Positions 1-41,689 of a DNA stretch of 41,689 bases are shown one piece after another. Origin of the DNA: Chloroflexota bacterium (GTDB lineage Bacteria; Chloroflexota; Anaerolineae; Promineifilales; Promineifilaceae); NCBI GenBank assembly GCA_018004935.1, contig JAGNBF010000029.1:28436-70124 (forward strand), in the 5' to 3' direction. The stretch's first letter is position 1; every line of letters starts with the position of its first letter. The notes below the pieces were generated by a model. It made no database searches. It had not been told where the DNA came from and saw nothing but the letters and a program-made list of their open reading frames with translations. The position numbers and the translations under genes were made by a program.

Positions 1-564
1 GAAATCCTGCAAATGTGCCTGGACAAAGCCGCCGAGCGCGTCGCCGAAATTGACACCGACAACGAGTACAGCCCCGCCGAACGGGCTGCCATCGCCCGGT
101 ACGTCGGCATGGCGACCATCAAATATGCCGACCTGATGAACCATCGCAGTTCTGATTACGTGCTAGATGTGGAACGGTTCAGTGCCTTTGAAGGTAAAAC
201 CGGCCCTTATTTGCTCTATTCGACGGTGCGGGCTAAATCCATTCTGCGTAAGGCCGCCGAGGCCAATCTGGCATTGGGCACACTCATCCCCCCCACCACC
301 GACGCCGAGCGCGATCTCTTGCTGAAATTGGGCGAATGGCCGGATGTGTTCTGGCAAAGTTACCACGAACGCGCCCCCAACCACCTGTGCGAATACGCCT
401 ACCAGATTGCCACCGCCTTCAACCGCTTCTACCGGGAGTGTCACATCCTGCGCGAACCGGATGCCGTGCGGCAGGCAGGCTGGCTCGGCCTCACTGACCT
501 CACGCGCCGCATGTTGGAGCAGGTGTTGGCCTTGCTCAACATCAGCATTCCTGAGAGAATGTAA
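1..564 (+). CDS. argS: Arginyl-tRNA synthetase, C-terminal fragment
   Basis: The reading frame is open from base 1, so the gene enters from outside the window and only about 187 C-terminal residues are seen. They match the DALR anticodon-binding domain of class I arginyl-tRNA synthetase, the helical domain that reads the tRNA anticodon in the cytoplasm. Supporting features are the segment with F-E-G-K-T-G-P-Y-L-L-Y, where arginyl enzymes have a conserved Y-x-H/R region, the helix with N-R-F-Y-R-E-C, and the closing L-N-I-S-I-P-E-R-M, which is the usual end of ArgRS. The stop is TAA at 562-564. A type I restriction operon follows after 213 bp, so this gene may mark the edge of the native chromosome. 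Assignment is by recognition of the C-terminal domain only. Confidence 0.88.
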   Translation, partial: EILQMCLDKAAERVAEIDTDNEYSPAERAAIARYVGMATIKYADLMNHRSSDYVLDVERFSAFEGKTGPYLLYSTVRAKSILRKAAEANLALGTLIPPTTDAERDLLLKLGEWPDVFWQSYHERAPNHLCEYAYQIATAFNRFYRECHILREPDAVRQAGWLGLTDLTRRMLEQVLALLNISIPERM

Positions 565-777
565 AATTGGGTGCTCCGGTGGAGCAGGTGGAATGGGTGC
601 AGCCTTAATTTTTCACGAGGTCATTTCCATACGGATAAATGCTTCCATTTCTCTTGTCAGACTAACACCAAAAGTACGCACGATCTTGAGCAATCCTTAT
701 GTAACAGGCTTAGGATAACATCAATCCAATTGCACAGATCATTAAGTCACTGTGCCAAGTCATATCGAGAAAAATTT

Positions 778-2844
778 ATGCACTACTTACAGGATAAGAT
801 TGACCTGATCTGGAAACTTGCTGAACTGCTACGCCATGACTATCAACAACGCGAAAATGCTGATGTTATCTTGCCGCTAGTCGTTCTGCGCCGTCTGGAT
901 CAGGCGATGGCTCCTACCCGCCAGGCAGTACGCGCCGCTTACGAACGATATACTGGCAAACTGCAAAATCTGGATGCTGTATTAAGCCAGGCGGCTGGTG
1001 GTTCGCTTGTTTATAATCACTCCGAGTTTGACTGGGACACCTTACTCAATGCGCCAACCGATGTGGCTCCCAACCTTATCAACTATCTCAATGGTTACAG
1101 TCCTGAAGTGCAAGACATCATCGAAAAATTTGATTTCCGACGTCAAATTTCTCGCCTGCAATCGGCTAAATTGCTCTACCCCTTGCTCAAAGCATTTGAA
1201 AATGTTGACCTTCACCCTAAAACTATTAGTCCCCATGACATGGGGTACATTTTTGAAGATTTAATCCGCCGCTTCAACGAGCAGGACAACCAGACGGCTG
1301 GTGAACATTTCACCCCTCGCGAAGTCATCGAGTTGATGGTAGACCTGCTCCTAAGCGAAAACCCAGAAGCGTTTCTCGGTCCAGATAAAATCGTTGAGAT
1401 TTATGATCCTGCCTGCGGGACCGGCGGGATGTTATCCGAAGGGAAAAAGGGTGTCACACGTAATCACGGTCAAAAAACCGAACAGGTTTATCTGTTTGGG
1501 CAAGAAATTAACCCCACATCCTTTGCCGTTGCCAAAGCTGACCTGTTGCTAAAAGAAGAAAATCCGCGCAATCTCGCCTTTGGCAACAGCTTTAGCGAAG
1601 ATGGCCACCCCGGCAAACGGTTCCGCCTCATGCTCTCCAACCCCCCTTTTGGTGTGGAATGGAAAAAGGTGGAATACATTATTCGTAATGAATACGAGGT
1701 GAAGGGTCACGATGGCCGTTTTGGGGCTGGCCTGCCGCGTATTACGGATGGCTCATTCCTTTTTTTGCAACACATGTTGGCCAAGCGGTTTGGGGATGCG
1801 GTGGGGAGTCGCATCGCTGTCATTTTTAATGGTTCACCTCTTTTTACCGGCGACGCAGGTAGCGGCGAAAGTGAAATCCGCCGCTGGATTATTGAGCATG
1901 ATTGGCTAGAAGGCATTATTGCTTTGCCAGAGCAGATGTTTTACAACACGGGCATCAGTACCTACATCTGGATTGTGACCAACCGCAAAAGTACCCGACG
2001 CAAAGGCAAAGTGCAGTTGATCAACGCCGCTGATTTATGGGTACCGATGACGCCGCGCAGTTTGGGCAATAAACGCCGCCGCATCAACGATAAACAGCGG
2101 GCGCAAATTGTAGAACTGTATAAGGCCTTTCAGAATGGTGAATTGGGCCGTATTTTTGACAACGCCGATTTTGGGTACCGCCGCATTCGTGTGGAACGCC
2201 CCCTACGCCTGAACTTTCAGGCAACGCCAGAGCGGATTGAGCGTCTGTGGGAGCAAAAAGCGTTTACCGCCCTGACCGAGAGCAATACCAAGAACGAAGC
2301 AGAGAAAGAAAAAGAAATAGCCGCCGGGCAAGCGTTACAAGAAGCGATTCTGGCTACCGTGCGCCAATTGCCCACCGACCAACTGCGCGACCCGCACCGC
2401 TACCAACCGCTTTTAGATGATGCCCTCAAGCCCTTAAAATTGAAGGTCTCTTTACAAAAGGCAGTTTTGAACGCCCTGACGGAACGGGACGAGACCGCCC
2501 CGCCGGTGCCGGGCAAAAGGAGCGAGTGGGAACCGGATACCGACCTGCGCGACCATGAAAATGTGCCGCTGACATACACCCCTTCTCTTTATGATGAAAA
2601 TGTGCCGCTGAAATTGAATGTGTATGATTACTTTGTGCAAGAAGTCAAACGGTACATTGATGATGCCTGGATAGATGAAGCGTACCGGGACGCGCAAGAT
2701 GACAAGGTGGGGGTGGTGGGCTATGAAATCAACTTCAACCGCTATTTTTATCGGTATGAACCGCCGCCCCACCCCGCTGAACTGGACGAACAAATTAACC
2801 GACTGGAAGAAGAAATAGCCACCCTGCTCAAGAGCCGCCGATGA
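778..2844 (+). CDS. hsdM: Type I restriction-modification system methyltransferase subunit HsdM
   Basis: N6-adenine DNA methyltransferase subunit of a type I complex; with HsdS it methylates the host recognition site using S-adenosylmethionine. The 688-residue protein has the N-terminal helical HsdM domain, then the SAM-binding motif D-P-A-C-G-T-G-G at residues 210-217 and the catalytic N-P-P-F at 288-291, which is the order of the gamma class. The C-terminal part (about 480-688) is longer than in the shortest family members and charged. An in-frame GTG lies at 571, but ATG 778 starts M-H-Y-L-Q-D-K-I, the usual HsdM beginning, so it is preferred. The 213 bp upstream hold no gene; a weak promoter may lie near 686-716. 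The stop overlaps hsdS by four bases. It carries no GCGGCCGC, unlike most genes further right, suggesting recent acquisition. Confidence 0.95.
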   Translation: MHYLQDKIDLIWKLAELLRHDYQQRENADVILPLVVLRRLDQAMAPTRQAVRAAYERYTGKLQNLDAVLSQAAGGSLVYNHSEFDWDTLLNAPTDVAPNLINYLNGYSPEVQDIIEKFDFRRQISRLQSAKLLYPLLKAFENVDLHPKTISPHDMGYIFEDLIRRFNEQDNQTAGEHFTPREVIELMVDLLLSENPEAFLGPDKIVEIYDPACGTGGMLSEGKKGVTRNHGQKTEQVYLFGQEINPTSFAVAKADLLLKEENPRNLAFGNSFSEDGHPGKRFRLMLSNPPFGVEWKKVEYIIRNEYEVKGHDGRFGAGLPRITDGSFLFLQHMLAKRFGDAVGSRIAVIFNGSPLFTGDAGSGESEIRRWIIEHDWLEGIIALPEQMFYNTGISTYIWIVTNRKSTRRKGKVQLINAADLWVPMTPRSLGNKRRRINDKQRAQIVELYKAFQNGELGRIFDNADFGYRRIRVERPLRLNFQATPERIERLWEQKAFTALTESNTKNEAEKEKEIAAGQALQEAILATVRQLPTDQLRDPHRYQPLLDDALKPLKLKVSLQKAVLNALTERDETAPPVPGKRSEWEPDTDLRDHENVPLTYTPSLYDENVPLKLNVYDYFVQEVKRYIDDAWIDEAYRDAQDDKVGVVGYEINFNRYFYRYEPPPHPAELDEQINRLEEEIATLLKSRR

Positions 2845-4151
2845 CCACCTATCGCCCTTACTCCGTTTACAAACCTTTCGATGTGGACTGGTTGGGTGAT
2901 TTGCCAAACCATTGGGAATTACGCCGCTTAAAGTTTGTTGCTCCACCAGCCACAACAAAACTCAATGAAAAACCGACTGATAAACTGTATCTTGGTTTAG
3001 AAAATATCGAATCTGGAACGGGGCGTTTGCTTCTTGATTCACCCATTGAAAATGTTGAAAGTGTTGTCACCGTTTTTCAACCTGATGATGTGCTTTTTGG
3101 CAAGCTACGCCCATACCTTGCCAAAGTTGTTCATGCGGATTTTGAAGGGGTATGCACTGGTGAACTTATGGTGTTGAGGCCAGTCAATCATTTGGTTCAC
3201 AGCAGATTTCTCTTTTACCTGATGCTCTCACATGGTTTTATCAACATTGTGGATTCGATGACTTATGGGGCCAAAATGCCTCGCGCTAATCCTAACCATG
3301 TAGTCAATTTGCCAATATCGTTACCCTCACTAGCGGAACAGCGGGCGATTGCGGCTTTTTTAGATCGGGAGACGGTCTGGCTGGATACGCTGATTGCCAA
3401 AAAGCGGGAATTGATTGATCTGTTGCACAAACAGCGCACGGCGATCATCAGCCACGCCGTCACCAAAGGGCTAAACCCCCACGCCCCCCTCAAACCCAGC
3501 GGCATCGAATGGCTCGGCGATGTACCCGCATATTGGGAAGTAAGGCGATTGAAGTTTCTGCTCAAAGAGCGATTGAGATACGGGGCTAATGAAGTCGCCG
3601 AGCTAGATAATCCTAATTACCCCAGATACATCCGCATTACAGATATAAACCCTGATGGCTCTCTGCGGAGTGATACGTTTAGATCGTTACCGCCGGAAGT
3701 AGCAAAGCCTTATATGCTCAAAGATGGTGATATTCTGTTTGCTCGGAGTGGTGCAACCGTTGGCAAGACTTTTCAATACAGTTCAGCTTGGGGAGATGCC
3801 TGTTTTGCAGGTTATTTAATCTTGTGTCGCCCCGATAATCGGTTGATTGATTCCCGATTTCTATATCTTTTCACGCAATCCCATTCCTATCTTTCGTGGA
3901 GAGACAGCATATTTATTCAAGCCACAATCCAAAATATCAGCGCAGAGAAATACTACAACGTGATTATTGCCGTTCCACCTTTATCAGAACAACAACAGAT
4001 TGTTGATTTTCTTAGCCAAGAGACCGCATACATAGATGAAATGATCGCCAAAATAGAAACCAGCATTGACCTATTGCAAAAACAACGCACCGCTATTATT
4101 TCCGCGGCCGTCACTGGCAAAATAGACGTGCGTACACAGGAGCCAGCCTAG
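2841..4151 (+). CDS. hsdS: Type I restriction-modification specificity subunit HsdS
   Basis: DNA-recognition subunit of the type I complex, 436 residues. It shows the two-fold layout of HsdS: target recognition domain 1 at about 12-165, a central conserved helical region at about 166-210, domain 2 at about 218-380 and a C-terminal conserved region at 381-428. The halves are internally similar: D-W-L-G-D-L-P-N-H-W-E near residue 16 pairs with E-W-L-G-D-V-P-A-Y-W-E near 223, and the K-Q-R-T-A-I-I-S helices near 197 and 414 match. Recognition would be of a bipartite sequence, which cannot be read from the protein. The start ATG overlaps the hsdM stop (ATGA), implying translational coupling, and the next gene begins 3 bp after the stop. 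No inverted second hsdS is present, so there is no sign of phase-variable shuffling. Confidence 0.95.
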   Translation: MTTYRPYSVYKPFDVDWLGDLPNHWELRRLKFVAPPATTKLNEKPTDKLYLGLENIESGTGRLLLDSPIENVESVVTVFQPDDVLFGKLRPYLAKVVHADFEGVCTGELMVLRPVNHLVHSRFLFYLMLSHGFINIVDSMTYGAKMPRANPNHVVNLPISLPSLAEQRAIAAFLDRETVWLDTLIAKKRELIDLLHKQRTAIISHAVTKGLNPHAPLKPSGIEWLGDVPAYWEVRRLKFLLKERLRYGANEVAELDNPNYPRYIRITDINPDGSLRSDTFRSLPPEVAKPYMLKDGDILFARSGATVGKTFQYSSAWGDACFAGYLILCRPDNRLIDSRFLYLFTQSHSYLSWRDSIFIQATIQNISAEKYYNVIIAVPPLSEQQQIVDFLSQETAYIDEMIAKIETSIDLLQKQRTAIISAAVTGKIDVRTQEPA

Positions 4152-4154
4152 CCC

Positions 4155-5114
4155 ATGTCCCGCCTGGATGACCTCATTGACCTGATTCAGACAACCAACG
4201 AAGTCTACTTCATCACCGCACCTGGTCGGGTCCGCACCGCCTACATTCTAGTAGATGACATTGTGGAACTGGCTCTGAAAACCTTTTTGCAAGAAAAAAC
4301 ATTAGAACAACGCCAAAACTGCCAGAGCGCATTGGAAACGGCAAGATTTGTCACCTCAAGTAATCATCGTAATGCCCTGCAACGTTACTTTGAAGCAAAG
4401 AGTGATCTTGCTACCCTGAGTAGCGATTTGGGGCGAGGAACGGCAGGAATCTCCCTCATTCAAACCGAATTAAATCATTTCCCTCTGGTTCAACATTGGA
4501 GTGCTAACGACTCTAGCAAAACCCCTCATTACCCTGAAGTAGTGCGTGATGTCAAATCATTTTTCCTGTCTGGGCATAGCATCGTGCCCATGTTAGACGC
4601 GGCCGCAGATCGTCACAACGTTCGCAATAAGTTTTACCACGATCATCAACATGCAGGCTTAACAATAGATGATGATAAATGCCTGACGGCGTTATGTGGC
4701 ATGTATGATCTTATAACTGCACTCTTCCCCACCTTTACAACCCATCTACAACAGACAAAATACAAAATTATCCGTTGCCAGATTGGTGTATTACGCTTGA
4801 AATTAGCAGCGCATGGGGCACAAGACTTGAAAGAGCCTTACAACAAAGCCTTAGCACAATTTGAGCGCAACCACCAAATAACTAAATGGTCAGACAACTT
4901 CGAACATAGCATTCTTCACACTATCAGCGAAAATTTTTTTGTTGCGTTACGTGAGCAATTGCGGGAAGCCATTGCCCAAAAGAAGAGCCGCGTAGATAAA
5001 ATTACCCAAATGCGTAACCCAAACGCCACACAGCGGGCAGAAGCTGAAATAGGGCAACGAATTGTTAATGTACTTTCCCAACAATTGGTAGATATTGATG
5101 CTTTGATGACTTAA
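4155..5114 (+). CDS. Unknown protein inside the type I R-M operon, possible HEPN-type ribonuclease
   Basis: Not recognised as a named family. The 319-residue, mainly helical protein sits between hsdS (3 bp upstream) and hsdR (14 bp downstream), so it is almost certainly co-transcribed and functionally tied to the restriction system. Residues 157-162 read R-N-K-F-Y-H, which fits the R-x4-6-H active-site pattern of HEPN ribonucleases, including the preferred polar residue right after the arginine; two more histidines follow at 164 and 166. HEPN nucleases are known partners of type I systems (PrrC, RloC), but those carry an ABC-like ATPase and this protein has no Walker motif. The C-terminal part (about 210-300) is rich in charged helix. 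The operon's only GCGGCCGC (4599) lies in this gene. The HEPN reading rests on one short motif; it could equally be a structural accessory protein. Confidence 0.8.
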   Translation: MSRLDDLIDLIQTTNEVYFITAPGRVRTAYILVDDIVELALKTFLQEKTLEQRQNCQSALETARFVTSSNHRNALQRYFEAKSDLATLSSDLGRGTAGISLIQTELNHFPLVQHWSANDSSKTPHYPEVVRDVKSFFLSGHSIVPMLDAAADRHNVRNKFYHDHQHAGLTIDDDKCLTALCGMYDLITALFPTFTTHLQQTKYKIIRCQIGVLRLKLAAHGAQDLKEPYNKALAQFERNHQITKWSDNFEHSILHTISENFFVALREQLREAIAQKKSRVDKITQMRNPNATQRAEAEIGQRIVNVLSQQLVDIDALMT

Positions 5115-5128
5115 AACACGAGTCAAAC

Positions 5129-8080
5129 ATGGATACATCTGAACACGCCTTCGAAGCCTATATCGTTGAAAATTTGACCGAGGTTCATGGCTACCGCCTG
5201 CGTACTAGCAAAACGGATTACGACAAAACCACCTGCCTGGATTGGGAACTCCTGCTGGCTTTCATCACCGCTACTCAACCCCAAACCTGGGCCGATTTAA
5301 CCCGGCAACATGGCCCGTTGGTCAAAGAAAAGTTTGTGCGCCGATTGGTCAAAGAAATTGAGCGGCGCGGCACACTGGACGTTTTGCGGCGCGGCGTCAA
5401 AGATTCCGGCTGTTACTTCCAACTGGCCTATTTTCAACCTGCCAGCCGCCTCAACCCTGAACATTGGTCCCTGTACGGCAAAAACATCCTCTCCGTCATG
5501 CCACAATGCCGTTACAGTGCCATTGAAAACAGAGACGCACTCGATCTGGTCATCTTTCTCAATGGCCTGCCCCTCTTTACTCTGGAACTTAAGAATAAAC
5601 AAACCGGTCAAGGCGTCACCAACGCCCGTCAACAATACGCCAAAGACCGTCAGCCCAAAGGGGAACCGTTGTTACAGTTCCGCCGCTGTCTGGCCCATTT
5701 TGCCGTAGATGATGATGAGGTATACGTCACTACCCGGCTGGAAGGGGCACGCACCTACTTTTTACCCTTCAATCGTGGCCTTAACGGGGGTGCGGGCAAT
5801 CCACCCAACGCTAACGGCTACGCCAGTGCCTACCTGTGGGAAGATGTGTTCACCCCGGCCAGCGTTTTGGAACTGGTGGGCAGTTTCCTGCATCTGGAAA
5901 ACGGCGACCAACCAGCACGGCTCATTTTTCCCCGCTACCAACAGCGTGATGCAGTACAAAAACTGTTGGCCCATGCTCGTGTACAAGGGCCAGGGCAAAA
6001 TTACCTCATCCAACACAGTGCGGGCAGTGGCAAAAGCAACACCATTGCCTGGCTGGCCCACCGGCTGGCTTCCCTGCACAACGCCCAAAACCAGCGTGTC
6101 TTTGATTCTGTCATCATCATCACCGACCGGCGTATTTTGGATAAACAGCTACAAAACACGGTGCGCCAGTTTGAGCAGGTGGCAGGCGTGGTGAGCGTTA
6201 TAGACAAGGACAGCGACCAACTGGCCGACGCCCTGAGCGGCGGCGCGGAAATCATCGTCAGCACCCTGCAAAAATTCCCCTTTGTCCTGAAAAAAATAGA
6301 CACATTAGCCGGGTGTACCTTTGCCATCATCGTAGACGAAGCCCACTCCTCACAAACCAGCGAAGCCAACAAAAAGCTAAAAGAAGTCCTGCGTGTAGAC
6401 TCACTAGAAGAAGCGGAACGACTGGATGACCCAGCCAATGAACCCAGTGGCGAAGATTTGGTAAACCAGAGCATGGCGACGCGGGGGCGGCAATCGAACC
6501 TCAGCTTTTTTGCTTTCACCGCCACCCCCAAACAGAAGACGTTGGAGTTATTTGGTATAGAACAAGCCGATGGAACATTTCGCCCGTTTCATCTTTACTC
6601 CATGCGGCAGGCCATCGAAGAAGGGTTTATTCTGGATGTTCTGCAAAATTACACTACCTTTGCTACCTATTTTGAATTGTTGAAAACGGCCGCAGACGAC
6701 CCCCGCACCGAAAAAAGCAAGGCGTTTGGCCTGCTCAAACGATACGTGGGGTTACACAAATTCACTATCGCCCAACGCGCCGCTCTGATGATTGAACATT
6801 TCTGGCAAACCTCGCGCCTCAAAATCCCCAACTTGCAAGGGGTAGGCGAAGCCAAAGCGATGGTTGTCACCGCCAGCCGCTTACATGCCGTTTTATACAA
6901 ACAGGCGTTTGACAGCTATTTGAAAAATCAAAATTACCCCATCAAAGCGTTAGTCGCCTTCTCCGGCACGGTCAGCTATCAAGGGACGGATTACACCGAA
7001 GCGCAAATGAATGGCTTCCCCGAAAAACAAACGGCCGAGCAGTTCAAAAAACCGGAACACAAATTCCTGATCGTTGCCGAAAAGTTCCAGACCGGCTTTG
7101 ATCAACCGCTCTTGCATACGATGTACGTGGACAAGAAACTGGCGGGTGTTCACGCCGTACAAACCCTCAGTCGCCTCAATCGTACCCACCCCCGCAAAAC
7201 CGATACGATGGTGCTGGATTTCGTCAACAATGCCGACGATTTAGAAGAGGCGTTTGCACCTTACTTCGAGACTACCATTTTGAGCGAAGGCAGTGATCCC
7301 AATAAGTTGTACGACCTGGAAGGGGAACTGGCTGAGTTCGATCTGTACACATCAGACCAGGTAACTGAAATTGCCGAACTGTATCTGCGAAAAGGGGAAA
7401 AAGCGGCTAAATTACAGCCTTTGTTACGGGCTGTAGTGCAAAAATACCGCTATATCCCCGGAGTTGAACGACGTGTCCAGTTTAAGCATCTCCTACGCTC
7501 TTTCGTCAGCCTGTACGCCTTTCTCTCGCAGATCATTACCTTTCAGGATGCTGATTTGGAACGGTTGTACCTGTTTGCCCGGCTGTTAACTCGTGCTCTG
7601 CCTCAAGAAAAAGAACGGGAAACGTTACATGTCCATGAATTGGTGGATTTGGAGAGCTACCGGCTACAGCAAACGTTTAGCGGCAAAATCAGCCTGCAAC
7701 GGGGCGATGGTCAACTTGATCCCTTGTCTGATCTGTTAGCCAGCCAATTAAATGAGCCAGAAAAAGCCGCCCTTTCGCAAATTATCCGCGAACTCAATGA
7801 GCGGTTCGGTACAGAGTTTACTGAGGCAGATCGTGTCTTTTTTGCTGAACTCAAAACCCGCCTGGCAAATAATGAAAGTTTACAAGCCAGTGCGAAAGCT
7901 AACACGCGGGACAGTGTGCGTTTGTTGCACGATATTCTCTTCAATGCCGTATTACAGACAATGATTGAGAATAATTTTGAGATGTTCCGTCGCATCAATG
8001 ATGATGAAGCATTTGGGCAATCGGTACGGGAAAGAATTTTTGAGCAGGTGTATCGGGAAATTCAGAAGCCAATGAGTTAG
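5129..8080 (+). CDS. hsdR: Type I restriction-modification endonuclease subunit HsdR
   Basis: Motor and nuclease subunit; it translocates DNA by ATP hydrolysis and cuts unmodified DNA away from the recognition site. The 983-residue protein begins with a PD-(D/E)xK nuclease domain: D139 and E153-L-K155 are the expected catalytic residues. The superfamily 2 helicase core follows, with Walker A S-A-G-S-G-K-S at 297-303, D-E-A-H at 403-406 and T-A-T-P at 464-467, then the second RecA-like domain and a helical C-terminus. All key residues are present, so the enzyme looks active. It closes the hsdM-hsdS-unknown-hsdR operon. No GCGGCCGC occurs in nearly 3 kb, against one per about 520 bp to the right, which fits horizontal arrival of the cassette. 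Confidence 0.96.
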   Translation: MDTSEHAFEAYIVENLTEVHGYRLRTSKTDYDKTTCLDWELLLAFITATQPQTWADLTRQHGPLVKEKFVRRLVKEIERRGTLDVLRRGVKDSGCYFQLAYFQPASRLNPEHWSLYGKNILSVMPQCRYSAIENRDALDLVIFLNGLPLFTLELKNKQTGQGVTNARQQYAKDRQPKGEPLLQFRRCLAHFAVDDDEVYVTTRLEGARTYFLPFNRGLNGGAGNPPNANGYASAYLWEDVFTPASVLELVGSFLHLENGDQPARLIFPRYQQRDAVQKLLAHARVQGPGQNYLIQHSAGSGKSNTIAWLAHRLASLHNAQNQRVFDSVIIITDRRILDKQLQNTVRQFEQVAGVVSVIDKDSDQLADALSGGAEIIVSTLQKFPFVLKKIDTLAGCTFAIIVDEAHSSQTSEANKKLKEVLRVDSLEEAERLDDPANEPSGEDLVNQSMATRGRQSNLSFFAFTATPKQKTLELFGIEQADGTFRPFHLYSMRQAIEEGFILDVLQNYTTFATYFELLKTAADDPRTEKSKAFGLLKRYVGLHKFTIAQRAALMIEHFWQTSRLKIPNLQGVGEAKAMVVTASRLHAVLYKQAFDSYLKNQNYPIKALVAFSGTVSYQGTDYTEAQMNGFPEKQTAEQFKKPEHKFLIVAEKFQTGFDQPLLHTMYVDKKLAGVHAVQTLSRLNRTHPRKTDTMVLDFVNNADDLEEAFAPYFETTILSEGSDPNKLYDLEGELAEFDLYTSDQVTEIAELYLRKGEKAAKLQPLLRAVVQKYRYIPGVERRVQFKHLLRSFVSLYAFLSQIITFQDADLERLYLFARLLTRALPQEKERETLHVHELVDLESYRLQQTFSGKISLQRGDGQLDPLSDLLASQLNEPEKAALSQIIRELNERFGTEFTEADRVFFAELKTRLANNESLQASAKANTRDSVRLLHDILFNAVLQTMIENNFEMFRRINDDEAFGQSVRERIFEQVYREIQKPMS

Positions 8081-8199
8081 ACGACTGGCAGTAGATGTCA
8101 CCTGAGATGAACACAGTTTATTGGCGTTTAGGGTTGTTTGCATCTGTGCCTCAAGTCAATCATTGTAACACTCAGCGAGGTACGGTAAACTGTTTACTT

Positions 8200-8553
8200 A
8201 TGGACAGCAATCTAACAGAGCCAGTGTTGGAAGACGATGACATGCACCCAGAGTATGACTTTAGTAGTGGAGTGCGTGGCAAATACGCCAGAGCTTATCG
8301 AGAAGGGTACACCATAACTATTCATCAAGAAGATGGCACAACTGTGACGCAACATTTTAAACCAGATGCTGATGCTATTATCCTTGAGCCGGATGTGCAG
8401 GAGTATTTTCCTGATTCTGAAGCGGTGAATCGTGCCTTGCGTTCTTTGATTGCCCTCATTCCTCAAAAACGAAAACGTTCTAGAACCGTCCGTAAGGCCT
8501 CTGTTCCTGGCCCACAGCGTCAGACTGCTTCTGGTGATTCGCCGCGCCCGTAA
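8200..8553 (+). CDS. Small conserved protein, antitoxin-like, no adjacent toxin
   Basis: A 117-residue acidic protein with a basic tail. The core, Y-D-F-S-S-G-V-R-G-K-Y-A near residues 19-30 and then L-E-P-D-V-Q-E-Y-F-P-D-S-E near 62-74 followed by a short helix V-N-R-A-L-R, resembles a small family common in cyanobacteria and Chloroflexota that often sits beside toxin genes; this is from memory and no search was run. No toxin-like gene follows: the next gene is a hydrolase 23 bp on. The frame extends up to ATG 8095, but ATG 8200 or 8242 better fits the conserved start, and 8200 is chosen. The last 28 residues (K-R-K-R-S-R onward) are basic and look disordered. It may be a leftover antitoxin at the edge of the acquired restriction island. 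Confidence 0.65.
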   Translation: MDSNLTEPVLEDDDMHPEYDFSSGVRGKYARAYREGYTITIHQEDGTTVTQHFKPDADAIILEPDVQEYFPDSEAVNRALRSLIALIPQKRKRSRTVRKASVPGPQRQTASGDSPRP

Positions 8554-8576
8554 ACACATTCACAGCCGCCTTCCCC

Positions 8577-9404
8577 ATGTATACACCCCACCCCCGCCTG
8601 GAAATTGACGCCCTCGGTATTCACACCACCTATTATGAAGCGGGAGATGAGTCGCGGCCGCAACTCATCCTCCTGCATGGTATGTCCTCATCTGGCGACA
8701 GCTTCCGCGAGTTGATGCACGAACTCGCCCCCCACTACCATCTCATCGCCCCGGACATCCCCGGCTTCGGCAACAGCAACACCACCGAACCTTACACCAT
8801 CCCCCATCTGGTAGAGTGGCTGGCCTCGTTGCTGGATAGCTTGCGAATTCCAGAGGTACACTTGTTAGGGCATTCGTTTGGGGGGTTATTGGCGACGGCT
8901 TTTACGCTGGCTTATCCCCACCATGTCAACCGGCTGGTGCTGATCGCTCCGGCCATCTTGGTGTTGGGCAAATACCCGGAATGGGTGCGCCGCTGGAGCC
9001 AGTATAAAACCGCACTCAGTGCGGTGAAACTGGGCAACCGGATGGTCACATCAAAAATGTGGTTAGACCGGCAGATGCGAATCCAGTTTTATGATGCGGC
9101 CCGCCACCCGGAAACGGTCTGGGAACGGCGCAAACAGGATTATCAGAATGCCCGCTCGACGCCAGATGTACTGCTCGCGGCCGCGTCCCAGCACCTCGTC
9201 CCCCGTCTGCCCGAAATCCAGGCCCATACCTGCATCATTTGGGGCCGTCAGGACCCCATCCTCCGCGCCAGCGGGGCTACACGCCTGTTCAATGCCATCC
9301 CCCATGCTGAAGCCCACTTACTTGATGAATGCGGACATGTACCTCAGATCGAACAATTGGCACAGGTGGTGGGGATTCTAAAAACGTTTCTGGCATTGGC
9401 CTAA
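8577..9404 (+). CDS. Alpha/beta-fold hydrolase
   Basis: A 275-residue cytoplasmic alpha/beta hydrolase of the esterase/epoxide-hydrolase type. The oxyanion-hole segment L-H-G-M-S-S-S-G lies near residue 33, the nucleophile elbow G-H-S-F-G-G places Ser at 100, and the remaining triad members fit D226 (in G-R-Q-D-P-I) and H254 (in E-C-G-H-V-P). There is no signal peptide. The substrate cannot be told from sequence; homologues include esterases and C-C bond hydrolases. The stop lies one base from the end of the convergent DinB-family gene, so there is no room for a separate terminator between them. This is the first gene rightward with the usual GCGGCCGC density (8654, 9177), so native DNA probably resumes here. 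Confidence 0.88.
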   Translation: MYTPHPRLEIDALGIHTTYYEAGDESRPQLILLHGMSSSGDSFRELMHELAPHYHLIAPDIPGFGNSNTTEPYTIPHLVEWLASLLDSLRIPEVHLLGHSFGGLLATAFTLAYPHHVNRLVLIAPAILVLGKYPEWVRRWSQYKTALSAVKLGNRMVTSKMWLDRQMRIQFYDAARHPETVWERRKQDYQNARSTPDVLLAAASQHLVPRLPEIQAHTCIIWGRQDPILRASGATRLFNAIPHAEAHLLDECGHVPQIEQLAQVVGILKTFLALA

Positions 9405-9405
9405 A

Positions 9406-9888
9406 TCAGGCCTCGTTCCTCCATGCCGCCAGATTCAGTTCCATTTGCGCTACATGCTCAGGGATGTGCCGTTCATAAACATCTAACCAATCGTCCAGGG
9501 TCATAATGCCGTTTTCTGGGTGCTCAATTGTGTGCGCCCACACCGATTCTGGTAGATCACGGATAAGCTGGTAGGTCTGTCCGCGCAACCATTTAAACAA
9601 CTCCAAAGCCGCCAGGGGATCTTGATCATGATAATGCAAAGTGCGTGCCCATAACGCCTCATCATAAGCCATCACCATAGCACCTGGCTCCACTATCGCC
9701 TTACGACAACGGCTATAACTGTTCGCTTCACTATCGGCGATATGAACAACAAGCTCGTGAACACTCCAATCAGATGGGGTGGGTTTAAATTGCCACATTT
9801 CTTGGGGAAATTGGTTCAAAGCCGTCACCAGATACGCATAGGCCTGACCATATGCTTCAATTTTTCTTCGCCGTTCTTCAACTAACAT
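9406..9888 (-). CDS. DinB-family metal-dependent protein
   Basis: A 160-residue four-helix-bundle protein of the DinB/YfiT superfamily. Known members are metal-dependent and include bacillithiol or mycothiol S-transferases and damage-inducible proteins of unclear role. The three metal-binding histidines are expected at H49 (in V-H-E-L-V-V-H), H141 and H145 (in Y-E-R-H-I-P-E-H), and all are present. The W-S-V-H-E segment near residue 41 is also typical. It lies 29 bp after a second alpha/beta hydrolase on the same strand, so the pair may form a small operon, perhaps for stress or detoxification; that role is inferred. Its 3' end meets the convergent hydrolase with one base between. Confidence 0.85.
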   Translation of the reverse strand: MLVEERRRKIEAYGQAYAYLVTALNQFPQEMWQFKPTPSDWSVHELVVHIADSEANSYSRCRKAIVEPGAMVMAYDEALWARTLHYHDQDPLAALELFKWLRGQTYQLIRDLPESVWAHTIEHPENGIMTLDDWLDVYERHIPEHVAQMELNLAAWRNEA

Positions 9889-9917
9889 GCGTTATACCTC
9901 TATGTTGGTTTAGCGGT

Positions 9918-10781
9918 TTATTTGCTTAACCATTCATGGACGATTTTTTCATATTCTGGCCTACGCTCTAACATGGGCAAATGCCCCACCCCAGGAATTA
10001 CCACCAACTTACTGTTGGGCACACGGCTGGCAATCAACTGGCTTTGTTCCGGCGGCACAATGGGGTCTTTATCACTGACCACCACCAGCGTCGCGGCCGC
10101 GATGCGGGGCAAACGATAGGCAATGTCCATGTGTGGGAGCTGGCGAAAATACGGCCACATGGCTCCGGCTTGTACCTTTTTGTGATACGAATAAAGCAAG
10201 TGTAGCCGCTCGGTGAACTCAGGATGGTGTATCAGTATCTGCCGGTCAACGGCAAAGGCCCCAATGCTGGCCCGCAGAAAAGAGGGGTGAAACCGGGTCA
10301 GAAAACCCAGCGGAAACAACACGCGCCCCATACCATCCATCCGGGCCAAACGTTGTAATAGCCCAAAGGCTCCAATGAGCCTCCCATTGGCAAACCCGGC
10401 GATAGAAATGACCCGATTTACTTTGGCAGGGGCATAGATCGCGGCCGCGAGCGCCGTAAACCCGCCCAACGAATGCCCCACAATTGTCACCGGGCGACCC
10501 GGCACAATTTGCTCAATCGCCTCCACCACCAACCGGCCAATCTCCTTCACCGAGAGTTGTTCACTCTGGAAATCCTTGGGAAACACGGCGGGATAATGCC
10601 CCGGCAGGCTTAAGGCATAACAGGGACCATATTGGGTATAAGGAGCGCCTTTGTACCACAACCCCATAGAACTGGTCAGCCCATGAAGCAGAATAATGGG
10701 CTGACGGCTGTCTTGAGTATTAAAGGCCACATAGGCCAGTTGATGATTATCTATTTTGAGAGTTTGAAAGTTAGTGTCCAT
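9918..10781 (-). CDS. Alpha/beta-fold hydrolase
   Basis: A 287-residue alpha/beta hydrolase. Visible triad: S104 in the elbow V-G-H-S-L-G-G, D239 in S-D-K-D-P-I-V and H267 in G-V-G-H-L-P-M; the oxyanion segment L-L-H-G-L-T lies near residue 31. No signal peptide is seen. The cap domain (about 130-215) is rich in hydrophobic and aromatic residues, as in lipid- or ester-acting members, but no substrate can be assigned. It is transcribed leftward, divergent from the transaldolase gene, with 210 bp between their starts. The DinB-family gene follows 29 bp downstream on the same strand. It contains two GCGGCCGC sites (10093, 10441). Confidence 0.88.
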   Translation of the reverse strand: MDTNFQTLKIDNHQLAYVAFNTQDSRQPIILLHGLTSSMGLWYKGAPYTQYGPCYALSLPGHYPAVFPKDFQSEQLSVKEIGRLVVEAIEQIVPGRPVTIVGHSLGGFTALAAAIYAPAKVNRVISIAGFANGRLIGAFGLLQRLARMDGMGRVLFPLGFLTRFHPSFLRASIGAFAVDRQILIHHPEFTERLHLLYSYHKKVQAGAMWPYFRQLPHMDIAYRLPRIAAATLVVVSDKDPIVPPEQSQLIASRVPNSKLVVIPGVGHLPMLERRPEYEKIVHEWLSK

Positions 10782-10935
10782 GGATATTTAATGGTAAGCG
10801 TTCAGTTGGGTTTACTACTGCAACCGAATGCTCTCATTTTCCACTAACCAGAGAGTCGTAGCAAATTGCTCAATAAAGAAACGATCATGGACAACCGCAA
10901 GACGAAACACGCACTGTACGCTCCAGGTAAGCAAA

Positions 10936-10944
10936 TGGTATACT
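10936..10944 (+). promoter_or_regulatory. Extended -10 promoter for transaldolase
   Basis: TGGTATACT is an extended -10 element (TGN plus a hexamer close to TATAAT). No good -35 is seen, which is usual for extended -10 promoters. Transcription would start near 10951, leaving a leader of about 40 bases with the ribosome site AAAGGAG at 10977-10983, 8 bp before ATG 10992. This argues against the upstream in-frame start at 10866. Confidence 0.5.
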
Positions 10945-10991
10945 CTTCCGCACCATTCAGGTTATTAGTCATGGTGAAAGGAGACAACTAT

Positions 10992-12092
10992 ATGAACCCT
11001 CTTGTTAAACTACACACCTACAGACAAAGTTTTTGGTACGACAACATCCGCCGCCAGTTCCTTCATGATGGCACACTCCAACGCCTGATTGATGAGGATG
11101 GTTTGCGGGGCATGACGTCAAATCCATCCATATTTGAGCAGGCAATCGGCAAGAGTGACGACTACGATGATCAGATGAAAGCTTTGATCGCTCAAGATGC
11201 CGATGTTAACACTATTTATGAGGCCCTGGTACTGGCTGACATTCAAACTGCCTGCGATCTCTTTGCGAATCTGTACACCCAATCCCAAGGTGCAGATGGC
11301 TATGTGAGCCTGGAAGTTTCGCCCCACCTGGCACGGGATACGGCAAACACTATCAGTGAAGCACGTCGCCTACACCAGGCCGTGAGTCGCCCCAATGTGA
11401 TGATCAAAGTCCCCGCCACCCCAGAAGGTATCCCGGCGATTCGTCAGCTCATTGGCGAGGGTATTAACATCAATATCACCCTCATGTTTAGCATGGCGCA
11501 TTATGAGGCTGTGGCTGAGGCCTACATGGAAGGTCTGAAACAGTTAGCGGCCGCGGGCGGTAATCTGCACCAGATCGCTTCAGTGGCCTCATTTTTTGTC
11601 AGCCGGGTAGACTCAGCCGTAGATAAAAAGCTGGCTGAACAAAATACCGCGGCCGCGAATGCCCTCTTAGGTCAGACAGCTATTGCCAACAGCAAACAAG
11701 TCTACCAACGATTCAAAGAACTATTTCACGGCGACACCTTCGCCCCCCTACGCGCTATGGGTGCCCCCGTACAACGCCTTCTCTGGGCCTCCACCAGCAC
11801 CAAAAACCCCAACTACCCCGACACCATCTACGTAAATAACCTCATTGGCCCAGAAACAGTCAACACCATGCCCCCAACAACCGTAGATGCCTTTCGCGAT
11901 CATGGTTTGTTAGCCAACACCCTGGAAGAAGGCGTAGAAGAAGCACAACTCGTCCTGGATAACTTGCGCCAACGAGGCATCAACCTTGATGATATTACAG
12001 AACAACTGCAAATAGATGGAGTACAGGCGTTTGCCAAATCATTTACCGGCCTGATGGCGGCGATAACGGAAAAACGCGGCCGCTTGCTCTAA
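10992..12092 (+). CDS. tal: Transaldolase
   Basis: Transfers a dihydroxyacetone unit between sugar phosphates in the non-oxidative pentose phosphate pathway, in the cytoplasm. The protein is 366 residues, normal for the longer bacterial class. Family signatures are clear: G-M-T-S-N-P-S-I-F near 37, V-S-L-E-V-S-P near 103, M-I-K-V-P-A-T with the Schiff-base lysine K139, then I-N-I-N-I-T-L-M-F-S, and W-A-S-T-S-T-K-N-P near residue 260. ATG 10992 is chosen because it follows AAAGGAG at 8 bp and gives the family's usual beginning; the frame stays open upstream to 10866 but lies before the likely promoter. Three GCGGCCGC sites fall in it (11547, 11649, 12076). A tandem repeat array follows. Confidence 0.94.
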   Translation: MNPLVKLHTYRQSFWYDNIRRQFLHDGTLQRLIDEDGLRGMTSNPSIFEQAIGKSDDYDDQMKALIAQDADVNTIYEALVLADIQTACDLFANLYTQSQGADGYVSLEVSPHLARDTANTISEARRLHQAVSRPNVMIKVPATPEGIPAIRQLIGEGININITLMFSMAHYEAVAEAYMEGLKQLAAAGGNLHQIASVASFFVSRVDSAVDKKLAEQNTAAANALLGQTAIANSKQVYQRFKELFHGDTFAPLRAMGAPVQRLLWASTSTKNPNYPDTIYVNNLIGPETVNTMPPTTVDAFRDHGLLANTLEEGVEEAQLVLDNLRQRGINLDDITEQLQIDGVQAFAKSFTGLMAAITEKRGRLL

Positions 12093-12120
12093 TCTTTTCG
12101 TCCCCATCCCAGAGGAAAGG

Positions 12121-12421
12121 GGAGAACCCCCCGCCCCTGGGGCGGGGTCAGGGATGGGGATAACCCCGCACAAACCGACCCAAAATTGGGCAGGGCAAAA
12201 CCTGATAAAGGCGTTTTTTGCACGCAAATACCCGCAAAAAACGCCCCTTAGAAAAGTTCCCCGCCCCTGGGGGCGGGGTCAGGGGTGGGGATAACCCCGC
12301 ACAAACGGACCCAAAATTGGGCAGGGCAAAACCTGATAAAGGCGTTTTTTGCGGGCGAATGCCCGCAAAAAACGCCCTCTAAAAAGTTCCCCGCCCCTGG
12401 GGGCGGGGTCAGGGGTGGGGA
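12121..12421. repeat. Tandem 130-bp intergenic repeat with stem-loops
   Basis: The 474-bp gap 12093-12566 holds no gene. The block CCGCCCCTGG recurs at 12131, 12261 and 12391, exactly 130 bp apart, giving two full units and a truncated third. Each unit contains a GC-rich hairpin (about CCCCGCCC with GGGCGGGG), a spacer, and a second stem-loop. In unit two that stem is perfect: GGCGTTTTTTGCGGGC at 12341-12356 pairs with 12361-12376 around a GAAT loop. In unit one (12210-12245) the inner part of the stem has decayed. Related elements lie at 16.4-16.7 and 39.5 kb. The rest of the gap has a weak extended -10 (TGTTAAAAT-like, 12483-12491) that may serve the next gene. Confidence 0.9.
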
Positions 12422-12566
12422 AAATAGAGTATACGATTACCCTAGACTCCGACTCAAATTGCTGGCGATAGACATCTCGATTTGTTAAAATCCCCCTTAT
12501 TCTCATACTCAGACAACATCACCAATACCAGTTTTCTGGCCTCAACACACGACCAAAAGGACACTC

Positions 12567-13070
12567 ATGAAACTCAGCATCTCCGCTATCCTGCGCATGG
12601 CAGAACTCTTTGATAATCTGTCTAACACCCAAATTGAACTGATCGAATCCATCGCCGAACTTATCCATTTGCGCAAAAGCGAGTTCTTATTTGCTGAACT
12701 AGACGGCACAGACGAACTATACGTCATTGCTCGAGGTGGCATCGAGATCCTGGTCAATCCCGGGTTAGTTAGCGCCAGCAGTGAGAAAATGGAGCATGTC
12801 GTGATTGCCGAGTTGCGCCAGGGGCAAGTATTAGGTGAGGTTGCCTTAGTAGACCAGGGTTTACGGTCGGCCAGTGCTCGTGCCAGCCAGGAAGACACAT
12901 CACTATTAAAAATACCCCGCGTCCGCCTCATGCTGTTATGTGATACTTACCCCGAACTGGGTTACAAACTCATGAAAAACCTTGCCGCAGACCTGGCATT
13001 GAAAATACGCAACACCGATTTGACAGTACGCCAATACCAGCTCATGTTGTCCCATCACCGAGGAAACTAA
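12567..13070 (+). CDS. Stand-alone cyclic nucleotide-binding domain protein
   Basis: A 167-residue protein made of one cyclic nucleotide-binding (Crp-type) beta-roll. The phosphate-binding cassette is recognisable: G90-E-V-A-L, then R100-S-A-S, where the arginine contacts the cyclic phosphate. The final helices (about 125-160) would be the hinge, and no helix-turn-helix follows, so it is not a DNA-binding Crp/Fnr regulator by itself. It may bind a partner or act as a sensor subunit. Start ATG 12567 follows an A/G-rich stretch (AAAAGGAC). It has no GCGGCCGC, and lies in a 3-kb stretch (12.1-15.1 kb) with only one. It is not clearly operonic with the next gene, which is 349 bp away. Confidence 0.82.
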   Translation: MKLSISAILRMAELFDNLSNTQIELIESIAELIHLRKSEFLFAELDGTDELYVIARGGIEILVNPGLVSASSEKMEHVVIAELRQGQVLGEVALVDQGLRSASARASQEDTSLLKIPRVRLMLLCDTYPELGYKLMKNLAADLALKIRNTDLTVRQYQLMLSHHRGN

Positions 13071-13419
13071 TACATCTTTAACGAGAAGTTTGTGATAAAC
13101 TGGGCAGGGAGTCTCTACCAGACTCGTGTTTTCCACTACCAAACCTGTGCCCAGATATTTTTGTGTTGTCGTTCCACAACTTAATCCGTCGCTTTGAACC
13201 ACCAGGCAAAGCGTTTTTAGCCAGTTTAAAACTGGCGATCTTTGTTTTGTGACGCGGCCGCGTTGTAGATGCATCTCCTCGTTACTCATTCAACAATTCA
13301 CGAATTCACCACCGATTAATTATTTTCTTCATCTCAACCGAAATGAAACACACTCTCTGGCAAATCATCCTCCAAATTTTCATCCGTCTTGGTGCGCCGT
13401 AGGCTTATGGGGAACTCTT
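13071..13419. other. Intergenic region with a small perfect hairpin
   Basis: No gene seen. At 13220-13236 there is a perfect inverted repeat, GCCAGTTT with AAACTGGC around one A, followed by a T-rich stretch (TTTGTTTTG), so it may act as a terminator for the cyclic-nucleotide-binding gene. A GCGGCCGC lies at 13254, the only one of the 64 counted that is outside a gene. A GGGGA at about 13409 precedes the chosen start of the CinA-like gene. Confidence 0.5.
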
Positions 13420-14613
13420 ATGAAAGTGGAAATTATCAGCATCGGCACCGAGCTTCTATACAACGACGTATTGGATGTGAACGCCTCCCGGGTCACCACT
13501 TGCATACGGGATGTCAATGCCCAACTTACCTGCAAAGTAACCATTGGGGATGACCTGGACATGATCGTAGAGGCAATCACACTGGGTTTACACAGAGCCA
13601 ATGTCGTTCTCACCATTGGCGGCCTGGGCAATGATGCGAATGATTGGACCGGCCTGGCCGTTTTGCAAGTACTGAATATCACTTCCATTCTACAACTACA
13701 CAACACACCAGGTGTCATTACTCTTGAAGGAGGTGGCCCTGGTCCCAATGGTTATCTGATCCCCATACAAGATAAACTGCTCATTTGCCTGCCCGGAGGG
13801 CGACGCAAAGTCGCTTACCTCATGGAAACGGCAGTTTTGCCCTGGCTCAAAGAAAAACAGGCAAAAAATATCTCCCATAGCCGTACCGCCCTGGTTCATA
13901 CGGCAGGCTTAGTCGAAAGTGATATCCGTCAACGGCTAGAGCAAATCCCCCTAAATGATCAGGAACACATCACCCTTAACACTTTTGCCGGACAAACAGA
14001 TATCCGCCTGTGGGTAGAAGCCACATCCCTGGAACAGGTAGAAAGTCGTCTGCGCACCCTTAAACAGATCCTATACACCCAACTGGGGGATCACATCTAT
14101 GGCGAAGGAGAAAGCCGCCTGGAGCAGGTGGTTTTGCATGAATTACATAACCAACAACTAAAATTAGCAGTTGCTGAGTGCAGTTCAGCACCCACCTTAC
14201 GCCGGATGTTAACGCCTTTTGCCTCAGATGACCTCGTCACCTTTTTGTCACCCCATCACCAGCAAGAAATCAGCAAACAACTGGGTTTGGCCCCAGAAGT
14301 TGCCCGGTTAGAATTGTCACGTTGGAGTCGCCAGGTGGCTGGCCCTCTGCGGGAATACACTGGAGCGGACTTAGGCCTGGTAGTTGTGAACCAGGTTTTA
14401 CCCGGAGGAATACATTTATTAACGACACTTTCTTCCCCAAAAGGATTTTCCGTAGTACAACGCACCTTTGGGGGTCACCCGGAGAATATTGCGGATTGGT
14501 CATTAACATTGAGTCTGGTTTTGCTACGACGCTGGCTACTGGGCAACCAGGAATCTTTTGTGAATCAGGTCCAAACTACCAATAAAGAACCATTCTTATT
14601 AAAAAAGTTGTAA
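13420..14613 (+). CDS. CinA-like protein with diverged active-site motifs
   Basis: A 397-residue protein with the CinA layout: an N-terminal MoCF-type domain (about 1-170), a linker domain (170-235) and a C-terminal nicotinamide-nucleotide amidase-like domain (235-375). The start M-K-V-E-I-I-S-I-G-T-E-L-L and the G-G-L-G at 67-70 are typical. Key motifs are altered: the usual G-G-L-G-P-T-x-D-D-x-T reads G-G-L-G-N-D-A-N-D-W-T, and the amidase motif E-S-C-T-G-G reads E-C-S-S-A-P (253-258). The T-G-I-A-G-P-G-G loop is also missing near 313. CinA normally hydrolyses ADP-ribose and deamidates NMN in the pyridine nucleotide cycle; this copy may be inactive or have changed function. ATG 13420 is chosen over upstream in-frame starts because it gives the family N-terminus and has GGGGA upstream. 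Confidence 0.8.
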   Translation: MKVEIISIGTELLYNDVLDVNASRVTTCIRDVNAQLTCKVTIGDDLDMIVEAITLGLHRANVVLTIGGLGNDANDWTGLAVLQVLNITSILQLHNTPGVITLEGGGPGPNGYLIPIQDKLLICLPGGRRKVAYLMETAVLPWLKEKQAKNISHSRTALVHTAGLVESDIRQRLEQIPLNDQEHITLNTFAGQTDIRLWVEATSLEQVESRLRTLKQILYTQLGDHIYGEGESRLEQVVLHELHNQQLKLAVAECSSAPTLRRMLTPFASDDLVTFLSPHHQQEISKQLGLAPEVARLELSRWSRQVAGPLREYTGADLGLVVVNQVLPGGIHLLTTLSSPKGFSVVQRTFGGHPENIADWSLTLSLVLLRRWLLGNQESFVNQVQTTNKEPFLLKKL

Positions 14614-14688
14614 CTATTTAAAAATTTAATGAACAATTACGACCGGGCGGGTCTGGCAGATGCATTCATTCAACCAAACAGTTACAAC
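14607..14688. repeat. Inverted repeat after the CinA-like gene
   Basis: GTTGTAACT (14607-14615) pairs perfectly with AGTTACAAC (14680-14688). The left arm overlaps the stop codon of the CinA-like gene. It may form a stem that ends or stabilises the transcript; there is no U-run typical of an intrinsic terminator. The 64-nt loop makes the structure uncertain. Confidence 0.4.
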
Positions 14689-14750
14689 TATTCCACCAGC
14701 GATCAACTTCACTGTGCTTTATTGAGAAGATACCAAATGAGTAAATAGTT

Positions 14751-15902
14751 ATGCGGATTGGTATGGTAACAGCCTGTTATAAACCCGTTATCAATGGTGT
14801 TACCCGGATGGTTGCTTTATACCGGCAACACCTGGAAAATTTCGGGCATGAGGTCACTATCTTCACCCTGGGGAAACCGGATCCGGCCGGGGACGATCCG
14901 GGGGTGATTCGTTCACCGGGGTTGCCTTTAGGACATACCGGTTATTATGTGGGGGTCAGGTATACCCGTCAGGCTCAGGCGCTACTGGAACAGATGGACA
15001 TTATCCATTGTCATCACCTGTTTATGAGTGTGGAGTTGGCCCATCGTTATGCTCATTGCCCGATTGTCTACACGAATCACACCCGCTATGATTTGTACGC
15101 GGCCGCGTACACCCCCCTCTCCTTCCCCGCCACCCGCTTCATTTTACGCCAGGCATGGCCCTATTTCAGTCATCGGGCCAACATGGTGATTGCCCCTTCT
15201 GCCAGTGTAATGCAGGTTCTGTTAGCCTACGGTTTACGCACCCCCATCACCGTCATCGAGAACGGCATTGATCTTCAACCGTTCCATCACCCCCCGCGGC
15301 CGCAAAACAAAACCAGCCTGGGCATACCCGAAAATGCCACCTTATTGGTTTTTGTCGGGCGTCTGGCCCCCGAAAAAAACATCAAAACACTCCTGGCTCA
15401 ATTTGCTCAATTACACGCTCGCGCCGCCTTAAACGGCCAGGCCGTACATTTACTAGTGGTGGGGAGCGGGCCGCTCACCCGTGAATTATCCGCGCTCCAG
15501 GCCACCTATCAGTTGGATGGCTACGTTCATCTGGCAGGGGCCGCACCCTACGAATCCGTGCCCAATCTGCTCGCGGCCGCGGACTTGTTTATCACCGCCT
15601 CCGTGAGTGAGGTTCACCCCCTGACTATTATTGAAGCGATGGCCGCCGGGTTGCCGGTGATAGGTGTGGCTTCACCCGGCTTAAGCGATACGGTCATCTC
15701 AGGTAAAACCGGACTCCTCACCACTACCCCCGACACATTAGCTGAGGCGGCCCTACCGCTGGTACTGCATAAGGCACAACGCCAGAAAATGAGCGCGGCC
15801 GCACGCCAGGCCAGCTACCGTTACAACATCGAACGCACCTGTCAGCTCACCCTCAAACTTTACAAACAATTACTGTATCCCACTCCCTCTTACCATGACT
15901 GA
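14751..15902 (+). CDS. GT4-family glycosyltransferase
   Basis: A 383-residue retaining GT-B glycosyltransferase. The N-terminal Rossmann domain starts M-R-I-G-M-V-T-A-C-Y and has N-G-V at 15-17. The C-terminal donor domain has V-G-R-L-A-P-E-K-N (202-210, with R204 and K209 expected to hold the nucleotide-sugar phosphates) and the E-x7-E motif E287/E295 in S-E-V-H-P-L-T-I-I-E. It resembles enzymes that add glucose or mannose to diacylglycerol or phosphatidylinositol, so membrane glycolipid synthesis is likely, but the sugar and acceptor are not determinable. There is no membrane span; such enzymes bind the inner leaflet peripherally. The last 8 bases overlap yraN, so the two are translationally coupled. 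Four GCGGCCGC sites lie in it (15099-15802). Confidence 0.88.
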   Translation: MRIGMVTACYKPVINGVTRMVALYRQHLENFGHEVTIFTLGKPDPAGDDPGVIRSPGLPLGHTGYYVGVRYTRQAQALLEQMDIIHCHHLFMSVELAHRYAHCPIVYTNHTRYDLYAAAYTPLSFPATRFILRQAWPYFSHRANMVIAPSASVMQVLLAYGLRTPITVIENGIDLQPFHHPPRPQNKTSLGIPENATLLVFVGRLAPEKNIKTLLAQFAQLHARAALNGQAVHLLVVGSGPLTRELSALQATYQLDGYVHLAGAAPYESVPNLLAAADLFITASVSEVHPLTIIEAMAAGLPVIGVASPGLSDTVISGKTGLLTTTPDTLAEAALPLVLHKAQRQKMSAAARQASYRYNIERTCQLTLKLYKQLLYPTPSYHD

Positions 15903-16281
15903 TCACCGCAAACGCCTGGGCAATTGGGGCGAAAAAGTAGCCGGAGAACTCCTGAAGGCTAAAGGATATACCCTCTTATGCCAGAACTGGCGTTGCCCCC
16001 GTGGCGAAATGGATTTAATCGCCCAAGATGGTGAGACCCTGGTGTTCGTAGAAGTAAAAACCCGTCGCGGCCGCGCCCTAGGAACACCTGAAGACGCCAT
16101 CACCCCCCACAAAGCCCGCACCCTGTTCACCGTTGCCCAAACCTATCTGGCTCAAGAAGAATTGGGCGATATTCCCTGGCGCATTGACCTGATTGCCATT
16201 GAGTTGGACAATACAGGCAAACTACAACGCTGTGAACACCAGGAAAACATTCTGGATTTCGGCTTCACACCCTACGATTAA
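15895..16281 (+). CDS. yraN: YraN family endonuclease-like protein
   Basis: A 128-residue member of UPF0102/YraN, a small restriction-endonuclease-fold family of uncertain role, often linked to DNA recombination or repair. The expected charged residues are present: E13 and E18 in the first helix, D40 in R-G-E-M-D, and E53-V-K55 in V-F-V-E-V-K-T-R, matching the PD-(D/E)xK core. Length is normal. The start overlaps the GT4 gene by 8 bp. The family is usually found near ribosomal or tRNA genes; here miaA follows after 478 bp. One GCGGCCGC (16067) sits right after the catalytic strand, encoding R-R-G-R-A. Confidence 0.9.
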   Translation: MTDHRKRLGNWGEKVAGELLKAKGYTLLCQNWRCPRGEMDLIAQDGETLVFVEVKTRRGRALGTPEDAITPHKARTLFTVAQTYLAQEELGDIPWRIDLIAIELDNTGKLQRCEHQENILDFGFTPYD

Positions 16282-16432
16282 ATAGTTGTGCGTTTTCCCA
16301 GAGAGCCGGTCTCCTAACCGCACCACCCATGATGTTCCTGGACGATTACTTAGGGAGCGCTCACAATTAGGTAATGAAGCCTTAGCCAGTGAAGTCAGAA
16401 GACCCATCCCCCTTCCCCCTTCCCAGGGGGAA

Positions 16433-16698
16433 GGGGGAACATAACAGCGCGGTTTTTCGGGGCCTTTGCCCCGAAAAACCGCGCCCAGAAAAGTTCCCCG
16501 CCCCTGGATGCAGGGTCAGGGGTTAGGGCTTTCGCCGACAAACGAAGGGTCACTCACCATTTCCCTGCCCCCTTCCCGCAGGGCAGGGGGAACATAACCA
16601 GTGCGGTTTTTCGGGGCCTTTGCCCCGAAAAACTGCGCCCAGAAAAGTTCCCCGCCCCTGGATGCAGGGTCAGGGGTTAGGGCTTTCGCCGAAAAACC
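16433..16698. repeat. Two-copy intergenic stem-loop repeat
   Basis: The 478-bp gap 16282-16759 holds no gene. Two units of about 110 bp, offset by 153-154 bp, each run: GGGGGAACATAAC, a stem-loop, then AGAAAAGTTCCCCGCCCCTGG and a short tail. The first stem is perfect, 17 bp: GCGCGGTTTTTCGGGGC (16447-16463) with 16468-16484 around a CTTT loop; the second (about 16601-16638) has a few changes near its base. The GTTCCCCGCCCCTGG block is shared with the arrays at 12.1-12.4 and 39.5 kb. A possible -10 (TATAGT, 16713-16718) for miaA follows. The left part of the gap (16282-16432) has no clear feature. Confidence 0.9.
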
Positions 16699-16759
16699 CG
16701 GTTTCTGACGTGTATAGTTACAAACATTCATCCATTATCAACAAGTTGATCGCGAAATA

Positions 16760-17680
16760 ATGCCCCCTCTCCTCGTCATCGTTGGTCCCACCGCCAGCGG
16801 CAAAACCGCCCTCTCCCTGGAACTGGCTCGCCACTTCCCCCTGGAAATCATCTCGGCTGATTCGCGCCTGTTTTATAAAGGCATGGATATCGGCACGGCC
16901 AAACCCACCCTGGCCGAACAAGCCCGTGTACCCCACCATATGATTGACCTTTGCCAGCCGGATGAAACGGTGACATTGGGGGCATATCAGGCACAGGTTT
17001 ATCAACTGATTGAGGCCATCCATCAGCGGCAAAGGTTACCCGTTTTGTTGGGTGGAACCGGCCAATATGTGTGGGCAATTGTCGAAGGGTGGGGCATTCC
17101 TCGGGTATCCCCGCATGCGGCCTTGCGCACTGCCCTGGAATCATTAGGCCAAAAAGAACTGGCTCGTTGGTTGCAAAAACTGGACCCACTCGCGGCCGCA
17201 ACCATCGATCTCAACAACACCCGCCGCACCATTCGCGCCCTGGAAGTCACCCTTATCACCGGTCTGCCCATGAGCGTACACCAACAAAAACACCCACCTC
17301 CGTACCAAATACACCTGTTGGGTTTGACATGCGGCCGCGAAACACTCTACCGGCGCATTGATGCCCGGGTAGATGAGATGATAACAGCCGGTTTGGTGGA
17401 CGAGCTTATATCACTACGCGCAAGAGGGTACTCACGTCACCTACCCGCCATGAGCGGCCTGGGTTATCGTCAGCTCTGGCCCTACCTGGATGGTGAATAC
17501 AGCTTGCCCGAAGCCACCGAACGGATTAAATTTGAAACACATCGTTTTGTGCGCCAACAATACAACTGGTTCAAACCGGATGATCCCCGCATTCACTGGC
17601 TAAACATCGAAGAGGAAGTAGATCTCACAGCGGCCGCGGCCGCACAAATACAACCCTGGTACACAGCCAATAACCAATGA
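16760..17680 (+). CDS. miaA: tRNA dimethylallyltransferase
   Basis: Adds a dimethylallyl group to N6 of A37 in tRNAs that read codons starting with U, using dimethylallyl diphosphate. The 306-residue protein has the P-loop G-P-T-A-S-G-K-T at 9-16, D34 in I-S-A-D-S-R-L-F-Y (the family usually has D-S-M-Q-V-Y), D-I-G-T-A-K-P at 43-49 and G-G-T-G-Q-Y at 98-103, followed by the insertion domain and the R-A-L-E-V helix. Length is typical. Start ATG 16760 begins M-P-P-L-L-V-I-V-G-P; no strong ribosome site is seen. Two overlapping GCGGCCGC copies at 17630-17643 give an alanine tract near the C-terminus. A strong inverted repeat follows. Confidence 0.94.
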   Translation: MPPLLVIVGPTASGKTALSLELARHFPLEIISADSRLFYKGMDIGTAKPTLAEQARVPHHMIDLCQPDETVTLGAYQAQVYQLIEAIHQRQRLPVLLGGTGQYVWAIVEGWGIPRVSPHAALRTALESLGQKELARWLQKLDPLAAATIDLNNTRRTIRALEVTLITGLPMSVHQQKHPPPYQIHLLGLTCGRETLYRRIDARVDEMITAGLVDELISLRARGYSRHLPAMSGLGYRQLWPYLDGEYSLPEATERIKFETHRFVRQQYNWFKPDDPRIHWLNIEEEVDLTAAAAAQIQPWYTANNQ

Positions 17681-17691
17681 GTCTACTGCAA

Positions 17692-17751
17692 AAAAGCCCG
17701 GTTTCTGACTAATTTAACCGTCGCTTCCAGAGAAAAAGAAACCGGGCTTTT
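17692..17751. terminator. Bidirectional terminator after miaA
   Basis: AAAAGCCCGGTTTCT (17692-17706) pairs perfectly over 15 bp with AGAAACCGGGCTTTT (17737-17751), with a 30-nt loop. An A-run on the left and a T-run on the right make it work in both directions. It lies 11 bp after the miaA stop and overlaps a TTG that could extend the next gene, supporting ATG 17801 as that gene's start. Confidence 0.75.
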
Positions 17752-17800
17752 AACTGTTTTGACCTTTTTTCAGTGGACTCACCAACCCATCATTAATCCT

Positions 17801-18826
17801 ATGCTTACCCCCAGCTTTTTTGTCCGCGACATCCCTATTTATGGCGATGTCATCCTCTCGCCCATGGCCGGTTTTTCAGATGTGCCTTACCGGGCCATCT
17901 GCCGGGCTTTCGGCTCAGCTATGCAATACACAGAGTTTGTCCCTGTAGAAATGCTTCTGGGCCGTCCTAACCCCCTGTGGCGGGTTCTAGACAAACAGCC
18001 GGGCGAATCACCCCTGGTTTTCCAAATCTTTGGCAATGATGCCGAAATCATTCTCAAAGCGGCACAAAAAATTGAGTCCTGGGGGCCACACATCATAGAC
18101 ATCAACATGGGCTGTTCTACCCGGCGGGTCAGCGGCCGCGGGGCCGGTGTCGGCATGATGCCCCAACCAGAATTAGTGGCCCGTACCTTTCACCTGCTCA
18201 GCACACACCTGACCATCCCCGTCAGTGGCAAAATCCGCCTGGGCTGGAATGAGTTAAAAAATTATCGGGAAATCGCCCACATTATGGCCGACAATGGCGC
18301 CGCCCTGATCGCCATTCATGGCCGCACCAAAGAGCAAAAATATGACGGTCTGGCCGACTGGGATGCCATTGCCGAACTAAAACAGGCGGTCACGCTCCCG
18401 GTCATCGGCAATGGGGACGTAATCACCCCCGCCGATATTGATCGTATGAAGGCGCATACTGGCTGTGATGCAGTGATGATTGGCCGGGCGGCCATCGGTA
18501 ATCCCTGGTTATTCGCCCGCCGCGAACGAGCCAACCTCACCCCGCAAGAGTTCATGAACACCATACACCAGCATTGGCAAGAGATGGTGGCCTATTATGG
18601 CGATAAAGAGAGCCTCTTACTCTTTCGTAAGCACATTAAACGGTATCTTGAAGGATTACCCCTACTCCAAGCGCTGACCGAGCAATTACTTCGGGCCAAT
18701 ACCGCCGCCATGTTTGAACTGTTATTGGCAGAAGTAGGGAATCAACTCCACGCGGCCGCGGTCACAACCATCGGCCCTCTGCTTTCTATAATTCCCCAGG
18801 CGAAAGGAGAACCCGTTATGGATTGA
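17801..18826 (+). CDS. dus: tRNA-dihydrouridine synthase
   Basis: FMN-dependent reductase that makes dihydrouridine in tRNA D-loops. The 341-residue TIM barrel starts near S-P-M-A-G-F-S-D-V-P-Y-R (the FMN-binding first strand). It has the catalytic cysteine C105 in I-N-M-G-C-S-T, H-G-R-T-K-E-Q-K-Y near 170, and I-G-N-G-D-V then I-G-R-A-A-I-G-N-P-W for FMN phosphate binding. After the cysteine, the family usually has P and a K-V pair; here the text is C-S-T-R-R-V, a mild divergence. ATG 17801 is chosen because an upstream in-frame TTG (17759) lies against the miaA terminator. It most resembles the DusB branch, but the subtype is not certain. Together with miaA it makes a tRNA-modification neighbourhood. 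Confidence 0.92.
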   Translation: MLTPSFFVRDIPIYGDVILSPMAGFSDVPYRAICRAFGSAMQYTEFVPVEMLLGRPNPLWRVLDKQPGESPLVFQIFGNDAEIILKAAQKIESWGPHIIDINMGCSTRRVSGRGAGVGMMPQPELVARTFHLLSTHLTIPVSGKIRLGWNELKNYREIAHIMADNGAALIAIHGRTKEQKYDGLADWDAIAELKQAVTLPVIGNGDVITPADIDRMKAHTGCDAVMIGRAAIGNPWLFARRERANLTPQEFMNTIHQHWQEMVAYYGDKESLLLFRKHIKRYLEGLPLLQALTEQLLRANTAAMFELLLAEVGNQLHAAAVTTIGPLLSIIPQAKGEPVMD

Positions 18827-18830
18827 CGAT

Positions 18831-18895
18831 TAAATAACTTGAACATTGGCTGTGGCCCGTCTCCTGACCGTGCCACTCCCAAAACAAGTTATTTA
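18831..18895. terminator. Inverted repeat downstream of dus
   Basis: TAAATAACTTG (18831-18841) pairs perfectly with CAAGTTATTTA (18885-18895), 11 bp each, with a loop that itself has a short GTGGC/GCCAC stem. It lies just after the dus stop and before ftsH, so a role in ending the dus transcript is likely. The loop phrase CCGTCTCCTGACCG is close to GCCGGTCTCCTAACCG near 16307, hinting at a shared element. Confidence 0.5.
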
Positions 18896-19008
18896 GTTCT
18901 CATTCCCATGTAAGCCAAAGGGGCCGCCAGGCACCCCCCTTTAGCCCGCGTGAGAAAACTCCTTGCCCTACCAGCCCACATCCCCCATTCGTCTTGTCCC
19001 CGGCTTTT

Positions 19009-19017
19009 TGCTATACT
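19009..19017 (+). promoter_or_regulatory. Extended -10 promoter for ftsH
   Basis: TGCTATACT is an extended -10 element of the same form as the one before transaldolase. No good -35 is spaced correctly. Transcription would start near 19024, 47 bp before the GTG start, with AAGAGG at 19059-19064 as ribosome site. Confidence 0.5.
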
Positions 19018-19070
19018 GAACAAAAGAAAAAGGCACCTCTAGTCCTTTTTTACTCCCTAAGAGGCCCAGC

Positions 19071-21014
19071 GTGAATGGAAACCGATTCATTCGTAGTTTT
19101 GTGATTACCCTGGTAATCGTCATCCTTTTGGCGGTTCTTTTCAATTTAAATCTGCAACAACCGGTCGAACAATTGCCCATCAGCCAGCTTGCGGCCGCGA
19201 TCAAGGCAGGTGAGGTTTCCAGACTCAGCATCTCCGATAGCGGCCGCGATATCACCATCATCTACCGAGATGAACGCCCCGACGGCCAATCCTACCTCAG
19301 CGGTGTCAGTTCCGTAGAAGAAGTTTTAGGCGAGTACGGTGTGAACGGCGAAGCCTACCAAGACCTGGACATCATTTATGAAAAACCCAGTCAGTGGGGA
19401 AACGTCCTAACTCTCGCCAGCATCTTTTTGCCCGTCCTCCTCGTTTTCGGTTTTATCTACTTCATCTTCCGTCAGACACAGGGCAGTAATAACCAGGCCA
19501 TGGCCTTTGGCAAAAGTCGTGCCCGCATGTTCACAGGCGACCACCCTACCGTCACCTTCGCCGATGTGGCGGGAGCCGATGAGGCCAAACAAGAGTTACA
19601 GGAAATCGTTGAATTCCTTAAAGAACCCGAAAAATTTATCAGCTTTGGGGCACGGATCCCCAAAGGTGTTTTGCTGGTAGGGCATCCCGGAACAGGCAAA
19701 ACTTTGTTAGCCAAAGCCGTTTCTGGGGAAGCAGGAGTACCCTTCTTCTCTATCGCCGGGTCAGAATTTGTGGAGATGTTTGTGGGCGTGGGTGCCAGTC
19801 GTGTCCGTGACCTGTTTGAACAAGCCAAACGCCACAGTCCGTGCATCGTTTTTGTAGATGAAATTGATGCCGTCGGGCGACAACGAGGAGCCGGTCTGGG
19901 CGGCTCCCACGATGAGCGGGAGCAAACCCTAAACCAGATATTAGTAGAAATGGACGGATTTGGCACAGACACTCATGTCATCATTCTGGCCGCCACCAAC
20001 CGCCCCGATATTCTAGACCCCGCCCTCATGCGTCCCGGCCGTTTTGACCGTCGGGTAGTACTCGATAGACCAGATGTCCGCGGCCGCGAAGCCATCTTCC
20101 GAGTACATATGAAAGGCAAACCCATCGCCGCTGGCGTAGATGTTGAACTCCTGGCCCGTGCCACCCCTGGGTTTGTCGGTGCCGACCTGGAAAATACGGT
20201 CAACGAAGCCGCCCTCCTGGCCGCCCGCCGCAATCGGCGCAACATTGGCATGGATGAATTCCAAGAAGCAATTGAACGAGTACAACTCGGCCCCGAACGC
20301 AAAAGCCGCGTCATTACCCCTGAAGAACGGGAACTTGTCGCCTTTCACGAAGCCGGGCACGCCATCGTCAGCTACTACTTACCCCATGCCCAACCAATGC
20401 GGAAAGTAACTATTATTCCCCGAGGGATGGCTGGAGGAGTTACCTGGTATCTGGAAGACGAATCCCAGTACATGACCGTCGGTAAGTTCAACGCCCGTAT
20501 CGCCAGCGCTTTAGGCGGCCGCATCGCCGAACAAATCGCCTTTGGTGAAGTCTCAACCGGAGCACAAAGCGACCTCGTGAGTGTGACCCGCATGGCCCGG
20601 GCCATGGTTACTCAATTCGGCATGAGCACTGAATTAGGTTTACGTGTGTATGGGGAAAAACAAGAATTAGTATTTTTGGGGCGGGAAATCAGCGAGCAAC
20701 GAGACTATTCTGATGCCATTGCGGAAAAAATAGACCAGGAAGTGCGCAAGATTATTGATGCCGCTTATGAACAAGCCTATGCCCTCCTCAGTGAGCATAA
20801 AGATAAACTGAATTTGATCGCGCAAACATTATTAGAAATTGAAACCCTGGACAGCGAGCAATTTGCCGCTTTGATGGAAGGCAATATCCCCTCTCCACCC
20901 CGGTCGAAACCAGGCACTCCCCCCTCCCCCAAAGCCGCCAAAACAGAATCTGGCAGTGCGAAGGAATGGAAGCCTCCCTCACTGGATCTACCCCCTTCGC
21001 CCTCACCTGCTTAA
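19071..21014 (+). CDS. ftsH: ATP-dependent zinc metalloprotease FtsH
   Basis: Membrane-anchored hexameric AAA+ protease that removes damaged membrane proteins and short-lived regulators. The 647-residue protein has membrane spans at about 8-26 and 110-132, a periplasmic domain between them, the AAA domain with Walker A K210, Walker [11 protein letters not shown], the R-P-G-R-F-D-R arginine-finger region, and the zinc site H426-E-A-G-H430. The P-loop reads G-H-P-G-T-G-K-T (204-211), where nearly all FtsH proteins have G-P-P-G-T-G-K-T. The start is GTG 19071, supported by AAGAGG six bases upstream. The tail after about 605 is Pro/Ser-rich. Four GCGGCCGC sites are read here as A-A-A (19191) or G-R (19240, 20080, 20515). 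Confidence 0.97.
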
Positions 21015-21132
21015 CAACTGGCTACACCAGAATCAACAGGGTAAACAATGAATTGCGCTTTCTGGCGGTCAAAGCTGATCACCAGAAGGCGTGATTTTGG
21101 ACTGTTACTTTTTCACTATCTATTCGCTAATT

Positions 21133-23079
21133 ATGTCACCGGTTATTGCCGATTTTTTAGCTCTATCAAACGACCTCATCCAGGCCACTATCGTCATTTT
21201 TGGGGCTTCAGTGGTTCTGTACAATCTGCGTTACATTGGCCGAAGTCGGGTCACAAAATCCTTCACCAATCTGGTGATGTTAGTGGTTGTGGCATTCCTG
21301 GCCGAACTAATGGCCAGTCGGGCCAACCTCTTACTCTCAGCCGAAATCTGGTTGCGCGTGCAATGGGTAGGTATTGCCCTGGTTCCTGCCGCCCAATTTC
21401 ACCTCTCTGATGCCCTACTCGTCACCACCGGTCTGCGCTCCGTGCGCCGCCGACTTATGGTGCGTGTTTTTTACCTGATCGGCCTGGCTATCATTCTCCT
21501 CGTCTTTTCCACCAGTTGGATCGCCCGTGATGTGGTGCGAACACCACGCGCCATTCATTTACAGCCAGGATCATTTTTCTGGCTGTTTACTTTGTATTTC
21601 TGGTTAGTGGCAATTTTAAGCATGTACAATTTGTGGCGGGCGCGTCGCCGCTGTTTAACCAGTACGGCCCGCGGCCGCATGACTATTATCCTCACCGTTT
21701 TCTTTGCCGCCCCCCTGGGTGTATTTCCTTACATCCTATCCGGTATCAATCCTGACCTTACCGCTTCCTGGCTTTTCTGGATCGTCGTCATCGTCGGTAA
21801 TGTTCTGGTAGGTGTCATGTTTGCCCTCATGACTTTGCCCATGGCTTATTTTGGCGGCCTGAACTCACCAGACAGGGTTGTGCGCGTGCGGTTATACAAG
21901 TTTATGGCCCGCGCCCCCATGACAGCTACCCTTGTTTTACTCGTCTACATTTTGGTCAGCCGCACCAATACCCTGTTAGGCCTGCCCGCCGAAACTTCCT
22001 TAGCCCTGGCCATTGTAGTGACAGTCATCATCGTCGAATGGCTCATTCATGCTGGCAAAAAAACCCTGGAACGCTTCTTTCAACTAAATGATGATGCTGA
22101 TGTGCAACGAGTTCAGGAATTAGGCGAACGCATATTAACAACCCGTGACCTGCATCAATTTTTGGAAAGTGTGCTGGCCTCGGTCTGTGAGGCACTCCGT
22201 ACCGATACGGCTTTTGTGGCGGCCATCACCGATGAAGGCCCCCGATTGGAAGTGGTCGTAGGCACGCTGGATGATCCAGAAGCGGTCTGGGAAGATGAGA
22301 ATTGGGCCGCGCTACCCGTTAGTGCGAATGGGCATGAGGACGAAACACACCAATCCACTAATCTGATACGAGATGAAGGGTTCATCTTGTGGCAAAACTT
22401 CTGGATTCGCCCCTTGTATAGTGAACAGGGAGATGTCCTGTTAGGAATTTTGGGCATTCGCGGCCGCGCGGCTACCCCCAACCTTTCTCCTGATGAAGAA
22501 CGTGTGTTGGAGCAATTAGCCCGGCAGGCGGCTATTTCCCTGGAAGACCGCCTGCTACAACAAGAGGTATTCGCCGCCGTTGAAGGGCTTCTGCCCAAAA
22601 TCACCATGTTGCAACGTCGCCGCAACGCGGCCGCGTTTGATGGCACACCAGCCCTTACGGCCACTACTGATAACCTCACCCAAGACCCAGAGTTTGCCGC
22701 CCTGGTACGTGACGCCCTCAGCCATTATTGGGGTGGCCCCAAATTAACCCAAAGCCCATTAACCCGGTTGCGTGTGGTTCAAGAGGCATTAGACGAACAC
22801 GAAGGAAATCCAGCCAAGGCGTTGCAGTCAGTATTACAAAAGGCCATTGAACAGCAAAAACCGGAAGGTCAGCGCAGTCTCACTACCGCCGAGTGGATTT
22901 TATACAACATTCTGGAGATGAAGATTATTCAGGGGCGGCGAGTACGTGATGTAGCTCGCCGATTAGCCATGAGTGAATCTGATTTGTACCGCAAACAACG
23001 GGTCGCTATTGAAAATGTGGCCCAAACGGTTCTCTTAATGGAAAAAGCGGCTCTAGATGCCACGGTTGATGAGTTATGA
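21133..23079 (+). CDS. Membrane receptor with multi-span N-terminus, GAF domain and C-terminal helical domain
   Basis: A 648-residue protein with no kinase domain. Residues 1-310 hold about eight or nine hydrophobic segments and resemble the 7TM-type N-terminal module of some histidine kinases. A GAF domain follows at about 325-490. The last 70 residues (about 575-648) contain R-V-R-D-V-A-R-R-L-A-M-S-E-S-D-L-Y-R-K-Q, which looks like a helix-turn-helix, so it could be a membrane-bound transcription regulator; this is inference. ATG 21133 is preferred over an in-frame GTG at 21091, which has a poorly spaced ribosome site. The stop overlaps the lysA start (ATGA), coupling the two. The ligand is unknown. 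Confidence 0.72.
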   Translation: MSPVIADFLALSNDLIQATIVIFGASVVLYNLRYIGRSRVTKSFTNLVMLVVVAFLAELMASRANLLLSAEIWLRVQWVGIALVPAAQFHLSDALLVTTGLRSVRRRLMVRVFYLIGLAIILLVFSTSWIARDVVRTPRAIHLQPGSFFWLFTLYFWLVAILSMYNLWRARRRCLTSTARGRMTIILTVFFAAPLGVFPYILSGINPDLTASWLFWIVVIVGNVLVGVMFALMTLPMAYFGGLNSPDRVVRVRLYKFMARAPMTATLVLLVYILVSRTNTLLGLPAETSLALAIVVTVIIVEWLIHAGKKTLERFFQLNDDADVQRVQELGERILTTRDLHQFLESVLASVCEALRTDTAFVAAITDEGPRLEVVVGTLDDPEAVWEDENWAALPVSANGHEDETHQSTNLIRDEGFILWQNFWIRPLYSEQGDVLLGILGIRGRAATPNLSPDEERVLEQLARQAAISLEDRLLQQEVFAAVEGLLPKITMLQRRRNAAAFDGTPALTATTDNLTQDPEFAALVRDALSHYWGGPKLTQSPLTRLRVVQEALDEHEGNPAKALQSVLQKAIEQQKPEGQRSLTTAEWILYNILEMKIIQGRRVRDVARRLAMSESDLYRKQRVAIENVAQTVLLMEKAALDATVDEL

Positions 23080-24341
23080 ATTCCTCTCCCTTTGTTTACC
23101 GGGACGGCTGGCTATATGTAGAAGACATTTCCCTGGCGGAACTAGCCGCGGCCGCAAAAACACCCCTTTATGTTTATAGCCAACAAGAAATCACCCGGCG
23201 TGCGGCCGCGTATCATCACGCACTGACAAACCTCACTCCCCAGGGGCAGGTTTGTTATGCCATTAAAGCCAATGGCACTCTGGCCCTGCTCCGCTTGCTG
23301 GCCGATATGGGGCTAGGGGCCGATGTCACCAGTGGTGGAGAGTTATTCCTGGCGCTAAAAGCCGGGTTTGCTCCGGCCAATATTGTCTTTTCTGGAGTGG
23401 GCAAACAACGAGATGAGATTGCCCTGGCCCTGCAACAGGGCATTCGTGCCCTGCATGTAGAATCGGCCCAAGAGTTACAGCTTGTTGGCCTGATCGCGGC
23501 CGCACAGCAAAAAGTTGCCTCTGTCACCTTACGCCTTAACCCCAATGTACCCGCCGCCACCCACCCCTACATCAGCACTGGGAGCAAAGCCCACAAGTTT
23601 GGCCTCAGCGCCGATGACATCCTGCCCCTCATCCCCTTCATCCAGCAACATCCCTGGCTAAAACTCAGCGGGCTGGCAGTTCATATCGGTTCACAGATCA
23701 CCCAATTAGACCCTTTTGCCCGGGCGGTGCAGGTGCTTCTCAGACTGGCGCAAACCATCAAGGAACAGGCGATCCCTATCGCTTATCTTGATGTGGGAGG
23801 GGGCTTGGGAATTGACTATACGATAATTGATGCCGAAGCGGCGGCCGCAAGCCCTACCATTAGCGAATGGGTGCAAACCGTCGCCCAACCGGTCATCCAG
23901 GCGGGGTATGGGGTTCTGATGGAGCCGGGGCGCTCTATTGTTGGCCCGGCAGGGATTTTGCTCACCCAGGTACTGTTTACCAAACAACAAGGGGAACAAT
24001 CATTCATTATCACCGATGCGGGCATGACCGAATTAATTCGGCCCGCTTTGTATCAGGCGCACCATCCTCTTTTACCCGTACGGGTAGCAACGGGGGATTT
24101 AGTTCTGGCCGATGTGGTTGGCCCCGTGTGCGAAACAGGGGATACATTGGCCCGGTCGCGGCCGCTTCCCCCTCTTCAGCCCGGTGATTATCTGGCTTTT
24201 CTTCAGGCCGGGGCTTATGGTTTTGCCATGAGTTCCAACTACAATGGCCGCCTGCGCCCGGCTGAAGTACTCGTGAATGGATCTGACTGGCGCACCATCC
24301 GCCAACGGCAGACCGTTGAGGACCTGCTAACCGGACAATAA
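23076..24341 (+). CDS. lysA: Diaminopimelate decarboxylase
   Basis: Pyridoxal-phosphate enzyme of fold type III that decarboxylates meso-diaminopimelate to lysine, the last step of lysine synthesis. In 421 residues: the Schiff-base lysine K64 in Y-A-I-K-A-N, the glycine loop D-V-G-G-G-L-G near 239, E-P-G-R-S near 283 for the phosphate, and C352 in V-C-E-T-G-D, the substrate-side cysteine from the partner subunit. The match to LysA over arginine or ornithine decarboxylases rests on the C-E-T/S-G-D motif and length. It overlaps the upstream GAF receptor by 4 bp. GCGGCCGC occurs five times, giving A-A-A tracts and an S-R-P-L, so the motif is tolerated within conserved enzymes. Confidence 0.94.
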   Translation: MNSSPFVYRDGWLYVEDISLAELAAAAKTPLYVYSQQEITRRAAAYHHALTNLTPQGQVCYAIKANGTLALLRLLADMGLGADVTSGGELFLALKAGFAPANIVFSGVGKQRDEIALALQQGIRALHVESAQELQLVGLIAAAQQKVASVTLRLNPNVPAATHPYISTGSKAHKFGLSADDILPLIPFIQQHPWLKLSGLAVHIGSQITQLDPFARAVQVLLRLAQTIKEQAIPIAYLDVGGGLGIDYTIIDAEAAAASPTISEWVQTVAQPVIQAGYGVLMEPGRSIVGPAGILLTQVLFTKQQGEQSFIITDAGMTELIRPALYQAHHPLLPVRVATGDLVLADVVGPVCETGDTLARSRPLPPLQPGDYLAFLQAGAYGFAMSSNYNGRLRPAEVLVNGSDWRTIRQRQTVEDLLTGQ

Positions 24342-24480
24342 CGTACATTCGAACCGTTCCGAACTGGTTTGTCACCGAGAATCTGCTCCCAACATCCCTG
24401 CCCCGCTTTCGGTTCACCATCTATTGCTGGCTCAACTTCCTCTTGAATTCCCCGGATAACCTGGGTATTCTAACCTCACT

Positions 24481-27400
24481 ATGAACAGTCAGTTGCTCGC
24501 GGCCGCGACCGGCCTGTTCCACCCCTTAACCCCTGCCCTTAAAGACCTGGCTCGTCACCCCAGTACCAGCCACACCCTTAACGATCTGGCTTATATCCTG
24601 GCAGAATCGTTGCGTGTTACCAGTGCTTACATCTGTGACTGGAACCCACAAACAGGCATCGTCACCATTCTGGCCGAATACCTCAGCCCCCACGCCAACC
24701 AGGCCGAACAGCAGTCTGACCTGAACCAAAGTTATGACATGCGGCAAAATAGTAGCGATAATGGACTTTGGTTAGACAACGGCGAAGTAGTCATTGAACA
24801 TCTTCATGGGGAAAGTTATCGGCTCAACAGTCACCAACACATGACAGCCTTTGGGGGGCAATCGGTGCTGGCGGTTCCTCTGATTATTAATCAACGGGTA
24901 GTGGGTTTTGCCGAATTATGGGAAAGCCGGGAACGCCGAGACTTTACGGCGTCGGATGTGCAATTGTGCCGTACCCTCATTCAACAGGTTGAGTTGGCTC
25001 TGGAAAATGTGAGTCTGTTGGAAAGCCAACAACAACAACTGCATTTATCGCAAACTTTGCAAGAAATGGGTGCTTTGCTCACCACCGATTTCACATTAGA
25101 GCAGGTTTATGAGCATATTTTTCGTTTACTAGAGCGGGTGATTGAATACGATGGCGCTTCTATTCAATTACTGGATGAAAATGGGGGGCTGGTACCTGTC
25201 GCGGCCGCAGGGATGCTCACGACGGAAGAGATACTCCGCCTGGCCCCCAAGGTACCGGCGGAAGTCATCCAGCAACGATGGGGAACCCACTCCGCGGCCG
25301 CAATTCCCGATACCCATAATGACCCTAGTTGGGTTCGACTACCTGAGACCAGCTCTATCCGCTCCTGGGTAGGAGCCGCCCTTAATCTGAAGGATCGCTT
25401 CATAGGCCTGCTCGATTTGGTTAGTTTGCGTCAAAATAGTTACGATCAGGCGGCCGCGGATTTGCTCTTAGTATTTGCCAACCAGGCCGCCATTGCCATT
25501 GAAAACGTCCGTCTCTTTGCCGCCACCCGGCGGCAGGCCCAAGAACTTAGTGGCCTATACGAAACCGCCCTGGTCACGGGCGGAATCATGGACATTCATA
25601 CGCTTTTGGCCCGCGTATTTCAGCAAATCTACCGCCTGTTAAAGCCAGATGGGTTTTTCGTCGCCCTCTACGATGAAGTACCCGATGAACTGCTCTTTTA
25701 TGAATATCGGGAAGCGGGCCTGTTACTCAAAGAGATAGAAGAAAGTCGCCGTTTTCCCGTTGAGGGGTTAACCGGCTGGATTGTGCGTCATCGTCAGCCC
25801 CTATTTGTGCGGGATCTCTGGTATGAACACCTGCCAACCGAACCAATTGTCAATGGTCAGCATAGTCGGAGTTGGCTGGGAGTGCCCTTGTTGGTACGTG
25901 AACGTATATTGGGCGTTATCTCTATTCAGTCCTTCTATCCCAATGCTTTTACCGAAGCGGATCAACGGTTCATGGAATCATTGGCAAACCAGGTGGCGGT
26001 GGCGATTGAAAATGTGCGCCTTTTTGAAGCTGAAGCCCGGCGACGGCAAGAAGCTGAGTTACTGGGGCGAATGACGGCGGCCTTAACAGGGAGCTTGGAG
26101 CTGGATGATTTTTTGCAACAGGCCGTGAATCTGGTCGCCCAACAATTGCCCGGTGTGCATAATGTTACAGTGACGATCCTGGAAGGGGATAAGCAGTCTA
26201 TGCGGCCGCGGGTGCGCTGGACAATGACCCCGGAGTACACCCTTAATCCCATTGGTGCCCGCATTCTCCTGGCCGACACCTACGCTTCCCAGCAAGCCAT
26301 TCAGACATGTACTCTGGTGCTGATCGAAGATCTACATCAGATTCCGGGGCAAAATGCCAGCTATTTGCAGATGAATCTGACCGCCGGGTTACGCTCCATT
26401 CTCTATGTTCCTATCGTCGTTCATGGTCAGTCAGTTGGTATTTTGCATGTGAATGTCTGGCATCAGGTACGCCAGTTTCGCGGGGAAGAGATTGCTTTTT
26501 GCCAGGGTATGGCATACCAAATAGCGGTCGCTTATGAAATCACACGCCTTTTTGCCGCCGAACGCCATCAATTACATCTGGCGCGTACATTACAGCAGGT
26601 TGGCTCGCTTCTCACCACCCGCCTGAGTCTGGATGAGTTATATACTCAGCTCTTTAAACTGTTACAGAAAGTCGTAGATTTTGACGCGGCCGCGATCTTT
26701 CTCCTCAACGAAGCCGGACAAATGAACCGGGCCGCCTGCTTTAGTCATACCGGTTCCCTCAATCAATCCGGCGAATCTATTCCTTTTTCGCGTCAGTTAC
26801 AAACACTCTGGCGCGACCGCCCCTTTGTGGTCACGGCAGAGTTAGAGAGTTACCCCACCTGGCGTGATATGGCCCCGCAAGAGATGCAAGCCTGGATCGG
26901 GGCCGCGCTCCTGGTGCAGGGTGAATTTATTGGCACCCTGAATGTGTATAGCCGGGAGAAAAATGCCTATAGTCAGACCGACGGCGAAGTGGTAGCCAGC
27001 TTCGCCAATCAGGCGGCTATCGCCATCCTAAATACTCGTTTGCATGAAGAGATTAAACAGGGTGCCAATGAACTGACCGTTTTATACCAGGTAGCGCAAC
27101 TCATCGTTTCGATTATTGATATAGACGAACTTCTGCGTCGTACAACCGAATTTATCGCGGAAAGACTTTATCCCCATGTCTTTGGTTTTCTGTTGTTAGA
27201 TGAAGAAAACCAAAATCTATGGTTACATCCTTCCTATTATGGTACTCCCGCCAGATCTAGACAGGTGCCGTGGTCTATTACCGAGGGGGTTATTGGTCAA
27301 GTAGCCCGCACCGGTCAATGGCACATTGTAGAAGATGTAGAACTTGACCCCTACTATATTCAAGAACTACCCACTACCCAATCAGAACTGGTTGTACCCT

Positions 27401-28653
27401 TAAAGGTAAGCGGCAAGATCATCGGGGTGATCAATGCGGAAAGTGAAACAAAGAATTTTTTTACGACGCGGGATGTACGTTTTTTGATTACCCTGGCGGG
27501 TCAGGTCGCGGCCGCGATTGAACGTATTCAGATTCATCAACACCTGGCCGACCTGGTCGCTGAGCGTACCGGAGAATTACAAGAAGAACAAAATCGCCTG
27601 ACAACTATTCTCGATGGTGCAGGCGAAGGCATTTTCTTCACCGATGCCGAAGGCACCATCCTATACGTCAACCGGGCCGCCTTACAACTGACGGGTCTCC
27701 AAAGCCAGCAAGTTTTGGGTCAATATCTGCTCGGCATACCCCACCTCAAACTTGCCCCAGGCGTCCAAGAATCATTGCGGCAAGCCATTCGCCAGGGCAA
27801 ACATTGGAGCGGCGAGTTGGCCTTGCGAACCCAGGATGAACGTACCCTGGACATCCGTTTGACCCTATCACCCCTCTACAACACCGATTACAGCCTGACC
27901 GGGTTCGTAGGTATCGAATCAGATATCAGCCGTCTAAAGGAAGTAGAACGGCTCAAATCAGAGTTTATCAGCAACGTCTCACACGAATTACGTACCCCCC
28001 TGACCAACATCCTCACTTCAACCACCTTACTAGAACGGGGTAAACCAGAAAAACGTGCCCATTATCTCCAGGTACTGAGGGCTGAATCGAATCGTCTCAC
28101 CCGGCTGATCAATTCTTTATTGGATTTGAGTTGGTTGGAGACTAGTAGCGGGACGCTCTATCTACAAACAGTGGACCTGGGGCCTTTGTTGCGGACAATT
28201 ATGGAAGGGTTTCACTACCTGGCGCAGTCACGGCGCATTATGCTCTCATATTCGGCCCCACCGCTCTTGCCCCCAGTAATGGCCGATGCCAGTCAATTGG
28301 CCGTGGCGTTGCGCAATTTGTTAGAGAATGCATTTGCTTACACACTTGTGGAAGGTACTATCACCGTTGTTCTGGATATTCCCCCACCGTCCACACAGAT
28401 GCGCGTCCGCATCTGTGATGATGGGGTGGGGATTCCGTCGGATGAACTACCACGCGTGTTAGAACGGTTTTTCCGCGGCCGCGCTTCACTCACACTGGGC
28501 ATTCCCGGCACCGGTTTGGGATTGGCAGTCACCCGTTACATTATTGAACAACACAACGGCTGGATGGAAATTACCAGCCAGGAAGAGGTTGGCACCACCG
28601 TCGCCATCTGGCTCCCCCTGGCAGAACAAAACCCCGAACGAACTCCCCTCTGA
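24481..28653 (+). CDS. Six-GAF, PAS hybrid sensor histidine kinase
   Basis: A very large (1390 residues) soluble sensor kinase. By eye the order is: six GAF-type domains (about 30-180, 195-340, 360-515, 530-690, 700-855, 870-1015), a short coiled linker, PAS (about 1040-1150), HisKA with phosphoacceptor H1168 in S-H-E-L-R-T-P-L, and HATPase with N-box N-L-L-E-N-A, G1 D-D-G-V-G-I-P and the G-T-G-L-G-L box. No receiver domain or response regulator gene adjoins it, so its target is unknown. There is no membrane span. The repeated GAF units share phrases such as A-N-Q-A-A-I-A-I-E-N and suggest amplification within the gene. GAF ligands cannot be told; no conserved bilin cysteine was identified. 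Seven GCGGCCGC sites lie in it. Confidence 0.9.
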   Translation: MNSQLLAAATGLFHPLTPALKDLARHPSTSHTLNDLAYILAESLRVTSAYICDWNPQTGIVTILAEYLSPHANQAEQQSDLNQSYDMRQNSSDNGLWLDNGEVVIEHLHGESYRLNSHQHMTAFGGQSVLAVPLIINQRVVGFAELWESRERRDFTASDVQLCRTLIQQVELALENVSLLESQQQQLHLSQTLQEMGALLTTDFTLEQVYEHIFRLLERVIEYDGASIQLLDENGGLVPVAAAGMLTTEEILRLAPKVPAEVIQQRWGTHSAAAIPDTHNDPSWVRLPETSSIRSWVGAALNLKDRFIGLLDLVSLRQNSYDQAAADLLLVFANQAAIAIENVRLFAATRRQAQELSGLYETALVTGGIMDIHTLLARVFQQIYRLLKPDGFFVALYDEVPDELLFYEYREAGLLLKEIEESRRFPVEGLTGWIVRHRQPLFVRDLWYEHLPTEPIVNGQHSRSWLGVPLLVRERILGVISIQSFYPNAFTEADQRFMESLANQVAVAIENVRLFEAEARRRQEAELLGRMTAALTGSLELDDFLQQAVNLVAQQLPGVHNVTVTILEGDKQSMRPRVRWTMTPEYTLNPIGARILLADTYASQQAIQTCTLVLIEDLHQIPGQNASYLQMNLTAGLRSILYVPIVVHGQSVGILHVNVWHQVRQFRGEEIAFCQGMAYQIAVAYEITRLFAAERHQLHLARTLQQVGSLLTTRLSLDELYTQLFKLLQKVVDFDAAAIFLLNEAGQMNRAACFSHTGSLNQSGESIPFSRQLQTLWRDRPFVVTAELESYPTWRDMAPQEMQAWIGAALLVQGEFIGTLNVYSREKNAYSQTDGEVVASFANQAAIAILNTRLHEEIKQGANELTVLYQVAQLIVSIIDIDELLRRTTEFIAERLYPHVFGFLLLDEENQNLWLHPSYYGTPARSRQVPWSITEGVIGQVARTGQWHIVEDVELDPYYIQELPTTQSELVVPLKVSGKIIGVINAESETKNFFTTRDVRFLITLAGQVAAAIERIQIHQHLADLVAERTGELQEEQNRLTTILDGAGEGIFFTDAEGTILYVNRAALQLTGLQSQQVLGQYLLGIPHLKLAPGVQESLRQAIRQGKHWSGELALRTQDERTLDIRLTLSPLYNTDYSLTGFVGIESDISRLKEVERLKSEFISNVSHELRTPLTNILTSTTLLERGKPEKRAHYLQVLRAESNRLTRLINSLLDLSWLETSSGTLYLQTVDLGPLLRTIMEGFHYLAQSRRIMLSYSAPPLLPPVMADASQLAVALRNLLENAFAYTLVEGTITVVLDIPPPSTQMRVRICDDGVGIPSDELPRVLERFFRGRASLTLGIPGTGLGLAVTRYIIEQHNGWMEITSQEEVGTTVAIWLPLAEQNPERTPL

Positions 28654-28661
28654 TCAAACAA

Positions 28662-28845
28662 GCCTGCGGCAGATTGCCACAACGGTGAAACCCCTGTCGC
28701 TAACCTTCCGCAGGCCACAAACTTGACAAAACGGTTCTTGGGGAATTCAGAGGGTTGACACCAGATGTAGGGGCTGGCCTTGTGCCTGCCCCCGTGTGGG
28801 GCAACCACCAGGGTTGCCCGTACCCCACGAAACCCCAAAGAACCG
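28662..28845. terminator. Structured gap between convergent kinase and dnaN
   Basis: The 198 bp between the stops of the kinase gene and dnaN hold nested inverted repeats: GCCTGCGG (28662-28669) with CCGCAGGC (28708-28715); CGGTTCTTGGGG (28732-28743) with CCCCAAAGAACCG (28833-28845); and within it GGGCAACC (28799-28806) with GGTTGCCC (28812-28819). They probably end both transcripts, though no clean U-run follows. Confidence 0.5.
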
Positions 28846-28851
28846 ACAAAA

Positions 28852-29985
28852 CTAACGCCCAAACTGCATCGGCATGATAATGTGCAGAAACCCATCCTTA
28901 CCCACCGGCTTAATGACACCCGGCTCCATAGAGGTTGTGGTTTCCAACGCTACCTGCGGCGTATCAATTACTCCCAAAACCTCCGACATAAACCGTACAT
29001 TGAAGTTAATTTCAATGCTTGTGCCCTGCACACTGGCATCAATCTGGGCCATATTATCACCTGTCTCCGTGCTGGTGGCAGAAACAGTGGCATAACCGGG
29101 CATGATTTCATTGCCGGGTTCAATGCGGACGCGGGCGGTGTTGCTGGCTTCACGGGCAAAAATATCAGCCGTTTTACACGCCTTACGGAATTCGGCAGTT
29201 CCCAACACAGTGCGAGTGACATACCGACCCGGTACAACGGGCCGGAAATCAGGAAAGTTACCATCTACCAGTTGGGACACCAGTACCACGCTTTCCATAT
29301 CAAAAACGATTTGATTGCGGCCGCCGGGCATAGAAATATGCACCATTTCCAAATTATCGCTCATCACTCGGGCAACTTCATTGAGGGCACGAGCAGGAAT
29401 CACCACAGAGAAGGGGCGCTCAATCTGGTTTGCCAGTTCACCGGTACGCACAGATAAACGAAACCCATCCGTAGAGGCCATGGTGATCTGATTTTTGTCA
29501 AACTGGGTATGCACACCCGTTAACACGGGGCGTGCATCATCACTTGCGGCCGCGAAGGATACCTGCTGAATCATTTCCTTAAACAATGGGGCGGCAATAC
29601 TGATGCGATCATGACCATTGGCTTCCGGCACAATCGGGAATTCTTGATGATCAATCCCTTTGATATTGGCCTCCGTACGCGCACAAGCCAGATGAATCGT
29701 CTGTGTCGCCTTGTTTAACTCGATATCCACCCGTTCTGCGGGCAAAGAATTCACCAAATCACTGAATGTACGTGCCGGAATGGTGATCGCCCCATCTGTT
29801 TCCACCTTGGCGCCAATCCAGCAGGTAATCACAATTTCCAGGTTTGTGGCCGAGAGTTTCAGACGACCATCGTCTGTGGCTAGTAACACATTGGCCAGGA
29901 CTGGCAACGTGGAACGGGTACTCACAGCACGTCCCACAATACTCAAACCTTTAGCCAGATTTTCTTGCAGGCATGATAACCGCAT
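28852..29985 (-). CDS. dnaN: DNA polymerase III beta subunit (sliding clamp)
   Basis: Ring-shaped processivity clamp for DNA replication; two subunits make the ring. The 377-residue protein has the three-domain clamp pattern, with M-R-L-S-C-L-Q-E-N-L at the start, T-L-P-V-L-A-N-V-L near 26, T-D-G-F-R-L-S near 170 and the classic C-terminal I-I-M-P-M-Q. ATG at 29983-29985 is chosen over an upstream in-frame start because AGGAGAGA lies just before it and it gives the family N-terminus. dnaA is not nearby, so this is not evidence for the origin. A clear promoter sits about 135 bp upstream (30121-30150), and trmH is divergent. Two GCGGCCGC sites (29317, 29546). Confidence 0.95.
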   Translation of the reverse strand: MRLSCLQENLAKGLSIVGRAVSTRSTLPVLANVLLATDDGRLKLSATNLEIVITCWIGAKVETDGAITIPARTFSDLVNSLPAERVDIELNKATQTIHLACARTEANIKGIDHQEFPIVPEANGHDRISIAAPLFKEMIQQVSFAAASDDARPVLTGVHTQFDKNQITMASTDGFRLSVRTGELANQIERPFSVVIPARALNEVARVMSDNLEMVHISMPGGRNQIVFDMESVVLVSQLVDGNFPDFRPVVPGRYVTRTVLGTAEFRKACKTADIFAREASNTARVRIEPGNEIMPGYATVSATSTETGDNMAQIDASVQGTSIEINFNVRFMSEVLGVIDTPQVALETTTSMEPGVIKPVGKDGFLHIIMPMQFGR

Positions 29986-30120
29986 GATCTTCTCTCCTGA
30001 AATAATACTTATTGATATTTGATTGATTGGAAGAGTCACTTAACCACTGACCCGGTGAGGGCAACCAGGGCGATTCGACAAAAGTTTTGTTGTAATACCC
30101 CGCACATCCTGACTATTCAT

Positions 30121-30150
30121 AGTATACCTGAAACTGGCTCACTCTGACAA
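30121..30150 (-). promoter_or_regulatory. Sigma-70-type promoter for dnaN
   Basis: On the minus strand, -35 TTGTCA (complement of 30145-30150) and -10 TATACT (complement of 30121-30126) are separated by 18 bp, close to consensus. The start would be near 30114, giving an untranslated leader of about 130 bases before dnaN, long enough for leader control. An inverted-repeat element lies just upstream. Confidence 0.6.
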
Positions 30151-30203
30151 GAATCGGTTTGACCACCGGACGGACGGACGAACGGAACGCATATCATTAG
30201 AGT

Positions 30204-30289
30204 TTATCGGTCATAACCTTCCGAAGGTTTATGTCAACTGACTACTCAAAGGTACAAGCCTTCGGAAGGTTTCCAAATTTTACCGATAA
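30204..30289. repeat. Nested inverted repeat between dnaN and trmH
   Basis: The 381-bp gap 29986-30366 holds, besides the dnaN promoter, a two-layer inverted repeat. The outer arms are TTATCGGT (30204-30211) and ACCGATAA (30282-30289). The inner arms are AACCTTCCGAAGG (30215-30227) and CCTTCGGAAGGTT (30259-30271). Each inner arm is itself nearly palindromic, so each could bind a dimeric regulator. It lies upstream of the dnaN -35 and before trmH, so it could be an operator or a small mobile hairpin. A GGAC-rich stretch precedes it (30170-30188). Confidence 0.6.
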
Positions 30290-30366
30290 TGTCTATTCAA
30301 ATTGAGAATGGCCGGTTTTATTCGCAGGTGGGGGCGTAAACAGATAGACTAGAGGTTGATGGAGTA

Positions 30367-30906
30367 ATGATGACCATGAAGCCTCTTGTTGGAACACCCC
30401 TAAAACGATTTTTACGTGATTATAAACGGGACCAGGAACGGCAATATGACCTGGTGGCGCTGTTACAAAGTGTAGAATACCCGGCAAATGTGGGTTCTAT
30501 TTTTCGCCTGGCGGACGCGGCCGCGCTCTCGCAACTTATCTTAACGGGTATCACCCCCACCCCACCCCATGCCACCATTGAAAAAGTTGGCCGGGCCAAG
30601 AGCCTGCGCGTGCCCTGGCAATATGAGGCTGATGCCGCTACAGCCCTGACGATGCTAAAGGGGCAAGGGTATCACATTGTAGCTGTCGAATTAACAGAAG
30701 AAGCCGTACCTTATCACACCTACGTTTATCCCCAAAAAACATGCCTGGTGGTGGGACATGAAGATCATGGCATTACCAAGGCCACATTGGCGCACTGTGA
30801 TGACGCCGTTTTTTTGCCCATGTATGGTAAAGGTTTGTCGCTCAACGTGCATGTGGCCTTGAGTATCGTGGTTTACCACATTTTGCACACGAGCACACAG
30901 TTATAG
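30367..30906 (+). CDS. SpoU/TrmH-family RNA ribose methyltransferase
   Basis: A 179-residue SPOUT-class 2'-O-methyltransferase; it would methylate tRNA or rRNA ribose using SAM bound in a trefoil knot. The three family motifs are present: N41-V-G-S-I-F-R47; L-V-V-G-H-E-D-H-G (E132), where most members read G-S/N-E-x-x-G; and P-M-Y-G-K-G-L-S-L-N-V at 151-161. No N-terminal RNA-binding domain is present, as in minimal TrmH or TrmL forms, so the target is unclear. Three in-frame ATGs (30367, 30370, 30376) follow GGAG at 30361; the second has the best spacing, and the first is kept. It is divergent from dnaN. A perfect 17-bp stem-loop begins 19 bp after the stop. Confidence 0.88.
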   Translation: MMTMKPLVGTPLKRFLRDYKRDQERQYDLVALLQSVEYPANVGSIFRLADAAALSQLILTGITPTPPHATIEKVGRAKSLRVPWQYEADAATALTMLKGQGYHIVAVELTEEAVPYHTYVYPQKTCLVVGHEDHGITKATLAHCDDAVFLPMYGKGLSLNVHVALSIVVYHILHTSTQL

Positions 30907-30924
30907 AAGCAGAGAACTTTTTTC

Positions 30925-30962
30925 GGCGCAGTTTTGGGGGCGGACGCCCCCAAAACTGCGCC
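30925..30962. repeat. Perfect 17-bp stem-loop after trmH
   Basis: GGCGCAGTTTTGGGGGC (30925-30941) pairs perfectly with 30946-30962 around GGAC. The stem at 39478-39513, with loop GTCC, is the same element in the opposite orientation with three base changes kept paired. No U-run follows, so it is not a classical terminator for trmH, although its position fits. It lacks the CCGCCCCTGG block seen beside the others. Confidence 0.75.
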
Positions 30963-31088
30963 GGTGGGTTTCTCCCCTTCCCTCTGGGATCGTCGGGGGA
31001 TGGGTTTTCAGCCCAAATCTACCCAAGCTGTTGCCGCAAACAAAATATCACTTTATGACCGTTGCAATGTAACTCCCCCAGGAAACCA

Positions 31089-31124
31089 AACAGCCCCGAT
31101 CCAGGAGGGGAGATCGGGGCTGTT
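31089..31124. terminator. Probable terminator between trmH and the secreted protein gene
   Basis: AACAGCCCCGATC (31089-31101) pairs perfectly with GATCGGGGCTGTT (31112-31124), 10-nt loop, followed by GGTTTGTTTGG. The strong stem and T-rich tail fit an intrinsic terminator in the plus direction. The rest of the 406-bp gap 30907-31312 holds the stem-loop at 30925, nothing recognisable at 31125-31235, and a promoter near 31263. Confidence 0.65.
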
Positions 31125-31262
31125 GGTTTGTTTGGCGACTTCAGGGTAGAGGATAATCTCCTATTGTGAATCTAAGCTGAAACCAGTCTAAACATTTGCT
31201 GAGAAGAAACTCGGTGAACATATATAACCAATTACCGGTTCGTCACCGACCACGAACCCGTC

Positions 31263-31268
31263 TATAAT
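31263..31268 (+). promoter_or_regulatory. -10 element for the secreted protein operon
   Basis: A perfect TATAAT lies 45 bp before ATG 31313. A weak -35 (TTCGTC, 31239-31244) is spaced 18 bp upstream. GAGGTG at 31301-31306 serves as ribosome site. This promoter probably drives the three genes from 31313 to 36792. Confidence 0.45.
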
Positions 31269-31312
31269 CGCCCATATTGCTTGACAAGATTTACCTGTGT
31301 GAGGTGTTACCC

Positions 31313-32968
31313 ATGAGTATCCGGCGCAACTGGCGCGGCCGCGTGTTCTTTCTTCTCCTTCTCTCTCTCAGTTTATACCTGGTCCTGGTTTGGCAACATC
31401 AATTGCCCCCCCTATCCGCCCAATCTGAACAAACCATCACCAACCTGGACAAAACAACGCCCCATGCACCATCCAACTACAGTTACACCCCAAACGATCT
31501 GATAACAGGATCCACCACAAATTGCCGTATTGGGGCGGCCGTCTCCGGTGATCAGATTCCCTGGCTTTCTACCATTGGGGCTGGCTGGTACATTACCTTT
31601 GGCACAGGCACAACCATCGTCCCCGATGTCGAATTTGTACAACTCGTCAACATCTACCAGAACAAAGACGGCTCCGTTTATCTGCCCACCTACAGAGCCG
31701 TTCCCGCTATGACTGACAGCCAGTTAGGGGCCGCGGTAGACGCCAATCCAGGTAGTTTATGGATCATCGGCAACGAAATGGAGCGCATTGGACAAGGCGA
31801 GACGTTCCCCGAAATTTATGCCATTGCTTTCCATGATGTTGCCTACTTCATCAAACAACGTGACCCTTCGGCTAAAATCGCTTCCACCGCATTGGTAGAA
31901 GTGACCCCTGCCCGTCTGGCTTATCTGGAATTGGTCTGGGATTATTATTTTGCGACCTTTGGCGAACCCATGCCCGTAGATGTATGGACCTTCCATCTTT
32001 ACATCCTACCCGAAGTAAGACCGGATGGCACAACCCCCAACAACATTGCCAGCACCCCCCTGGGTGTTGGGCAACCACCGAATCCCCCTTTTAGCGATTG
32101 GCGGCGCGAAAGTGGCGGTAACGTAAACCTTTGCACCCAAGACAGCGTCTATTGTTATGCCGAACATACAGACATGATTGTTTTTGATGAACAAATTCGC
32201 GACATGCGGCAATGGATGAAAGATCATGGGCAACAAGACAAACCCCTTTTGCTGACAGAGTTTTCGGTTTTGTATCCCTACATCCAGGATCCTGGGGGAA
32301 CTTGTTTTGTACAAGATGAATATGGTCAATGTTTTACCCCCCAACGGGTAAGCGATTACTTACAAACAACATTTGATTATCTCAATGGCCCTGCCTCTGT
32401 AAGCGCTGACCTGGGTTATCCATCTGATGGCGGCCGCATGGTACAACAATGGCTTTGGTACAAACTATGGGTGAATGGTGCCGGTACAGCCAGTAACTTA
32501 TTGGTAGATGATTACGCCACCTATTCCCCCGGCGATCCTAACGCCCTTACCATCATTGGAGAGCGTTACCGTGACTACACCGCCGCCCACCCCCTACAAG
32601 CCAACCTCTTTCCCTACCAGGTAGGCTTCTCTGAAGTCAGTAACAGCGCCGTAGACATTCACGTTTCCGTGATGAATAACGGCAATACGGCTACCGCCAC
32701 CGGCATTACCGTCGGCGTCTATGCCGATCCGGATCACAACACGCTTATTGGTGTGGCCAATCTGGGGAGTGTGGATGGTTGTGCGCGACAGGAACTCACC
32801 GCCACTGTGCGTTGGGATAATCTGCCACCGGGTCAGCATACGTTTTACCTGGCAATTGATCCCGCCAATACCATCTCCGAAACAAACGAAGATGATAATT
32901 CTGTCACTGGCACCGTCATTATAAGTGGGCAAAAAATTTATCTACCACAACTAAGAACGGGGTATTAA
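31313..32968 (+). CDS. Secreted glycoside hydrolase-like protein with CARDB domain
   Basis: A 551-residue exported protein. The N-terminus has three arginines and then a long hydrophobic stretch (about 10-28), a signal peptide or anchor with possible cleavage after S-A-Q near residue 37. Residues about 65-400 look like a TIM-barrel glycosidase of the clan-A type: E155 in I-I-G-N-E-M-E is placed like an acid/base and E316 in L-L-L-T-E-F-S like the nucleophile. Residues about 440-545 fit a CARDB adhesion-type beta-sandwich, ending I-S-E-T-N-E-D-D-N-S. The substrate is unknown. It starts a run with the GT2 gene 9 bp downstream and the NACHT gene after that. ATG 31313 is preferred over in-frame TTG 31277 because of GAGGTG upstream. 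Confidence 0.78.
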   Translation: MSIRRNWRGRVFFLLLLSLSLYLVLVWQHQLPPLSAQSEQTITNLDKTTPHAPSNYSYTPNDLITGSTTNCRIGAAVSGDQIPWLSTIGAGWYITFGTGTTIVPDVEFVQLVNIYQNKDGSVYLPTYRAVPAMTDSQLGAAVDANPGSLWIIGNEMERIGQGETFPEIYAIAFHDVAYFIKQRDPSAKIASTALVEVTPARLAYLELVWDYYFATFGEPMPVDVWTFHLYILPEVRPDGTTPNNIASTPLGVGQPPNPPFSDWRRESGGNVNLCTQDSVYCYAEHTDMIVFDEQIRDMRQWMKDHGQQDKPLLLTEFSVLYPYIQDPGGTCFVQDEYGQCFTPQRVSDYLQTTFDYLNGPASVSADLGYPSDGGRMVQQWLWYKLWVNGAGTASNLLVDDYATYSPGDPNALTIIGERYRDYTAAHPLQANLFPYQVGFSEVSNSAVDIHVSVMNNGNTATATGITVGVYADPDHNTLIGVANLGSVDGCARQELTATVRWDNLPPGQHTFYLAIDPANTISETNEDDNSVTGTVIISGQKIYLPQLRTGY

Positions 32969-32977
32969 TTAATCATT

Positions 32978-34327
32978 ATGACCTCATTGTCCCAACCCCA
33001 GGTAACGCTCATTGTTTTAAATTGGAATGCCCGTGCCTTTTTAGAGCCTTGTTTGCGTTCACTCCTGGCCCAAACAGGGCCATCTTTCCAGGTCTGGTTG
33101 GTAGACAATGATTCCAGTGATGATTCCATCGCTCTTGTACAGGCAAATTTCCCTCAGGTACAGATATGGGCCAATCGGCAAAACCTGGGTTTTTCCGGGG
33201 GCAATAATATTGCCTTGCGTGAGGTGCAAACTCCCTACGCGGTTCTCCTTAACCCAGATATCGTCGCCGAACCTGACTGGCTAACTCAACTCCTCATTCC
33301 TTTGGAAAATGATCCGACGATTGGTATTGCCGGTTGCAAGTTGTTTTACCCCGATGGACGTTTGCAACATGCCGGGGGGTTTCTCCATCTGCCTCTGGGA
33401 TTGGCTGATCATTTTGGTTATCTGGCTCAAGACAGCGGGCAGTTTGAAACTGTCCAGGATGTACCTTATGTGATTGGGGCGGCGTTGGCAGTACGGCGTT
33501 CTGTATGGGAAACAGTTGGTCTGCTAGATGAAGGATTTTTCCTTTATTATGAAGATACGGATTGGTGCCAGCGCGTCCACCGGCAAGGCTGGCGGGTTGT
33601 GGTTGTACCGCAGGCGCGGCTGGTGCACCATGAATCGGTGTTGACGGAGAAGAATAGTCTGACTTATTTACGCAATTTCCACTACGGCCGCTGGCGTTAC
33701 TTGCTCAAACACCTGCCCCCAGAACAACTCCTAAACGAAACCATCCCCGCCGAAAAGGCGTGGCTGGCCTCTAAACCAGAACGTGAACAGCACGCGGCCG
33801 CGGCCGCGTATCACCACCTCGTTACCCATCTCGACGAAACCTGGGCGGCCCGGGTACGTGATGGCAACAACGCCATCTCTCCCACTCAAGATGAAGCCAT
33901 TACCGCCGCCCTCCACCACCTGCACCATCTGGCCTGGACTTCAGCCGCCTATACCCAACTTCACTCCTGGCAAACCCGGCTAGAACAAATCGCCACATGG
34001 TCCATTCCGGCCTTTCGCTCCCCCACACCCATCCTTGGCCCTCTGTTCAATATTCTACGCACTCTCTGGAGCTACCTGGACACCCGGCCCGCTCTAGAGC
34101 CAATCAGGCAACAACAAAGTCACCTTAACCAACAGATGGCCGCCATTACCACTGGCTATCTGCGCTACCTGGAAACCCGGCATAACCACTCTGAGGCTAA
34201 AACCAACCAACACGATCAATGGCACGATCAATTGCGTCACCTACGCCACCAATTGGCCCAGGCCCATGCTCATCTCGATAAATTGGAAGCTCATCTCCAA
34301 CAACTTGAACGACCCAGGCAACTCTAA
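32978..34327 (+). CDS. GT2-family glycosyltransferase with C-terminal helical extension
   Basis: A 449-residue protein. Residues 1-250 are a GT-A glycosyltransferase of the rhamnosyltransferase-like GT2 branch: V-D-N-D-S-S-D at 42-48, N-L-G-F-S-G-G-N-N at 69-77, L-N-P-D at 91-94 as the metal-binding D-x-D equivalent, and Y-Y-E-D-T-D-W at 190-196 with the likely catalytic acid. It would move a nucleotide-activated sugar onto a surface polysaccharide. The last 190 residues are unusual: an Ala/His-rich stretch holding two overlapping GCGGCCGC copies (33794-33807), then a possible coiled coil at about 375-445. The stop shares one base with the start of the NACHT gene (TAATG), so the proteins are probably made together and may interact. 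Confidence 0.87.
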   Translation: MTSLSQPQVTLIVLNWNARAFLEPCLRSLLAQTGPSFQVWLVDNDSSDDSIALVQANFPQVQIWANRQNLGFSGGNNIALREVQTPYAVLLNPDIVAEPDWLTQLLIPLENDPTIGIAGCKLFYPDGRLQHAGGFLHLPLGLADHFGYLAQDSGQFETVQDVPYVIGAALAVRRSVWETVGLLDEGFFLYYEDTDWCQRVHRQGWRVVVVPQARLVHHESVLTEKNSLTYLRNFHYGRWRYLLKHLPPEQLLNETIPAEKAWLASKPEREQHAAAAAYHHLVTHLDETWAARVRDGNNAISPTQDEAITAALHHLHHLAWTSAAYTQLHSWQTRLEQIATWSIPAFRSPTPILGPLFNILRTLWSYLDTRPALEPIRQQQSHLNQQMAAITTGYLRYLETRHNHSEAKTNQHDQWHDQLRHLRHQLAQAHAHLDKLEAHLQQLERPRQL

Positions 34328-36792
34328 TGCTCATCCTCACTCTCATGGCTCAATCGGGTATCCGTTGGCGGCCTGACGGGCCGTCACTCTTGCTTGGTCT
34401 CATCATCGGTGTTTTGCTCGTCCTCTTCATTCAGAAATTCTGGCCCCTTGTGCGCCGCTGGCGGCAACGAGTCGCCGGACGGGTCGAAGAAACACGAGCC
34501 TGGGTACGCTCAGGCATTGACACCCGTTACCGCCAAGAATTGGCCACCTATCTGGAACACTACCATTTACTGGGGCAACAGGCTTCATTACCGGCTGTTT
34601 TTGTTGCCCCCCATTTTCTGGCCCCAACCGCTCTAGTAGATCTGACTCAGTTACGAGCGAATGGGCCAGAACAGTTGCGCTATCTCTGGCCGGAATTGGC
34701 GAACCGTATCGCCTTACCCCAACCGCCTACCGTTTCCTTTCATCACCTGCTTCGTAATGGCCATCGGGTTGCTTTGACCGGTGAATCAGGAGCAGGCAAA
34801 ACCACCCTTTTGGCATATGCGGCTTATCTGGCAACCACTGTCACGGAGCGCGAGGAATACGCTTTTTTGCGCGACCGCCTGCCGGTTTTTGTACACCTGG
34901 CAGAACTGGATCTAACAACACCCGCGGCCGCAACCGATCCCCTCGCGCCCCTATCCGCTGTCCTGGATAACCGGGCCAGTGCCCTTACCAGCACCGGTAT
35001 TGATCGTTATCTCCGTCAGAGTGCCACCGCCGGTATCCTGACCCTCTATCTGGATGGCTGGAATGAAGCTGGCCCCACCGAACAGCAAACCTGTTGCCGC
35101 TGGTTGGCCCAATTATTAACGGCTTACCCTACCACCCACATCATCGCGGCCGCACCCCTCACTGGTTATGGCCCTCTTCTCGAGTTGCAGTTTATCCCTA
35201 TTCAGATATTGCCCTGGCGTGTGGGGCAGGCCACCACCTACGCCCAACAGTGGCAAACTGCCACCCAGCAAAAACAACATCCCCATCTGCCCAGTTACTG
35301 GCAAGCAGGGCAAACCATTACCGAAACGGTTTTGCGCCACCATCTGGCCCAGGCGAGAGAAACCGCTCCCGAACGGCAAGTAGAACTCTTGGAATTGCTA
35401 CTGCGGCCGCACCTGAGCGGTGATGCCAAAATGCCCCCCTGGTTTTTACCCCTCATGCGAGATGTATGGCAGGCAATGGCCTGTCACTTGCTCACACAAG
35501 GCCAGGTAGCCCTTACCCCCACCGAAATTACCCGCCTTATCGAAGAGTACGCGGCCGCAAATGAAATTAATGAGCGAAACCTCTTCCCCCGTTGGCGCAC
35601 CTTCTCTCTGGCTACCGGGCTATTCCAGGAATGGGGCAATGGCCGCATTAGCTTCAAAAGCACCCTTTGGCGTGACTACCTGGCCGCTTCTCACCTGGCG
35701 CAAACCCCCACTGCCGTACCCCTGGCCGAAAAATTGGACCAACCCATCTGGCGCGAAGTCATTCGCTTGTATGTAGGCCGGACAGGCGGCCGCGATCTGG
35801 CCACCATCCTCACCCAGCAAAAAGACAAAGCCCCCTGGTACGATAACCTCTTCCAGATGGCGTCCTGGTTTCCCGAACTACCCCAAAATGAACCCTGGCA
35901 ACGCCCCGTCTTAATTCAACTGGGCAAAATGGTCTTACAATCAGAAATGCCTTACATGCTTCGCTATCGGGCCATTGCGGCCATGGCCCTTACCCATGAT
36001 GCCGGTACACGCGTTTTTTGGCAACAACTCCTCCAACGACCAGACCCCCTTCTCCGTGAAATGGCCGTGCTTTGCCTCACCCACCAGGGGGCCGAAAAAG
36101 TGATTGACATCTGGAACAAAATGTTGACCGATGGCACCCCCGAAGTACGGCGGGCAGTTATCTGGGCGATGGCCTGGACCGGTGCCGCCGTAACGGAGAA
36201 ACCACTGTTGGTCGCTCTTTTAGGCAATGATGACCGGTTAAGCCTGTGCGTAGCTGAAGCCCTGGCCTGGAATGGAGGTGAAAGCTGGACAATCCTCAAA
36301 GAGGCACTACATGAAGAAACACTAGCAGTGCGGCGTGCGGCAGTCTGGGGGATAACACAACTGGATGAACCGTGGGCCATGACCCTGTTGGAGCACGTCC
36401 AACATGAGGATCGAGAGTGGATTGTCAAAACGGCGGCTCAGGAAGGGTTGACCGAGATTCAAAGCCGACGCCAATTGTCTCCCTGGGTCGCCCCAAACCC
36501 AGGTGACATGCCCTGGCTGGTGCAATGGACAACACGGCAGGGGCGAGGGGTTCCCGCGGCCGCGATACCCCTTGTTTTCGAGATGTTACGCCAGGCCGAA
36601 AAAGCGGATCAGCGAGCCTTGGCCGCCCTCGGTTTGGGACAGATGGGGATCAAAGAAGCCGTTGCCCCCCTGCAAACCGCCCTCCGTGACCCAGAGAATC
36701 CAGTAGTAGAAGCGGCTTTTGTCGCCTTAGGTTTACTCCGACGCATTTACACAGGAGTTCCCCATGTGCCTTTGGCACACCAAGAGGGATGA
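34327..36792 (+). CDS. Membrane-anchored NACHT-type NTPase with HEAT repeats
   Basis: An 821-residue STAND-class protein. One membrane span at about 19-37 is followed by basic residues, so the bulk is cytoplasmic. The NTPase core has Walker A G-E-S-G-A-G-K-T (152-159) and a NACHT-style Walker B, L-Y-L-D-G-W-N-E (D243-E247), where small and acidic residues follow the aspartate as in NACHT rather than AP-ATPases. A winged-helix/linker region follows (about 330-500), then HEAT-like helical repeats at about 540-700 and 735-815. NACHT proteins sense invaders or envelope signals and signal by oligomerising; this one's effector would be the short N-terminal anchor. It is translationally coupled to a GT2 enzyme, which points to envelope sugar sensing or defence, both inferred. 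The 3' end is duplicated downstream. Confidence 0.85.
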   Translation: MLILTLMAQSGIRWRPDGPSLLLGLIIGVLLVLFIQKFWPLVRRWRQRVAGRVEETRAWVRSGIDTRYRQELATYLEHYHLLGQQASLPAVFVAPHFLAPTALVDLTQLRANGPEQLRYLWPELANRIALPQPPTVSFHHLLRNGHRVALTGESGAGKTTLLAYAAYLATTVTEREEYAFLRDRLPVFVHLAELDLTTPAAATDPLAPLSAVLDNRASALTSTGIDRYLRQSATAGILTLYLDGWNEAGPTEQQTCCRWLAQLLTAYPTTHIIAAAPLTGYGPLLELQFIPIQILPWRVGQATTYAQQWQTATQQKQHPHLPSYWQAGQTITETVLRHHLAQARETAPERQVELLELLLRPHLSGDAKMPPWFLPLMRDVWQAMACHLLTQGQVALTPTEITRLIEEYAAANEINERNLFPRWRTFSLATGLFQEWGNGRISFKSTLWRDYLAASHLAQTPTAVPLAEKLDQPIWREVIRLYVGRTGGRDLATILTQQKDKAPWYDNLFQMASWFPELPQNEPWQRPVLIQLGKMVLQSEMPYMLRYRAIAAMALTHDAGTRVFWQQLLQRPDPLLREMAVLCLTHQGAEKVIDIWNKMLTDGTPEVRRAVIWAMAWTGAAVTEKPLLVALLGNDDRLSLCVAEALAWNGGESWTILKEALHEETLAVRRAAVWGITQLDEPWAMTLLEHVQHEDREWIVKTAAQEGLTEIQSRRQLSPWVAPNPGDMPWLVQWTTRQGRGVPAAAIPLVFEMLRQAEKADQRALAALGLGQMGIKEAVAPLQTALRDPENPVVEAAFVALGLLRRIYTGVPHVPLAHQEG

Positions 36793-36902
36793 AAATCTGT
36801 AGGACGATTTTGTAAATCGTCCACTGGGCGATTTACAAAATCGCCCTACATTTTCGTAGGAGTTCCCCATGAACCGGCGGCGCACCAAGATGGATGAAAA
36901 TG
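36753..36902. repeat. Duplicated 3' end of the NACHT-HEAT gene
   Basis: AGGAGTTCCCCATG occurs at 36753-36766 and again at 36858-36871, 105 bp apart, and the similarity runs on for about 45 bp to GGATGAAAAT. Copy one encodes the gene's real end, G-V-P-H-V-P-L-A-H-Q-E-G-stop. Copy two would encode G-V-P-H-E-P-A-A-H-Q-D-G-stop in its own frame. A 52-bp hairpin sits between the copies. The second copy is probably a relic left when the hairpin arrived or the end was duplicated. Confidence 0.75.
36799..36850. terminator. 25-bp stem-loop between convergent genes
   Basis: The arms at 36799-36823 and 36826-36850 pair over 25 bp with one mismatch and one G-U pair, with almost no loop. It lies 6 bp after the NACHT-HEAT stop and before the convergent alr gene, so it may end transcripts from both sides. 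The length and near-zero loop are more like a mobile palindromic element than a normal terminator. Confidence 0.6.
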
Positions 36903-36911
36903 ACGCCACAA

Positions 36912-36939
36912 GTAGAGACGCAAAATTTTGCGTCTCTAC
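36912..36939. terminator. Perfect 28-nt palindrome before the alr stop
   Basis: Arms GTAGAGACGCAAAA and TTTTGCGTCTCTAC abut exactly (36912-36925, 36926-36939). It lies 16 bp beyond the alr stop on the minus strand. Similar palindromes are common between genes in cyanobacteria and Chloroflexota, from memory. It probably ends alr transcription. Confidence 0.6.
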
Positions 36940-36954
36940 CCTACGACTAAACGC

Positions 36955-38100
36955 TTACCCCTGCACATACACCCTGGGCACACGAGTATTGATATTGGTC
37001 AATATCTCATAAGGAATCGTACCCGCCCATTCCGCCAATTGATTACAACTGATTTGCACACCCTCAGCCTGCCCCAACAGAATCACCTCATCACCATTGT
37101 AAGCCGTATCCCCTTCAATATTAACCATCATCTGATCCATACAGATGCGCCCAACGACAGGATAGCGGCGGCCGCGAATAATAACCTCTGTTTTACCCGA
37201 CAAAGCCCGGAAATAACCATCACCGTAGCCCACAGGCACTGTCACCAGCCGCACCGAATGGTCACTTACCCAGGTAGAGCCGTAACTAACCGGGTGTCCC
37301 GGCTGGACAACCTTAAAATAGACAACCCGGGATTTCCAGATCAGGGCCGGGGCCACATCTACCGTTCGGGGTAGTTCACTATCTGGATAAACACCATAAA
37401 AAAGCAGACCCGGACGCACCATGTCAAAATAACTTTCTGCTAACTGCACAATTGCGCCAGAATTTGCCATGTGGCGGAAACGCGGCCGCAAACCAACTTG
37501 TTCCCCTTCATCCAGCACTTGCTGAAAGCGAGCCAACTGCACCCGCGCTGAGGTTAAGTCCAGGCTATCACTGTTGGCAAAATGGGAGTAAATTCCTTCT
37601 ACCTGGCAGTGAACACTCTGGGCCGCTTCGTGCAAAAGCTCCCCGGCACTATAATAATGGACGCCGATGCGCTCCATCCCCGTATCTATCTTCAAATGCA
37701 CTTTAGCCTGCACCCCCCACGCGGCCGCAACCGTCTCAATCTGGCTCAGTTTTTCTACCGATGAGGCCGTCAGGGTCAAATCGTATTGCAAAAACAACGG
37801 CACCTGATTGCCGATAATGCCCCCCAACACGAGAATCGGGGTGCGAATACCAGCTTCACGGAGCAAAATCCCTTCTTCAAGAAAAGCCACACCGATATAC
37901 GCCACATCCAGTCCGGCCAGATGCTGAGCAACTTCTACCAGACCATGTCCGTAGGCGTTGGCCTTGAGAATAGGCATGATCGCGGCCGCACCCACTTGCG
38001 CCTGTATCGCCCGATAATTGGCAGTTAATTGGGCCAGATTCACTTCCACATGCGTAGGGCGCAAAATCTCCTGAGCCTTCATCGTCATCTGATTAATCAT
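36955..38100 (-). CDS. alr: Alanine racemase
   Basis: Pyridoxal-phosphate enzyme that converts L- to D-alanine for peptidoglycan; it acts as a cytoplasmic dimer. In 381 residues: the Schiff-base lysine K46 in P-I-L-K-A-N-A-Y-G-H-G, the second catalytic base Y292 in V-G-Y-G-D-G-Y, and R-I-C-M-D-Q near 323. The start at 38098-38100 is chosen over an upstream in-frame ATG because GGAGG/AAGGAGAG lies just before it. Its first 8 bases overlap the end of the MFS gene, so the two are co-translated. Four GCGGCCGC sites fall in it. The presence of alr supports a D-alanine-containing wall; some Chloroflexota have thin or modified walls, so this does not settle the taxonomy. Confidence 0.95.
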   Translation of the reverse strand: MINQMTMKAQEILRPTHVEVNLAQLTANYRAIQAQVGAAAIMPILKANAYGHGLVEVAQHLAGLDVAYIGVAFLEEGILLREAGIRTPILVLGGIIGNQVPLFLQYDLTLTASSVEKLSQIETVAAAWGVQAKVHLKIDTGMERIGVHYYSAGELLHEAAQSVHCQVEGIYSHFANSDSLDLTSARVQLARFQQVLDEGEQVGLRPRFRHMANSGAIVQLAESYFDMVRPGLLFYGVYPDSELPRTVDVAPALIWKSRVVYFKVVQPGHPVSYGSTWVSDHSVRLVTVPVGYGDGYFRALSGKTEVIIRGRRYPVVGRICMDQMMVNIEGDTAYNGDEVILLGQAEGVQISCNQLAEWAGTIPYEILTNINTRVPRVYVQG

Positions 38101-39343
38101 CACCCTCTCCTTCCTCCCTGCCCCCATCCCTTTCCGGCTCCCGTACCAGCACCAGGTTTAACAAACAGGCCCCAGCCATGCCCACAGCAGAAAGCCAACC
38201 CAGCCCGGCGGCCCCCGAGATGGCATAAAAATGAGGGCTGGTGATACCAGCCAGAGTTGTACCGATCAGGCCAAAGGCGGCCCCCAGGGTCAGAATCTTA
38301 CCCCTTTGGGTGGGCGATTGTTCTGATAACAAGGCCAGGTTACTGACCACAGTAAATTCAAAGGCAAAACGGGCCACAATCAGACCCAGGGATAAAGGGA
38401 GCAGGCCACGATTGAGCCAGGGAAGGGCCGCAAAGCTGAGGGCGGCCAGGGCGGTGAAGTTAATGACACTGCGCCGTTTGCCTACATGATCACTGATCAA
38501 AGTAACCAGGACACTGGCGCATAAATCGGCAACACCTAAAATCGCGGCCGCACGCCCCAACGCGGCCGCGTCCAGTCCATATTCCTGCTGTAACCAGGTG
38601 CCATAATTCAAAAAAGTGTGCCAGGTAGAAAACATAATCAGCCCACCAGCCACCAGAACCGCCCAAGCCGAGCGGCTTTGCTTCCCCAGGTAAAAAAAGG
38701 AGCGGAAAGAAGGACGTGCCAGAGACGCGGCCGCGGGTTGAATCACCCCACCCTCCCGCGCCGATGGCAATACCTGGTACACAAAAGATAACACCAATAA
38801 CACCCCACAAATCACAAAAAAGGGTACGCGCCAGCTTGTCAGGGCAATAAGTTCCCCCGCCAGTAACAACCCAATCATGCCCGCCAACGCCCAGGCATAT
38901 TCCATAACACCCAACCCTCTGGCGCGACGCTCATAAGGCAGGCGATTGCTCAAATAGGCTTGCAAAGCCGGAACAAAGGAAAATATACCCAGCCCCATGA
39001 GGGCCATACCGGGCAAAGCCATTGCCCACCCCGAACTACTACCCACAATGAACAACCCTGCGGCCGCGAGCAGTAATCCTAACCTCATAACCAGGCGGTA
39101 GCTGGTGCGATCCATCAAAATGCCGAACAATGGTGCTAATAAACCCATCGCACTCCGCACACTCACCAATCGCCCCATAATCACCGGCGTAATGCCCAAC
39201 CCGGCCGCAATAATGGCAAAAAAGGGGAAGAAAATCTGAACACCCATATCCGTAAAAAATCGGGTCAGCAACCCAAGAGCGATCAGGCGACGAATAGTAA
39301 TTTCAGGGGGAGGCAAAGGGGAAGATACATGTTTGTGCGACAT
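38093..39343 (-). CDS. Major facilitator superfamily transporter
   Basis: A 416-residue membrane protein with about twelve hydrophobic segments in two groups of six, and the MFS motif-A-like loop G-I-L-M-D-R-T-S-Y-R between spans 2 and 3. The direction and substrate cannot be read; the overall form is of drug or metabolite exporters. The N-terminus (M-S-H-K-H-V-S-S-P-L) and the C-terminus (G-G-R-E-E-G-E-G-D-D) are polar and cytoplasmic. The TAA stop overlaps the alr start by 8 bp, so both genes share a transcript, and a link to D-alanine or peptide movement is possible but unproven. Four GCGGCCGC sites lie in the gene, two of them 10 bp apart (38544, 38562). Confidence 0.88.
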   Translation of the reverse strand: MSHKHVSSPLPPPEITIRRLIALGLLTRFFTDMGVQIFFPFFAIIAAGLGITPVIMGRLVSVRSAMGLLAPLFGILMDRTSYRLVMRLGLLLAAAGLFIVGSSSGWAMALPGMALMGLGIFSFVPALQAYLSNRLPYERRARGLGVMEYAWALAGMIGLLLAGELIALTSWRVPFFVICGVLLVLSFVYQVLPSAREGGVIQPAAASLARPSFRSFFYLGKQSRSAWAVLVAGGLIMFSTWHTFLNYGTWLQQEYGLDAAALGRAAAILGVADLCASVLVTLISDHVGKRRSVINFTALAALSFAALPWLNRGLLPLSLGLIVARFAFEFTVVSNLALLSEQSPTQRGKILTLGAAFGLIGTTLAGITSPHFYAISGAAGLGWLSAVGMAGACLLNLVLVREPERDGGREEGEGDD

Positions 39344-39477
39344 AAAACATCATTTCCAAGGCGCTAAAGGTGGAGAATTTTAGAGACTTTGTCCATTTGC
39401 GCCAATACCCCCTCAGCGATGAGATGATGGAGCGACGGGGCGATGGGGTGATGGAGCGACAGGAGTCTGTTGGGAGT

Positions 39478-39556
39478 GGCGCGGTTTGGGGGCGTCCGCC
39501 CCCAAACCGCGCCGAGAAAAATTCCCCGCCCCTGGGGGCGGGGCCAGGGGTGGCGG
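39478..39556. repeat. Stem-loop plus GC-rich block between alr operon and surface protein
   Basis: The 452-bp gap 39344-39795 holds no gene. GGCGCGGTTTGGGGGC (39478-39493) pairs perfectly with 39498-39513 around GTCC, then AAAAATTCCCCGCCCCTGG and its GGGGGCGGGG partner follow, as in the arrays near 12 and 16 kb. To the left there is a short repeat of GATGGAGCGAC (two copies near 39426 and 39450). To the right a poly-C run (about 39673) and no obvious promoter; the ribosome site of the next gene is AGGAG at 39784-39788. Confidence 0.85.
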
Positions 39557-39795
39557 CTTCTAACACTAACCCAATAGCAAGATCCAAAAACCTGACCGCT
39601 TTATCACAAACCCCTCATTACAACTCCATCAGGTTCAAACACCTCATCCATCCAGGCTTACCCTGACTTATTTCCCCCCCCCCAATAGTCCTAGAGGGAA
39701 AAAATACGTTGCGTTAGCCTCTCTGGCTGGCTACACTTTCCCCATCTCAGTGTGCAATGTTGCATTCATCTTCATTCCTCATCAGGAGCCAACGC

Positions 39796-41689
39796 ATGAG
39801 ATTGTGGAGTTTTCGCCTTACTATCGCCTGCCTGTTCTTAACCACCTTCCTTATTTCCCCCTCTCTTTCCACTCCTCTACCAGCCTTAGCCGCCCCGGCG
39901 GCCACAACAGCTCCCGACCCGATTTTTGCCCATAGCTTTGAAGCAGGTAACACCACTGGCTGGACAGCCACCACCACGGGGCTGACTGTCACCAGCGCGG
40001 CCGCGCTCATAGGCAATTACGGACTCGCCGTCAATATCACCAGTAACACGGCTCGCTATCTCACCGAATCTACCCCCGCCAGTGAAACCCGTTACCGGGC
40101 CAGATTTTATTTTGACCCCAACACCATCACCATGTCCAATGGCAATAGCCATGAATTATTCTATGGTTACAGTGGCACAACGACAGATGTCCTGCGCCTG
40201 CAATTCCAGCGCAGTGCCAGTCAGTACCAGCTTCGGGTTGGCCTGCGTAACGATACCAGCACCTGGAGATACACCGCCTGGGTAACCATTACCGATGCTC
40301 CCCATTACATCGAAATGGATTGGGTGGCCTCTGCGGCCGCGGGCAGTAACAATGGCTCCCTTACCTGGTGGCTAGATGGAACCCAACGCGCCACCCTCAT
40401 CGGCATAGACAATGACACCCGCCGCATTGATCAAATTCGCCTGGGGCCACTCAGCGGCATAGACACCGGCACACGCGGAACCTATTACCTGGATGCGTTT
40501 GAATCACGTCGCCTGAGTTACATCGGCCCAGCCGGTACAACCCCAACAGCCACACCTACCCACACCGCCACCCCCATTCCCCCAACGGCTACCCGCACTC
40601 CCACCGCCACCGCCATTCCCCCAACAGCTACCCGCACTCCTACGGCCATTCCCCCAACGGCTACCCGCACTCCTACGGCCATTCCCACCACGGCTACCCA
40701 CACTCCTACCGCCATTCCAGCTACGGCTACCCCCAATCCCAGCGGCTTTCCCACGAGTGGCGTACTGGACAACTTCAATCGCGCCAATGGTGCCCTGGGC
40801 AATGGCTGGCTCGGTGATGTTGCCGGGTTTACCATTGCCACCAATCGCCTCGATGTCGGGGCGGGCGAGGATATTTTCTGGGCAAGCAATCTGTTTGGAG
40901 CGAATCAGGAAGCCTTTGTCACCTTCAGCACCATTGATGTGAATGCCAGCGAAATGAATCTAGTGCTCAAAGCCCAAAGTCAAAGCCAATGGGAATCAGG
41001 GGCTATTGTCATCTGGTATTCTCATGCCGGGGGCTGGGTATCGGTCTGGACGTATGCCCCAACAACAGGTTGGTCCCAATGGGGAACCAATATGCCCCTG
41101 ACTCTGGTTAATGGGGATCAACTGGGTGCTCGTGCCACAGCCAACGGGCAGGTGCAGATCTATCGCAATGGCACACTGGTTGGCAGTCGTGTTATTACGG
41201 GCTGGCCTTACGCGGCCGCGGGCGGTTATATTGGATTATGGGCCGTTAATGGTAGTAATGCCATTCTCGATGACTTTGGGGGTGGCAATGTGAGCACCGC
41301 CGCCACACCCACAGCAACCGCCCTGCCCCCAACGGCTACGGCAACTTCCCTCCCCCCAACACCCACCTATACACCCACGGCAACGGCTGTACCACCCACG
41401 GCGACGGCCACCGCATTACCGCCAACCGCCACCCCCACTCGTACACCTACGGCTGTGCCCCCAACAGTTACCTACACACCCACGGCAACGGCTGTACCAC
41501 CCACGGCGACGGCTACCGCATTACCGCCAACCGCCACCCCCACTCGTACACCTACGGCTGTGCCCCCAACACCCACCTACACACCCACGGCAACGGCTCA
41601 ACCACCCACGGCGACGGCCACCGCATTACCGCCAACCGCCACCCCCACTCATACACCTACGGCTGTGCCCCCAACAGCCACTAACACAC
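39796..41689 (+). CDS. Secreted surface protein with two beta-sandwich domains and Pro/Thr repeats, 3' end cut off
   Basis: The frame is open from ATG 39796 to the window end (631 codons, no stop), so the gene is partial. AGGAG seven bases upstream supports the start. Residues 1-35 are a signal peptide (M-R-L-W-S-F-R, hydrophobic core, P-A-L-A-A cleavage area). Residues about 40-245 look like a LamG/concanavalin-type sandwich; then a Pro/Thr linker with an 11-residue repeat (A-I-P-P-T-A-T-R-T-P-T); then a second sandwich at about 320-495; then a long T-A-T-A-x-P-P-T repeat tail of 35-residue units. The form is that of a cell-surface or adhesion protein, perhaps glycosylated on Thr; similar linkers are common in Chloroflexota. 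The C-terminal anchor lies outside. Three GCGGCCGC sites fall in the folded parts and none in the repeats. Confidence 0.85.
   Translation, partial: MRLWSFRLTIACLFLTTFLISPSLSTPLPALAAPAATTAPDPIFAHSFEAGNTTGWTATTTGLTVTSAAALIGNYGLAVNITSNTARYLTESTPASETRYRARFYFDPNTITMSNGNSHELFYGYSGTTTDVLRLQFQRSASQYQLRVGLRNDTSTWRYTAWVTITDAPHYIEMDWVASAAAGSNNGSLTWWLDGTQRATLIGIDNDTRRIDQIRLGPLSGIDTGTRGTYYLDAFESRRLSYIGPAGTTPTATPTHTATPIPPTATRTPTATAIPPTATRTPTAIPPTATRTPTAIPTTATHTPTAIPATATPNPSGFPTSGVLDNFNRANGALGNGWLGDVAGFTIATNRLDVGAGEDIFWASNLFGANQEAFVTFSTIDVNASEMNLVLKAQSQSQWESGAIVIWYSHAGGWVSVWTYAPTTGWSQWGTNMPLTLVNGDQLGARATANGQVQIYRNGTLVGSRVITGWPYAAAGGYIGLWAVNGSNAILDDFGGGNVSTAATPTATALPPTATATSLPPTPTYTPTATAVPPTATATALPPTATPTRTPTAVPPTVTYTPTATAVPPTATATALPPTATPTRTPTAVPPTPTYTPTATAQPPTATATALPPTATPTHTPTAVPPTATNT
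40612..40743 (+). repeat. 33-bp tandem repeat in the surface protein linker
   Basis: The phrase GCCATTCCC/CCA recurs at 40612, 40645, 40678 and 40711, exactly 33 bp apart, encoding A-I-P-P-T-A-T-R-T-P-T per unit with drift in the last copies. Flanking linker DNA is a looser version. The units are in frame, so copy number can change by slippage without breaking the protein. Confidence 0.9.
41371..41689 (+). repeat. 105-bp tandem repeat in the surface protein tail
   Basis: ACACCCACGGCAACGGCT begins units at 41371, 41476 and 41581, exactly 105 bp (35 codons) apart, nearly identical. The third unit is complete to 41685 and the array reaches the window end, so more copies may follow. The near identity points to recent expansion or homogenisation. 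Confidence 0.92.

Follow-up and report, generated by a model that had tools for sequence, protein, structure and literature searches.

The 41,689-nucleotide stretch of Chloroflexota DNA considered here (the window) carries a type I restriction-modification (R-M) operon on its forward strand in the order hsdM-hsdS-P0001-hsdR (Table 1). P0001 is an intact open-reading frame with an ATG start encoding 319 aa, and it lies 3 bp after hsdS and 14 bp before hsdR (hsdS stop at 4151, hsdR start at 5129), as a previous sequence-only reading of this DNA had described. The hsdM frame is open from 571 (571-2844), with the ATG at 778 as its likely start. The same reading had held that P0001 is not a known Hsd subunit and has no ATPase domain; both points stood, with no match to an HsdM, HsdS or HsdR domain in PADLOC, NCBIfam or Pfam, no ATPase profile in Pfam and no Walker A/P-loop in the sequence. 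The G+C content of the P0001 gene is 0.44, compared with 0.50 for hsdM and hsdR. A promoter scan of the operon performed no better than on shuffles and we claim no internal promoter, and a terminator scan of the operon was only slightly above shuffles.

Two other genes of the window were recorded in passing. A short open-reading frame just after hsdR (8095-8553) had no match in Pfam, its second half (MHPEYDFSSGVRGKYARAYREGY...) resembling a stand-alone small protein and not a part of the R-M operon. Further downstream, an 821-aa protein (34327-36792) has HEAT repeats and, below cut-off, weakly matches a NACHT-like NTPase; this domain arrangement recalls STAND-type immune proteins.

Table 1 Features of the operon and of P0001 in the window, with residue numbers referring to P0001.
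Feature	Position	Strand	Basis or remark
hsdM, type I DNA methyltransferase subunit	778..2844	+	PADLOC MTase_I 3e-245; Pfam HsdM_N and N6_Mtase
hsdS, specificity subunit, two target-recognition domains	2841..4151	+	PADLOC Specificity_I 3e-115; Pfam Methylase_S in two stretches
P0001, HEPN-fold protein, 319 aa, predicted metal-independent RNase	4155..5114	+	Family alignment, structure prediction, fold comparison
Helix 1, residues 1-20, MSRLDDLIDLIQTTNEVYFI	4155..4214	+	Most conserved part of the family; candidate partner interface
E38xxxK42 in helix 2, secondary HEPN signature	4266..4280	+	Invariant in 4/4 sequences covering that part
Insert, residues 49-112, variable	4299..4490	+	Missing from L004
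R157-N158-x3-H162, predicted active-site motif, end of helix 3	4623..4640	+	Invariant in 5/5 sequences; placement in the core model
C-terminal helical region, residues 193-319, long terminal hairpin, poorly conserved	4731..5111	+	
hsdR, restriction subunit (nuclease and SF2 translocase)	5129..8080	+	TIGR00348 5e-58; Pfam SWI2_SNF2, HSDR_N, T1R_D3

A rare protein family

Sequence libraries offered no direct relative of P0001. Pfam gave no family match at E-values up to 10, nothing was matched in PADLOC, PHROGs or the PDB sequences, and a single NCBIfam match far below cut-off was ignored; the curated HEPN profiles in Pfam, NCBIfam and PADLOC were likewise silent, HEPN families being mutually very divergent (PMC3710099). 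Searches of PDB sequences, whether with the single sequence or with a profile, returned chance-level matches only. Profile searches with the relatives described below against Pfam, PADLOC, NCBIfam and PHROGs yielded nothing usable either. Isolated weak matches to YtfE, RhoGEF, Relaxase_C and CHASE3 were inconsistent between family members and were discarded, as was a match to 3dby (0.012), whose alignment was confined to the insert and the beginning of helix 3 and did not cover the motif.

The searches yielded four relatives, whose organism labels span three phyla. The closest, 56% identical to P0001, is encoded on a metagenome-assembled contig labelled Devosia (L003), a host label that rests on binning, the contig holding only the R-M operon. 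A homologue from the same phylum as the window (L002, genome G288) is 32% identical, that of Acetivibrio mesophilus (L004) is 28% identical and has no insert at residues 49-112, and a partial homologue lies at a contig end (L010); the family alignment thus comprises five sequences, one of them partial. The family is rare: besides the window's own copy we found one among 400 genomes of the phylum, one more, partial, among 158 genomes of the class of G288, and two by pattern-scanning 84,980 species genomes, an approach that requires exact short matches and could miss divergent members. None occurred in the plasmids, phages and viral contigs searched, and no further homologue in the ca. 320-400 genomes each from the window's class and from around two of the relatives.

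As far as the searched libraries show, P0001 would therefore represent a new sequence family. To that extent the suggestion of a new module holds, whilst as a theme it is not new, HEPN genes in R-M operons being well known (PMC3710099). Between the Devosia-labelled operon and the window, HsdM and HsdR share 75% identity compared with the 56% of P0001; this lower identity, like the lower G+C content, is as would be expected for a faster-evolving cargo gene.

Active-site signatures and predicted fold

The sequence-only reading had pointed to an R-x4-6-H motif with a polar residue after the arginine at residues 157-162, and it is present there as R157-N158-x3-H162. In the HEPN superfamily this motif lies at the end of helix 3, where the loop towards helix 4 begins, the arginine again followed by a polar residue (PMC3710099). 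Taken alone the motif is weak evidence, as shuffling the residues of P0001 produced some R-x4-6-H in 93% of shuffles, R-x4-6-H with a polar residue after the arginine in 70%, and the strict form R[NDH]x3H in 13%. Conservation is more telling: R157 and H162, whose retention among homologues had been singled out beforehand as bearing on the HEPN reading, are invariant in all five sequences, and so is N158. Across the five, 13 of 152 gap-free alignment columns are invariant, and they include R153, R157, N158, H162 and D163, the last only if gaps of the type seen in L010 are left uncounted. Many HEPN families additionally carry an acidic Ex3[KR] motif in helix 2 (PMC3710099), which P0001 has as E38xxxK42; because the earlier reading had not mentioned this signature, its presence counts as an independent check.

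The most conserved part of the protein is not the catalytic helix. Helix 1, with the family signature MSRxDDLIDLIQTTNEVY, has 14 of its 20 columns invariant in four sequences, and mean pairwise identity falls from 0.82 in helix 1 to 0.46 in the motif helix and 0.25 in the C-terminal region. An artefact at the DNA level was ruled out, as identical residues use different codons at 6-12 shared positions, so selection on this helix acts at the protein level. Such conservation suggests a conserved partner, which could equally be the protein's own dimer contact. The C-terminal helical region may possibly be a tether.

Structure prediction for the window protein gave an all-helical model (pLDDT 77) with a long hairpin at the C-terminus and a low-confidence loop at residues 162-167. 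Foldseek found no significant match to the whole model, and the VIA-align rows were filled by the hairpin; the only N-terminal match of good rmsd among the top rows was the HEPN domain of Csm6 (chain residues 246-420; Z 7.8, rmsd 2.9, 130 residues). To avoid the hairpin problem we folded the insert-free core of the Acetivibrio homologue with the family alignment (pLDDT 85, pTM 0.82). This core has helices at residues 3-20, 22-48 (containing the equivalent of E38xxxK42), 65-75 (short), 80-101 and 112-139, the fourth of which ends in R96-N97-x3-H101. Rows 1-32 of its VIA-align search are all HEPN-type folds (Z 12.0 to 5.9), ahead of the first unrelated row at Z 5.5. They comprise Csm6, AF0298, SO_3166/HepT/MntA, sacsin, AbiV, HI0074, YutE, LsoA and HepS, and include two nucleotidyltransferase helical domains. 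The best row was Csm6 (6tug_D; Z 12.0, rmsd 3.7 over 140 residues), with 2hsb at Z 10.9 (rmsd 2.7 over 117) and SO_3166 and AbiV at Z 9-10; Z values up to 12 fall within the tool's warning range for helical bundles, but the list of matches is homogeneous. Foldseek also placed the Csm6 HEPN domain first for this core (prob 0.95) with an E-value that was not significant, and a viral structure library gave no convincing match.

The predicted fold thus has the HEPN topology that the sequence-only reading had anticipated, although the cleaner evidence for it comes from the Acetivibrio homologue and not from the window protein. From the motifs and the predicted fold together, a strongly supported combination, P0001 very probably encodes a HEPN-superfamily protein.

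Operon context and alternative explanations

In all four readable contexts (the window, L003, G288 and Acetivibrio) the gene immediately follows that of the specificity subunit (S), with 3-bp gaps or overlaps, and no other context was seen. The Devosia-labelled contig repeats the window's gene order, hsdM-hsdS-homologue-hsdR, and again 3 bp separate S from the homologue. In G288 and Acetivibrio the homologue starts at or inside the end of the specificity-subunit gene, the upstream enzyme is an HSDR_N_2 nuclease domain fused to an N6 methyltransferase, and no hsdR follows; in the near-complete genome G288, the single HSDR_N-type HsdR that was detected lies on a different contig. The association with S across two R-M architectures is, like the operon position itself, a direct observation. 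The placement between hsdS and hsdR noted in the window accordingly recurs in two of the four loci counting the window, the other two homologues sitting behind S with no neighbouring hsdR, and because of these latter contexts we regard S (with the methyltransferase), and not HsdR, as the family's constant partner.

Two further features of the Acetivibrio locus were recorded. The gene for the HSDR_N-methyltransferase is split inside its HSDR_N domain (L004:4449-6541; open-reading frames 4449-4733 and 4772-6541), which reflects either a broken nuclease part or an assembly error. The HEPN gene is immediately followed by one for a membrane protein of the Pfam family 8xMP, an octameric membrane protein family (L004:8781-9404).

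To see what else occupies the junction between S and R, we surveyed 19 operons from the phylum whose hsdR is related to that of the window (L046, whose hsdR frame was not recovered in the stretch, was left out). Of the 19, 7 have nothing in the gap, about 11 carry other genes there, and one (L064) is unclear. By Pfam the occupants include an IrrE-like peptidase and a Schlafen AlbA_2 protein, and by inspection PIN-like, RHH-like and similar small genes; a Ketogulonicigenium plasmid carries an annotated AAA ATPase and HNH pair there (cargo loci: L045, L047, L048, L050, L053, L055, L057-L059, L061, L062, L043). Some occupants are combined, as an IrrE-like with a PIN-like gene or as RHH/PIN-like pairs. 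Because unrelated genes, several of them of toxin-antitoxin or defence type, fill about 11 of 19 operons, the S-R junction is a slot for such genes, which supports a toxin or defence role for P0001 and is also compatible with mere cargo. In one further locus (L033:1-330, genome G230) an hsdR 78% identical to the window's has an internal stop codon, and the place of the HEPN gene is taken by the end of an apparent transposase-like open-reading frame upstream.

Such a slot raises the alternative that P0001 is a HEPN RNase carried as a passenger, with a trigger of its own (a phage component or stress, as in Abi HEPN proteins). Hsd subunits would then not control it physically, and the S-R junction would simply be a safe place to insert. 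The unrelated genes or empty gaps of the related operons fit this, as does the lower G+C content of the gene, yet a position behind S in two R-M architectures and in every readable context is more specific than a general slot would predict, and a first helix far more conserved than the catalytic one suggests a partner, even if that may be its own dimer; we consider passenger status rather unlikely.

A second alternative makes P0001 a regulator of the R-M enzyme, in the form of a catalytically dead, or RNA- or nucleotide-binding, HEPN protein; it might, for instance, hold HsdR off until modification is complete. The two loci with the gene between S and R would suit such a regulator. However, the full catalytic signature is invariant in the family, unlike in non-catalytic HEPN families, which lose it (PMC3710099), and in G288 and Acetivibrio the neighbour is an HSDR_N-methyltransferase fusion with S, with the sole HsdR detected in G288 encoded elsewhere, therefore an HsdR-specific role cannot be general. 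We regard regulation of this kind as improbable. On the G288 context we reject HsdR control as the general function; control of HsdR by the family is unlikely. The sequence-only reading, which had proposed an HsdR-controlling accessory as one option, is in this respect disfavoured, whereas its recognition of a HEPN protein stands and its other option, a suicide module guarded by the R-M system, is plausible. It is very improbable that P0001 is some all-helical accessory protein that has its R-N-x3-H motif and its HEPN-like fold match by chance, for although the motif is frequent in single-sequence shuffles and no known HEPN profile matches, both signatures are invariant, the motif sits at the end of helix 3, and 32 consecutive fold rows are HEPN-type.

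A proposed suicide RNase restrained by the modification complex

Our preferred reading, which we hold to be reasonably likely, is that P0001 is a HEPN endoribonuclease of a rare family, a translation-coupled cargo behind S, PrrC-like but with no ATPase, restrained by the modification complex. Of the possible arrangements we judge restraint by that complex the likeliest, since the family accompanies S in both architectures and one of its helices has hardly changed. P0001 is thus probably a suicide weapon kept in reserve and under the control of the R-M system, and we infer its RNase activity, restraint, trigger and RNA target in the following form. P0001 would be synthesised alongside S and M, and an interaction with the modification complex, possibly via the invariant first helix, would hold it inactive. 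When the complex is inactivated, overwhelmed or engaged by a phage, P0001 would be released or assembled into an active dimer and would cut cellular RNA (tRNA or mRNA), stopping phage growth at the cost of the cell. A more specific version is tentative: that this is a distinct HEPN family with the modification complex as its sole sensor, the first helix docking on a feature common to type I and HSDR_N-methyltransferase plus S complexes, such that DNA binding, inhibition or loss of the complex would switch on an ATPase-free suicide RNase.

The closest parallel is PrrC, whose gene lies within the type IC operon EcoprrI and which the type I enzyme keeps sequestered until phage T4 disables that enzyme and PrrC is freed (PMC3874165). 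P0001 shares with it a HEPN RNase motif, a gene inside a type I hsd operon and a probable back-up role (PMC3874165, PMC3710099), but has no N-terminal ABC ATPase and no detected sequence similarity, and its family also occurs in systems with no neighbouring hsdR, the Hsd restraint being in its case our inference. Neither does P0001, at 319 aa, have the ABC/SMC-type ATPase fused to the HEPN domain in PrrC and RloC. A 2013 survey put forward the same guard logic for at least 16 R-M-linked HEPN clades (PMC3710099). Like the stand-alone HEPN proteins of R-M operons (solo AbiJ, AbiU2, Abi2, Ymh, ApeA and other clades; PMC3710099), P0001 is a predicted HEPN RNase encoded in an R-M operon, but it matches no Pfam family and has its own helix-1 signature and a consistent place behind S. 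The HEPN domain of Csm6 from type III CRISPR systems is the best structural match to the core, reaching past the four helices (6tug_D), yet P0001 has no CARF sensor domain, its N-terminus being HEPN helix 1, no CRISPR genes lie beside it in its type I R-M operon, and no sequence similarity is detectable. With HepT-MntA (HEPN-MNT) it shares the HEPN fold and the R-x4-H motif, but it lacks an adjacent nucleotidyltransferase antitoxin gene, its neighbours being hsdS and hsdR.

The textbook example of an RNase under the guard of a restriction enzyme is PrrC, but the ATPase that PrrC carries makes it harder to ask how the R-M complex restrains it and then lets it go. The P0001 family, with a HEPN core, a C-terminal helical region, no ATPase and a tie to S in two architectures, would be a minimal system for a direct test of the guard hypothesis. 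It would be a compact, testable guard system and not a new principle.
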